Part shown: in pieces, positions 1-45,097 of the stretch
How positions within the stretch are numbered: position 1 is the stretch's first letter
Layout of the letters: the number at the start of each line of letters is the position of its first letter
Virus record (IMG/VR): IMGVR_UViG_3300035701_000073
Location: 1-45,097 of that record
Strand: one strand, 5' to 3'
DNA: 45,097 nucleotides
Source: a virus
Notes under the pieces: generated by a model
Seen by the model: the letters and a program-made list of their open reading frames with translations, nothing else
Databases searched by the model: none
What the model was told of the DNA's origin: nothing
Program-made: the position numbers and the translations under genes

Positions 1-23
1 GATAGGCGCATACCTTTACGTAA
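1..23. repeat. Terminal overlap, left copy (identical to 45075-45097)
   Basis: These 23 bases match the last 23 bases of the window exactly. The leftward reading frame is open on both sides and joins in phase, so this is most simply the overlap left when a circular or circularly permuted genome was linearised. About 13 of the 23 bases belong to a motif that recurs inside the tandem-repeat gene here, so a small repeat collapse at the join cannot be excluded. Confidence 0.85.
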
Positions 24-1304
24 AGTATCTATACTAGACCCCACCTCTGTTTCCTTTATACCTTTACGCAACGCATCTACGCCAGATCCTATATCTGTAA
101 TTGAAGATAACATTGCTCGAATAGCTAGAATATCCGTTCCTGAACCAACGTCAGCGAGATTCGTCCGGCGTAAAATAAAGGTAAGAGCGTCTGCTCCAGA
201 ACCGGTATCTGGCACACTAATTGGTGTTTTAGCCACCATATCCTCAACTTCGATAACGTCTTGACCGCCGCTAGGGGAATCGGATATAGAGATTTTGCGT
301 CGAGCATCTATGTTTTCTTGGAAACCAGAATAATAAACCAGAGCATATTCCGATATCTTCCCCTGACTCCCGAAGTCAGTACCCGGGTATTCTATGGTTG
401 TTGGCCATGTGCCATATGTTTGAGCCCATCCCTTTACGTATGTAGCATTGATGGAATATGAAACATTAAGGCCGGCGGTATTACCATTAAAACATAAATA
501 ATAATCTCCAGCCGGTAAAATAGCAGGAGAAGAGACAACAGAGAAATTACGCCAAGCCCAAGAAATACTTACAGAAACTGTTGATGTATAAGCCTTGCGA
601 TTACGAGGAGACGAGTTGTCGTAGATACCACACTGTACATTCATGGACCCAGACGTGGCTTTACAATATAGTGATATAAGGGAAACTGTTCCTTCGTGAG
701 CTAAGGTAAAGGGAAACCCATAAATATAGTTTTCACCATAAGCGTGATAGTGACTTTCAGATGAAGTAGAGTTTCCGAGAGTCTCGGGCGATAAGGCCCC
801 TGACGCGTCTATAAGGATTTTGTTTACGACGGTGTAGGTAATAGTTACTCGAACATGATCAACGTAACGAACATAATTTGTTGTACCAGAGGGTTGAAGA
901 AGTACTCCAAATGTAGTAGCATTAACCTCCGTGGTTGACCATGTTGTTCCCCATAGAGAGCTTGAGCCACCCCAGGTCTTATAGTCTGTTTCAGGGTTCG
1001 TAGTAGTCATATCGATCTGAGCACCACGAGTCCCTGCTAAAGTTGATCCGTCTTTCGTTAGAGAAGCTGTAAGACCTCTTCGTGCGGCTTGTGAACCGGA
1101 ACCATAACCCTCAACTTCTACTGTAATACCATCAATAGTTGCTCCCCCCGGAATACTGAAAGCGAAGCCCGTAGCTGCCATTATTGCGGAGGTAGAAGAC
1201 GAGTCTGCTCGACTATTATTAGACGAGTAGACATTCGTGACGCTATTCCACGTCGCGACTATCTGCGCGGCAGCAGTTGGGCTATTCGGACCTATAGACG
1301 CCAT
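1..1304 (-). CDS. Tandem-repeat tail/fibre protein, N-terminal part (continues at 45097)
   Basis: The frame opens at an ATG at 1302-1304 and has no stop down to base 1. Through the 23-bp overlap it continues in phase at 45097 and ends at 44087, giving about 763 aa. The first ~390 residues look like a beta-rich phage surface protein: a first module begins MASIGPNSPTAAAQIVATW and contains a G/S/T-rich sandwich-like stretch with VEVEGYGSGSQ; a second has SWAWRNFSVV and AGDYYLCFNGNT, like a carbohydrate-binding or jelly-roll fold. Repeats of the type DTGSGADAL then begin near base 220. It lies between a 191-aa tail protein upstream and a beta-roll fibre downstream, which suggests an adhesin or fibre. 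The function is inferred from composition and context; no named family is claimed. Confidence 0.7.
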   Translation of the reverse strand, partial: MASIGPNSPTAAAQIVATWNSVTNVYSSNNSRADSSSTSAIMAATGFAFSIPGGATIDGITVEVEGYGSGSQAARRGLTASLTKDGSTLAGTRGAQIDMTTTNPETDYKTWGGSSSLWGTTWSTTEVNATTFGVLLQPSGTTNYVRYVDHVRVTITYTVVNKILIDASGALSPETLGNSTSSESHYHAYGENYIYGFPFTLAHEGTVSLISLYCKATSGSMNVQCGIYDNSSPRNRKAYTSTVSVSISWAWRNFSVVSSPAILPAGDYYLCFNGNTAGLNVSYSINATYVKGWAQTYGTWPTTIEYPGTDFGSQGKISEYALVYYSGFQENIDARRKISISDSPSGGQDVIEVEDMVAKTPISVPDTGSGADALTFILRRTNLADVGSGTDILAIRAMLSSITDIGSGVDALRKGIKETEVGSSIDTLRKGMRL

Positions 1305-1316
1305 ACTCTTACAACC

Positions 1317-1892
1317 CTATGAAAGTGTAATTGTTATTGTAAGCTCCCAAGTTTGTCCCGAGGCCTTAGTACCTTGAGAACTAACCTTACGATTCAGCAT
1401 CAGGTCGGCAGACGCGCCGTTCCGCACGGAGAACTCGTTCCACGCCTGATTCGCTTCACCAGAGGTAAACTCGGACTTCCAAACAGCTTGTTGTCCTGTG
1501 CCGTAGGTCGGGAACGATGCCATCATCCCCTTCCAGACAGCAGCAGTCAATGAACTATCACCCGCCGTCTCTCCAGTAGAAGACGTTCCTGTGCCGCATT
1601 GCGCGTTCGAACTATCGTACTTTGTTCCACCACTCGAACACAAGATAGTCCAGAGTTGGTTTAGGCCCTCGTTTAACATTAGATTTCCGGTAAAGAGCCC
1701 GAACTGCGGAAATCCTCCGAACATCTCACGAGCAAGACCCGGAGAGTAGATACGGCGTTGTGTACGATCTTCCTCGGAGTTCCAACGAGTGATCTCCCAG
1801 ACAGTACGATAATGAATCAGATCTTGAATACCGAGTTTACGGCGCGAACGAACGGTTTCGTATGCCTTGATAAAATCTGTGAGAATAGTCAC
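1317..1892 (-). CDS. Tail-associated structural protein
   Basis: A 191-aa protein starting at GTG (1890-1892), overlapping the stop of the preceding 60-aa gene by a few bases. After an N-terminal segment that reads like an attachment helix, residues ~70-190 have the pattern of a small phage tail/fibre module: NLMLNEGLNQLW, a G/T/S-rich loop with CGTGTSSTGETAGD, then VWKSEFTSGEANQAWNEF, VRNG, LNRKVSSQGTK and a closing tryptophan-threonine beta segment. The 152-aa product at 40590-41048 shows the same general scheme (AAGTAP, GTGITAANILDTTL). It probably belongs to the tail tip or fibre base. The exact role is unknown. Confidence 0.7.
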   Translation of the reverse strand: MTILTDFIKAYETVRSRRKLGIQDLIHYRTVWEITRWNSEEDRTQRRIYSPGLAREMFGGFPQFGLFTGNLMLNEGLNQLWTILCSSGGTKYDSSNAQCGTGTSSTGETAGDSSLTAAVWKGMMASFPTYGTGQQAVWKSEFTSGEANQAWNEFSVRNGASADLMLNRKVSSQGTKASGQTWELTITITLS

Positions 1893-2071
1893 TCTTCCTC
1901 TCCTTTCTGTTTCTCCTTAAGACTAGCAATTCGTGCAGTAATTTCGGCAGTAGTAAAGCCGAGTGCTTCAAGTTGCTTCGTCAATAAGGGAACTGATACT
2001 TCATGGTAAGCGTTAAGAGTTGGGTTGAAGACACTTACGACTTCAGTCACTTTGAGCCCTTTAATGGCCAT
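1889..2071 (-). CDS. Small hypothetical structural-region protein
   Basis: A 60-aa protein with a good Shine-Dalgarno (AGGAGGTAAC directly before the ATG). It has a short beta-like N-terminus (GLKVTEVVSVFNP) and a charged helical C-terminus ending KEKQKGEEE. Its stop overlaps the GTG start of the next gene, so the two are probably translationally coupled. No family is recognised; the position among tail genes suggests a minor virion or assembly protein. Confidence 0.65.
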   Translation of the reverse strand: MAIKGLKVTEVVSVFNPTLNAYHEVSVPLLTKQLEALGFTTAEITARIASLKEKQKGEEE

Positions 2072-2079
2072 GTTACCTC

Positions 2080-2391
2080 CTATGGCGTGTATTTGATCCA
2101 GATATCCCCATTTACTCCATCTCCACCACTAGGGTCGGATGTAGATATGAAGATTCTGCGAATATCAACTATTTCAGAACCATTCCACCATCTAAAGCGT
2201 TTCAAGGTAGTATTATACCAAAGACGCCCTGCTTCAGAGGTACTCCAGAGCGTGGTGGTAGGATCGTTAAGATAGTATCCAAACCAGGCGTATTGCCCGA
2301 GTTTAAGAGGCCCTAAAATTTCTGAAAGACCTCCCCCATGAACATGAAGGGCTTCTAAGATATCAAGGGCGCCATCAATTCGCTCTTTCAT
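2080..2391 (-). CDS. Hypothetical tail-region protein
   Basis: A 103-aa protein whose ATG overlaps the end of the LamG-type gene by four bases. The middle is aromatic and beta-like (QYAWFGYYLNDP, GRLWYNTTLKRFRWWNG) and the end reads STSDPSGGDGVNGDIWIKY. The RLWYNTT...FRWWNG pattern resembles the short, tryptophan-rich strands of phage fibre domains that describe a structured surface. It may be an accessory receptor-binding or fibre-tip protein; this is inferred from composition and neighbours only. Confidence 0.65.
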   Translation of the reverse strand: MKERIDGALDILEALHVHGGGLSEILGPLKLGQYAWFGYYLNDPTTTLWSTSEAGRLWYNTTLKRFRWWNGSEIVDIRRIFISTSDPSGGDGVNGDIWIKYTP

Positions 2392-3626
2392 CTGGGGTAG
2401 AACATCCCTTTCGTAGCAGCAAAGATATTTACGGCCTCAGCGAGTGAGACTATACGATCAAAGAGTAATGGAAGAGCTAGGTGTCCTTTCGGATATGATG
2501 TACCGGCTCTTCCTATAGATATAGTCGTACGAGCAGCTTGTGCACCAGTAACATCAGTAGTACCGGCAGTTTGAAGCTGTCCATCCACATATAGTACGGC
2601 ACTACTAAGTGCAGCTTGAAGAGCGCTTGGGATAACAAAGACATAGTGATGCCACTTTCCATCGGTAGTTGTTCGAGGAGTAGTAGCACTCCAGATTCTA
2701 GAATTATTGAGACCAAGAGAAGCAGTTGGAGCATCAGTACTAGCTCTAAGACATAGAGCTGGATAGTTGGCTGTAAAGTCTCCAATATGAAGCGCTACCT
2801 CATAGGTACCCCCACCTGCTTCTCTTTTAGCCCATATAGAATAACTGAGAGCCGCAGTCGGAGAAGGACCAAGGTTAGTAATATAATCATTAACACCGTC
2901 AAGACGCCAACCAATCGGGCTAGTACTTTTAGGAGCCCCAGAATAGGTGTGTGTCTGAATTGGAAGAAAACCACCCGTCTGTCCGAGTTGGGTGGGAGTA
3001 GTCATTCCTGATTTAGTACGGAGAGTATTAAAAATACTTGTGCGGCTATTAGCTTCCCAGAAAGCAACTGTATTAGGTTGTACGGAGATGTAGGTAATTT
3101 CTTTAACAGAGATATCATCAAACCAGACAGACTTTGAAGTGGCAAGAATCTTATTTAGAATAATAGAATAGTTCTCGGTTACTGGGGGAACAAACTCTAC
3201 AAACCCTTGTAACCAGGTACCGGCACAAGTAATAGTAGTACTAGGAGTAGCACTACTCCAGGAGTTATTACCTTGTAAAAACCCGGCAGTTACTCCTTGT
3301 ATTAGAGGACATACTGTTACAGTAGCATCTGTACCCTTATACCAGAAGGAATAGCGATATCGTTTGTTAGCGGTAAGAGCTAGAGTTTGACTAATTCTAG
3401 CGTTTCCGTTACTAGCGGAAACATCGAATCGAGCACAATATGTGCCACCATGCATGCCTGAGGCCTCGCGATTTACTGAAGAACCTCCGTCAATAGTCTC
3501 TGTCCAGTTAGTAAGATCAGTTGCCGAAGCCCAGGTCTCAAGTCCGAAGTCTGTAAGAAGTTCGGTACCTAGAGTTACGATAGGGATAGAACATACAGGA
3601 AGCGCGTTACACGTACGGGAGCTCAT
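2388..3626 (-). CDS. LamG/concanavalin-like adhesin, virion surface protein
   Basis: A 412-aa protein with an AAGGAGG ribosome site six bases before the ATG. Residues ~20-175 look like a carbohydrate-binding jelly roll (NWTETIDGGSS, YRYSFWYKGTDATVTVC, WFDDISVKE). Residues ~190-400 match the laminin-G/LamG jelly-roll pattern: WRLDGVNDYI, SYSIWAKRE, DGKWHHYVFV, AVLYVDGQLQ and ISIGRAG. LamG domains on phage bind surface polysaccharide or decorate heads and tails. The gene follows the head genes directly, so it may be a head- or tail-mounted adhesin. The domain call is good, the ligand unknown. Confidence 0.75.
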   Translation of the reverse strand: MSSRTCNALPVCSIPIVTLGTELLTDFGLETWASATDLTNWTETIDGGSSVNREASGMHGGTYCARFDVSASNGNARISQTLALTANKRYRYSFWYKGTDATVTVCPLIQGVTAGFLQGNNSWSSATPSTTITCAGTWLQGFVEFVPPVTENYSIILNKILATSKSVWFDDISVKEITYISVQPNTVAFWEANSRTSIFNTLRTKSGMTTPTQLGQTGGFLPIQTHTYSGAPKSTSPIGWRLDGVNDYITNLGPSPTAALSYSIWAKREAGGGTYEVALHIGDFTANYPALCLRASTDAPTASLGLNNSRIWSATTPRTTTDGKWHHYVFVIPSALQAALSSAVLYVDGQLQTAGTTDVTGAQAARTTISIGRAGTSYPKGHLALPLLFDRIVSLAEAVNIFAATKGMFYPR

Positions 3627-3637
3627 AGAGCGCCTCC

Positions 3638-3976
3638 TTAGTCTTTAAGAATGCCGTTGACCTGAAATGTAACTGAGGGAGTACCACCTGCAATAACCCA
3701 TTTAACGGATAGTTGTTTTCCAAGACCAAAAGCTACTGCAAGACGTTCTGACCCGGTTCCAGTAAGCTGTGTAAAGGCCGCTACTGGAAACCAGGTAGCA
3801 GAGAGCTCATCATACGTTTCAATAGTTACGTCAAGAGTAGGTGTTCCTGAGGACGCCGAGCAGTAGAGAAAAGCCACGAGTTCCCGATAGTTATAGCATC
3901 TAATAGGAGAAGCATGATTGTCACTAGTTGTGGCCCTCGCTGCACTACCTACGAACTGAACAATTCCTATGGACAT
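3638..3976 (-). CDS. Hypothetical virion protein
   Basis: A 112-aa protein with a GGAGCATAAC leader immediately before the ATG, nearly the same leader as the major capsid gene. The sequence is beta-rich (TLDVTIETYDELSATWFPVAAFTQL, SVKWVIAGGTPSVTFQVNG), like a small single-domain beta sandwich. It lies right after a hairpin that follows the 186-aa head-region gene. A head-decoration or head-completion role is plausible; no family was recognised. Confidence 0.65.
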   Translation of the reverse strand: MSIGIVQFVGSAARATTSDNHASPIRCYNYRELVAFLYCSASSGTPTLDVTIETYDELSATWFPVAAFTQLTGTGSERLAVAFGLGKQLSVKWVIAGGTPSVTFQVNGILKD

Positions 3977-3994
3977 GTTATGCTCCTTAAAGTA

Positions 3995-4021
3995 GGAGGG
4001 GGTTAGTTACTTCCCCCCTCT
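3995..4021 (-). terminator. Intercistronic hairpin 1 (shared loop)
   Basis: On the leftward transcript the arms 4014-4020 and 3996-4002 form a 7-bp G/C-rich stem around the 11-base loop GAAGTAACTAA. It sits just after the 186-aa gene. The run that follows is only weakly U-rich, so it may be a partial terminator, an mRNA-stabilising end or a processing site. A second hairpin at 4616-4640 has the same loop with a different stem. Confidence 0.6.
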
Positions 4022-4024
4022 CGG

Positions 4025-4585
4025 TTAAACTAGAACTTGGTGGATCTTGTAGAACGTACGAATACGAACTACGTTATCCGCCCCGGCATTACCTGCGACG
4101 TTTGCGGCATTGCCCCGAATGCACAGCTGCTTGTTGATCAGAGCAGTACCCACAGCGATCACGTCGATCTTCGGTTGAGCCGAAGTGTAGGTGTCTGCTG
4201 CCTGATCAATCCAGCCTGTTGCCTCGATGACCTGAGAGCAGACTACACCGGTTTTGTCGGTGTAGCAGTACTGCCAGGTAACAGACGCTTCAGTGAAGAC
4301 GTTGGTGCCTGCATAGTCCATCAGGAGCCATGCACCACAGAACTCGAGGAAGTAGCCAGCTCCAGGAGCAGGGATCAGATCGACAGCAGTTGTGTACAGC
4401 GCTTTAACCTGTGCGTTGGTAAGGGTGAAGTCGGAATAGAGCTGCTGTACGTAGTATAGGGAGCCGTCTGAAACCTTTCCAGAGTCCTGAGCTAGAATTC
4501 CGCCGTATCCGGCAGAGCCACGAATGTGTCTGATGGCGCGAACGTAACGGCCTTCGCCATCATGTCGTTCACCAACTCGAAACAT
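4025..4585 (-). CDS. Head-region protein, possible second capsid or decoration protein
   Basis: A 186-aa protein encoded immediately after the major capsid gene, with a GGAGTGCAAC leader similar to that gene's. It starts MFRVGERHDGEGRYVRAIRH and has a beta-rich body (VTWQYCYTDKTGVVCSQVIEATGW, KIDVIAVGTALINKQLCIRG). No named family is recognised. It alone is bracketed by the two shared-loop hairpins (3995-4021 and 4616-4640), which suggests expression tuned separately from neighbours, as expected for an abundant virion component. Confidence 0.7.
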   Translation of the reverse strand: MFRVGERHDGEGRYVRAIRHIRGSAGYGGILAQDSGKVSDGSLYYVQQLYSDFTLTNAQVKALYTTAVDLIPAPGAGYFLEFCGAWLLMDYAGTNVFTEASVTWQYCYTDKTGVVCSQVIEATGWIDQAADTYTSAQPKIDVIAVGTALINKQLCIRGNAANVAGNAGADNVVRIRTFYKIHQVLV

Positions 4586-4615
4586 GTTGCACTCCTATAT
4601 GTGGGAGGTTTGTAT

Positions 4616-4640
4616 GGAGTGGTTAGTTACTTCCCACTCC
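4616..4640 (-). terminator. Intercistronic hairpin 2 (shared loop)
   Basis: On the leftward transcript GGAGTGG (4634-4640) pairs with CCACTCC (4616-4622) around the loop GAAGTAACTAA, directly downstream of the major capsid stop codon. The loop and closing pairs equal those of the hairpin at 3995-4021 while the outer pairs differ but still pair. A U-tract is missing, so full termination is doubtful. Confidence 0.6.
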
Positions 4641-4647
4641 AGGAGGT

Positions 4648-5562
4648 TTAGATTCCGGTCGAGCCGTAGATCCCCTGCCAGGTCGTGAAACCGGACGAGG
4701 CGCGGAAACGAACGACGAATCGGGCGTTCCCAGTGTTGGGATCGTCGAAGTTCTTGAACGAGGGCTTAATGCGCCAGAACCACTTGAGGTAATGATCCCT
4801 GGGCTGCGTAGCGATGAACCACATATCCGGATCAGTGAGATAGTGGAGGATGAGTTTCTGTAATTCCCATTCCTGAAGTGCGTTCTTCTCGTTGTCGTTC
4901 GTGAACGGCATCTTGTCGGAGCTCAACGTCTTGGTGATGATGTCGCGCTGCAGCGGGCCGGAGATGACGTACTTCGGCATCTTCATCATCGGAAGACCGT
5001 TAGCATCCACCCAAGTTTCGATCGTCTCCAGACCAGACTGGAGAGACACAGGATCGAAGTCCACATCGGTTGCCGGACGATTAGCAACCGTGCCACCCGC
5101 CTTAGACAGAGGATGATCTGTAGCGCAGAGGCCCTTCGCATCAACGCCCAAGTACACCGTTGTAGCAAAGGCGTTATTCAGGACCATAGCTGCGAGAGAG
5201 TCAACGGTCTGTTTGACAGCGACGGCCAGAAGAGACGTGGCCTTATTGATGACCGCATACTGATCGTCCTCGAACAGTTCCTGAGTCACTTCGTACCCAA
5301 GAGCGTAGGTCTTGTGGAGGTACTGAAGTTTGTTCGACATCTTGATGTAGTCGAACATCGGAGGGTTACCCTCGGGCTTCTCAGGTACGAGCCCGAAGCC
5401 GTCGATCACGACGTCCTCTTCCTGCCGCATGGTGCTCTTCTCGATGTTCAGATATTTAGTGTATTCCTCGGGATAGGAGGTAAGAGACATCTGATACACC
5501 TTGTTGAGCCCCGGGAACATAAGATGGGAGAAACCGCCGCGAGTCATTGGATTGTTAGCCAT
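4648..5562 (-). CDS. Major capsid protein (HK97-fold, Mu gpT-like)
   Basis: A 304-aa protein with a GGAGCATAAC leader before the ATG, placed after terminase, portal, scaffold-like and decoration-like genes as expected for a capsid gene. It has an N-terminal arm (ANNPMTRGGFSHLMFPGLNKVY), a region EKPEGNPPMFDYIKMSNKLQYLHKTYALGYEVTQELFEDD that resembles Mu-type major head subunits, a helical stretch (AVKQTVDSLAAMVLNNAF), and a C-terminal beta region ending RFRASSGFTTWQGIYGS. The length fits a small HK97-fold capsid subunit. The family assignment rests on motif resemblance plus synteny. Confidence 0.8.
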   Translation of the reverse strand: MANNPMTRGGFSHLMFPGLNKVYQMSLTSYPEEYTKYLNIEKSTMRQEEDVVIDGFGLVPEKPEGNPPMFDYIKMSNKLQYLHKTYALGYEVTQELFEDDQYAVINKATSLLAVAVKQTVDSLAAMVLNNAFATTVYLGVDAKGLCATDHPLSKAGGTVANRPATDVDFDPVSLQSGLETIETWVDANGLPMMKMPKYVISGPLQRDIITKTLSSDKMPFTNDNEKNALQEWELQKLILHYLTDPDMWFIATQPRDHYLKWFWRIKPSFKNFDDPNTGNARFVVRFRASSGFTTWQGIYGSTGI

Positions 5563-5563
5563 G

Positions 5564-6049
5564 TTATGCTCCTACGAATCCGATCTGCCGATAGGTGGCT
5601 GCAACAACGCACCCGAGTCTACCTGCGATTGTGCCGAGTGGATCGATAAACTTGAGAACTCTGACTCTAGAAGTAGAGCCAATTGTTGCTTTGTCTACGA
5701 CCCACTTACTTGAGGCACTCATTGCGATGTCGCAAAGAATACCCATATCCGTGGCCTCGATCTTGTTATTAGCAGGAGTAGCATGATAGACACTCAAGCC
5801 AAATAACACGATCTCTATAGCGAGCGCCACACCAATCTGGTATAGTCCCGCCGTAGTGTTGTGTGCCGGCTCTAAGGCCATGCCCATAATAAGCGCCGGA
5901 TCCGTGCCGCAGATAGTTAAGTAACCGCTGGAGAGAAAGACGAAGTCACCAGCGAGAAATGTCTGCGATGCGGCTTCCGGAAATGTAAGTGTTGGAGTGG
6001 CATGCCCTGTGAGAGTGCCGACAGCACTGGAAACAACGATGTTCGCCAT
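5564..6049 (-). CDS. Capsid decoration-like protein
   Basis: A 161-aa protein just upstream of the major capsid gene, with GGAGAG before the ATG. The first third matches the general pattern of head-decoration proteins: TLTFPEAASQTFLAGDFVFLSSGYL followed by a glycine/alanine strand (IMGMALEPAHNTTAG). Many phages place a decoration or stabilisation protein next to the capsid gene. Function is inferred from this order and from the beta-tulip-like pattern. Confidence 0.6.
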   Translation of the reverse strand: MANIVVSSAVGTLTGHATPTLTFPEAASQTFLAGDFVFLSSGYLTICGTDPALIMGMALEPAHNTTAGLYQIGVALAIEIVLFGLSVYHATPANNKIEATDMGILCDIAMSASSKWVVDKATIGSTSRVRVLKFIDPLGTIAGRLGCVVAATYRQIGFVGA

Positions 6050-6429
6050 TAGTCACTCTCCTCGGAAATTAGTTTAAGACCGTTGTGCGACTTGCCGAGT
6101 TTCCGTTTCAGATCTTCGCCCTCTGCAAGGAACTTCTGTTGTACAGATTTACGAATACGCTCATTTCGTTCTTCTACCTTAGATCTGTTCTTTTCGTGTT
6201 GTTCCTTAGTGGCGCGCATCAACATGAGATTTCCAATAGTAATGGAACCGTCAGCGTTCTTGTGAGCCTTCTCCAGGATTGTCCCTTTCACTTCAGGATC
6301 CTGCGACGTGACGGTTTCGTACCCTTTGGACTTCTTCACGGAAACGTTACCTGACTCTCGACGCACGAAACGGTAATGTTTATCGGATTGTTTCTTGATT
6401 TCAGCTGAAAGGTCATCAATGATAGGCAT
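6049..6429 (-). CDS. Hypothetical head-assembly region protein
   Basis: A 126-aa highly charged protein, overlapping the previous and next genes by a single base each. There is an N-terminal lysine/arginine-rich segment, a middle beta-like unit (GTILEKAHKNADGSITIGNLMLMRA) and a long helical, probably coiled C-terminus (KEQHEKNRSKVEERNERIRK). No family recognised. It lies between the scaffold-like and decoration-like genes, so a role in capsid assembly is plausible. Confidence 0.65.
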   Translation of the reverse strand: MPIIDDLSAEIKKQSDKHYRFVRRESGNVSVKKSKGYETVTSQDPEVKGTILEKAHKNADGSITIGNLMLMRATKEQHEKNRSKVEERNERIRKSVQQKFLAEGEDLKRKLGKSHNGLKLISEESD

Positions 6430-7109
6430 TATGCATTCTCCTGAATAGTCTGGTACTTCTTGTATTCCTCTTCAGTCATGCCCTGTTTCTTGGCCCAAGC
6501 GAGTTCCTCGTCTGAAAGGTCCGTTCCAGACTTCGGAGGAGCTGACGGACCTGAGCCAGAGATCGGAGGAGGCGGAGGACCCTTTGGAAGTCCGGTTGCT
6601 TCCGACTTAGCCATATTATAGGCGAAAGTCCATCCGTGCTTAGGACTGTACTTAAACTGTGAAGGCATTGAGTCGTAGATTTCACGAGCTCGTTTCTCAA
6701 AGGAGCCGAAGTCAGGAACGACTGCTTTAATGTTGTCAAGAAAGACATTATCTAAGGCTTGCGTAATAGGATGAAGTTGCTTAGTGAGAAGACCATCGAG
6801 AACAGCGAGCTGCTCCTGATCGAAGAGAGGCTCTTTTGGGTCGGCTTCTGCGGCGGCCTTGTTAGGGTCGTGATTTTTCATATACCACTTTTCCCAGTCA
6901 GAGACCAGAGTAGCTTTCTCGTTCGCAAGAGTTTCGACCTCTGAGTAAGCCTTAAAAACATCAGCTGCTGTCTTTCCTCGGAACTTCTCTGGAATGCTAG
7001 TTCCATCAAACTTCAGACTCATCGGGTCTACAGCCGCCGGAGCTGTAACAACTGGGTCAGCAGTCGGCTTTGAGGGATCGCCGATTGTTGCTGGATCTTG
7101 ATCAGACAT
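6429..7109 (-). CDS. Scaffold-like protein
   Basis: The ATG at 7107-7109 is chosen because GAGGAGG lies six bases ahead of it; an in-frame ATG at 7157 would lengthen the overlap with the previous gene. The 226-aa product begins MSDQDPATIGDPS, is acidic, proline-rich at the start (PTADPVVTAPAAVDP), helical and charged in the centre, and carries a second proline/glycine linker (GLPKGPPPPPISGSGPSAPP) before an acidic C-terminal helix (DEELAWAKKQGMTEEEYKKY). This low-complexity helical make-up between portal and capsid genes is typical of phage scaffolding proteins. Confidence 0.65.
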   Translation of the reverse strand: MSDQDPATIGDPSKPTADPVVTAPAAVDPMSLKFDGTSIPEKFRGKTAADVFKAYSEVETLANEKATLVSDWEKWYMKNHDPNKAAAEADPKEPLFDQEQLAVLDGLLTKQLHPITQALDNVFLDNIKAVVPDFGSFEKRAREIYDSMPSQFKYSPKHGWTFAYNMAKSEATGLPKGPPPPPISGSGPSAPPKSGTDLSDEELAWAKKQGMTEEEYKKYQTIQENA

Positions 7110-7374
7110 TAGTATCCTCCTCGTTAATTTCCTCGAGAATTCCCTCTGGAAGCTCAAGGATGGAATCTATCACGTTAAGTGTCGCCCGATGAAGGTTAAT
7201 GTCATCGGCTGGACACTTCCGTAATCCTTCGACGGCCGCGTTCTTAAGTTCTATTAAGGTCATTCTTATTCGTTTCCATAAAGGATTAGAAACGAAATCA
7301 CTGTACTGGTCCCTGGTTACCTCCGGATACTGGGATTGGTCCGCCTGCATTAGGGATTCCAGAGGGTTGACCAT
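7102..7374 (-). CDS. Hypothetical protein between portal and scaffold
   Basis: A 90-aa acidic helical protein with GGGAGGCGGTA before its ATG. It starts inside the portal gene, overlapping the last 77 bases in another frame, and ends overlapping the scaffold gene start. Sequence features are MVNPLESLMQADQSQYPEV and SILELPEGILEEINEEDTNV. No family is recognised. Compact overlapping placement suggests translation coupled to portal synthesis. Confidence 0.65.
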   Translation of the reverse strand: MVNPLESLMQADQSQYPEVTRDQYSDFVSNPLWKRIRMTLIELKNAAVEGLRKCPADDINLHRATLNVIDSILELPEGILEEINEEDTNV

Positions 7375-9232
7375 TACCGCCTCCCATAGCTTGCATTAGT
7401 TCAGGAGAGAACTCAGATTCCATACCAGGGGGTATTTGAGCAGGGGCTCCTTCGCCCATTTCCATCCCAGGAGGTCCAGGAGGAGGAGCTGACATTGAGC
7501 TAGGAACCCCCGTAATGAATACGTCAGAGTACCGCTCAGGTGAAGGCTCGCCGAATACCTCAAGAACAGAACGGAACTTTTGTGCTGCAGCTGTTTGAAT
7601 GGCTTGATAGGTTGCAGCGTTCTGAGGATCTTGTTTAGCCATCTGTTGCAGCTGTAGTCCTGCTTGATAGAATTGGGTCATAAGTCCCATTGTAGTAGTA
7701 GCGTCTGATTTAGCAACCTCTTTGTTCATTGATACGTTGGAGAGATTACTAGTGAGGTAGATGGAGTAGTAAGGAGGAGAAGGAGGTAAGGAAAGCCACT
7801 TTTCAACTAGCGCCCCACGTTCCCCAAGAAGCATATATGGAACTTGTGGAGGAAGATTTTCGTGCACCATCCGGAGAGCGAAGTTACCGAAGGAGTCAAG
7901 GACTTGACGAACGTCTCGGATACACAGATCGAAGCGGCGTTGGCCCTCTTGAATGAGTGCCAATGTGCCTGTGGCAGTTGCACGACCACCCGCCATAGGA
8001 GACTCACGACCAAGAGAGTAGTCCGAGATACCGGTACGCCGTTCTGCTAGGTCCATGATGGTACGTATAAAGGCGGGATTAAGTTGATAAGCTTGACCAA
8101 GGGGGAACGATTCTAGATCGGCTGGGTTATCGAGAAGGAAGAACTTCCCAGGATAGATCTTGGTGTCAGGACGAAGTCCTTGTCCTTTCTTGCCTTTGAA
8201 ACATTGCATAGTAGCAATTTTGTAGTTGTCAATGAGTAGATTCATCAACGCGTACATTTGTGTTTCATAGGTGTTGGACATCTCCATAATACCGAGACCG
8301 TAGATGCCGTAGTCTCGAGGGCCGTAACGAAATAAGAATAGAGGCCAACGAGGATACGTATCAACTTCAACACGAAGAATCTTACTGGCTTCAGGATGCC
8401 AAATGACTTTGTACTTACGGAACTCACCTTCTTTCTCTAGATCGAAGCGAAGCCACGTTTCTTGTGTATGGACGAGACCAACTGTGGGCTCTTCTTCACC
8501 AGCTCGAACTTGAGCGGCTTTAGTGGCTTCAGCGTTGTAGTTGTTAGGATTTTCGGTTTTGTATTTGAGAAGAAGTTCGATATCTTCCTTGTCGATGTAT
8601 TTATCGTAACGCATCATTCGGATGTCGAGTTCTGACCAGCGTTTATAACGAGACCACCAAGGAAGATCCTCGAGTTCAGAGTAGCCGCCGGGAAGAAGGA
8701 GGTCTTTGATGGCCATACCACGACACACAGTACCTTGCTTGGTAATAACGGACGTCGATTGCTTGAAGAGACCAAAGCGTTTGACTTGAACGGTCTCACG
8801 CTCTTCTACCCAGGGGGCTAACATGACACCTGTTCCAAGGCGACAAGTTTCAAAGATAACTCGTCGAAGGGTGTTGTAGTAATCCATCTCGGTCTGGATT
8901 TTGTGTTCCATGAAGTCTTCGACTGCCTTACCAATAGGAACCCAGTCCGATGTACGAGTGGCTTTAACCGTGAACGTCGGTCTGTATGCGTTCATGGTAT
9001 TCATTAGACGCGCGGTAACTGCATCTACGAATGTAGCGCCTAAGAGCATGGGAACGTTAGACATCCACTTCTCTTTACGAGGAGCAACCTTGCCGGTGTA
9101 TTGATCTTCCCACTCTTCGCGCTTTGCTTGCTGAGGTTCGTAGACATCTTCTTCTGCGGTAGTTATCTCTGTCTCTAGATAGTCCAAGAGGCGTTTGTTC
9201 TGTTCGGCGGGTAATTTAAGTCGTTCAGCCAT
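7298..9232 (-). CDS. Portal protein
   Basis: A 644-aa protein following the large terminase gene with a one-base stop/start overlap (TAATG). The size fits podovirus-type portals, which are larger than siphovirus ones. The N-terminal part has WEDQYTGKVAPRKEKWMSNVPMLL, then FVDAVTARLMNTMNAYRPTF, the middle has VIWHPEASKILRVEVDTYPRWPLFLFRYGPRDYGIYGLG and NTYETQMYALMNLLIDN, typical of portal stem and clip regions. The last ~60 residues are proline, glycine and glutamine rich, as in portal C-termini that reach into the head. The portal forms the dodecameric DNA gate at one capsid vertex. Confidence 0.85.
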   Translation of the reverse strand: MAERLKLPAEQNKRLLDYLETEITTAEEDVYEPQQAKREEWEDQYTGKVAPRKEKWMSNVPMLLGATFVDAVTARLMNTMNAYRPTFTVKATRTSDWVPIGKAVEDFMEHKIQTEMDYYNTLRRVIFETCRLGTGVMLAPWVEERETVQVKRFGLFKQSTSVITKQGTVCRGMAIKDLLLPGGYSELEDLPWWSRYKRWSELDIRMMRYDKYIDKEDIELLLKYKTENPNNYNAEATKAAQVRAGEEEPTVGLVHTQETWLRFDLEKEGEFRKYKVIWHPEASKILRVEVDTYPRWPLFLFRYGPRDYGIYGLGIMEMSNTYETQMYALMNLLIDNYKIATMQCFKGKKGQGLRPDTKIYPGKFFLLDNPADLESFPLGQAYQLNPAFIRTIMDLAERRTGISDYSLGRESPMAGGRATATGTLALIQEGQRRFDLCIRDVRQVLDSFGNFALRMVHENLPPQVPYMLLGERGALVEKWLSLPPSPPYYSIYLTSNLSNVSMNKEVAKSDATTTMGLMTQFYQAGLQLQQMAKQDPQNAATYQAIQTAAAQKFRSVLEVFGEPSPERYSDVFITGVPSSMSAPPPGPPGMEMGEGAPAQIPPGMESEFSPELMQAMGGGNGQPSGIPNAGGPIPVSGGNQGPVQ

Positions 9233-10734
9233 TAGATTGCAGCTCCTGTAGTAAGAGCCTGAAGATTGCGCAGGTCTACTGCGTGCTCGGTTTCGTAGGC
9301 AAGATCTTCAGTAGGAGGAGTCATCATGAACATACACCAAGTCCACGCATCTAAGACGTCTTTAGTTTTTCCACCGGGGAAGAATCCGAACTCTTCTTTG
9401 AAGTCGATGTGGGAATGATGTATGTATGCTTGTCCAGTTCGGAAGAACTGGGTACCTGCCCTAATGCGGTTTTCCTTAGATCGATCTGTATCCTTCCTGA
9501 GCGGTTCAACGACCGGCTTGTACTGTTCGTGTTTCCAGATTTCGTCAGCGAGCGGTGCAAGAGCTTGCTGAAAGCCGTAAGCCTCGATACCAATCTTGAG
9601 TAGCCCATGTTCTCTCCATCGGTTCCAAATGTCGAGTAGCGCGCGTAGAGTTTCTACGGGATCGCACCGCTTGGCCCATTCCTCAAGAAGGTATCGGCGG
9701 CTCTTATGATCGATACCGCAGACACAGACGGCGTTACGCGAGCCTAGTTTTTCAACACGACCCTGGGAAAGGGAGTGTCTTGGGTCTAGCGCAGCGTAAA
9801 TATTCATCTGACGGAAGAATACTTTTTCGCCGTCAGGTAGAATAACACCGTCTGCGTCGCGCTTGTAGTATTTGATCCAACCCTTTTTAAGTTCTGCAAG
9901 GTTCTCGTCAACGGGATCGTTCATCCATTGAGTGGCGAACACGTATGGATCGGACTCTTGTTTACGGTAGAGCCAATCAAGCGTGTACATCTCGGGGAAG
10001 ATAGGTTGTCCACCCTCGATGGCTTGACGGTAGTAGACTTTGTATTCGGGATGCTTCTCGATTATATAGGAGGCAACATCAATGTTAGACCAATGATTGC
10101 CCACGACTATGATGTCGCGCTCGGGAATAGGCGGGCGGAGGAGACCCTCTCGTTGCTCAAAGCGACTATTAAGTTTGTGCATAAGAGCAGGAGATTCATA
10201 AGTCTCCTCATCGACCAGGTCGTCATACACGACCCAATCAAAGTGCCCGGACGTCATTTTTGTGTCCCAACCAGCCGCGGTCCAGGTAGCTTCAGGCCAA
10301 TCAATTTGTCGTGGTAGGCAAGCCTCTTCCTTGTTCCATCGTTTAGATTTTTCTGGTAGCAACTCTGGATAGAGTTGCCTTAAGAAGGGGGCAGACTCAA
10401 ATGAGGAACGGATCTTACCTACAACACGTTCAGCATTCTTGGCGCTGTTCATAACAATGAGCCCCGTTTCGTTTGGGTTACGTAGAGCGCGCCATACTCC
10501 ATAAGAGATAGTCCATATAGTGGTCTTATAGTGATTGCGAGGCACGAGACCTAAGAGGCGATGAATGTTAGAAGCGCTTTGCACTACTTGAGCCATCTCG
10601 TAGTGTAAGCTAGTTGTAAGACGATTATAGCCTAAGAGAGCAGTAGCAACGAAGAATACTGATTCCTGACTACGTTGTCGTAGATCAGAGATCAGTTGAT
10701 TCGCTTGCGAGAAGCCGCTGCTTTGCGTGCTCAT
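9232..10734 (-). CDS. terL: Terminase large subunit
   Basis: A 500-aa packaging motor. The ATPase half has a deviant Walker A, GLVPRNHYKTT (residues ~62-72), and a Walker B region DWVVYDDLVDEE. The nuclease half begins near YAALDPRHS, with an Asp expected to bind metal, and ends with DVLDAWTWCMF, which resembles the late acidic motif of the RNase H-like terminase nuclease. GAGGAG lies just before the ATG. The gene overlaps the small terminase gene by 50 bases and touches the portal start by one. Headful or site-specific cutting cannot be told from the sequence alone. Confidence 0.9.
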   Translation of the reverse strand: MSTQSSGFSQANQLISDLRQRSQESVFFVATALLGYNRLTTSLHYEMAQVVQSASNIHRLLGLVPRNHYKTTIWTISYGVWRALRNPNETGLIVMNSAKNAERVVGKIRSSFESAPFLRQLYPELLPEKSKRWNKEEACLPRQIDWPEATWTAAGWDTKMTSGHFDWVVYDDLVDEETYESPALMHKLNSRFEQREGLLRPPIPERDIIVVGNHWSNIDVASYIIEKHPEYKVYYRQAIEGGQPIFPEMYTLDWLYRKQESDPYVFATQWMNDPVDENLAELKKGWIKYYKRDADGVILPDGEKVFFRQMNIYAALDPRHSLSQGRVEKLGSRNAVCVCGIDHKSRRYLLEEWAKRCDPVETLRALLDIWNRWREHGLLKIGIEAYGFQQALAPLADEIWKHEQYKPVVEPLRKDTDRSKENRIRAGTQFFRTGQAYIHHSHIDFKEEFGFFPGGKTKDVLDAWTWCMFMMTPPTEDLAYETEHAVDLRNLQALTTGAAI

Positions 10735-11212
10735 CTACTCCTCGAGTAAGTTCTGTTGGATGACGATCACCCATAAGTTTAGCCCCTAGTTCCTCTTTCT
10801 TAAGAGCCTCGACTAGGACGGATGCCTCAAGAGCACCGATATTAATGACGGTACGATTGTCTTCAACCTTCTTGCCATAGCCCCCACGATCAAGCATGTC
10901 TTGTGCTACATCCTTGGCTATAGCCTCTGAACTAGAATTCTTAAGAAGTATCATAAGACGGTCGAAGGAGTCATAACATGCCTTATCGATCTCGTCTTTT
11001 AGATTGCGGGTTTGTTGAACAAGTTGGTCGTCGACCGGCTTATATATCTTGGCTTGCAACGTATGGAAGATTGACTTGAACTCGGCTCGGGTCATGATAC
11101 CCTGAAGTGCACGAAGGGAGATTCCCATTTGCTGAGAGATATCATCCTCGGTTTGTTTCATGAGAAGCCGGCGCGCTACTTCCTGGTATGTAACTTCCAA
11201 CATTAGTTTCAT
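10685..11212 (-). CDS. Terminase small subunit-like DNA-binding protein
   Basis: A 175-aa protein, first gene of the leftward transcript. Residues ~10-45 look like a helix-turn-helix (EVARRLLMKQTEDDISQQMGISLRALQGI), followed by a long helical part (DQLVQQTRNLKDEIDKACYDSFDRLMILLKNSSSEAIAKDVAQDML) like the oligomerisation core of small terminases. Its place directly before the large subunit supports the call. The promoter at 11239-11267 lies 27 bases upstream. The start at 11212 is chosen over a Met three codons later because GAGGAAG upstream fits it better. Confidence 0.7.
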   Translation of the reverse strand: MKLMLEVTYQEVARRLLMKQTEDDISQQMGISLRALQGIMTRAEFKSIFHTLQAKIYKPVDDQLVQQTRNLKDEIDKACYDSFDRLMILLKNSSSEAIAKDVAQDMLDRGGYGKKVEDNRTVINIGALEASVLVEALKKEELGAKLMGDRHPTELTRGVDEHAKQRLLASESTDL

Positions 11213-11238
11213 CGGCTATGGGTCTTCCTCTTGATTAT

Positions 11239-11267
11239 ATTATACAGGAATTTTAGATGGTAAGCAA
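11239..11267 (-). promoter_or_regulatory. Leftward sigma-70-like promoter for late genes
   Basis: On the minus strand TTGCTT (11262-11267), a 17-bp spacer and TATAAT (11239-11244) make a near-consensus promoter. It points at the small terminase gene and no other leftward promoter of this quality was noticed, so it could drive the whole ~28-kb late unit. Confidence 0.75.
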
Positions 11268-11301
11268 TAGCCCGTTTGTTTAAGTACTTGTGTGAATGCG
11301 T

Positions 11302-11330
11302 GCGCACCTTGTATACGATGTGCACCTTGT
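11302..11330. repeat. Operator-like direct repeat
   Basis: GCGCACCTTGT (11302-11312) recurs as GTGCACCTTGT (11320-11330). The 18-bp offset is not a whole number of helical turns but the sites are close and between the divergent genes. A regulator-binding role is inferred. Confidence 0.45.
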
Positions 11331-11410
11331 GCGACCCGTCGGATCTTGGGTTTTGGATTTTTTAGGAAACGTGGTAATGGAGGAGTCTACGCACAAAACG
11401 GGTGGGGGTC

Positions 11411-11428
11411 CATAAATATATATTTATG
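11411..11428. repeat. Perfect 18-bp AT palindrome
   Basis: CATAAATATATATTTATG reads the same on both strands. It overlaps by two bases the left arm of a second inverted repeat (11427-11471). An operator or a DNA-unwinding element is possible. Confidence 0.6.
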
Positions 11429-11471
11429 AGAAAGATATTCTCGAGATTCTATCCATCGAAAATCTTTCTCA
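11427..11471. repeat. Inverted repeat, 10-bp arms
   Basis: TGAGAAAGAT (11427-11436) is complementary to ATCTTTCTCA (11462-11471) with a 25-base spacer. If transcribed it would fold ahead of the first early gene and its AAGGAG-containing leader. Confidence 0.5.
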
Positions 11472-11520
11472 AATCTATATAAGGAGTAACATTTGAATGT
11501 ATAAAAACGTTTGAACGAAC

Positions 11521-11547
11521 GTAAATCGTTTATTATTAACAATTTAC
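11521..11547 (+). promoter_or_regulatory. Leader hairpin before first early gene
   Basis: GTAAATCGTT and AACAATTTAC pair at 9 of 10 positions with a seven-base loop. It ends 22 bases before the GGAG of the next gene and overlaps the weak TATTAA candidate -10 element. Confidence 0.4.
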
Positions 11548-11577
11548 ATCGAAACCCAAAAACGAAATGGAGACACA

Positions 11578-11757
11578 ATGTCAAACTTAATTGAGAGAAT
11601 TGAGAAAGTGAAAAGCGTTGAAGAGTTAGTTAAGTTAACGAGTTTTGAGATAGTGAAAAAATCTCTCATATCTCATCTCAAAAATCGTGAATATCATAAA
11701 GAACGTAATGCGAGAATTACGATTATCTTGAAGAAGGCGAAAGAGTTAGGATTGTAA
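11578..11757 (+). CDS. Small basic paralogue A
   Basis: A 59-aa protein starting MSNLIERIEKVKSVEELVK, with GGAG six bases ahead of the ATG. It ends LKNREYHKERNARITI then ILKKAKELGL. The C-terminal half matches three other small proteins encoded at 11903, 13231 and 16457, especially 11903 (LKNREYHKAHNQKN then ILAKAKAAGI). The DNA is markedly AT-rich compared with the GC-rich paralogue next door, although the proteins are alike. The fold is probably two helices with a basic C-terminal one. The function is unknown; a nucleic-acid or ribosome partner is possible. Confidence 0.75.
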   Translation: MSNLIERIEKVKSVEELVKLTSFEIVKKSLISHLKNREYHKERNARITIILKKAKELGL

Positions 11758-11791
11758 CTGGCCCTTAACGATCTATGTGAGGAGGACTACT

Positions 11792-11845
11792 ATGAAATAT
11801 ATAAGAGGCCCCCCGGACTTCCGGTCTACCCGTCTACGAGCCTAG
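11792..11845 (+). CDS. Possible leader peptide (17 aa)
   Basis: The ATG follows GAGGAGGA by five bases and opens the peptide MKYIRGPPDFRSTRLRA. A similarly led peptide, MIHSRAPPTCQQTLDFCFK, lies at 12423. Both are short with R-x-P-P near the start. The strong ribosome sites are the only support. Confidence 0.3.
   Translation: MKYIRGPPDFRSTRLRA
11812..11829 (+). repeat. Direct repeat flanking paralogue B, left copy
   Basis: CCCGGAC-four bases-GGTCTAC here matches CCCGGAC-five bases-GGTCTAC at 12109-12127, on the other side of paralogue B. Confidence 0.5.
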
Positions 11846-11902
11846 GGCACGGTGCCCACCCCTTCAACCCTACTGACGCCCTACAGGGCAAAGGAATCTC
11901 GA

Positions 11903-12079
11903 ATGTCTATCAACATCGAAACCATCAAGACCCTGGCCGACGCAAAGAAAGTCCTGACCGACGACCAGATCATCTCGGCGATCAAGTCCTACCTCAAGAA
12001 CCGGGAGTACCACAAGGCCCACAACCAGAAGAACGCGATGATCCTGGCTAAGGCTAAGGCTGCTGGCATCACGGTCTGA
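11903..12079 (+). CDS. Small basic paralogue B
   Basis: The ATG at 11903 is chosen because AAGGA lies eight bases ahead; an upstream in-frame ATG at 11852 would read through hairpin sequence. The 58-aa product begins MSINIETIKTLADAKKVLTD and contains LKNREYHKAHNQKN and ILAKAKAAGITV, close to paralogue A at the C-terminal half. Its third codon positions are mostly C or G, unlike A. It is flanked by a 9-bp inverted repeat and an 18-bp imperfect direct repeat. Function unknown. Confidence 0.75.
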   Translation: MSINIETIKTLADAKKVLTDDQIISAIKSYLKNREYHKAHNQKNAMILAKAKAAGITV

Positions 12080-12091
12080 ACCTAATAGCGG

Positions 12092-12134
12092 AAGAACATT
12101 ATTAAGGGCCCGGACGCCCTGGTCTACTGTTCTT
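12092..12134 (+). ncRNA. Two-stem structure after paralogue B
   Basis: AAGAACA (12092-12098) pairs with TGTTCTT (12128-12134) and encloses AGGGC-CCGGAC-GCCCT (12105-12120). ATTAAG at 12101 can alternatively pair with CTTAAT at 12132, so two exclusive folds exist. It may act as a transcript end or switch. No U-tract follows. Confidence 0.35.
12109..12127 (+). repeat. Direct repeat flanking paralogue B, right copy
   Basis: This copy of CCCGGAC-n5-GGTCTAC matches 11812-11829. With the GGCCCTTAA/TTAAGGGCC inverted repeat it brackets paralogue B. Confidence 0.5.
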
Positions 12135-12171
12135 AATGATTTCTTTCCCCACCCAAAGGGGAATAACTAGA

Positions 12172-12371
12172 CAGTTTGGATGATGATTCTACTCATAGGC
12201 ATCAAACGTGTCTAAGCTCAGCAAGGTCGTTAGGGTAATACAATATATACATATATGATATATTATATATATGTATATTAAATAGTATGTATCTCTCTCG
12301 TGCCACCCTTGGGCTACTACTCACAGCATGTACGTTTTGTCCTATATTTAGCGTCGTCATCATCCAAACTG
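12172..12371. repeat. 15-bp perfect inverted repeat enclosing 170 bp
   Basis: CAGTTTGGATGATGA (12172-12186) is the exact reverse complement of 12357-12371. The enclosed sequence includes an AT-rich 12-bp stem at 12245-12256/12267-12278. Confidence 0.8.
12245..12278. repeat. AT-rich 12-bp stem-loop
   Basis: ATATACATATAT pairs with ATATATGTATAT around a ten-base AT loop. Such an element melts easily and often marks origins, though it would also be a weak RNA hairpin. Confidence 0.6.
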
Positions 12372-12422
12372 CTCATCTAAGGCCTAAGAGGCCACACACG
12401 CACTAAAGCGTTAGGAGGACAT

Positions 12423-12482
12423 ATGATACATTCAAGAGCGCCACCAACGTGTCAACAAACCCTTGACTTTTGTTTCAAATAA
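12423..12482 (+). CDS. Possible leader peptide (19 aa)
   Basis: AGGAGG lies a few bases ahead of an ATG that opens MIHSRAPPTCQQTLDFCFK. It overlaps the promoter at 12463-12491, so it would need a transcript from further upstream. Confidence 0.25.
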   Translation: MIHSRAPPTCQQTLDFCFK

Positions 12483-12491
12483 GCGTATACT
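12463..12491 (+). promoter_or_regulatory. Rightward early promoter 1
   Basis: TTGACT (12463-12468), 17 bp, TATACT (12486-12491), followed immediately by an overlapping TATAAT. It shares the T-rich spacer start and TATA-(G/C)-TATAAT arrangement with promoters at 13114 and 16033. The predicted transcript start lies near 12498, just before an AAGGAG. Confidence 0.75.
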
Positions 12492-12518
12492 ATAATTGAG
12501 ATAAGGAGACTCAACAAC

Positions 12519-12644
12519 ATGTTCTACATCATCAATGCCTACGGCAACATCATGCATCGTTGCGGGGCGCTCAGAGTGGCAGAACTGCTTCTCGAGGGCT
12601 ACACCTACGGACACAACAGCGTCTACACCATCATGGAGATCTAA
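12519..12644 (+). CDS. Small hypothetical protein (41 aa)
   Basis: The first gene after promoter 1; AAGGAG lies ten bases ahead of the ATG. The product begins MFYIINAYGNIMHRCGALRV and ends NSVYTIMEI, and looks like a tiny alpha/beta protein with strands at both ends. Strong promoter, good ribosome site and GC-rich third positions support it. Function unknown. Confidence 0.65.
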   Translation: MFYIINAYGNIMHRCGALRVAELLLEGYTYGHNSVYTIMEI

Positions 12645-12690
12645 CGTAGTGCGTTACGCACTGCACAAGGTCCGAAAGGAGGCATGAAGC

Positions 12691-12753
12691 ATGTTCGACA
12701 TCAACTTCTGTTGGCACACCGTATGGTTCTGGTTCGCAATCACTCTACGATAA
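12691..12753 (+). CDS. Hydrophobic miniprotein (20 aa)
   Basis: AAAGGAGG lies eight bases before this ATG, better spaced than for the overlapping ATG at 12684, which opens a different frame. The product MFDINFCWHTVWFWFAITLR is rich in tryptophan and phenylalanine and could insert into a membrane. Its stop TAA forms part of the TAAGGAG that leads the next gene, so it may also act as a translation-coupling leader. Confidence 0.4.
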   Translation: MFDINFCWHTVWFWFAITLR

Positions 12754-12762
12754 GGAGCACAC

Positions 12763-13086
12763 GTGTACAACAACGACAAGGACGGACACATCTACACACA
12801 AGACGCTTCTTGGCGCACTACCAAGCGCGGCTGGGGAGCCAAACTGGGCACTCGGGTTCTGTGTACTGTCAACCCGAATGGACGACAGCTACAAGCGTTC
12901 CGAGAGGCTATGAGTAAGGTTCCCCTCGCTCTCGCCAAGCCCATGTCACACTACTGCCGCAGCTCCTACTACGGCACACTGATCAAGGCGGAATGGAAAT
13001 ACGGACACACTATGACCCAAGTCCGCTATACCGTTAAGTGCGACGATGGAAAGGTCCGAAAGGTCCAGATCATCAAGTCGACTTAA
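12763..13086 (+). CDS. Hypothetical early protein (107 aa)
   Basis: GTG start with TAAGGAG seven bases upstream. The sequence opens (V/M)YNNDKDGHIYTQDASWR, is basic and aromatic, and ends with paired strands (TMTQVRYTVKCDDGKVRKVQII). No family is recognised. It may be an early host-takeover protein, judged only from its position. Confidence 0.65.
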   Translation: MYNNDKDGHIYTQDASWRTTKRGWGAKLGTRVLCTVNPNGRQLQAFREAMSKVPLALAKPMSHYCRSSYYGTLIKAEWKYGHTMTQVRYTVKCDDGKVRKVQIIKST

Positions 13087-13113
13087 GACGAGAAACTACG
13101 TGTTAGCAAACAG

Positions 13114-13142
13114 TTGCTTTTGTTTTCATTGTATAGTATAAT
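13114..13142 (+). promoter_or_regulatory. Rightward early promoter 2
   Basis: TTGCTT (13114-13119), 17-bp T-rich spacer, TATAAT (13137-13142), with TATAG directly before the -10 box. The transcript should begin near 13149, giving an ~80-base leader for paralogue C. Confidence 0.8.
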
Positions 13143-13188
13143 ATAGATAGAAATGAGAGCAACTATGAGAACGAAGCAGACCGAGCAA

Positions 13189-13208
13189 TTAACGTCTTCG
13201 GACGTTAA
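13189..13208 (+). promoter_or_regulatory. UUCG-capped leader hairpin
   Basis: TTAACGTC-TTCG-GACGTTAA is a perfect 8-bp stem with the extra-stable UUCG tetraloop. It ends ten bases before the GGAGGT of paralogue C. There is no U-tract, so it is more likely a stability or ribosome-access element than a terminator. Confidence 0.7.
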
Positions 13209-13230
13209 AATCTTACATGGAGGTGCCCGA

Positions 13231-13437
13231 GTGGCAACCACACAATCAAAGCTGGAACTCGCCGAGACCCTCGAAGAGGTCGTCGAGCTCCTGGGCGGTG
13301 AGGAAGCAACGTTGCTCTTCATCAAGCGGTCCATCAACGCGAAGGAAACGAGCCGGCTGGCGCACAAGAAGTACTACCTGCGCAGACAGCTCATCCTCGC
13401 CAAGGCCAAGGAAGCCGGTCTCGACGAAGAGATCTGA
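13231..13437 (+). CDS. Small basic paralogue C
   Basis: The GTG at 13231 is chosen because GGAGGT lies six bases upstream and because it gives 68 aa, in line with paralogues A, B and D; an in-frame ATG at 13153 would translate through the UUCG hairpin. The product has an acidic helix (LAETLEEVVELLGGEE) and the family-type C-terminus (LAHKKYYLRRQ then LILAKAKEAGLDEEI). It is the first gene after promoter 2. Confidence 0.7.
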   Translation: MATTQSKLELAETLEEVVELLGGEEATLLFIKRSINAKETSRLAHKKYYLRRQLILAKAKEAGLDEEI

Positions 13438-13438
13438 C

Positions 13439-13669
13439 ATGTATCTCGGACACAAACAGTCAGTGTGGATCGACATCGACAAGGGAGATGTCGCCAAGAT
13501 CAAGAAGATCCTCGATCGCGAGACAGATGGGGAGTTCCTCTTCGGACAACTCCGCATCGAGATCGTGGGCATGGAAGACGAACAACCCACAGTAACGTAC
13601 AAGATCCACGTCTACGGCGAAGACGCGGAAGGGAAAAACGTCAATAAGGACTTCGTCCTGACCGACTAA
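13439..13669 (+). CDS. Hypothetical early protein (76 aa)
   Basis: The ATG lies two bases after the stop of paralogue C. The protein alternates short strands and helices: SVWIDIDKGDVAKIKKILDR, FLFGQLRIEIVGMEDEQPTVTYKIHVYGED, ending KDFVLTD. It looks like a small alpha/beta domain. No family recognised; translation probably depends on the upstream gene since its own ribosome site is weak. Confidence 0.65.
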   Translation: MYLGHKQSVWIDIDKGDVAKIKKILDRETDGEFLFGQLRIEIVGMEDEQPTVTYKIHVYGEDAEGKNVNKDFVLTD

Positions 13670-13678
13670 CAACCGAGT

Positions 13679-13861
13679 ATGTTCAACAAAGATACCGGCG
13701 GTGGAACGGTACAGTCCACCAAACAAGGGCTCTACACCTATGAGGTACAAAGCGAGAAGCCACTGACTCACGATCAGTTACTTCGTCTCTCTATCATCAT
13801 CATTGATGCGGTTCGGATGACCACAGGCAAAGCGGCGTACGTGGTGCAGGTGTACAAATGA
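13679..13861 (+). CDS. Hypothetical early protein (60 aa)
   Basis: Starts MFNKDTGGGTVQSTKQGLY and continues with a hydrophobic helix (RLSIIIIDAVRMTTGKAAYVVQVYK). Its last codons overlap the next ATG as ATGA. No clear ribosome site of its own. Function unknown. Confidence 0.55.
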   Translation: MFNKDTGGGTVQSTKQGLYTYEVQSEKPLTHDQLLRLSIIIIDAVRMTTGKAAYVVQVYK

Positions 13862-14100
13862 CGAGACGGCTTAACCCAGCTCTACTAGCGTTGCTTGTTG
13901 CATCAGGCGAGTTCGGCCCGATGCATACTCCAATCGCGCTACAGACGAACCCGGAGAAGTCTTCTCGTCTCATCGCAGACGAAGCCACCTACAGGCCGAA
14001 TGCGAAACAACGCGAGCGCCTTGGGCTGCCGAAGCCACAGCGACAGCCCGTCAAACCGCATCCGAAGCGCTACAGGAGGAAACGTGCCCAAACCACGTAA
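13858..14100 (+). CDS. Hypothetical basic early protein (80 aa)
   Basis: The start forms an ATGA overlap with the previous stop. An N-terminal hydrophobic stretch (PALLALLVASGEFGPMH) is followed by a very basic tail (RQPVKPHPKRYRRKRAQ). It could be a small nucleic-acid binding or membrane-anchored protein. The next gene starts inside its last codons. Confidence 0.5.
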   Translation: MTRRLNPALLALLVASGEFGPMHTPIALQTNPEKSSRLIADEATYRPNAKQRERLGLPKPQRQPVKPHPKRYRRKRAQTT

Positions 14101-14281
14101 GAGGAAGACCGAGCAGTGGGCTGAGGAACTCGCTATCAAGTTCCACGAAGGCGAGTATGGTTGGGAAGAGCTCTTCCACGAGATCAAAGAAGACCTCTAC
14201 CGTCTCAGCTACCACAACACTAACAAAGAGCGGTACATCAAGGCGCTCGCGAAGGCCTTCGAGTCGAGAATCGTGCTCTGA
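14084..14281 (+). CDS. Hypothetical early protein (65 aa)
   Basis: GTG start at 14084 with AGGAGG four bases ahead. The product begins (M)PKPRKRKTEQWAEELAIKF and is helical: EGEYGWEELFHEIKEDLYRL and TNKERYIKALAKAFES. A basic N-terminus with two amphipathic helices suggests a small nucleic-acid or protein-binding factor. It overlaps the next gene at TGATG. Confidence 0.65.
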   Translation: MPKPRKRKTEQWAEELAIKFHEGEYGWEELFHEIKEDLYRLSYHNTNKERYIKALAKAFESRIVL

Positions 14282-14502
14282 TGTGGATCTACGACGATCA
14301 CAATCGACTCTGTAACATCCGATATGCTCGAGAGGTTACACGAATGTATAACCCGGCTCAACGCCGCTGGTACATCAAGATCAGATTCGTTGACGGAACC
14401 GAGCGTAACATCGGGCCCATCACGTGCAAGGAAGCCTGTGACAAGATCTACAACCGCCTTGCACAGAAACTCAAAGTCATCCAACTAAGAGGTAAAACAT
14501 GA
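14281..14502 (+). CDS. Hypothetical early protein (73 aa)
   Basis: ATG overlaps the previous stop (TGATG). The sequence MWIYDDHNRLCNIRYAREV, RRWYIKIRFVDGTERNIGPI and ACDKIYNRLAQKLKVIQL reads as three strands and a helix. It ends overlapping the next gene's ATGA. Function unknown. Confidence 0.6.
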   Translation: MWIYDDHNRLCNIRYAREVTRMYNPAQRRWYIKIRFVDGTERNIGPITCKEACDKIYNRLAQKLKVIQLRGKT

Positions 14503-14705
14503 ACTATGAAGACATCAAAATCCATCAAGTGACAAGTATGCGGAAGGATACTCGAGACTATCTCGAGGACCTAGTTAATGACTTCGTCGAAGACCTGTCT
14601 ATCGATAATCTTCTCTTCATCCACGACAACAACCAGTTGGACCTCGATTATCGAGGGGCGCGAAAGTTCTTTATCGAGTTCCTCGCCGCTAAGGACAAGA
14701 AATGA
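14499..14705 (+). CDS. Hypothetical acidic early protein (68 aa)
   Basis: AGAGGT lies just upstream and the start overlaps the previous stop (ATGA). The product is acidic and helical: TRDYLEDLVNDFVEDLSIDN and GARKFFIEFLAAKDKK. No family is recognised. Small acidic early proteins often inhibit DNA-binding host factors, but nothing here proves that. Confidence 0.6.
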   Translation: MNYEDIKIHQVTSMRKDTRDYLEDLVNDFVEDLSIDNLLFIHDNNQLDLDYRGARKFFIEFLAAKDKK

Positions 14706-15064
14706 ACGAGGAGACCAAAGCCGCCCTTCTCGGCTCTATTAAGAAGTGGGAAGACATCGCCGCAGGTACAGGTGAAGATCAGGGTCCCAAGAACTGCTCC
14801 TTGTGTTTGATCAACTCTCCCAACACGTTTTGTAAGAAGTGCCCCGTCCGAATAAAGGTCGGGCGTGCTTTCTGTCTGTCTACGCCCTACGACCTATGGA
14901 TCACGCACATCAACGAGAAGCACCAGAGACATACAGGCAAGGCGCAGTGTCGAACATGTAGATATCTAGCCAAAAAGGAGGTGCTATTTCTACAAAGTCT
15001 ACTGAGTGAGGAGCAATCCACCCCGAGCGGAGACCCCAAACAGTCTAAAGGAGACAACACATGA
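14702..15064 (+). CDS. Putative zinc-binding early protein (120 aa)
   Basis: The cysteine pairs CSLC, CKKCP and CRTC (with a single CLS between) suggest one or two structural zinc sites. The N-terminus is helical (ETKAALLGSIKKWEDIAAG) and the C-terminus low complexity (EEQSTPSGDPKQSKGDN). ATGA overlaps on both sides place it in the coupled early chain. Function unknown. Confidence 0.6.
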   Translation: MNEETKAALLGSIKKWEDIAAGTGEDQGPKNCSLCLINSPNTFCKKCPVRIKVGRAFCLSTPYDLWITHINEKHQRHTGKAQCRTCRYLAKKEVLFLQSLLSEEQSTPSGDPKQSKGDNT

Positions 15065-15297
15065 GTCCGGACTTCAAGACCAAGAAGCTGGTCGGAGAGA
15101 TCAAACTCTCCCTTGCTTCAACACTTCGCATCACGGAAGTGGAGCACAACGACGGATCCATCTACGTAGACGTCCGCGTCTTCGTTCCGATTCAACTCGG
15201 CGACGATCTGATGCCTACCAAGAAGGGTATCCACATCTCGAAACCGTTTGTCAAGGAGCTCATTGGGCTTCTCGAACAAACCGTCGATGTAAGATGA
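15061..15297 (+). CDS. PC4/p15-like ssDNA-binding protein
   Basis: A 78-aa protein of the size and pattern of the transcription coactivator p15 (PC4) domain: strands around GEIKLSLASTLRITEVEH and GSIYVDVRVFVPI, then PTKKGIHISKPFVKEL and a C-terminal helix ELIGLLEQ. In the family the KKGI-x-(L/I)-S element leads into the helix of a dimeric ssDNA-binding fold. AAAGGAG lies ahead of the ATG. The call rests on pattern recognition only. A role in replication or transcription of phage DNA would fit. Confidence 0.55.
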   Translation: MSPDFKTKKLVGEIKLSLASTLRITEVEHNDGSIYVDVRVFVPIQLGDDLMPTKKGIHISKPFVKELIGLLEQTVDVR

Positions 15298-15533
15298 AGG
15301 AACACGAGACCAAAGTCGAGCAGATGATGAGGAGAGCTCTCTTACGGGAGCTCTCCCGTCATCGCACTCTACGAATCGTTCCCGATCGAGTAGATACCGT
15401 CAAGAAGACCTGGCTTCTACACAAGAACAAGCAACAAGCCTACATGCTCGAGGGACGCCTTGAACAGAACGTCTACTCTGGGGACATCAACATATCCTTT
15501 AGGCGCTTCACAGTGAAGCTGGAGAACACATGA
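15294..15533 (+). CDS. Hypothetical basic early protein (79 aa)
   Basis: Starts by ATGA overlap with the PC4-like gene. The product MKEHETKVEQMMRRALLREL continues as a basic helix-strand protein (HKNKQQAYMLEGRLEQNVY, NISFRRFTVKLENT). It again ends in an ATGA overlap. Unknown function. Confidence 0.55.
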   Translation: MKEHETKVEQMMRRALLRELSRHRTLRIVPDRVDTVKKTWLLHKNKQQAYMLEGRLEQNVYSGDINISFRRFTVKLENT

Positions 15534-15700
15534 CCACTTACATGATCCACAACGTTACAAAAATTGAGGTCAAGGAGATCCATGACCTCAAGAGTGATAC
15601 CTGGTGGAGATCAATCTACGTTACAGTAGATAACAACGATCAACACGAGATAACGTTGTTCGCCAACGTAGATCCAACTCGTCTCGAGATTAAAGCATGA
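15530..15700 (+). CDS. Small hypothetical early protein (56 aa)
   Basis: A short gene joined on both sides by ATGA overlaps. The product MTTYMIHNVTKIEVKEIHDL then WWRSIYVTVDNNDQHEITLF looks like a single beta-sheet domain, as in small DNA-mimic or inhibitor folds. No family is recognised. Confidence 0.6.
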   Translation: MTTYMIHNVTKIEVKEIHDLKSDTWWRSIYVTVDNNDQHEITLFANVDPTRLEIKA

Positions 15701-16005
15701 AGACAGCCGTCTGCGTCCAGAAACATCTCGACGGATGGCAAGGGCACGCGTCTCTATATCATCTACAACCCGCTGCCTCCTACAAAACCCTTTCTCGAAT
15801 GTTCTTCCGACGATGGTTACGTTGTAAAACAACTAACTACGTGATCGTCTCTGCCATAGAAGGCCCTGTGGGAGATGAAACATTCATCTTTGCCAGTGAC
15901 TCCGCAGGCAATACCAAGAGCATGATCGAGATGGGCGGCTCACGTCGTGGTACTCTCTCCCACGAAACCGCGCTACTAGAGGCGGGATACCTCCTAGTTG
16001 ACTGA
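15697..16005 (+). CDS. Hypothetical early protein (102 aa)
   Basis: Last gene of the coupled chain from promoter 2. It reads MKTAVCVQKHLDGWQGHASL, then a basic segment (SRMFFRRWLRCKTTNYVIV) and strands GDETFIFASDSAGNTK. Strand-turn layout suggests a small beta-rich protein. Function unknown. Confidence 0.55.
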   Translation: MKTAVCVQKHLDGWQGHASLYHLQPAASYKTLSRMFFRRWLRCKTTNYVIVSAIEGPVGDETFIFASDSAGNTKSMIEMGGSRRGTLSHETALLEAGYLLVD

Positions 16006-16032
16006 CATGGTCATCAACGTGGAAGTAACCTA

Positions 16033-16061
16033 TTGACATTTGATTAAAAGTATAGTATAAT
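16033..16061 (+). promoter_or_regulatory. Rightward early promoter 3 (consensus)
   Basis: TTGACA (16033-16038), 17 bp, TATAAT (16056-16061): a perfect match to both sigma-70 boxes. The next ATG is at 16074, so the expected start near 16068 leaves only about six bases of leader. Confidence 0.85.
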
Positions 16062-16073
16062 AGAGGTAATCAA

Positions 16074-16460
16074 ATGGATAGAATATCGTTTGAAGCCATC
16101 AATGAAAAAGAAGCAACCGCGATCCTTACAGACCTCGCAAAAGCCTGGGAACGGCAAGACTGCGCCCTTATTCAGCGGTTATCGGAGAGACTACCCGAGG
16201 GTTTCGCATTCGCAGTTTTTGCACCTAAGGAAGGAAGCCCTTGCTTCTCGATCGTCTCAGCCGCAGAGCTTGACAGAGAGATCCCCACAGGATATTCTTA
16301 TCTCCCGGATCACCAACTACTTGTATCAAGCTTACCTGTCGAAGAACTCGTCGGAGATCGTACGGCTATCGAAGAGGCTGGAAGAGTTGGGGTTCAAGGC
16401 GACTTGGACTTCAGAGCAGAAGGCCTTGATGATAAATCTAATGAAGGAGGTCCTCAATGA
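16074..16460 (+). CDS. Two-domain early protein, possibly frameshifted (zero frame)
   Basis: This 128-aa frame starts MDRISFEAINEKEATAILTD and contains LAKAWERQDCALIQRLSERL. Beyond residue ~65 it turns into less protein-like sequence. The +1 frame (to 16473) instead reads SRITNYLYQAYLSKNSSEIV then RLSKRLEELGF, clearly similar to the first half. A single +1 slip at the CCCC run near 16288-16291 would give one 132-aa protein with two homologous domains. GAGGT lies before the ATG but probably upstream of the transcript start. The zero-frame stop forms an ATGA overlap with the next gene. Function unknown. Confidence 0.5.
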   Translation: MDRISFEAINEKEATAILTDLAKAWERQDCALIQRLSERLPEGFAFAVFAPKEGSPCFSIVSAAELDREIPTGYSYLPDHQLLVSSLPVEELVGDRTAIEEAGRVGVQGDLDFRAEGLDDKSNEGGPQ

Positions 16461-16693
16461 AGGACATTCTTGACGAGGAACTGAACGAACAGATCCTCAC
16501 GGAAGTGGAAAACATGGACCCGGAGACCCTGGAAGCCGAGGCTCGCAAGATCCTCGCCGCAGTGGAGAAGCGTAAGAGCTACCACAAGGAGAAGACTCCT
16601 GAGGCGCTCGAGAAGCAGAAAGAGTACCGCGCCAAGAAGTACGCCCGGGAGAAGGCCATCCTCAGACTCGCCAAGGAAAAAGGGATCGTCTGA
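16457..16693 (+). CDS. Small basic paralogue D
   Basis: A 78-aa protein with GGAGG ahead of the ATG. An acidic N-terminal half (DILDEELNEQILTEVENMDP) leads into a basic helical part (KRKSYHKEKTPEALEKQKEY then AKKYAREKAILRLAKEKGIV). The end matches paralogues A, B and C in the pattern basic helix-IL-x2-AK-x2-GI. It is followed by a strong terminator, closing the small-gene section. Confidence 0.75.
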   Translation: MKDILDEELNEQILTEVENMDPETLEAEARKILAAVEKRKSYHKEKTPEALEKQKEYRAKKYAREKAILRLAKEKGIV

Positions 16694-16724
16694 GGGACCT
16701 AGGAAGCAGTCAGCTACTGTGAGA

Positions 16725-16767
16725 AAAGAGAGAGTCGTTTCAGACGAGCGACTCTCTCTTTCTTTTT
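16725..16767 (+). terminator. Rho-independent terminator after paralogue D
   Basis: AAAGAGAGAGTCG (16725-16737) pairs perfectly with CGACTCTCTCTTT (16749-16761) over 13 bp with an 11-base loop, then CTTTTTCCTT. It separates the small early genes from the preQ0 and replication genes. Confidence 0.9.
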
Positions 16768-16819
16768 CCTTACACACGAGCCGTATACAGAATCAATTGC
16801 GACATTGAAAGGATGACGA

Positions 16820-17524
16820 ATGTTTACACACATCGGTCCTGCTGCTTCTAGACACACCCTCGTGGTCTTAAGCGGAGGACTTGATAGCGCCACTGTCTTG
16901 GCGCTTGCTCGAGAGAACACCCATGGAGAGCTGTTTACACTCTCCTTTGACTATGGACAAAAGCATGTTCGGGAACTCGAGAACGTCAAAGAGCTCGCGA
17001 AGTATTATCGAGCAACATCAATCGTACGCTCCATCAACGCCCTTGAGGCACTTCCTGGGCTTCGTAAGGACGATAAGCCACTAGGAGTCTCACGTGTTCC
17101 AGGTATGCTTCTCCCCGACTCTTGGAAACCGGGGCGCAATATGGTCTTTCTATCTATCGCCTTTAGCTACGCTTACGCCCTCAGTTGTACGATTGTAGCA
17201 ATGGGAGCGCACCAAGAAGATTATCCGGGCTACCCAGACTGTCGGCTCGAGTTTCTCGAACAGATGGAACTAGCTGCTATCCGAGGATTAGCCTCACCAA
17301 TGGCTCTTTGGGTTCCACTCTTACACTTTGATAAGGGGGGAATCGTTCGTCTCGGAAAGGATCTCAAAGTTCCCTATGAACTTACTTGGTCCTGTTACCA
17401 GGGCGGTAAATCTCCTTGTGGAAAGTGTGACGCATGTCTCAGAAGAAGCCAAGCATTCCAAGTAAATGGTATGGACGATCCGCTCTTGACCAAACTACAA
17501 AACGAAGGAGGCCCCAAGAAATGA
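16820..17524 (+). CDS. queC: 7-cyano-7-deazaguanine (preQ0) synthase QueC
   Basis: A 234-aa enzyme that turns 7-carboxy-7-deazaguanine into preQ0 using ATP and ammonia. The PP-loop SGGLDSAT is at residues 18-25 and FDYGQKH follows. The C-terminus carries the zinc cysteines in CYQGGKSPCGKCDACLRR. PGRNMVFL and AHQEDYPGYPDCR are also typical QueC segments. Length is normal and no amidotransferase domain is fused, so the expected product is preQ0. AAAGG precedes the ATG. The start of the next gene overlaps its stop (ATGA). Confidence 0.93.
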   Translation: MFTHIGPAASRHTLVVLSGGLDSATVLALARENTHGELFTLSFDYGQKHVRELENVKELAKYYRATSIVRSINALEALPGLRKDDKPLGVSRVPGMLLPDSWKPGRNMVFLSIAFSYAYALSCTIVAMGAHQEDYPGYPDCRLEFLEQMELAAIRGLASPMALWVPLLHFDKGGIVRLGKDLKVPYELTWSCYQGGKSPCGKCDACLRRSQAFQVNGMDDPLLTKLQNEGGPKK

Positions 17525-17793
17525 GTCCACTACCCGGACAACCCCACAAAATGGTAATGCGTACTCGTCTTGTGTTCCAACACGGGATAAAGAACGCAGA
17601 AGACGCGCTCAACATCGCGATCGATACTCTCGAGAAAGACGGGTATCAGATTACACAGATCATGAACATTACTCACAACAACTCTCCTCTGGACGATGAC
17701 TGGAAAGTAATGATCTTCGGGGCGAAGGAACAGGACGATCTTATCGAAAAGCCGAATGTGATCGTCAACACCAATCTTCGAGACCGAAACTAA
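17521..17793 (+). CDS. Hypothetical protein between queC and nuclease
   Basis: The ATG at 17521 overlaps the queC stop. The 90-aa product (MSPLPGQPHKMVMRTRLVFQ...) has a helix (NAEDALNIAIDTLEKDGYQI) and strands around WKVMIFGAKEQDD, like a small alpha/beta domain. Its stop overlaps the nuclease start (TAATG). No family recognised. Confidence 0.6.
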   Translation: MSPLPGQPHKMVMRTRLVFQHGIKNAEDALNIAIDTLEKDGYQITQIMNITHNNSPLDDDWKVMIFGAKEQDDLIEKPNVIVNTNLRDRN

Positions 17794-18632
17794 TGCACTT
17801 CAATAACTCTCGGATCCAGGCCTATCATCGTTGTCCTCGATTCTACTACTATCGCTTCGTCGAGAATCTTGTGCCTAACCGAGAGGCTGTTCCACTCTTG
17901 GTTGGGCGAGCCGTTCATCGTGGTCTTGCATCGCACTACAGTGGAGTGGGTCGAGCCGAAGTCGGCGCCCAAGTAGCCGCATCCTTTGACGAATCTCGGA
18001 GTCAACACTCATGGCTTCAGGCCGAGTTGGCTGAATTAAGCCAGCAAGAGGCCTATGCGAAGCAAATCTTGGTCTGGTATACCGACCATTATGCTTCAGA
18101 AGCATGGACACCTCTGGCTCCGGAAGTTAGAGGCTCTGTACCTATGGGCTCACACGTATTCTTCTTCCAGGCGGATGGTGTTGTATCCTGGAGAGGGTAC
18201 CCCTGGCTACTTGAGACGAAAACAACGTCCCAACTAGGCTCGACCTTCTTCCGTAAATTCTATATGGACGCACAACCCAAGCTTTACATCTATGCGATCG
18301 GCATCCACATGAACATAGTTCCGAAGGGCGTAATTATTAACGCTATCAAGAAGTCTCGTGCTCTAGATAAGGTAGAGTTCGCCCGAGAAGTGATTATGCA
18401 CACTGACTTTCAAATTAGTGAGTGCGTCGAACAAGTAACGAAGCAAGCTGATATCATCGAAAAGCTAACTGTCGAGGGAGACCGTGAAGCATTCTTGATG
18501 CACTTTGGTGAATGTGTTCGGTATAACCGAACATGTGACTACTTCGAGATGTGTCAAGGTAAGATTGTCGATCATGATGCCCTCTTCAAACATCGTGAAC
18601 CAGACTATACAGAGGTCGAAGAGGATACATGA
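17793..18632 (+). CDS. Cas4-like PD-(D/E)XK exonuclease
   Basis: A 279-aa nuclease. The N-terminus SRIQAYHRCPRFYYYRF carries the first cysteine of a probable Fe-S cluster; GRAVHRGL gives the RecB-type histidine; ADGVVSWRGYPWLLETKTTS gives Asp and the E-x-K catalytic pair; three further cysteines lie in GECVRYNRTCDYFEMC near the C-terminus. This is the PD-(D/E)XK/Cas4/AddB-like layout of phage recombination nucleases. It sits two genes before the Sak4-like ATPase, consistent with a recombination or replication module. Confidence 0.85.
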   Translation: MHFNNSRIQAYHRCPRFYYYRFVENLVPNREAVPLLVGRAVHRGLASHYSGVGRAEVGAQVAASFDESRSQHSWLQAELAELSQQEAYAKQILVWYTDHYASEAWTPLAPEVRGSVPMGSHVFFFQADGVVSWRGYPWLLETKTTSQLGSTFFRKFYMDAQPKLYIYAIGIHMNIVPKGVIINAIKKSRALDKVEFAREVIMHTDFQISECVEQVTKQADIIEKLTVEGDREAFLMHFGECVRYNRTCDYFEMCQGKIVDHDALFKHREPDYTEVEEDT

Positions 18633-19012
18633 GGCTTTTTAACGAAGATGTCTATCGAGCCCTCGGGCTTCTCGTCATTGTCTTCCTCTTAGACTGCTTC
18701 ATCGTCGTTGGTTATATCGAGAGAAGTAGTCGAGACATAGAGCAAACTCAGATTACAAGGTGGGTACAAACATTGAACAATCTAAATTGGAGCGCCTTAG
18801 AGGTCGTAAGACCCTTATTACAGAAAGACATGAAAGACGCTGTTAAGGACAAGAAGTGGCAGGAGTTCTGTACAGAGATATTAGGACTAACGTTATCAGC
18901 TAGGTATGCGAGGTTATCAGAGTGGTTACAACTTCATGACTTCGACGAAACGTCCCGTATCCAAGTAACGAGCTACGTTCATCTGCTGAGGCGAGGAGGT
19001 CTGATCAAATGA
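18629..19012 (+). CDS. Membrane-anchored hypothetical protein
   Basis: A 127-aa protein beginning by ATGA overlap with the nuclease gene. Residues ~10-28 form one hydrophobic span (ALGLLVIVFLLDCFIVVGYI), followed by a soluble helical part (KDAVKDKKWQEFCTEILGLTL). It overlaps the ATPase gene in the same way. The function is unknown; it may tether the replication machinery or alter the host membrane. Confidence 0.6.
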   Translation: MRLFNEDVYRALGLLVIVFLLDCFIVVGYIERSSRDIEQTQITRWVQTLNNLNWSALEVVRPLLQKDMKDAVKDKKWQEFCTEILGLTLSARYARLSEWLQLHDFDETSRIQVTSYVHLLRRGGLIK

Positions 19013-19737
19013 ATGGTGTAAGAACAGACGTCAAAGATCTAAAGATGTCAACTGTTCCTGGTCGGAAGTTGAACATCCAGAAAGTCTTACCAGGCCCGCC
19101 ATCTCGGCTAACCGTTCTAGTGTATGCTGCTCCTGGCGGAGGCAAGACCTGGTTCGCAGGCACGTTCCCCAATCCGTTGTTCATAGACTGTCAAGGCGGT
19201 ATGTTGACGGTGCGGAATAAGGGGGTATCATCGTATCAACCGAAGGATTACAACGATCTGTTGCAGTGTGTTATCTACGAGAACGTGTCCGAGTTCAGCA
19301 CGATTGTGTTGGATACGGCTACTGAGGCAGCTCGTATGATCGTAGAGTCCACGATTAAGGCGTCCGGTCATGATATGGCTCAGCTACAAGACTGGATGCA
19401 GGTCATCGAACGAACGAGACAACTATTTCGTAAGGTGTTGGATTTGCCGATGCATGTTGTTGTGACTGCTGAGGAAGGATTCAACAAGGACGAAGATACC
19501 GGCAAGTTAACTTACGGACCTTCGTTACCTGGTAAGTTGTATGGTGAAGCAGGTGCGCTCTTTGACTGCGTATTTCATCTTCGGAGCAAGACAGACATTC
19601 AGTCTCACAAGATCACTCGTTCACTGTTGACGCAACCCGAAGGTATGTATCCGCAAGCTAAGGATCGTACAGGGGTACTAGACCGTTTAGAGGTTCCAGA
19701 TTTCAACGTTATCTGGGCTAAAGTCTCTAAGTCTTAA
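19009..19737 (+). CDS. Sak4-like RecA-fold ATPase
   Basis: A 242-aa phage recombinase-like ATPase of the AAA_24/Sak4 type. Walker A is VLVYAAPGGGKTW, followed by FPNPLFIDCQGG; the Walker B region is FSTIVLDTATEA; HVVVTAEE lies near the sensor position. Such proteins promote single-strand annealing or strand exchange together with a phage SSB. The next gene encodes a DUF669-like protein, the usual partner. Confidence 0.85.
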   Translation: MNGVRTDVKDLKMSTVPGRKLNIQKVLPGPPSRLTVLVYAAPGGGKTWFAGTFPNPLFIDCQGGMLTVRNKGVSSYQPKDYNDLLQCVIYENVSEFSTIVLDTATEAARMIVESTIKASGHDMAQLQDWMQVIERTRQLFRKVLDLPMHVVVTAEEGFNKDEDTGKLTYGPSLPGKLYGEAGALFDCVFHLRSKTDIQSHKITRSLLTQPEGMYPQAKDRTGVLDRLEVPDFNVIWAKVSKS

Positions 19738-19755
19738 ATCTTTATAGGAGGACGT

Positions 19756-20124
19756 ATGTCACCCAGGATCGACGGCAACTTCGATGAGGCCGTAAACATC
19801 ATCGAGCCGGGAAAGTACATGGGTCGGATCGACAAGGTCGAAGAGAAGATCTCCAAGCAGCCTGACCACAAGGCTTATTGGCAGGTCGAGATCACTCTGA
19901 CCCAGGAGCCCTTTATTGGGCGGAAGGTCTGGACGAACGTCATGCTCCAGGCCAACAGTCTGTGGAAGCTCCGGCAGCTCGCAGAGGCGTGCGGTCTCGA
20001 TATGACCGGACGTATGGACTTCGACTCTTCAGAGCTCGAAGGACAGGAACTCGGGGTCGCTCTCGTTGCAGAGACCTACGAGGGGAAAGAGCGGACGAAG
20101 GTTCAATCCTTCTTCCAGCTCTAA
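19756..20124 (+). CDS. DUF669-like ssDNA-binding protein
   Basis: A 122-aa protein with AGGAGG before the ATG. The pattern EPGKYMGRIDKVEEKI, AYWQVEITLTQEPFIGRKVW, NSLWKLRQLAEACGLD and a closing strand (VALVAETYEGKERTKVQSFF) fits DUF669 proteins, which are proposed phage SSBs encoded next to Sak4 or Erf-type recombinases. Codon use is richer in G/C at third positions than in neighbours, in keeping with high expression. Confidence 0.8.
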   Translation: MSPRIDGNFDEAVNIIEPGKYMGRIDKVEEKISKQPDHKAYWQVEITLTQEPFIGRKVWTNVMLQANSLWKLRQLAEACGLDMTGRMDFDSSELEGQELGVALVAETYEGKERTKVQSFFQL

Positions 20125-20130
20125 GATCCG

Positions 20131-20718
20131 ATGTACTCTGTAGTCGAGATCTTCACGTCGCTACAGGGTGAAGGACGGTTCGTTGGGCACCCGGTTAACT
20201 TCGTAAGGTTAGCCGGGTGCTCAATGGGCTGTAAGTTTTGTGACACAGACATTAAAGAAAGAGAGGCTCTAAGTACAAAGCAGATTATCGACCGCCTTGA
20301 CCCTAAGTACAGTCGTAGAGTGGTTATTACGGGCGGGGAACCTCTAGAGCAGGATATTGCGGAGTTAACTTGGACTTTAAGTAACGGGGGGTTTATTATC
20401 CACCTAGAGACGAACGGCACCCGAAACCTTAAGGGTGGTGTCGTTGATTGGGTAAGTCTATCTCCTAAACCGAGAAAGCCTCCACTCATGTCGCTCTATT
20501 ATAGGGCCGATGAAATAAAGTGGTTAGTGCCGTTGTGGAAGTTAGACGACATTCTACCAAAGACACTTCTCTTTGACGTCAGGCACTATGTCCAACCAGT
20601 CAACAATCGGCTCTCGATTAACAAGAAGGCTCTACAAAAGTGTTTAGAGTATATCAAGCGGGGCAACGGTAAACTTCTCTTGAGTGTTCAGTTACATAAG
20701 TTACTGGGTCTCAAATGA
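20131..20718 (+). CDS. queE: 7-carboxy-7-deazaguanine synthase QueE
   Basis: A 195-aa radical SAM enzyme converting carboxy-tetrahydropterin to 7-carboxy-7-deazaguanine. The N-terminus EIFTSLQGEGRFVGHPVNFV is the QueE signature; C30, C34 and C37 (CSMGCKFC) bind the 4Fe-4S cluster; VVITGGEPLEQD matches the SAM-binding glycine motif, and LETNGT follows. The length is typical. It is followed by an ATGA overlap with a small cysteine-containing gene. Confidence 0.93.
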   Translation: MYSVVEIFTSLQGEGRFVGHPVNFVRLAGCSMGCKFCDTDIKEREALSTKQIIDRLDPKYSRRVVITGGEPLEQDIAELTWTLSNGGFIIHLETNGTRNLKGGVVDWVSLSPKPRKPPLMSLYYRADEIKWLVPLWKLDDILPKTLLFDVRHYVQPVNNRLSINKKALQKCLEYIKRGNGKLLLSVQLHKLLGLK

Positions 20719-20933
20719 AGGTACATCTCTACCCTGTAGCAGATAAGAACATCCCTGATGAAGTCTGCTCTGTACTAGGTTGTATCTTCCAAGCAACTCA
20801 TTGGTGGACATTTATAACTCCAAAGGTCGCATTGTGTCAATTTCATTATGACTTTCCTACTCCCAGGTTCAAGGACCTAGTAGATGAAACTAGGTTAGAG
20901 AATCGGTCAGCCTACACCTTTGATGGTTACTGA
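20715..20933 (+). CDS. Small cysteine/histidine protein, possible zinc knuckle
   Basis: A 72-aa protein joined to queE by ATGA overlap. EVCSVLGCIFQATHWWTFIT and ALCQFHYDF give a C-x4-C ... C-x2-H pattern as in small zinc-binding domains. It lies between queE and folE, so a link with deazaguanine metabolism is possible but unproven. Confidence 0.55.
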   Translation: MKVHLYPVADKNIPDEVCSVLGCIFQATHWWTFITPKVALCQFHYDFPTPRFKDLVDETRLENRSAYTFDGY

Positions 20934-20941
20934 GGAGACAG

Positions 20942-21490
20942 ATGAATCGGAAAAAGATTGAGAAAGGAGTCGAGTTGATCCTCGAGGGTCTACTCGGTAA
21001 ACAATGGACAGCAGATCAGAACTATATAGAAACTCCGAAGCGTGTAGCGAAGTTCTACGCCGAAATGTTCAAGCCAAGACCTTACACCCAGACCTCTTTC
21101 GAAGAGGATCGCAAGCAGATGATAACGTTGCTCCACCACATCGACTATACCTTTTGTCCTCACCATCTGCTTCCTGTGAAACTAGACATCAGCTGCGCCT
21201 ATTTACCTCAGGGCGCCGTGTTGGGTTTATCGAAGCTGATACGGCTTATCCAGACGCACTTCGAGGAACCGCTACTGCAAGAGAGTTTTACGGACTCCTT
21301 AGCGGACGAGCTAATGAAGGTTCGGCCAAAACCTCTTGGCTCCGCTGTACTCGTATACGGCGACCACGCCTGTATGCAGATACGAGGGGCGAAAACATCA
21401 GGTTGCGTTGCCACATCCGCTATGCGTGGCGTCTTTCTAGATTTACCAGCACCGCGTGAAGAGTTCATGGCTCTAGCGAGACGCATATGA
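20942..21490 (+). CDS. folE: GTP cyclohydrolase I
   Basis: A 182-aa enzyme making dihydroneopterin triphosphate from GTP, the first step to preQ0. The zinc motif is FCPHHLLP (C72), in place of the commoner CEHHLLP; GAVLGLSKLIRLIQTHF and LLQESFTDSLADEL are the conserved core, and GDHACMQIRG provides the second zinc cysteine. AGGAGACAG lies before the ATG. It overlaps the phosphoribosyltransferase-like gene by four bases. Confidence 0.92.
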   Translation: MNRKKIEKGVELILEGLLGKQWTADQNYIETPKRVAKFYAEMFKPRPYTQTSFEEDRKQMITLLHHIDYTFCPHHLLPVKLDISCAYLPQGAVLGLSKLIRLIQTHFEEPLLQESFTDSLADELMKVRPKPLGSAVLVYGDHACMQIRGAKTSGCVATSAMRGVFLDLPAPREEFMALARRI

Positions 21491-21993
21491 TGGAGCAACT
21501 CTATACACAGACAAAGATCAAACGTAAGGTCTTACAACTCGCCGAAGCTATAGAGAAGCAAGCCAAGGCCGCTCTTCATGTTCACGTGATCATGGATGGG
21601 GGTTTTATGTTCGCAGCGGACTTTATTCGGGTATATGGGGGTAAGATATCCAAGATAACATTCTTACCAATCTCTAGAGGATATAGCGCAGGAAAGGTAT
21701 ATCCACCGCGGCTTATGAGTAAGGATAGCCAGTATACAGTAAATCTGAATTCTCACTATACGCATCTTGTCTTAGACGTGTGTGTTGAGAAGGGACTTAC
21801 ATTAGCCTTCATGAGAGGATATTTAGAGCCATGGACAAAGCAGTTAATTCGTTGTGCATTAGTAGCTAATACGACTGCAGGTCTCTTTGAGTGCGACCAT
21901 GTGGGATTTCTACAGAAAGGCCCATTCTTCTTAACAGGCTATGGAATGGGTCCTTATCGAGACTTCGGAGCTATTTACGGGATACCAAAATGA
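21487..21993 (+). CDS. Phosphoribosyltransferase-like protein with altered PRPP loop
   Basis: A 168-aa protein with the layout of hypoxanthine phosphoribosyltransferase: TKIKRKVLQLAEAIEKQ, then HVIMDGGFMFAADFIRVYGG for the pyrophosphate-binding loop and hood, and FFLTGYGMGPYRDFGAIYGI at the C-terminus as in FxVGYGxDxxxxYRxLP. The PRPP-binding loop reads HLVLDVCVEKGLTL, so the usual pair of acidic residues and the D-T-G core are missing. It may bind a purine or deazapurine without standard PRTase chemistry. It lies directly after folE. Confidence 0.65.
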   Translation: MMEQLYTQTKIKRKVLQLAEAIEKQAKAALHVHVIMDGGFMFAADFIRVYGGKISKITFLPISRGYSAGKVYPPRLMSKDSQYTVNLNSHYTHLVLDVCVEKGLTLAFMRGYLEPWTKQLIRCALVANTTAGLFECDHVGFLQKGPFFLTGYGMGPYRDFGAIYGIPK

Positions 21994-22442
21994 CCGCCCC
22001 GCTATCAGCACAGTCGGCTATCGAGATTTTAGAGAGTGAATGGCATACGGGGGATTCAGTTCAAGCACTTATTGTCCTTCGCCGTGTCGTTAAGGACTAC
22101 TCCTCCCTGCGGGCCGAGGTCGAACTGCTACGGAAGGACAACAACTATTTCCACGCAGGTTTTGATTCGGTCAGGGAAGATTACGAGGAACAGAAGGCCC
22201 GCGCAGAGAAAGCCGAGGCCCAACTCGCCAAGGTCTGCGAGAGAAACAGGCTGATGGACGATAACTTTGGGTCGCTTCTGGAAAAGAACATCAATCTTGA
22301 GGAACAACTCGCCAAGCAAGCCCCGCTCGTCAATGCTCTTTTACGAATAGCGAATGAGGCTTTCCCGTTAGAGGTCACAGAAAAATGTATGCGTTCGGTA
22401 GCCCGCGCCGCCCTCAAATTGTGGGAAGGAGAAGGGAAATGA
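21990..22442 (+). CDS. Coiled-coil protein
   Basis: The ATG at 21990 overlaps the previous stop as ATGA, so it is preferred over a longer in-frame start at 21891. The 150-aa product is mostly heptad-like helix (LRAEVELLRKDNNYF, EEQKARAEKAEAQLAKVCER, NLEEQLAKQAPLVNALLRIA). It ends overlapping the polymerase start. Small coiled-coil proteins of this kind are common in phage early regions; no function is assigned. Confidence 0.6.
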   Translation: MTAPLSAQSAIEILESEWHTGDSVQALIVLRRVVKDYSSLRAEVELLRKDNNYFHAGFDSVREDYEEQKARAEKAEAQLAKVCERNRLMDDNFGSLLEKNINLEEQLAKQAPLVNALLRIANEAFPLEVTEKCMRSVARAALKLWEGEGK

Positions 22443-24640
22443 TGAAACCACCCCACTGTCAAGGTTGTCCTTTATACGAGATAGGACAAGGTTATGCTTT
22501 TGGAGAGGGACCTAAAGATGCGAAGACGCTCATCCTTGGTGAAGCGCTCGGAGAGTCCGAAGCCTCGTTATCAAGACCTTTCGTTGGTGGAGCTGGTAGA
22601 ACACTTAACTACCTCATGCTCAAAGCTGACACTCGTCGTTCCGAGTGTTTTGTTACGAATGTTGTCCGGTGTAGGCCGCCGGCGAATCGGGCCCCCTTAC
22701 CGGAGGAAGTAGCAACGTGTATGGATCGTCATGCTCTTAAGTTGTTTGTAAAGCAGTTTAACTTCGTTGTGTTGCTTGGTAACGTTGCAATGCAAGCTCT
22801 TATGGAACAGACACAAATAACGAAGTGGCGTGGCTCCGTCGTACTAATAGATGGGGTCAAGATGATGCCGACTTTTCATCCAGCATATATTATGCGTCAA
22901 CAGGACATGATACCGATCATGATCTTGGACTTGAAGAAAATCTCCCAAGAGAGCTGGACTGCCGAGTACATGGAGCCCTTACAGAACTATCAGTATAATG
23001 CCGCACCAGTAGACTTAGATCCTATTATGAAGTCTACCGCTCCTGTTTCAGTAGACGTTGAAACTAATAGCCTGGATGCGTATGATGGCTCTCTTACTCG
23101 TGTTGGTGTTTCTTGTGTTCCAGGCACCGTCTATGTAGTAAAGGACCTAGTAACGGCCAAGAGCGCTTTGAGTGCGTTACTATCGGACATGTCACGAGAG
23201 AAGGTCGGGCATAACATCTTCTTTGATATTAAGCAACTCCGGGCGAACGGGATCGAGATCAATCCGCCGTTCTTTGATACTATGGTCGCTCATCATCTTG
23301 TAATAGGAGAGGTACCAAGTGATCTTGCCTTTGTCTCCAGTATCTATACGCGCATTCCGTATTGGAAGCATCTTATTAAGCAGGACCTCGATCTGTACAA
23401 CGCGACTGATGTTGATGCAACACTCCGTATCTCTGAGAGTCTACGATATGAGATTAGCCGTCTTGGACTGGGGCGTGTCTTTAAAGATACGATGGATGTC
23501 CTTCCAGTCTTGCAACGTATGTCGGCGGCAGGCGTGTTGGTCGATAGACTCTTGCAAGCTAAATGGCGAGTCGGATTGGAACGACGTATCAAAAGCCTTG
23601 AGACGGTATTATCTCTAGAGGTCGGAGATAAGTTATTTAACTGGAGATCTCATACACAACTTACCAAGTTGCTATACGAGAAGCTCAAACTACCGAAGCA
23701 ATTCAACAAGCATACGGATCATGTCTCAGCAAACGAGGAGGCCCTAATTGACCTTAAAGCCGTCACGAATAACAAAATCGTCGATCTTCTCTTACAGCTC
23801 CGGAAGTTTAGTAAGTTGGCGTCGACGTATTTCTCGTTGGAAGATACGCCAGATCATAAGGTCCACACGGACTTTCTCGTTCACGTCACACCAACTGGGC
23901 GACTTGCTTCAAGAAATCCAAACCTACAAAACGTCCCCAAGGGACCTGCCAGAGCCATTTACGTACCAGCTCCTGGAAACATCTTTGTATCGGCGGACTA
24001 TTCACAGATTGAAATGCGCATTTCTGCGGTTCTGGCGGGCGAACAAGCTCTACTAGATGCGTTCGCAAAGGGTGAAGATATTCATCGTAAGACCGCGGCT
24101 CTTGTTTATCACGTGATGCAGAACGAGGTCACTGATCAGCAGCGCTTTAAAGCGAAGATGATGGTCTACGGTATGGGTTACGGTCGTGGTGCTAGGTCAA
24201 TTGCCAAGGAACACAAGATGTCTTTGGCTGAAGCAGAGAGATTTATCGATGAGTACTTCGTGCAGTTTCCCCGTATCAAGTTCTGGCGACAGACAGTTGC
24301 AAACGAGGGTCAACGAAACGGATTTCTTGTCAATCCATATGGACATCGTCGGTATTTTTTCGGCCCCAACACGGTACCTAAGATGTACAATTATCTGCCA
24401 CAATCAACTGCTGCGTATGTTATTATGGAAGCAATGCTCAAAGTAGATGAACAACTTCCTAAAGGAGCTCATCTAATTCTACAGGTACATGACTCGCTCG
24501 TAGTAGAGTGCGAAGAAGGACTCAAACATCAGGTAATAGAATGTTTAACAGAAAATATGCAGGCTCCTATCGACGTACTAAATGGATATCAAATTCCCGT
24601 CAAGGTAGGTATAGGAAAGAATTGGAGCGAAACAGATTGA
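22439..24640 (+). CDS. Family-4 uracil-DNA glycosylase fused to family A DNA polymerase
   Basis: The start at 22439 (MMKPPHCQGC) fits the GGGAAGGAGAAGGG leader and the ATGA overlap; the frame stays open further upstream. The product is 733 aa. Residues 1-~180: UDG family 4 with four Fe-S cysteines (C7, C10, C78, C94), GEALGESEA, PFVGGAGRTL, RCRPPANRAPLPEEVATC and HPAY at 147-150. Residues ~200-370: 3'-5' exonuclease with D206/E208 (SVDVETNSLD) and GHNIFFDIKQL. Residues ~390-733: polymerase with SADYSQIEMRISA (motif A), RFKAKMMVYGMGYG (motif B, Tyr at the F762 position of E. coli Pol I as in T7 polymerase) and VHDSLVVE (motif C). It is the replicative polymerase. A comparable N-terminal domain is known in phage SPO1 polymerase. 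Confidence 0.9.
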   Translation: MMKPPHCQGCPLYEIGQGYAFGEGPKDAKTLILGEALGESEASLSRPFVGGAGRTLNYLMLKADTRRSECFVTNVVRCRPPANRAPLPEEVATCMDRHALKLFVKQFNFVVLLGNVAMQALMEQTQITKWRGSVVLIDGVKMMPTFHPAYIMRQQDMIPIMILDLKKISQESWTAEYMEPLQNYQYNAAPVDLDPIMKSTAPVSVDVETNSLDAYDGSLTRVGVSCVPGTVYVVKDLVTAKSALSALLSDMSREKVGHNIFFDIKQLRANGIEINPPFFDTMVAHHLVIGEVPSDLAFVSSIYTRIPYWKHLIKQDLDLYNATDVDATLRISESLRYEISRLGLGRVFKDTMDVLPVLQRMSAAGVLVDRLLQAKWRVGLERRIKSLETVLSLEVGDKLFNWRSHTQLTKLLYEKLKLPKQFNKHTDHVSANEEALIDLKAVTNNKIVDLLLQLRKFSKLASTYFSLEDTPDHKVHTDFLVHVTPTGRLASRNPNLQNVPKGPARAIYVPAPGNIFVSADYSQIEMRISAVLAGEQALLDAFAKGEDIHRKTAALVYHVMQNEVTDQQRFKAKMMVYGMGYGRGARSIAKEHKMSLAEAERFIDEYFVQFPRIKFWRQTVANEGQRNGFLVNPYGHRRYFFGPNTVPKMYNYLPQSTAAYVIMEAMLKVDEQLPKGAHLILQVHDSLVVECEEGLKHQVIECLTENMQAPIDVLNGYQIPVKVGIGKNWSETD

Positions 24641-24732
24641 AGAACCTGTTCTTCTGGTTACGTATAGCGATTATATGGATCGCTCTAATTGTTATAATGT
24701 GTTGTCTATGGTCTGCTCGACGACCAAACTAA
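24637..24732 (+). CDS. Tiny membrane protein with TTG start
   Basis: TTG at 24637 overlaps the polymerase stop (TTGA), with GGAG nine bases ahead. The 31-aa product (M)KNLFFWLRIAIIWIALIVI then MCCLWSARRPN is a single membrane span with basic tail. It immediately precedes a multi-span membrane gene, so a part in lysis is possible. Confidence 0.45.
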   Translation: MKNLFFWLRIAIIWIALIVIMCCLWSARRPN

Positions 24733-24759
24733 TCCGCCCCTTGGCTGAAAGGAGAACCG

Positions 24760-25044
24760 ATGGATCCCCTTCTTATTGCTGCTGCGGTTGTAACCCTCAT
24801 TCAGGGTATAAAGGAAGCTGCGGAGAAGGTCGGGATCGTGATTCAGGGCCCGGTTGCTCTGATCTTCACAATCTTGGCCTGTGTTGGGTATGTCCTTTAT
24901 AAAGCCCTGGAAACGTCCGTTCCGATCTTTAGTATCGTTACCCTGGTCACTCTTGTCCAGGTCATTATCGGTGCGCTTGGCGGTTATGGAATCGTCAAGA
25001 AGATCGCGAACGGAAAAACGGTGCCGCCTACGCCCGTCCCGTAA
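24760..25044 (+). CDS. Holin-like membrane protein
   Basis: A 94-aa protein with AAAGGAGAACCG before the ATG. It has three hydrophobic spans: PLLIAAAVVTLIQGI, GPVALIFTILACVGYVLYKA and FSIVTLVTLVQVIIGALGG, then a short basic, proline-rich tail (KKIANGKTVPPTPVP). Size and topology fit class I holins, but the location among replication genes rather than late genes is unusual. It may instead be an early membrane-active protein. Confidence 0.55.
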   Translation: MDPLLIAAAVVTLIQGIKEAAEKVGIVIQGPVALIFTILACVGYVLYKALETSVPIFSIVTLVTLVQVIIGALGGYGIVKKIANGKTVPPTPVP

Positions 25045-25056
25045 CTAATGTCGAGT

Positions 25057-25080
25057 AAGGGGGAGTAGCGGCTCCCCCTT
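25057..25080 (+). terminator. Hairpin before dpdA
   Basis: AAGGGGGAG (25057-25065) pairs with CTCCCCCTT (25072-25080) with a six-base loop. No T-tract follows, so it may be an attenuator or mRNA end rather than an efficient terminator. AAGGAG of the next gene lies seven bases after it. Confidence 0.55.
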
Positions 25081-25096
25081 CTCCCCAAGGAGTAAC

Positions 25097-25843
25097 ATGC
25101 TACTAAGTTTTGAGATACCTACGAAACATTTAGCCGAATTCATTCCTCTAGAGGACTTTCAGTTCGGCCTTGCTCATCTGTTCCTGAAGAAGGACTATCC
25201 AGGATGGGAAGAGTACCACAAGATGTATCAGGGCTGTCTACTGGACAACTCTATGTACGAGCTTGGATACCCCCTTCCTATCGAGGAGTTGATGAAAGCC
25301 GCTGCCTTAGCAAAGCCTAGGGCGATTATCGCTCCGGACTGGATGGATGAGTATGGCAAGACTATGGAGGCAGCTTACGAATTATGGAGGGCCAAACCCC
25401 AAGGCGCTTCTTGGTCTATCGGTGTGGTGGTTCAGGGAAAGAACTATGAAGAGCGTCGGAAGTTCTTTTTAATGGCGCGCACGAATAAGTGGAGTCCTAT
25501 CTGCTTCCCGTTTAGATCACCGAGAGAGGAGACTATGAAGTTACTCGCGCGGGCAGGAGAGTTCCACACAAACCACTGGTATCATATGTTAGGCCTTAGA
25601 GATTGGATAGAACTCTCTATTCCGTATCCTGGTCTTTGGTCTATTGATACCAGTAAACCGTTTAAGGGCTATAAGATTACAGAGCAGCCTTGTAGAGGTC
25701 AAGGTGGTATCAAGATGCATGATGAGATGTCCTTTACTGCTAGACGAGTAGCAGGGTGGAATATCGCGTTTATGCGGCAACTAGCACAGTATGGAGAACG
25801 TCAACGATTCTATAATATGAAAGGACACAAGTCGTGCCGATAG
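25097..25843 (+). CDS. dpdA: DpdA-like DNA 7-deazaguanine transglycosylase
   Basis: A 248-aa protein related to tRNA-guanine transglycosylases. LLDNSMYELG (D50, E55), IIAPDWMDE (D81), IGVVVQGKNYEE (~108-119), HMLGL (~163-167) and SIDTS (~182-186) follow the order of the DpdA/TGT TIM barrel. The zinc motif of tRNA enzymes is absent, as expected for the smaller phage type. Together with folE, queD, queE and queC in this genome it should exchange G in DNA for preQ0. AAGGAG lies directly before the ATG. Residues 37-48 are encoded by the 37-bp repeat also found before queD. Confidence 0.85.
   Translation: MLLSFEIPTKHLAEFIPLEDFQFGLAHLFLKKDYPGWEEYHKMYQGCLLDNSMYELGYPLPIEELMKAAALAKPRAIIAPDWMDEYGKTMEAAYELWRAKPQGASWSIGVVVQGKNYEERRKFFLMARTNKWSPICFPFRSPREETMKLLARAGEFHTNHWYHMLGLRDWIELSIPYPGLWSIDTSKPFKGYKITEQPCRGQGGIKMHDEMSFTARRVAGWNIAFMRQLAQYGERQRFYNMKGHKSCR
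25205..25241 (+). repeat. 37-bp exact direct repeat, copy in dpdA
   Basis: This stretch encodes WEEYHKMYQGCL of DpdA and recurs without change at 25879-25915, in the same coding sense. Confidence 0.9.
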
Positions 25844-25944
25844 GGGGTTGGTGGTTAGCCAACAGATATCGAGAAGACTGGGAAGAGTACCACAAGATGT
25901 ATCAGGGCTGTCTACCTGATGAAAATTACGAGAAAGGAAAACAC
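25834..25944 (+). pseudogene. dpdA N-terminal fragment fused ahead of queD
   Basis: In frame with queD from a GTG at 25834, this 37-codon stretch reads (V)PIGGWWLANRYREDWEEYHK and MYQGCLPDENYEKG. It aligns with DpdA residues ~25-57 (LAHLFLKKDYPGWEEYHK, MYQGCLLDNSMYELG), with a 37-bp identical core. It looks like the remains of a partial dpdA duplication. It may still be translated as an N-terminal extension of QueD, though the ATG at 25945 has its own ribosome site. Confidence 0.6.
25879..25915 (+). repeat. 37-bp exact direct repeat, copy before queD
   Basis: Identical to 25205-25241, 674 bp downstream. Unequal recombination between the copies would delete most of dpdA. Confidence 0.9.
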
Positions 25945-26355
25945 ATGAACGGTGAACAAGCTAAAACACATTATGTCGCCCCGGGTCAACCCCACGTATG
26001 GGTATGGAAGCGTTGCTCATTTGACGCAGCACACCAACTGCCGCTTTACCAAGGAGCCTGCTCCCGTGTCCACGGTCATACGTACTTCGTCGAGCTCGGA
26101 GTTCTATGTAGTATCGATCCAGCTACGGGAATGGGTCTGGACCTTAAGGAGTTAGGCGAGTTTCTCAAGTCAAACGTTGAGGCGCTCTTCGATCACCAGT
26201 TCATTAATGATCGAATTCCTGGACAACATTCAACCGCCGAGGGTATCGCTCGCTATATCTTAGAGGTAGCGGATCGTTACTTCAACAAGTCATTCGTGAA
26301 AGTGAGAGTATATGAAACTCCAGACAGTTGGGTGGAAATGGATTCTTCGCGGTAA
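25945..26355 (+). CDS. queD: 6-carboxytetrahydropterin synthase QueD
   Basis: A 136-aa enzyme with AAAGGAAAACAC ahead of the ATG. FDAAHQLPLYQGACSRVHGH holds the zinc histidines and the catalytic cysteine; MGLDLKELGEFLK, LFDHQFIND and STAEGIARYI follow in the usual order, and VRVYETPDSW is the closing strand. It converts dihydroneopterin triphosphate to the substrate of QueE. A longer in-frame start (25834) would add the dpdA-like fragment. Confidence 0.9.
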   Translation: MNGEQAKTHYVAPGQPHVWVWKRCSFDAAHQLPLYQGACSRVHGHTYFVELGVLCSIDPATGMGLDLKELGEFLKSNVEALFDHQFINDRIPGQHSTAEGIARYILEVADRYFNKSFVKVRVYETPDSWVEMDSSR

Positions 26356-26386
26356 ACCCCGTAGCAGACACTTTGTGAGCGTAACT

Positions 26387-26806
26387 ATGGACGAGTTAGT
26401 TAATCATCCGAAACATTATATGTCGGGTACGAGTCTCGAGGTCATAGATGTGATTAAAGCGTTCTCGCATGGATCACACATTGCCCACGAGATCTTTCTG
26501 TGGGGCAATGCCGTGAAGTATCTCTTACGATATCGACACAAAAAGAATCCGTTACAAGACCTACACAAGGCAGAATTCTATGTCATCGAACTAATCAAAC
26601 TCCTGGATAAGGCCGAACATGATAAAAGACTTAACCGCGCAGCTAGAAATCTTCCGTCAGTACTTGCAGAAAGCAAAGTTCAAAGAGTTCAGCCCCGAAC
26701 ACAATCAGGCCGTTACGTTTCTAGAAAGGTTTCCACGAAGGCTAACACCCGAGGAAAGCGACGAATTCTCAAAGGCGCTTCAAGCCGCCCTAATCGCGTT
26801 ACCTAA
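26387..26806 (+). CDS. DUF3310 protein with long overlapping tail
   Basis: The start MDELVNHPKHYMSGTSLEVI is chosen from the family pattern; in-frame starts upstream overlap queD. NHPKHY, EVIDVIKAF, GNAVKYLLRYRHKKNPLQDL and KAEFYVIELIK match DUF3310, a common phage family of unknown role, sometimes called nucleotide-kinase-like. The domain ends near residue 75. The last ~60 residues are Arg/Ser rich and overlap the next gene by 188 bases in another frame, so the tail could be a side effect of a nearby frameshift in nature or sequence. Confidence 0.7.
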   Translation: MDELVNHPKHYMSGTSLEVIDVIKAFSHGSHIAHEIFLWGNAVKYLLRYRHKKNPLQDLHKAEFYVIELIKLLDKAEHDKRLNRAARNLPSVLAESKVQRVQPRTQSGRYVSRKVSTKANTRGKRRILKGASSRPNRVT

Positions 26807-27986
26807 GCAAGAGAGTGTTGCTAACGAGCCTTTTGAGAGACTTATCCCGAAGAAGGGCTGGTTACGAGATTACTATGATTATACATTAACCAGCGAACCG
26901 CCCGCAGTCTTTCACTTTATGTCCGCGCTCACGGTTCTAGGAGCGGCATTAGAGAGGAATATCTTCTTCGATAAGTCCTTCTATCAAGTCTTTCCAAACA
27001 TAGCGACGGTCCTTATTGCTCCGACTGGAAAGTGTCGTAAGACGAGTGCAACCAACGTTGCACTCTCCCTAGGTAGGGCTACAGGAGTTAACATACTATC
27101 CGAGCGCATTACCCCCGAAGCGCTCATCGGTGGATTAGGTGGTCGGGAGACCGCGAGTGGGCTGGTCTATGCACCGGAGCTTGCGGTCTTCCTAGGTAAG
27201 CAACAATATCTACAAGGGATGGTTCCTCTACTCACGACGTTGTTTGATTGTCCTCCTATATGGAAATCGACCACGATTATGCGTGGAGAGGCCTCTCTAA
27301 CAGGGGTGGCTCTAAGTATGCTTGCCGCCTCTACTCTAGAGTGGTTCGTCGACGCGCTACCCCGCGAAGCGTTCAGCGGTGGATTTATGTCACGATTGTT
27401 ATTCGTGGTACAGGAAGATACAGATAGGACCTACGCTATACCTACTAGACCGGAAGGATATCTGTACGAAGGCTTACGGGAAGGACTCGTAGCTCTTAGA
27501 GACATTAGAGGGGAAGTTACTATGCATCCTACCGCTAGAGAGTGGTACGAGAAGTGGTATAGGAAACATCATCATACAGCCGTGTTCGATGATAAGTTCG
27601 CTGGATATCATGAGAGGAAGCCAGACCATTTACTTCGTCTGGCTTTCATTATGAAAGTAGCACAAGATGGCTTGTTAGTTCTGGATTATGAGGATCTTCA
27701 ACGAGCCCTCGATGTGTTAGACTGGTTAGAAAAACGTCTACCAAATGTATTTGACGGTGTTGCAAGTAATCAACTTGGAGCAACTCACCAGAAGATAGTA
27801 ACACATCTTAAGATGAATGGAGGCCGAATGATCCATAGTCTACTATTAAGAAAGATGCAACATATGATTAATGCCCGACAGTTTGCGGAAGCTATTCTAA
27901 CATTAAAAGAAAGTCGAACTATCGAGGAGCACAGAAGTTCTATTGAGCACTCATATGAGTTAATAGAGTCTAGGAGAGAAAAATGA
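26619..27986 (+). CDS. DUF3987-like P-loop ATPase (putative helicase or primase-associated)
   Basis: A 455-aa protein. Residues ~75-110 (YDYTLTSEPPAVFHFMSALT, LGAALERN) and a P-loop variant VLIAPTGKCRKTSAT lead to FMSRLLFVV (arginine-finger-like) and a C-terminal helical region. This layout resembles DUF3987 proteins, which are encoded near phage replication genes. The Walker A lacks the usual G-K-T triplet and has R-K-T instead. No other DnaB-type helicase was seen, so it is the best candidate to open the fork. It starts inside the DUF3310 gene. Confidence 0.65.
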   Translation: MIKDLTAQLEIFRQYLQKAKFKEFSPEHNQAVTFLERFPRRLTPEESDEFSKALQAALIALPKQESVANEPFERLIPKKGWLRDYYDYTLTSEPPAVFHFMSALTVLGAALERNIFFDKSFYQVFPNIATVLIAPTGKCRKTSATNVALSLGRATGVNILSERITPEALIGGLGGRETASGLVYAPELAVFLGKQQYLQGMVPLLTTLFDCPPIWKSTTIMRGEASLTGVALSMLAASTLEWFVDALPREAFSGGFMSRLLFVVQEDTDRTYAIPTRPEGYLYEGLREGLVALRDIRGEVTMHPTAREWYEKWYRKHHHTAVFDDKFAGYHERKPDHLLRLAFIMKVAQDGLLVLDYEDLQRALDVLDWLEKRLPNVFDGVASNQLGATHQKIVTHLKMNGGRMIHSLLLRKMQHMINARQFAEAILTLKESRTIEEHRSSIEHSYELIESRREK

Positions 27987-28393
27987 TTATCTGGGAGTTT
28001 ATCTTAAAAGATGAAGATGTATGTACTGCTCTTACTAGACTATATGCAGAGATGGGAGTAAATCCTCTAGCAGTTCAATTAGGTGTTTCTCGTGTGGCCT
28101 TACTTAAGAAACTTAGAGAGTGTGGAATAGCTACTCGTGGAAGAGGTGGAGCACATTTTCGTATCGATATGTCTATATTACCTGATAAGTGGTGGGAACT
28201 CTCTACTGAAGAGTTGTGTGGAATAACTAACTATTGTGCTAACTATGTTCGAAAGTTAAGGAGAAAAAAGCTATGCGACTTGGGGGTTACTACAAAAGCA
28301 GTCTCTCAGGACTTACCTTCCGATACAAAGGAATTGTCCTCGGAATTACCGTCAACGGAAACGACGCCAGAATTTGGGGAGAACGAGTCTTAA
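27983..28393 (+). CDS. Helix-turn-helix DNA-binding protein
   Basis: A 136-aa protein joined to the previous gene by ATGA overlap. ALTRLYAEMGVNPLAVQLGV then SRVALLKKLRECGIATRGRG is a helix-turn-helix. A second short helical unit (LSTEELCGITNYCANYVRKL, RRKKLCDLG) may be another DNA-reading unit. The last ~35 residues are Ser/Thr/Glu rich and overlap a different frame. It could regulate late transcription; this is inferred from domain type only. Confidence 0.6.
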   Translation: MIIWEFILKDEDVCTALTRLYAEMGVNPLAVQLGVSRVALLKKLRECGIATRGRGGAHFRIDMSILPDKWWELSTEELCGITNYCANYVRKLRRKKLCDLGVTTKAVSQDLPSDTKELSSELPSTETTPEFGENES

Positions 28394-28578
28394 AGGTAAT
28401 GAATGAGCGCATGGCCTTTAAGACGGAGAAGATTCTAGACCTAGAGTTCAAGTTCAAAGAGGACGGAGCGGATGTTATAAGGTTTGCAGAAGATCTAGAA
28501 GCGCTTGTTAAAGCGTTTATTACTTCACGTCCATGTGTCGATTCAGCTGCTTCTCTACCCGATCTACCGCAGACTTAA
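28273..28578 (+). CDS. Hypothetical protein overlapping neighbours on both sides
   Basis: A 101-aa frame beginning MRLGGYYKSSLSGLTFRYKG with GGAG nine bases ahead. It overlaps the HTH gene by 121 bases and the converging leftward gene at 28520-28813 by 59. The content (VLGITVNGNDARIWGERVLK, KILDLEFKFKEDGADVIRFA) looks protein-like. A later start at 28399 would avoid the first overlap. Confidence 0.5.
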   Translation: MRLGGYYKSSLSGLTFRYKGIVLGITVNGNDARIWGERVLKVMNERMAFKTEKILDLEFKFKEDGADVIRFAEDLEALVKAFITSRPCVDSAASLPDLPQT

Positions 28579-28813
28579 CGCCTTCTACGGAGCCGGTGAG
28601 AGCGGATACCTCTCGGGGTAATGGCCGTAAAGCTATAATGCACTCTTCAATTCGGGCGAGTTGTTCGGCTTGAGCCTGCACTTTTTCGGATAACTTTCCA
28701 CTGTTAACAGCCGGCATTACTAACTTATCTACTAAAAGAAATCCGAGGGTAATAACTAGTAGTCCGGTCTGCATCGGTTTCCATATACGCCCATTCCCGT
28801 TCTTTTCTGGCAT
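28520..28813 (-). CDS. Membrane-anchored coiled-coil protein, spanin- or holin-like
   Basis: A 97-aa protein, last gene of the leftward unit. Residues ~16-35 form a membrane span (TGLLVITLGFLLVDKLVMPA), followed by a helical coiled-coil part (KLSEKVQAQAEQLARIEECI, VEGVKSAVDRVEKQLNRH). An N-terminal anchor plus periplasmic coil resembles i-spanins or some holins. Position at the end of the late genes supports a lysis role. Confidence 0.55.
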   Translation of the reverse strand: MPEKNGNGRIWKPMQTGLLVITLGFLLVDKLVMPAVNSGKLSEKVQAQAEQLARIEECIIALRPLPREVSALTGSVEGVKSAVDRVEKQLNRHMDVK

Positions 28814-28814
28814 A

Positions 28815-29030
28815 CTATCTCTTTGGGGGTGCGGGAGGAGTTATTCCGATAGCAACAATTTTGGTACGCCAACCCTCTACGAAGAGAGTCTTTTCATACA
28901 TCTTAAGTCGACGTAAAGATCCTACCCCAATCTTAGTCCACTTAACATCATTCATCTTTATTGCCCATAACGCCCAGGGTTTTTTCTTAAAAAGTTCACC
29001 AAGTAGTAGCGCAATAATTTTCTCGAACAC
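28815..29030 (-). CDS. Small basic late protein
   Basis: GTG start with GGAGGAACTTT upstream. The 71-aa product begins (M)FEKIIALLLGELFKKKPWALW, possibly a membrane-binding amphipathic helix, and ends with VAIGITPPAPPKR. Its stop overlaps the start of the membrane/coiled-coil gene. Likely part of the lysis module, but no family is recognised. Confidence 0.6.
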   Translation of the reverse strand: MFEKIIALLLGELFKKKPWALWAIKMNDVKWTKIGVGSLRRLKMYEKTLFVEGWRTKIVAIGITPPAPPKR

Positions 29031-29041
29031 AAAGTTCCTCC

Positions 29042-32000
29042 TTACTTTTCGTAGGGTCTAAATCCTGTAATAGCTTTTAGAGCGGTTGGAAGATCTTCCG
29101 CGTTAATAGCTCGATTAATATCACGACCAGCCATATAGAAGGGAATCAAGTTGGTAACTTGGTTAAGTAGATCATGCATCCCTAATTCGTGCCTAAATCC
29201 TTTACCAGCGGCGTAGTAGGCGGATGCGAACAAGCTCGCACCAGGGCCTCCCATATAGGAGAAAGGACCCATCCATAACCATGAGCCCGCGTTAACACCG
29301 AGAACCTTCTTAGTGGCTTGGTCAAGGGCCGCGTTAACCATAACCATTCGGGTGATGAATTGCATATTAGCGATCTTGTCACCAGACATAGCTCCGCGCT
29401 TAGCAAAGCGCCAGAAGCTTAATGGCCAAGTACCAAACTGTCCGAAGAAGCGACCCATCTTGGAGTTAAAGAGTTCAGGAGTATTGCCCGCACTATACAT
29501 CCATTGTGTATCTTCCGAAAGGTTCTGGGCAAACCGCTTAGAGGCCAGATCAAGATTCTTAGCGTTAAGAGTGTCCATGATCTCGGCTTGAGAGGCTTTC
29601 TCCATATAGATCATCCCTGTCCGCCGCATAAGAGTTTGCGCAGACATATTACCTAGTAAGTACTGGGAACCAAAATCTTTCATTGCAAGGTAGCCGGTCG
29701 TAACGGAGATACGACGATTAGTGAGCTCAGACCAGTTAAAGGGCTTCATCGCGGCGTTATAGATGCGTCTAAGCTTGGTAGCGGCTATTTTGGGGACAGT
29801 AGATGTCTCTACCTGATTTTCGAGTAGCTGTTCTGTGCTAGCTCCTTGGAGCTTATCGACGCCTAACTCTTTGAATAGAACGTCAAGTTCGGGTATCCTC
29901 TTGACACCCGATACATGTGCCCAGTAGACCTGCTGGCCGCGTGCGAAGTTCTCGGGGCCCACATAGGGTAGCAGAGTCATAGTGGGTTGTGCAAGATTAC
30001 GGAGAACCATTCCGATGCGTCCGGGCATTGTAGCGGTATAAGTAAGGAGAAGATAGTTAGGTAAGATCTTACCGAACAATTCTTTATCAACGTTGATTCC
30101 TGCTCCCTGATATACGGTCTCAAGAAATGTTTGTGCAGCTGCATGATCTGTACTAACACCCCAAGAGACACGAGCTCGGTAGTTTATCAGTTTGCCAATG
30201 AGCTCTTGTTTGATAGAGCGAGGCATTACCTCGTTTTCCATCTCCTTCATAGTCTTTAGATACTCAGCCTTCATCTCTGCTGCTCTAGGGCCACGAGCAT
30301 CAACGTATCTACCTTTTAGGGATTGGTAGGCGTCGTCAAGGGATAGATCTTCAGGATAATCATTTATCTTTTTGACTGTCTCGTCGATCTTGTCGAAAGC
30401 AGGGAGCATAGACATTCGTGCACGAGCGGAGATAGCGTTAGGAATCATCTCGATAAAGTCTGTAGGATTTCCTTTAAGCCCGCCCTTCTCACGCCAAGTC
30501 TTCATGGTTGTAGTTTCGGTGGACTCGTTGTTTCCTAGTTTAGAGTCTCTGTATGAAGGAAGATGTACGGTAAGAAACTCGCGCCAGTATTTACCAAAAG
30601 CCTTCTCTAGAAGGGATTGAACGTGAGGAGCGAGATCGATATCTTCCTTACGCATATTGTAGGTGTTGCGTACTTTAAGTTTGCCTTCCCAGTCTTTTGG
30701 GTCTACTTCTAAGTAGGCACGAATAGCGTCTTGGTTACGGGTCTTTAGAATCTTGAGAAGAGCAGCTTCCTTAGGAGCTAGTTCCTTTGCCCAACTACGA
30801 GTTGAGATAGCGTAGTTTTCAACCATACGCCATAAGTCGTAGAAACGAAGGCCATACTTTTGTCCGATCTTACCTTCTTGTAGAACAGAGAAGACATCCT
30901 TGGTGGGAATAAGTAGACCTGGAGGACCTATCTCCGATCGTTTCTGATATGCAGTCTTAACACGGCCTACCGTGTTACGAATAAAGCCGGGAGCCTCTTC
31001 TAGTGAGGGAGCACCCATGTGCATAATCGTACCACGACCGCGCTCAGGCTTCTTAAGTTCATTCTGGAGGAACTCACGAATGAACTGCATCTCGTCAATC
31101 TCGTCCGTTGGGAATTTGCCCTCAGTAGCTGCGCGAGCGTTGACTTGTAGCTTCAAAGCCTCTTCCGCCTTTGCTTCCGCCTCAGTGAATGGACGTTCAC
31201 GTTCACGCTGCTGGCGAGTCAGTTCCTCGATAGAGGCTTTGAACTCTGCTTGCGAAGGCTTTGAAGGGTATACCTTTTTGAAGGTTCTAGTTACCTTTCC
31301 TTCCTTTACATCTACTTCGGGAGTCCAGTAGGGAGCTTCTCCAACAGGCTTTCCCTGTTCTTGGAGTAGCTGCTTCATAAGTTCTACTTCACGTAAATAG
31401 TCAAGAACAAACTTCTCATGCCTTTCTGCATATTCTTGGTGTATTCCGTTAAGAAGCTCTTTCTGCTTTTCTTTAGATAATGGAGTTCCTGCCTCTTTGA
31501 ACTCTTTTACATAAGTCTTAAAGTCCTTCTCTATTTCGGCGATAACCTCATCAAGCATTTTATCAGCAAATGTAGCTGCCTCTTCTATAGGGACGGTTTT
31601 TCCTATCTCTCTAGCTTCTCGTAACATGTGCATAGCTTGTTCAAAAGGCATAGGAGTTTCTTCGAGAAAGTGTTGTTTCCACCGCTCTAAAGACTCACGC
31701 GCCTCTTGTGAACGGGGAGTAGGTACTCGATCCTCTCGTATAGCTTGAAAGAACTCTTTATCAGTATAGAGAAGGTCGTTAGGAGATAGATTTGATGCTT
31801 TCTTACGTTCTTGTATGGGCTTTTTGCCGAAGGGGTTTTCAACCGCACTCATGCCAAGAGTGGTGCTACCTCGTTTGATGCGGGAGGCGATGTAGGCGGC
31901 CATACCTTCACGCCAGTCACGTCGCTGTTCGATAGTAGCATGAGGTGGAAGAGGTACTTTAGTCTCGTATTCAGCCTTGTACCTCATGACTACGTTAGAT

Positions 32001-35000
32001 AGAGCAGGACTAGATGTACGCTTAACAACGCGAAGTTCAGCAGGTATATCTGCAGGAAGGGTTGCTCGTGAACCAAGCTCAGAGACACTTACTCTACCAG
32101 TACGGTCGTTAATTGCATAGCGGATTTCGTGGGGTAAGATAGATCCGCGATAGGGTTGAATTTCTCCCGTCTTAGTGTTTAAGACACGAGAGTAGATACC
32201 TTTCTGACGATATATAATATCAGCACTTAGAACATCCTTAGGAAGCGATTCCTCAGGGAAGGAAGGTAGAGAATCTGTAGGCGTATCACGCTCACTGGTT
32301 GGATCATAGGATTCAGGATTAGGTCTTCCAGGAAATCCAGGACAAGCCTCTTCTACTTCCCTTGGTTGGGTAACAGCTCTCTGTGCCTCTTCAGGAGTTA
32401 CAAGACGTGTCTCACGAGTAGAGGGATCAAAGACCTGGAGAGAACCGTCGGGAAAGAAGACCTCGACCTTCCATCCTGTGTTACTGTAAAGGACGGCTTG
32501 GATCTCTGTAGGAGTAAGAGGACGTTGTGGTCCTTTGGATTGTGCTTTATTACGCTCTACGACATCGAACTTACCGTCCTTGGTATGAACGATCATGTAG
32601 GTACCGCCGCGAGTCTCAAGAATGAGTTGCCCGTTAGAAGTGAAGTTACCAGGACCAGAGAAGTTCTGTAGTTCTTGGAAAGAGACTTTAACGAAGTTAC
32701 GGGAGCCCGGAACTGTCTCTACTTCGATGTCATTAGTCTCGCGGTTGTAACGTCCGTTAAGGCCCGTGCGAAGGAGTTCGGCGGATACGGCGAGAGGATT
32801 AGCTTCAGTCTCACCACGAGTCATTCCTTCATAGGGACGTCCGCCCATACTGTCAAGGACACGAGAGTCGTCCTCAAGGGTTTTGAAGTCGAGACCGCGA
32901 GCTTGTTCGGGAGGAAATTCTTCAGTGGCTGATCGAGCTGCTACTTTCTCAGCCACGCCCGCGATACGTTGAGAGATGTTAACGTCGGACAGCGGGGGAC
33001 CTTCACCAAGAGCAGCAAGCTCTTCCATAACACGATCGTAGGCATCTATCTTGGTGTAGCCCTCAGCTAGAAGGGAGTCGTATCGAGATGTGAAGTGCTT
33101 TGCCAATATAGCTGGGCGATCAGCAGCTCCTTGTCCGGGTTGAAGTTCTGGTTTGAATTGTCCTGTAGCTATAAGTGCGGGAGGCTCTTTTCCTTCCGGT
33201 ACTTGTGCAAGAACACTTGCCCGAGCTTGTGCTTCGGTAAGTACAGGACCACCAAGATGTTTAGCGTGCTCAGCGATGATTAGTTTGGCGTTAACATCAC
33301 TTAACTCTGCTGCCTGCTTGCTCTTGGCTTCTGCTACGGAGTTAAGATGTTTAGGATAGACTTGTAACCGTCCGGTAACTTGCGGAGGCATCGTCCCGTT
33401 TAGGATCATACGTTTAAGATCGGCCTTAGCTCTATCCGATAAGCCAGTAGCGTGATCGATCTCCGTGAGTAAGAACTGAGCATCACGCAAGTTGTCTTGC
33501 ATTTCTGGGTCTTGAGGAACCGCTCCGGCTTTAGTTACTTGAGTGTTACGTTGTCCTAGGAGAGATACTTTAGGACGCCCAAGCCCGTCTATGTTAGTAG
33601 GTTCCCCAAGGTGCTTTCGCTCTAAAGCTATTTGGATAATTTGTCCAATAGAGCGAGAGTCGACTCCACGCATACTCTCGAGAACTTTTTCTGTAAAAGC
33701 CCGACCAGGTCCTACCGTTAGTTCACGAAGGTATTCAGCACGTTCACTAACACCATTAGGCCCAGGCTCAGCGGAGAGAGTTTTCCAACGAGCGATATCG
33801 ATAGTGGGAGGTTTAGCTTCCCATGCATCAAGAAATATACGGGAGAGAATACCGATCTTGGATCTAGCTTCTGGTGTACGAATTTCGGGAGTAGTAGTAA
33901 CTAGAGCGTTACCTCCGAATACAAGTTCTGGGTAAGAACGTCCTACAGCCGTAGAAGCTAGATCAACGGTGTTGGCCCAATTCATATGTGCGTCAAGCTT
34001 CTCTGATTCAGGAACGTCTTTACCGAAAGAGGCACGAAGACGATCGGCCGCTATTTGGAGACGAGTAACTTGTGCAGTATTACCACGAGCCTCAAGTAGA
34101 GGAACTAGCTCAGTAGCTGCACGTTTCATTCGACGATCGGCTTCTTCCTGCTCGATCTTAGTATTACGTTCTATTGCCTGTTGCTCTTCAGCAGGAAGAA
34201 CTGGGGTAATACGATCTTTGTCGTGGGTCGCTTGAACACCTATTCCGCCCTCAGAGGGAGTAAATTGTCTTAATCCTTTGACTCGGTCAATAAGACGTGA
34301 TTCAAAGTTTCTCAGTTCTCCACGAGTCTTGGACTTCTCAGCCAGTAGATTGATATGAGATTCTTGATACGAGAGTCTCTTAATGTAGTTACTAAGTTTG
34401 TCGTTATAGGCCTTATTTTGAAAAGCTTCCCAGTTGTGGGGGGCTTCGAATGCATAGCGCATAACAGCAGTACTAGCTGCAGAGGTTAAAGCTCGGTCGA
34501 GTGCTGGAACCCCTGTGTAGGAAGGAGTGGGCCCTCTTCCAGTAGCCGCATCCCAGCCAGCTGCTAGAGCAATACCTTGCCATATCTTTCTAGGACCAAA
34601 AGCGAGGGTGCCCTGAATAGTTCCTTTAAGCGCTTCTCCTGGAGTAATGCGTCCAGCCAACAGTTGGTGCGCTTGGGGAATAGCCATAGTAACTGCCCCA
34701 CGAAGCATACCAGAAAGGAACGGGTGGGCTGCTACAACAGGAGGAGCAACTGTACCAGCTATCATATAAGGGATTAATCCTGCAGTAATATTTCCCATCG
34801 CAGCGCCTAAAGGATTAAGAGCAGGAGGAGGAGCATTGGGATCTACGTTAAGATCTGTTTTGGTACTACTTATTAGCATCTGCATAGGATCAGGAGTAGC
34901 ACCCATTTCACGGTAGGTCCCCTTAGGCCGCATGTCCTCTTGAGGAATTACTGGGGGACTAATAAATTCTGACGTCTGTTCAAATCCGGTAACAAAGGAT

Positions 35001-35392
35001 TGACCGAAGTTTTTTGAGGCAAAGGCCTTACGAAGAGATGTGGCTTCCTCTGAACTCTCTGCGTATGGCAGAATGTATTTGTTAAAGTGCTCCATCCGCC
35101 AACTATTCTGTTCTCCCATAGAGAGCTTCTTGAAGCGAGGATCTTGTTCCATACCGTAGTACCAGATCCAGGCGTTTTGTTTGGCAGAAGCTTCCGGTCC
35201 CTCTTTAGGTCCTTTACGAATGACGTCTGCATCTGAAGGATTAAGTTCTTTGACGTACCAGGGTATGGATTCTTTCGCAAGTTCCGCTTCTCGTTGTAGC
35301 TCGGCTAGAGTTTTTTGTTTAGGCTTCTGTACAGCGTTTTGAGCCAGAAGCTTACGACGCGTTTCGTCAACATCAACCATAAACTGTCCCAT
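29042..35392 (-). CDS. Giant internal virion or ejection-type protein (2116 aa)
   Basis: The largest gene, about 14% of the genome. The N-terminus is helical and charged (TRRKLLAQNAVQKPKQKTLA). Residues ~190-290 are Gly/Ala/hydrophobic (GAAMGNITAGLIPYMIAGTV, GRITPGEALKGTIQGTLAF). The centre is long, charged and coiled (ERHEKFVLDYLREVELMKQL). The C-terminal third has NYLLLTYTATMPGRIGMVLR then NLAQ, and ends with hydrophobic segments (GSWLWMGPFSYMGGPGASLF) and FRPYEK. In short-tailed phages a giant protein next to gp14-like genes is ejected to form a DNA conduit. No catalytic motif was recognised, so the role is inferred from size and position. Confidence 0.7.
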   Translation of the reverse strand: MGQFMVDVDETRRKLLAQNAVQKPKQKTLAELQREAELAKESIPWYVKELNPSDADVIRKGPKEGPEASAKQNAWIWYYGMEQDPRFKKLSMGEQNSWRMEHFNKYILPYAESSEEATSLRKAFASKNFGQSFVTGFEQTSEFISPPVIPQEDMRPKGTYREMGATPDPMQMLISSTKTDLNVDPNAPPPALNPLGAAMGNITAGLIPYMIAGTVAPPVVAAHPFLSGMLRGAVTMAIPQAHQLLAGRITPGEALKGTIQGTLAFGPRKIWQGIALAAGWDAATGRGPTPSYTGVPALDRALTSAASTAVMRYAFEAPHNWEAFQNKAYNDKLSNYIKRLSYQESHINLLAEKSKTRGELRNFESRLIDRVKGLRQFTPSEGGIGVQATHDKDRITPVLPAEEQQAIERNTKIEQEEADRRMKRAATELVPLLEARGNTAQVTRLQIAADRLRASFGKDVPESEKLDAHMNWANTVDLASTAVGRSYPELVFGGNALVTTTPEIRTPEARSKIGILSRIFLDAWEAKPPTIDIARWKTLSAEPGPNGVSERAEYLRELTVGPGRAFTEKVLESMRGVDSRSIGQIIQIALERKHLGEPTNIDGLGRPKVSLLGQRNTQVTKAGAVPQDPEMQDNLRDAQFLLTEIDHATGLSDRAKADLKRMILNGTMPPQVTGRLQVYPKHLNSVAEAKSKQAAELSDVNAKLIIAEHAKHLGGPVLTEAQARASVLAQVPEGKEPPALIATGQFKPELQPGQGAADRPAILAKHFTSRYDSLLAEGYTKIDAYDRVMEELAALGEGPPLSDVNISQRIAGVAEKVAARSATEEFPPEQARGLDFKTLEDDSRVLDSMGGRPYEGMTRGETEANPLAVSAELLRTGLNGRYNRETNDIEVETVPGSRNFVKVSFQELQNFSGPGNFTSNGQLILETRGGTYMIVHTKDGKFDVVERNKAQSKGPQRPLTPTEIQAVLYSNTGWKVEVFFPDGSLQVFDPSTRETRLVTPEEAQRAVTQPREVEEACPGFPGRPNPESYDPTSERDTPTDSLPSFPEESLPKDVLSADIIYRQKGIYSRVLNTKTGEIQPYRGSILPHEIRYAINDRTGRVSVSELGSRATLPADIPAELRVVKRTSSPALSNVVMRYKAEYETKVPLPPHATIEQRRDWREGMAAYIASRIKRGSTTLGMSAVENPFGKKPIQERKKASNLSPNDLLYTDKEFFQAIREDRVPTPRSQEARESLERWKQHFLEETPMPFEQAMHMLREAREIGKTVPIEEAATFADKMLDEVIAEIEKDFKTYVKEFKEAGTPLSKEKQKELLNGIHQEYAERHEKFVLDYLREVELMKQLLQEQGKPVGEAPYWTPEVDVKEGKVTRTFKKVYPSKPSQAEFKASIEELTRQQRERERPFTEAEAKAEEALKLQVNARAATEGKFPTDEIDEMQFIREFLQNELKKPERGRGTIMHMGAPSLEEAPGFIRNTVGRVKTAYQKRSEIGPPGLLIPTKDVFSVLQEGKIGQKYGLRFYDLWRMVENYAISTRSWAKELAPKEAALLKILKTRNQDAIRAYLEVDPKDWEGKLKVRNTYNMRKEDIDLAPHVQSLLEKAFGKYWREFLTVHLPSYRDSKLGNNESTETTTMKTWREKGGLKGNPTDFIEMIPNAISARARMSMLPAFDKIDETVKKINDYPEDLSLDDAYQSLKGRYVDARGPRAAEMKAEYLKTMKEMENEVMPRSIKQELIGKLINYRARVSWGVSTDHAAAQTFLETVYQGAGINVDKELFGKILPNYLLLTYTATMPGRIGMVLRNLAQPTMTLLPYVGPENFARGQQVYWAHVSGVKRIPELDVLFKELGVDKLQGASTEQLLENQVETSTVPKIAATKLRRIYNAAMKPFNWSELTNRRISVTTGYLAMKDFGSQYLLGNMSAQTLMRRTGMIYMEKASQAEIMDTLNAKNLDLASKRFAQNLSEDTQWMYSAGNTPELFNSKMGRFFGQFGTWPLSFWRFAKRGAMSGDKIANMQFITRMVMVNAALDQATKKVLGVNAGSWLWMGPFSYMGGPGASLFASAYYAAGKGFRHELGMHDLLNQVTNLIPFYMAGRDINRAINAEDLPTALKAITGFRPYEK

Positions 35393-35394
35393 GG

Positions 35395-36753
35395 TTATTT
35401 CTTCTTAAACCTATCGTCGATCCAATCTGTAGGTCTAGTAGCAGGAGCAGTGATATCCCCAGGGGGCTTACCAGGAGATAAAGGCGTAGTACCTAGTGTA
35501 ACACTCTTTTGATAAAGCCCTTGCGTAAGACGATCTAGGTATCCAAGTACCTGAGGATCAGAAGGTTGCTTATCTCGTGGACCAGAGAGAAATTGTTGAA
35601 TGCCCTTTAGAGTCTCAGTAACCCAATTCTTTTTCTCTATAGGTGTTAGTCCGTAAGATTCGGCAAGTTTGAATAGAGCCTCTTTTGCTTCCTTTGTTTT
35701 ACCTAGACGCGCGTTAGTAACGATGTCGAAGCGTGCGGCTTTACGACCTTCGTCTAGTGCTATTGAGGCTTGCCATCTACGAGCGAGATCGTCTTTCTCT
35801 TGATCGGTGCCGGTTGTTCTAATTCGGCGGACTTCTTCTTGAAGTTCCCCAATTTGATTGGCTATCTGACGGTCCTGTATGTTATCAGGATCAGCTCCAG
35901 GACGAAGGAAAGGAGGAAAGTCTTTTGTAGGATCTGGCCAGGCAGTTCCTTGAGACTTAAGCATCTTTAGAAGCCCGTCATTATATTGCTGCTGGGTAAT
36001 CTTCTTTGTTACAACACCATACGAGTATAGATCGGCGTACCGATCGATATGGGTTCCCGGATCGAAAGAGAGTGGCTTATACTGTTGAGGACGTTCTTTA
36101 AGGGCCCTTTTAGGTGGCTGTCCTGTTACAGCCATCTGCATCATTTCATCCGTAGTCATATCGAACATACGAAAGTGGGTAGCGGCCTCACTATAGGCAG
36201 GATACTGTTGTCTAAACTCGGGAGTAAAGGACATTTCGAGCGCTTTGGCTGCTGCTCCTTGAAAGGCAGGATCAAGTGAGGACATAATCTTGAAAGGATT
36301 TGAAGCTAGTTCCTGCTTTCGCATCTGAGTGTCTTCTTGTGCGTAGAGAGGAAGCTTTTCAGTAGGCGTACCTTTAGCCCGTTCTGACTGGGTACGAATT
36401 TGTCGTCCGGCCTCTGTAGTAGGCCATCTAGGAGCCTGTGCCGGTATATCTATAGGCATACCTGCGGGCTGTCCGGGCATAGGAACGTTTAACTTGAACT
36501 CTGCGTGGGGAACAGTTTCACCGGTCTGCTTCGTATAACTCTTAGCGATTCGCTGAGCCTGCTTTGGCTTCTGTGCATTCAGGTAGGCCTCACTGGCCTT
36601 CGTATCGCCAGTGAGTTCTTGTTTCTGAATAATAGGGGCAAGCTCATCTTTAGCTTGAGCAGCCGCTCGATAGTCGTGGCCGAAGAGTATGGCAGCTAGT
36701 AACTTACCAAGATCGTCTCCCATATCTCCTAGCGGACTTTTTATGTAGGCCAT
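35395..36753 (-). CDS. Internal virion-like protein (452 aa)
   Basis: AAAAGGAGG lies before the ATG. The sequence is mostly helical and charged with Gln/Ala repeats (RAAAQAKDELAPIIQKQELT, NAQKPKQAQRIAKSYTKQTG), a proline-rich centre (VPMPGQPAGMPIDIPAQAPR) and a C-terminal proline tail (PLSPGKPPGDITAPATRPTD). It sits between a 274-aa gp14-like protein and the giant protein, as in T7-like ejection operons, but no sequence family is recognised. Confidence 0.65.
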   Translation of the reverse strand: MAYIKSPLGDMGDDLGKLLAAILFGHDYRAAAQAKDELAPIIQKQELTGDTKASEAYLNAQKPKQAQRIAKSYTKQTGETVPHAEFKLNVPMPGQPAGMPIDIPAQAPRWPTTEAGRQIRTQSERAKGTPTEKLPLYAQEDTQMRKQELASNPFKIMSSLDPAFQGAAAKALEMSFTPEFRQQYPAYSEAATHFRMFDMTTDEMMQMAVTGQPPKRALKERPQQYKPLSFDPGTHIDRYADLYSYGVVTKKITQQQYNDGLLKMLKSQGTAWPDPTKDFPPFLRPGADPDNIQDRQIANQIGELQEEVRRIRTTGTDQEKDDLARRWQASIALDEGRKAARFDIVTNARLGKTKEAKEALFKLAESYGLTPIEKKNWVTETLKGIQQFLSGPRDKQPSDPQVLGYLDRLTQGLYQKSVTLGTTPLSPGKPPGDITAPATRPTDWIDDRFKKK

Positions 36754-36765
36754 TTAAGCCTCCTT

Positions 36766-37590
36766 TTACTTCTTTGGATTACCTGCTGCAGCTCCGGCGA
36801 CCTGTCCGCCAGCACCAACAAACGACTTAAAGATACCCATTAAGGGGGACTCCATCATGTCTGGAATTTGCGGCTGTTGGGGATAAGAAGAGCCCCAAGC
36901 ATTAATGGCACTGAACTGTGGAGAGTTCTGGTATTGCTGGCGTTTCCATTCTTCGTAGGCAGGCATCTGGCTAGCCTGATAAGCTTGTGAATAGCCCATA
37001 CCAAGCGCCGCACGTTGGTTAGCTTGACTGTTCTCTTCTCCAGCCATCCATTGACGCCGGCCCATAGCTGCTTCCTCAGACTGACGTTGACGTTCCATCT
37101 CACCAGACTGAAAGTCAGTCATGTTACGAGCGCCAACATCGCCTAGAATACGCATCATACCCGTACCCTGAGTTGATCCGCCCGAACCAAAGCCCGCCTG
37201 AAGCGCCTGGTTAGCTCCGGTATCAATATTCATACGGGTCTTAGCGAGGTTAGCTTGGTAGCCCGGTTCAGTAGAAACAGACTTTCCTAAGGTACCCCAA
37301 CCAGTAGGCATAGGCATTCCGCCCATCCCCGTATCTCCAGGGAACGATCCGCCACGACCCATAGGGCCTTTTCCGGTTGAGGGGTCAAAACCGCCATTAG
37401 GATTACCAGTTAGTAACCAACTAACTAGCTTTCCTGCATCCATCAGTTGGTTAGGTGCTTTTAGATCTCCCCCGTAAGCAGGAAGGTTTTGTCCTATATC
37501 CTTTCCGAGGTAGTTCCAGATATCACCCCGTTGCTTCTGAAAGTCTGCCGGAAGAGGGGTGTACTGCGGCCCTACTTGTTTTGCGCCCAT
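36766..37590 (-). CDS. Internal virion-like protein, Gly/Gln/Met rich (274 aa)
   Basis: GGAGG lies before the ATG. The sequence is low in lysine, rich in glycine, methionine and glutamine (GRGGSFPGDTGMGGMPMPTG, GMGYSQAYQASQMPAYEEW), and has a hydrophobic-glycine C-terminus (FKSFVGAGGQVAGAAAGNP). Such composition is found in small ejection proteins of short-tailed phages. The order with 452- and 2116-aa genes supports that view. Confidence 0.6.
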   Translation of the reverse strand: MGAKQVGPQYTPLPADFQKQRGDIWNYLGKDIGQNLPAYGGDLKAPNQLMDAGKLVSWLLTGNPNGGFDPSTGKGPMGRGGSFPGDTGMGGMPMPTGWGTLGKSVSTEPGYQANLAKTRMNIDTGANQALQAGFGSGGSTQGTGMMRILGDVGARNMTDFQSGEMERQRQSEEAAMGRRQWMAGEENSQANQRAALGMGYSQAYQASQMPAYEEWKRQQYQNSPQFSAINAWGSSYPQQPQIPDMMESPLMGIFKSFVGAGGQVAGAAAGNPKK

Positions 37591-37591
37591 A

Positions 37592-38035
37592 TTATTCCTC
37601 CTTAAAGAAAGCGAGTATTAATAAGTCGACGATTCGTCCGTCGTAGTAGTCACCGAGTTTTTCTACGCCCTCGGTTATAAATCCTACTTTCTCTGTGAAC
37701 CGCGCAACCGCCTCGAAGTGGGTAGGAACGAAAGCACAAAGTTTACGAAAACGGAACAAGGACATAACTTCGAGGAGTACAGCTCGAGATCGGGCGGATT
37801 GATGTTTAGCTGCTTCGTCCCAAGTAATAATGTGGACACCCGCCCTCCAACCGGGTATGATATCAGTGAGCCAGAAGGCCCCCGCAAAGTCTCCGATCTC
37901 GAAGAACATCACGTCCTTACGAAAGTAGAGTTGTAAGAAGGCGTCAAAGGAGCGAAGACGATCTGGGAGATACTTCTCCGCATGCTCGTATAGAGGTTTC
38001 AGTTGAATGTGTTGTAAGACGTGATACTCAAGCAT
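37592..38035 (-). CDS. GNAT-like acetyltransferase domain protein
   Basis: A 147-aa protein. The C-terminal half matches the GNAT fold: AVLLEVMSLFRFRKLCAFVP in the acetyl-CoA region, then FEAVARFTEKVGFITEGVEK, LGDYYDGRIVDLLILAFF, as in 'N..A..ly.k.GF..eG....g....D'. The classical Q/R-x-x-G-x-G/A loop is not evident, so it may be a GNAT-fold structural protein. T7-like phages carry a comparable gene next to internal virion genes. Confidence 0.55.
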   Translation of the reverse strand: MLEYHVLQHIQLKPLYEHAEKYLPDRLRSFDAFLQLYFRKDVMFFEIGDFAGAFWLTDIIPGWRAGVHIITWDEAAKHQSARSRAVLLEVMSLFRFRKLCAFVPTHFEAVARFTEKVGFITEGVEKLGDYYDGRIVDLLILAFFKEE

Positions 38036-39110
38036 ACCACACTCCTAACGAGATGTTAGTTTCGAAGTCTTGTAGAGTCCAACTATCTTGCTCGTAGTTG
38101 TAGATCCAAGCACGATAGGTGTTATCAGCAAGCTTTGTAACTAGGTAGTAGTCTTTGTTGATAGAGTCTAAGAACGACCACACATATAGAATAGCTGCAG
38201 GAGAGTACAGAGAAAATAGTTCATCTCGAATACGTGCTCCGATACTAGTAGAGCCTTCGTTGAGGGTGAACTTATAAACGTCATCATCTCCAAGATAGAA
38301 GAACATGTCTCCTGCTCTTTGGAGAGAGTTAGGAGCGTAGATACCGTGATTGTTATTAAATTGATCGGAGATAGGATTTTCAGCTAACGCGTTTGGATAT
38401 GCTATATAGATAGAGAAGCGCCTGAAGATAACAAGGATGTTACTCTTGGCTACCTCTATGTTATAGATATGATCGAGGCTGTTATTCAAGTCTAAGTAAC
38501 CGGCGCTAGGATAGGTTGCGTAGTCCCAGTAGGTAAGATTAGTGAAAGCGGACCATTGTATCCTATTGGGGCGCCATACGCCACCTCCAGAGTCGTAGAT
38601 GTTTCCGGTAAAAATACGTCCTAAGTAACCGCAGAATGTCCGAACCTTGGGGGCATTAGTAAGGGGGATAAAGAGACCACCGCCACCATCGTAGTAGTGC
38701 GGATAGTCGTTACCGAAGTTGGTAACGACCACAACAGGAGAACTATTGTGAAGAAGAGTTGCCCCTTTCCATATGGGTTGCGAGTTTGTAAACGGGGCTG
38801 CTGGTGTCTTTTCAGTAGGAGACGTAGAAGTATAGACCCAACACTTTGTTGTACCCATTAATACGTACTTGCGATCGGTAACTGTGTTATAGGCGAATTG
38901 AAGATAGATGTCTTCACCAAGTGTCCACTTTGCGGTAGCTTCCTTTTGCGAGCCAGGAACTATTTTACCGAAGCGAGGAAGTACGTTATACATCCTAGAT
39001 GCTTCGCTCTCTGTAAGAATACGCTTAGAGAGGGATAGATTGATACCGCCAGTAAGAGCCTTAGTTCTAAAGTACAGACGTCCGGTGTTAGCGTCAAATC
39101 CTTCAGGCAT
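38028..39110 (-). CDS. Tail hub/stabilisation protein (P22 gp10-like position)
   Basis: AAAGGA lies before the ATG. The 360-aa product is beta-rich with repeated strand pairs (YLQFAYNTVTDRKYVLMGTT, SPVVVVTNFGNDYPHYYDGG, NILVIFRRFSIYIAYP, DMFFYLGDDDVYKFTL). Such a propeller-like protein closes the neck in short-tailed phages, as P22 gp10 does. The N-terminal SLSKRILTESEASRMYNVLP is also typical. The assignment is by pattern and synteny. Confidence 0.6.
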   Translation of the reverse strand: MPEGFDANTGRLYFRTKALTGGINLSLSKRILTESEASRMYNVLPRFGKIVPGSQKEATAKWTLGEDIYLQFAYNTVTDRKYVLMGTTKCWVYTSTSPTEKTPAAPFTNSQPIWKGATLLHNSSPVVVVTNFGNDYPHYYDGGGGLFIPLTNAPKVRTFCGYLGRIFTGNIYDSGGGVWRPNRIQWSAFTNLTYWDYATYPSAGYLDLNNSLDHIYNIEVAKSNILVIFRRFSIYIAYPNALAENPISDQFNNNHGIYAPNSLQRAGDMFFYLGDDDVYKFTLNEGSTSIGARIRDELFSLYSPAAILYVWSFLDSINKDYYLVTKLADNTYRAWIYNYEQDSWTLQDFETNISLGVWYA

Positions 39111-39597
39111 GATCTATCCTTTGAAGTGCTTTATCGTAGTGCATGCGAAAGCGTTTCATGTAGGCCTCTGGCTTATGAGAGTCAGTATAGGAACCAGAGT
39201 TATAAGCGTCAGCTACTTCTTCGGGAGTATCTGCCCCTCGTTCGAGGCAACGCTTATTTACATATTTGATAACAAAGGGCAAGGCAAAGCTATCCTTATC
39301 TAGGGCCCGAGGAGGGCCTGCGTATCCAAGTTCGAGAGCGGCAATATACAGTATTTGAAAGTTAGAGAAAGAACAGGCGGCGTCTCGTCCATAGCAGGTG
39401 TAGGCATCACGAACATGCTGAGAGGATTCGTGATAGTAACCTCCCGGAGCATAAGACGGCTCAAATCGAGGATTAGGATTAGAGGGGGTATACTTTTCGC
39501 AATGATAGATAGCCCATAGTAAAGGCTCTGCGTATAGTGAGGCGGGCATAGGAGATAGTTGTGGAGCAAATATGGCTATAAGTTGGGATATAGGCAT
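39103..39597 (-). CDS. Virion-associated transglycosylase-like protein
   Basis: The ATG at 39595-39597 is preferred; an in-frame ATG at 39717 would overlap the previous gene by 109 bases. The 164-aa product shows an SLT-like order: LLWAIYHCEKYTPSNPNPRF with a possible catalytic Glu, then an S-F-S-N-F-Q-I-L segment followed by AALELGY (residues ~85-110), and a C-terminal helix region. It would open peptidoglycan during DNA entry. The match is loose, so a structural role without activity remains possible. Confidence 0.5.
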   Translation of the reverse strand: MPISQLIAIFAPQLSPMPASLYAEPLLWAIYHCEKYTPSNPNPRFEPSYAPGGYYHESSQHVRDAYTCYGRDAACSFSNFQILYIAALELGYAGPPRALDKDSFALPFVIKYVNKRCLERGADTPEEVADAYNSGSYTDSHKPEAYMKRFRMHYDKALQRIDHA

Positions 39598-39608
39598 TTC
39601 TACACTCT

Positions 39609-40589
39609 CTATAACTGGCGGAACCGCTTCCCGCCCGGAACGGCGTATAGTTCGTAAGAAGAAAGATACAAGGCTGTTCCAGAGAAACGAACTACGAATG
39701 TCTCGGCTGTTAGCCATGGATATACAAATCCTCTCTTGCCAGAATAAATGCTATCTTGTCCTGCATAGATCCAAGTAGTACCTCCGTCGAGGCTGACATA
39801 CACAGATACAATATGCGGAGTGATTGCGTGAGACTCGAAGGTAATTTCGTCTAGAGTCTTACTCATCCCGGGAGTAGTAAAGTCAATTTCAGGAGTCTCA
39901 AAATACCCAGGAAGTGAGCCGGCACGAAAACTACAAATCTTATGATCAGACGAGGTTCCTACACATATTATAGTAGATTGTATTGCGGGGGGAGAGAACT
40001 TCGAAATCTGAAAAGTTTCTATAGGAGTAGTACTTTCAATAAGAGTAGCACTATACTGATAGGTAGCGAGGATGTCAGTGGGGGTGGTTGTTTCTGTATT
40101 AAGAGTAATGTTAGTAGTAGCGTCTGTATCGGCGCGAAGTAGAACCGTATAAAAGTGTACTTCTGATTCGTCCCAGTGATACCCACTTTCATAGAACCAA
40201 CTAGATCGTACTTCAGCATAAAGTTCTAGCGTATATGTTCCGGCTTTACTTAGAAGAAGAGTGATATCATATTGATCTAGAGCGTTGGTCCAGTACTGGT
40301 CTTCAGCCGCTTCATAGAGGAGATGAGGATAAGCGTCAGCATCTATTAGTGTTATAGAGCTATAAGCATAGCCAACGTTATCAAAGTCACCCGTATGACG
40401 ATAGAGATTTACAGTAATATCTGCTACGTTAGCAGCCCGGGGTATCGTAAACTGCTTGGAGATTAAAGCCGATGATATGTTCTGATCTTGATAAGAGACC
40501 TTCTTACATTTGCTATTTGACCAATAGAGAGTAAACCCCGAGTTAGTCCAATTGGTATAGTCGTTGGTTACGTAAGAAGTATAAGCCAT
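39609..40589 (-). CDS. Beta-rich tail or neck protein (326 aa)
   Basis: The product begins MAYTSYVTNDYTNWTNSGFT and has two jelly-roll-like parts: residues ~40-180 (FTIPRAANVADITVNLYRHT, TYTLELYAEVRSSWFYESGY) and ~200-320 (ITPHIVSVYVSLDGGTTWIY). SLDGGTTW is common in bacterial and viral surface domains. It lies in the neck/tail cluster. A role in adsorption or tail structure is likely; no family is claimed. Confidence 0.65.
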   Translation of the reverse strand: MAYTSYVTNDYTNWTNSGFTLYWSNSKCKKVSYQDQNISSALISKQFTIPRAANVADITVNLYRHTGDFDNVGYAYSSITLIDADAYPHLLYEAAEDQYWTNALDQYDITLLLSKAGTYTLELYAEVRSSWFYESGYHWDESEVHFYTVLLRADTDATTNITLNTETTTPTDILATYQYSATLIESTTPIETFQISKFSPPAIQSTIICVGTSSDHKICSFRAGSLPGYFETPEIDFTTPGMSKTLDEITFESHAITPHIVSVYVSLDGGTTWIYAGQDSIYSGKRGFVYPWLTAETFVVRFSGTALYLSSYELYAVPGGKRFRQL

Positions 40590-41048
40590 TTAATTCTGTA
40601 ATTTCCAGACGACCTTTAGAACGACTCCGTTGGATACGGAAACAGCCGTAAAGACTTGTCGGGCAAATAGAATACCATTAGAAGCAGCATTCAAGAGCCC
40701 AGCTTCAGTGATATCCCAAGAAGCATCAACGTTAATAGTAGTATCGTAATAGGCCGTATCATTAGCAACTGTGATTGTAGTACGGGAACGAGTTGCTGCG
40801 GCACGATACTTTTCTGTACCCAGAGTTGTGTCTAGAATATTGGCGGCTGTAATCCCTGTACCTACTGCCGCGTGACTAGGGGCCGTACCCGCTGCGATCT
40901 GGATGTTCGCAAACTCGGCTTTACCTACATTGGTGATAAGATTCTTGATGTCGTGTATTAAGTGAAAGTACAGATCGTTGAGACCTTTACGCCAGATCTC
41001 AACCATTCCAAGTGGGGAAGTTTTATAAAGAAATACTGAATCCACCAT
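40590..41048 (-). CDS. Tail-associated protein (152 aa)
   Basis: AGAGGAGG lies before the ATG, which overlaps the end of the adaptor-like gene by 26 bases. After a helical start (WRKGLNDLYFHLIHDIKNLI) the protein has GTAPSHAAVGTGITAANILD, a tyrosine/threonine strand pair and NVDASWDITEAGLLNAASNG. The pattern resembles the 191-aa protein at 1317-1892, so both may be related fibre-base domains. Confidence 0.6.
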   Translation of the reverse strand: MVDSVFLYKTSPLGMVEIWRKGLNDLYFHLIHDIKNLITNVGKAEFANIQIAAGTAPSHAAVGTGITAANILDTTLGTEKYRAAATRSRTTITVANDTAYYDTTINVDASWDITEAGLLNAASNGILFARQVFTAVSVSNGVVLKVVWKLQN

Positions 41049-41679
41049 CGAAGTCCTCCTCTTCCTCCGACTGTTGTTCGGAGTGTGACATAATATAAGA
41101 TTTAAGATCGGTAAGCCACTTCTCCATGGATGGATCTCCTAAGGATCTTTTACCACGATAAGTAGCGCCAATTTCAATTGCTTCATGCCATTCAACACCG
41201 ATAATCGGAACGTCTATATCCTCGATTAGAACAGCGTCAGTAACCTTTTTCCGGTAGAGTCGTTGAATGGTGTATAGAGCGGAATCGGGTGTAGGATCAA
41301 CATAGATTTTATTTCCGTATGTAGCGTAGTATCGAGGCTTACCCGGTTGAAGATCCTTGTTCTTTAGGAGAGTAGCCATATCTCGTTGAACGAGGGGCAT
41401 ATCGTTCGTAACATCGTAAAGAGCGGTAATAGTAAGACCGTCTGTAGGATAGGAGTAGTAGTCAATACCAACGCCTGTAAGGAAAGAGTCTTTACCTTCA
41501 AGAGTCGGTACGGGGATCGGAGCGAAACGATTAAGTTCGGGAAACTTTCCAGTAGTAACAAGATCTACGTAACAAGAGTTAATCCACTCTTTAACTAGTG
41601 TGCTAATTGCGATATCACCACCAAGCTGTCGATTGCCTAAGTTACGAAGAACATGTGTTTGTAGTGTTAGAAAGTTCAT
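41023..41679 (-). CDS. Head-tail adaptor-like protein
   Basis: A 218-aa protein with GGAG before the ATG. The start NFLTLQTHVLRNLGNRQLGG, then LVKEWINSCYVDLVTTGKFP, and YSYPTDGLTITALYDV, resemble the helical N-terminus and beta insertion of head-to-tail connector proteins of short-tailed phages (P22 gp4/T7 gp11 type). ERHEAIEIG-like helices (EWHEAIEIGATYRGKRSLGD) follow. The C-terminus is acidic (SEEEEDFDGGFSI). The call is from pattern and place. Confidence 0.65.
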   Translation of the reverse strand: MNFLTLQTHVLRNLGNRQLGGDIAISTLVKEWINSCYVDLVTTGKFPELNRFAPIPVPTLEGKDSFLTGVGIDYYSYPTDGLTITALYDVTNDMPLVQRDMATLLKNKDLQPGKPRYYATYGNKIYVDPTPDSALYTIQRLYRKKVTDAVLIEDIDVPIIGVEWHEAIEIGATYRGKRSLGDPSMEKWLTDLKSYIMSHSEQQSEEEEDFDGGFSISL

Positions 41680-41682
41680 ATA

Positions 41683-41952
41683 TTACTCCGGCCACGGTGG
41701 TTTACTGGGTGCGGTAGTAAGATTACCATCACGTTGAAAATCTTCGTTACTGGGTTCATCTACATCTCCTGAGCAGACAAGGCGCCCCCATTGATCACGC
41801 ATAAGTTGTGAGACAGGATAGGAAAATCCACAGATATCGCAGAGACGCCAACGCTCAAAGCGCTTTCCTTTATGAACAGATACAGTAGCTGCAGTAGGAA
41901 GAGGCGTAGCTCCATAAAGAATAAATCCGTAAGGGCCATCTCCGTAAGGCAT
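41683..41952 (-). CDS. Small cysteine-containing virion-region protein
   Basis: An 89-aa protein beginning MPYGDGPYGFILYGATPLPT. The middle has WRLCDICGFSYPVSQLMRDQ and LVCSGDVD, a three-cysteine pattern that could bind metal with another ligand. Short aromatic-glycine starts like this occur in phage tail-tip proteins. No family is recognised. Confidence 0.6.
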   Translation of the reverse strand: MPYGDGPYGFILYGATPLPTAATVSVHKGKRFERWRLCDICGFSYPVSQLMRDQWGRLVCSGDVDEPSNEDFQRDGNLTTAPSKPPWPE

Positions 41953-41956
41953 TTAT

Positions 41957-42166
41957 TTATTCCGGTTTCGTGGTATTATCAAGTGGTTTATCAGCCATTT
42001 CTAACTTTAATTCTGTAAGAGCCCTAATTCCACCCTCAATACGAAATTTTTCCACAAGAACTGCGTTTATTCTATTGTCTAGTTCTCCCCGTTGATCTAG
42101 AAGAGATTGACGATCTCTTTCTAGTACACTAAGGCGTTTCTTAAGCTCGTCTATTTTCTTATCCAT
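41957..42166 (-). CDS. Small coiled-coil protein (69 aa)
   Basis: GAGGAG lies before the ATG. The sequence is a heptad-type helix from residue 2 to ~45 (KKIDELKKRLSVLERDRQSL, LDQRGELDNRINAVLVEKF), then a short polar tail. It may trimerise with or chaperone the neighbouring fibre. No name is assigned. Confidence 0.65.
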   Translation of the reverse strand: MDKKIDELKKRLSVLERDRQSLLDQRGELDNRINAVLVEKFRIEGGIRALTELKLEMADKPLDNTTKPE

Positions 42167-42175
42167 CTTCTCTCC

Positions 42176-44059
42176 TCATGCCGATGCCAATAACCCGTGG
42201 GTCTTAACCTTTGCCAATAGTGTATTGAACCCCGCGTTGGTAGCGTTTATGGCCGCGATAATCTCCGCCTCGCTGTCCAAGTTCCCGGTCGTGTAGTCGG
42301 CCTTTAGTGCCGCCTGGGTCAATGCCTGCGCCCCGACGACCTGAATAGAGTTTATCTTAACAACCTTAGTAGACGCAAGACGTAAATCTCCACCAACATC
42401 AAGGTGATTAGCAACCGCTATTCCGGCAACTCCTTCCTTAATAGTAAGAGCGGTAGCGTATGATTGAACATGTTTTCCACTTGACCCAACAACCGCTGTC
42501 TTAAAAAGTATCTGCCCACCAGCACCATTTCCTGTTGCCGCTCCAGCTTCAATAGTAAAGTCTGCCCCAGATATATTTAAACCATAACCGTTACATGCCT
42601 TTAAGATAATATCATAAGGGGTGGCCGAAGCTACACTATTAAAAGCTAACTCTGTAATATGATTAAGACCGTTACTTGAACTCTGCCCAAAACACCATTG
42701 ATGACTAAACCAAGGAGATCCACCAATCGAAGTCATTGAGTATAGGGGCTCATATGTATCCCAGGCATTATAAAGAGTTTGATCGGGAGTAGAGTCTATA
42801 TAGCTTGTCGTTGTATCATCATTAATTGTAGTAACAAGGAAGAGAGCATGCCCAACAAAATAATCTTCGGACGTCATAAATGAATCAGAAAGTGTTCTCC
42901 AGATCTTTCTAGCAACGACAGTCTTATGTCCATCTATCCCGTAAGAATCTAGTCCGCATCTTGGAACGTAGAGCTCCATATAAGTGTTTCCAGCTGTACA
43001 AAGAGGATTAGGCCCGGAATTATAGGTATTTGACCAGTAATAAGTAAGGCCACTCTCAGTACCATCATCATATACTGCTGACATCGTGTAGTGGTAGATT
43101 TGACCTATCTCCAGTCCTCCAGTTCCAGCATAACGTGTATGAGTCATATTATACCCAGAATGACTCCTCAATCCAGCTATAGCAGCAGCTCCCAACGTTA
43201 TACTATTTAGAATAGGATAGCTACTCGGAGGCGGGACTGATCCAATAATGATGTTATCATATCCCCACATCATGCCCTGGATTGCAGATCCGATCAATAT
43301 ATTATTATGGGGAAAATAGTCGTCATTCTCTGAGTGCCGAGTATCAATTACGGATCCGTAGGAAATAGCAGAGTTATCCCCGATAATAATATCTCTACTA
43401 CTATAGTTAGCGCCTCCGCTAAGTGTTTCAGCGCCTATAATTACACTTCTATAGCACTCACTAGGATGCTCATATACGACAGCATTTCGCCCCGTTCTAT
43501 AGCCGATTCTAATAGAGTCATGTCCATAAGTTAATTCATAATGGGGGATATTATCTGTATGAGACCAATTAAGTCCGGCCCCCGCTTGATAACCTATATC
43601 TACGTTATTTGAAGAACGTGCTTGATAAGAACCCGCTTCGTACCCAATTGCCACGTTGTTATCGATATAGCCATAGCCGTCCGTCGCATCTAAATCGATA
43701 TGATACCCGGCACGATACCCAATAAGAGTCACATTTTCGGGAAGATACCCGTCTAATGTATTTATAAGTTCTCCCATAACTCCGTGTCCAATAAGAACAT
43801 TGCCTAGTATAGCGTCGAGAACAAACGCGTTATTTGTGCCTAGTACAGGTGCGGCTGAGATAGTAAGTGCTTCATAGTCAATATCCGTCACCACACCCAT
43901 TATGTACTTAGTAACAGGAGGTGTCCCGACATCGAACTTTACGGCTATAAATTCTGGGCTAGCTGTTCCGTCACCATCAACCTTAATCGTCTGTAAATCA
44001 TTTACATGAGACGCCCAAACTATATCAGTGTTATCAACTTTCGGTATCCAAAGGGCCAT
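42176..44059 (-). CDS. Beta-roll tail fibre/spike protein
   Basis: The ATG at 44057-44059 has AAGGAG seven bases ahead and is preferred over an in-frame ATG at 44086. The 627-aa product starts MALWIPKVDNTDIVWASHVN. Residues ~75-270 carry repeats of the type NVTLIGYRAG, NVAIGYEAG, NVDIGYQAG, SIRIGYRTG and DIIIGDNSA, like the left-handed beta-roll head of YadA-type trimeric adhesins. A sandwich-like middle follows, and the C-terminus (AALKADYTTGNLDSEAEIIA, NAGFNTLLAKV) looks like a short trimerising end. It is likely a receptor-binding fibre or spike. Confidence 0.75.
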   Translation of the reverse strand: MALWIPKVDNTDIVWASHVNDLQTIKVDGDGTASPEFIAVKFDVGTPPVTKYIMGVVTDIDYEALTISAAPVLGTNNAFVLDAILGNVLIGHGVMGELINTLDGYLPENVTLIGYRAGYHIDLDATDGYGYIDNNVAIGYEAGSYQARSSNNVDIGYQAGAGLNWSHTDNIPHYELTYGHDSIRIGYRTGRNAVVYEHPSECYRSVIIGAETLSGGANYSSRDIIIGDNSAISYGSVIDTRHSENDDYFPHNNILIGSAIQGMMWGYDNIIIGSVPPPSSYPILNSITLGAAAIAGLRSHSGYNMTHTRYAGTGGLEIGQIYHYTMSAVYDDGTESGLTYYWSNTYNSGPNPLCTAGNTYMELYVPRCGLDSYGIDGHKTVVARKIWRTLSDSFMTSEDYFVGHALFLVTTINDDTTTSYIDSTPDQTLYNAWDTYEPLYSMTSIGGSPWFSHQWCFGQSSSNGLNHITELAFNSVASATPYDIILKACNGYGLNISGADFTIEAGAATGNGAGGQILFKTAVVGSSGKHVQSYATALTIKEGVAGIAVANHLDVGGDLRLASTKVVKINSIQVVGAQALTQAALKADYTTGNLDSEAEIIAAINATNAGFNTLLAKVKTHGLLASA

Positions 44060-44086
44060 CTTACTTCTCCTTGAAAGAGCAGGCAC

Positions 44087-45097
44087 TCATGAAGATTTCC
44101 ATACACCAGAGACTTTAACTGAGAGAGCACAACCGACCCAAACACCCCCAACTTTAGTTTCGATACCAAGTCCAGAGTCCCCAATTACAACAAGAGCTCG
44201 AATAGCCAGTGTGTCAGATCCAGAACCCGAGTCTGAGATCTCCTTGAGTGGGATACTCGTAGATACAAAGATAGTATCATCTCCGGCTCCGACATCGGTA
44301 ATACCTAGTCTCGCTAGTATCGTAGTAATAACATCGACGCCCATTCCAGACTCTATAATAGATATCTTTCGAAGTATATCTGTGATAGTATCAGAGCCGG
44401 CGCCAGATTCTGCGATAAGTATCTTTCGGAGAATATTGGTAATAAGATCTATACCTGCTCCTGTATCTGTAAGAAATATCTTTCGAAGGATACTAGTAAC
44501 AAGATCTGTACCCGCACCAGACTCTATAATAAATATCTTTCGAAGGATATTAGTAACAGTGTCTATACCGGCTCCTACATCCGTAAGACTAACGCTAGCT
44601 AGAATTTTTGTAATAACATCAACACCTGAACCAGAGTCAGGAATAGAAGCTAGTTTCTTACGAAGTGCTAGAAGATCAGAGCCTGAACCGGTATCTAGAA
44701 TAGGAGCTAGTTTCTCTCGAATTGTAGGAACATCAGAGCTAGCTATTGATATGTCTGAAATAGGTACTCTAGCAGTAATTGTTGGGATAGCATCAGAACC
44801 AGAGCCAGAATCATCGATAGTTTTAGGAGTAATGCCTCCATAAACACTAACGGCATCTAGTCCAGCTCCTATGTCTACTAGAGGTACTCCAGCCTTCACT
44901 AGAGGAGTATCTACACTAGTACCGGAGTCAGGTAGACGAATACCCTTACGTAAGGTATCTGCTCCTGCTCCAGAATCTGCTTCATGTATACCTTTACGTA
45001 AAGCATCTGCTCCAGAACCCGTCTCTGGTATTAAAGTTCCTTTACGTAAAGTATCCGCTCCCGAGCCTACATCTGATAGGCGCATACCTTTACGTAA
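44087..45097 (-). CDS. Tandem-repeat tail/fibre protein, C-terminal part (continues at 1304)
   Basis: This is the downstream part of the gene that starts at 1304 on the other side of the join; translation enters as LRKGMRLSDVGSGAD and ends GVWKSS. It is almost wholly repeats, each with (D/E)-x-G-x-G-x-D, in two lengths: about 15 residues (RLSDVGSGADTLRKG) and about 19 (IFLTDTGAGIDLITNILRK). Some 20 repeats are present across the join. The glycine-Asp pattern recalls Ca-binding RTX nonapeptides, but the period is longer. The final VGGVWVGCALSVKVSGVWK is a common phage structural ending. A rod-like fibre or spike stalk is the most likely role. Confidence 0.75.
   Translation of the reverse strand, partial: LRKGMRLSDVGSGADTLRKGTLIPETGSGADALRKGIHEADSGAGADTLRKGIRLPDSGTSVDTPLVKAGVPLVDIGAGLDAVSVYGGITPKTIDDSGSGSDAIPTITARVPISDISIASSDVPTIREKLAPILDTGSGSDLLALRKKLASIPDSGSGVDVITKILASVSLTDVGAGIDTVTNILRKIFIIESGAGTDLVTSILRKIFLTDTGAGIDLITNILRKILIAESGAGSDTITDILRKISIIESGMGVDVITTILARLGITDVGAGDDTIFVSTSIPLKEISDSGSGSDTLAIRALVVIGDSGLGIETKVGGVWVGCALSVKVSGVWKSS
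45075..45097. repeat. Terminal overlap, right copy (identical to 1-23)
   Basis: Matches the first 23 bases exactly. It marks where the linear sequence was cut from a circular map; the repeat gene spans the join in frame. Confidence 0.85.

Follow-up and report, generated by a model that had tools for sequence, protein, structure and literature searches.

A short copy of dpdA coding DNA in the variable gap before queD of a phage genome: probably a recent partial duplication

A viral record of 45,097 bp from IMG/VR (IMGVR_UViG_3300035701_000073), analyzed over its whole length and referred to here as the window, carries a 37-bp piece of the dpdA gene a second time, immediately ahead of queD, which raises the question of how this copy arose and whether it forms part of QueD. 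Positions 25205-25241 and 25879-25915 are identical at 37 of 37 bp on the same strand (TGGGAAGAGTACCACAAGATGTATCAGGGCTGTCTAC), with 674 bp from start to start, and both copies, each read in the frame of its own ORF, translate to WEEYHKMYQGCL, a coincidence already recorded in the preliminary description and borne out by the repeat scan and the in-frame translation. The identity is far beyond chance, with only these two places in the window matching the repeat even when up to three mismatches are allowed, and dinucleotide shuffles yielding no match. It is also the longest exact repeat of the window, followed by a 23-bp terminal repeat and then by a 19-bp repeat. Among the other fetched dpdA-bearing loci (605 kb), dispersed exact repeats of at least 22 bp, counted irrespective of gene context, occur only in L038 and L059, and the repeat is both real in the sequence and unusual. 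All 12 codons agree between the copies (chance ~4e-4 if only the peptide had been retained), and therefore the DNA itself was copied. Searches for the exact 37-mer in IMG/VR, for similar DNA in phages, and for copies elsewhere in the window of the rest of the dpdA-queD spacer returned none.

The upstream gene (25097-25843, plus strand) encodes a predicted DNA-guanine transglycosylase, as judged by homology and fold, which would insert 7-deazaguanine into DNA. The name dpdA is supported because (i) BLASTP relates the ORF to gp056 of Campylobacter phage CP220 (E=5e-11), which in turn shares 44% identity with an annotated DNA guanine transglycosylase of a Flavobacterium phage; (ii) the LDN, PD, H-LG, and DT motifs are kept across a 30-sequence alignment (LDNS/PD/H-LG/DTS in the window product), with D50 in LDN(S/G) and D184 in DT invariant in all 30; and (iii) the AlphaFold model (pLDDT 92) finds in Foldseek both TGT (E=1.7e-5) and the solved DpdA structure 7ui4 (E=6.6e-5, probability 1.00). 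D50 and D184 are taken here as the counterparts of TGT D102 and D280, and the CP220-type short DpdA presumably corresponds to the DpdA3 subfamily of a 2023 paper. The TGT-like barrel fold, the conserved Asp motifs, and the link to preQ0 synthesis genes are those of the DpdA/TGT superfamily. The window enzyme thus resembles phage DpdA enzymes (Hutinet et al., 2019; PMC6884629) and CP220-type relatives in its fold, in its Asp motifs, and in being encoded with FolE, QueD, QueE, and QueC; unlike the former, it is a divergent short form of 248 aa, outside Pfam, NCBIfam, and PHROGs at E<0.01, the PHROG match being only weak. The short divergent family as a whole is missed by Pfam and NCBIfam, with CP220 gp056 still listed as hypothetical; its LDNS motif is matched by hundreds of IMG/VR stretches, with 509 encoding a relative, and the window member is predicted to adopt a TGT fold.

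The downstream gene, queD, read from ATG 25945 (25945-26355, plus strand, 136 aa), contains the full PTPS domain of the QueD/6-carboxytetrahydropterin synthase family (PF01242, E=3e-28). The residues H67, C76, H80, H82, D120, H121, and E161, which we take to be the ligand (Zn) and active-site residues, are invariant in the window protein and in those of four related phages, as expected for the family. QueC, QueE, and a GTP cyclohydrolase are also encoded in the window, so that, judged by gene content, the preQ0 pathway looks complete. The four related QueD proteins all begin right at the domain, whereas the window QueD is longer at its N-terminus, by ~19 residues if translated from the ATG, codon-like in frame, or by ~56 if translated from an upstream GTG at 25834.

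These four IMG/VR phages, L006 (record G001), L007 (G002), L088 (G003), and L092 (G004), constitute the comparison set and are ~50% identical to the window in DpdA and QueD (about 48-51% for DpdA); single-sequence protein scans returned no kin, whereas the family alignment did retrieve them, two scans of genome contigs returned no relatives, and no kin with a DpdA more than 60% identical, by which the timing and direction of the copying could be fixed more closely, was found. The first copy of the repeat (25205-25241, plus strand) comprises dpdA codons 37-48, just 5' of the invariant LDN(S/G) motif, and in the DpdA model it forms the helix 37-43 and the beginning of the strand 48-50 that carries D50. 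The kin hold homologous residues at this DpdA position (TYHTIMQGCLLDN, TYHSVMENCLLDN, and EYHKLMQGCLLDN, with a looser version in L088), and the first copy is therefore native. The second copy (25879-25915, plus strand) is absent from all four kin and from every other fetched locus. Comparison with kin thus identifies the dpdA copy as native and the queD-side copy as derived, which sustains the earlier claim of a dpdA fragment duplicated in frame before queD and gives it a direction, from dpdA to queD. The native copy is followed by LDNSMYELG and the derived copy by PDENYEKG, so that the latter lacks the LDNS motif.

The slot that received the copy measures 101 bp (25844-25944, plus strand). 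At the equivalent junction, L006 shows the dpdA stop, 13 bp, and queD; in L007 the dpdA stop and the queD start overlap; and in L092 a 56-codon ORF fills the gap, overlapping both genes. In G003 a homologous small ORF (49% identical to that of L092 over 37 aa) precedes queD, and dpdA lies at the opposite contig end, so that the two genes are adjacent there only if the contig ends join. The comparison of junctions suggested in the preliminary description thus reveals a gap that varies and a repeat missing from all four kin; aligned across these phages, the slot is simply variable. Because the two genes are near or adjacent in three kin that lack the repeat (a fourth, if the ends join), the neighborhood predates the repeat, which did not join dpdA to queD, contrary to the proposal that it is the scar of such an event. 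The proposal of a mosaic swap point for dpdA alleles finds no evidence, the window DpdA aligning with its kin over the full length. A target-site duplication of a mobile insert was rejected, as the DNA between the repeats is mostly the remaining dpdA, conserved and colinear with kin. The spacer bears no recognizable resemblance to the small ORF of the L092/G003 slot, of which it might have been a decayed form, and although the L006 QueD match seemed to continue upstream, the alignment there runs through stop codons and was discarded. A small conserved ORF ending PVSGxPxxRxDIKEx lies just before queD at L092:2840-3010 and in L091 (minus strand); two related phages carry this ORF, and the window and two others lack it. 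On the other side of the slot, the C-terminal tail of dpdA (25788-25843, plus strand) is ~15-17 codons longer than in kin and its codons are not coding-like, as if dpdA runs into added DNA; it contains an AAAGGA that could serve GTG 25834.

The explanation preferred here, with a probability of roughly 0.7, is a recent, lineage-specific partial duplication of dpdA into a variable slot, probably without a dedicated function. It builds on the observed exact repeat, its native copy, its absence in four kin, and the variable slot, and adds a mechanism, a recent date, and a lack of function that we infer. According to this explanation, 37 bp of dpdA coding DNA (codons 37-48) would have been copied ~670 bp downstream on the same strand, landing in the already variable dpdA-queD gap of this phage lineage, either in one short copying event, a polymerase template switch, or through a duplication plus deletion by illegitimate recombination. 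Short-homology recombination of this kind could involve the exonuclease and the Sak4-like annealing protein that are encoded in the window. The event would be recent because 37/37 identity bounds the divergence between copies to less than ~8% at 95%, with kin differing by ~50% in protein. The copy would now reside in the 5' leader of queD, or in a non-conserved N-terminal tail of QueD if GTG 25834 is used. Two observations count against this explanation: flank p values of ~0.01-0.07 in several tests hint at a larger copied or ancestral dpdA-like piece, and an incidental insertion need not leave an open, codon-like slot in the queD frame.

The first of these observations bears on a quite improbable alternative, in which the piece before queD would be what is left (~35 codons, L092-like) of an additional, diverged dpdA; gene conversion would afterwards have made its 37-bp core identical to the resident gene. 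The nucleotide flanks of the second copy show no similarity to the window's own dpdA, and the repeat edges are sharp; compared with kin, the flanks are slightly DpdA-like, best for L092 (54% over 26 residues), which they resemble slightly more than the window's own gene, and residues 5-29 of the putative extension match the N-terminus of the L092 DpdA at 54% (E=2.6e-4 in the L092 record). Several tests of the flanks were tried, and their whole range is given (p about 0.01-0.18 by test): protein flanks, as the best of five, reach p 0.04-0.06 upstream and 0.05-0.11 downstream; nucleotide flanks under two gap costs reach 0.005 or, under the stiffer cost, 0.18 upstream, and 0.13 or 0.07 downstream; and a five-phage DpdA profile with shuffled flanks gives p = 0.009-0.017. 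The low upstream value and the flank shuffles favor a remnant, but the score comes mostly from the repeat, the profile finds nothing once the repeat is masked, 4-7% of placements of the repeat among other window proteins equal the observed profile score, and no kin carries a second dpdA. Similarity beyond 37 bp is therefore marginal, and so is the earlier claim that it extends at protein level on each side. A single event copying more than 37 bp would, in turn, need later homogenization to leave a perfect core beside diverged flanks.

The open slot leads to another alternative, a rather unlikely one: translation of QueD would begin at GTG 25834, and the stretch copied from DpdA would be a genuine N-terminal extension in use, perhaps as a surface helix that brings QueD, or the compound it makes, together with DpdA. 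The putative extension (25834-25944, plus strand) comprises 37 open, codon-like codons. An AAGGA lies 8 nt upstream of GTG 25834, whose position overlaps the dpdA stop as in coupled phage genes, but the ribosome-binding site of ATG 25945 is equally good (AAGGA 6 nt upstream), and both starts are plausible on sequence grounds. With the repeat left aside, 20 codons of the slot have a coding score like that of real genes: 48% of true in-gene pieces reach their score, and 98-99.5% of same-strand off-frame open pieces from window genes and 95-99% of antisense open pieces fall below it; against mono-shuffled open frames, however, the score reaches only p=0.05, and 22% of the shuffles are open. The extension is absent from 4/4 kin QueD proteins, a similar peptide was not found in phages, plasmids, or IMG/VR, the same N-terminal element was not found on unrelated QueD proteins, and a Pfam search with the extension as a known domain gave no match even at E=10. 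AlphaFold assigns it a pLDDT of ~30, a weak test given the shallow alignment, and the corresponding part of DpdA, a helix and a strand next to the loop of the active site, does not stand out as a docking element. Given an open, codon-like slot and a plausible start at the GTG, QueD may have a DpdA-derived tail; that it is a newly born fusion, translated from GTG 25834 with a tail that is partly a copied DpdA helix, seems a long shot, and such a fusion, if true, would tie an enzyme that makes a precursor to the DNA transglycosylase that puts the end product to use. Similarly slim is the chance of an assembly artifact of the metagenomic contig or a two-strain chimera: the IMG/VR record is a single assembly, with no second independent contig carrying the junction, but a false join via a 37-bp overlap would not yield another copy flanked by open, codon-like sequence of its own, and synteny on either side agrees with kin. 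Hardly credible is a role of the repeat itself as a functional element of DNA or RNA, either as a cis-regulatory site or as a pair of recombination sites acting as an off switch, in which exchange would delete 674 bp and join the beginning of DpdA to QueD in the same frame. The copies are indeed direct and in frame, so that deletion would give an in-frame fusion, but deletion would be one-way, the repeat is absent in kin, the spacer RNA folds no better than shuffles (z -0.87), and promoter and terminator scans are at chance level.

The preferred reading, a partial duplication, leaves an ordinary event with a small question over the QueD start. It resembles the partial gene duplications that arise in phages through illegitimate recombination or template switching: the copy is short, exact, and made of coding DNA, sits in a neighboring intergenic slot, is lineage-specific, and has sharp edges. 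It differs from them in that the copy is only 37 bp long, shares the reading frame of queD, and is flanked by two genes of the same pathway, and in that its mechanism is a proposed one. The locus offers a small, clear example of phage genes acquiring copied pieces and extended ends where the slots between them vary; if the extension is translated and kept, it would also capture the birth of a protein tail from the sequence of a pathway partner.

Other features of the window comprise (i) a strong RNA hairpin at 25053-25083 (GAGTAAGGGGGAGTAGCGGCTCCCCCTTCTC; -22.4 kcal/mol, z -2.8), just 5' of the dpdA ribosome site, possibly a terminator or an mRNA-stability element; (ii) contig ends identical over 23 bp (1-23 and 45075-45097) within a degenerate repeat region, which could mean either a circular record or one that broke off in a repeat; (iii) a 2116-aa ORF (29042-35392, minus strand) with no Pfam match; and (iv) GGTTAGTTACTTCCC at 3992-4015 and 4612-4635, between minus-strand genes, its only two copies in the window and possibly a shared regulatory site.
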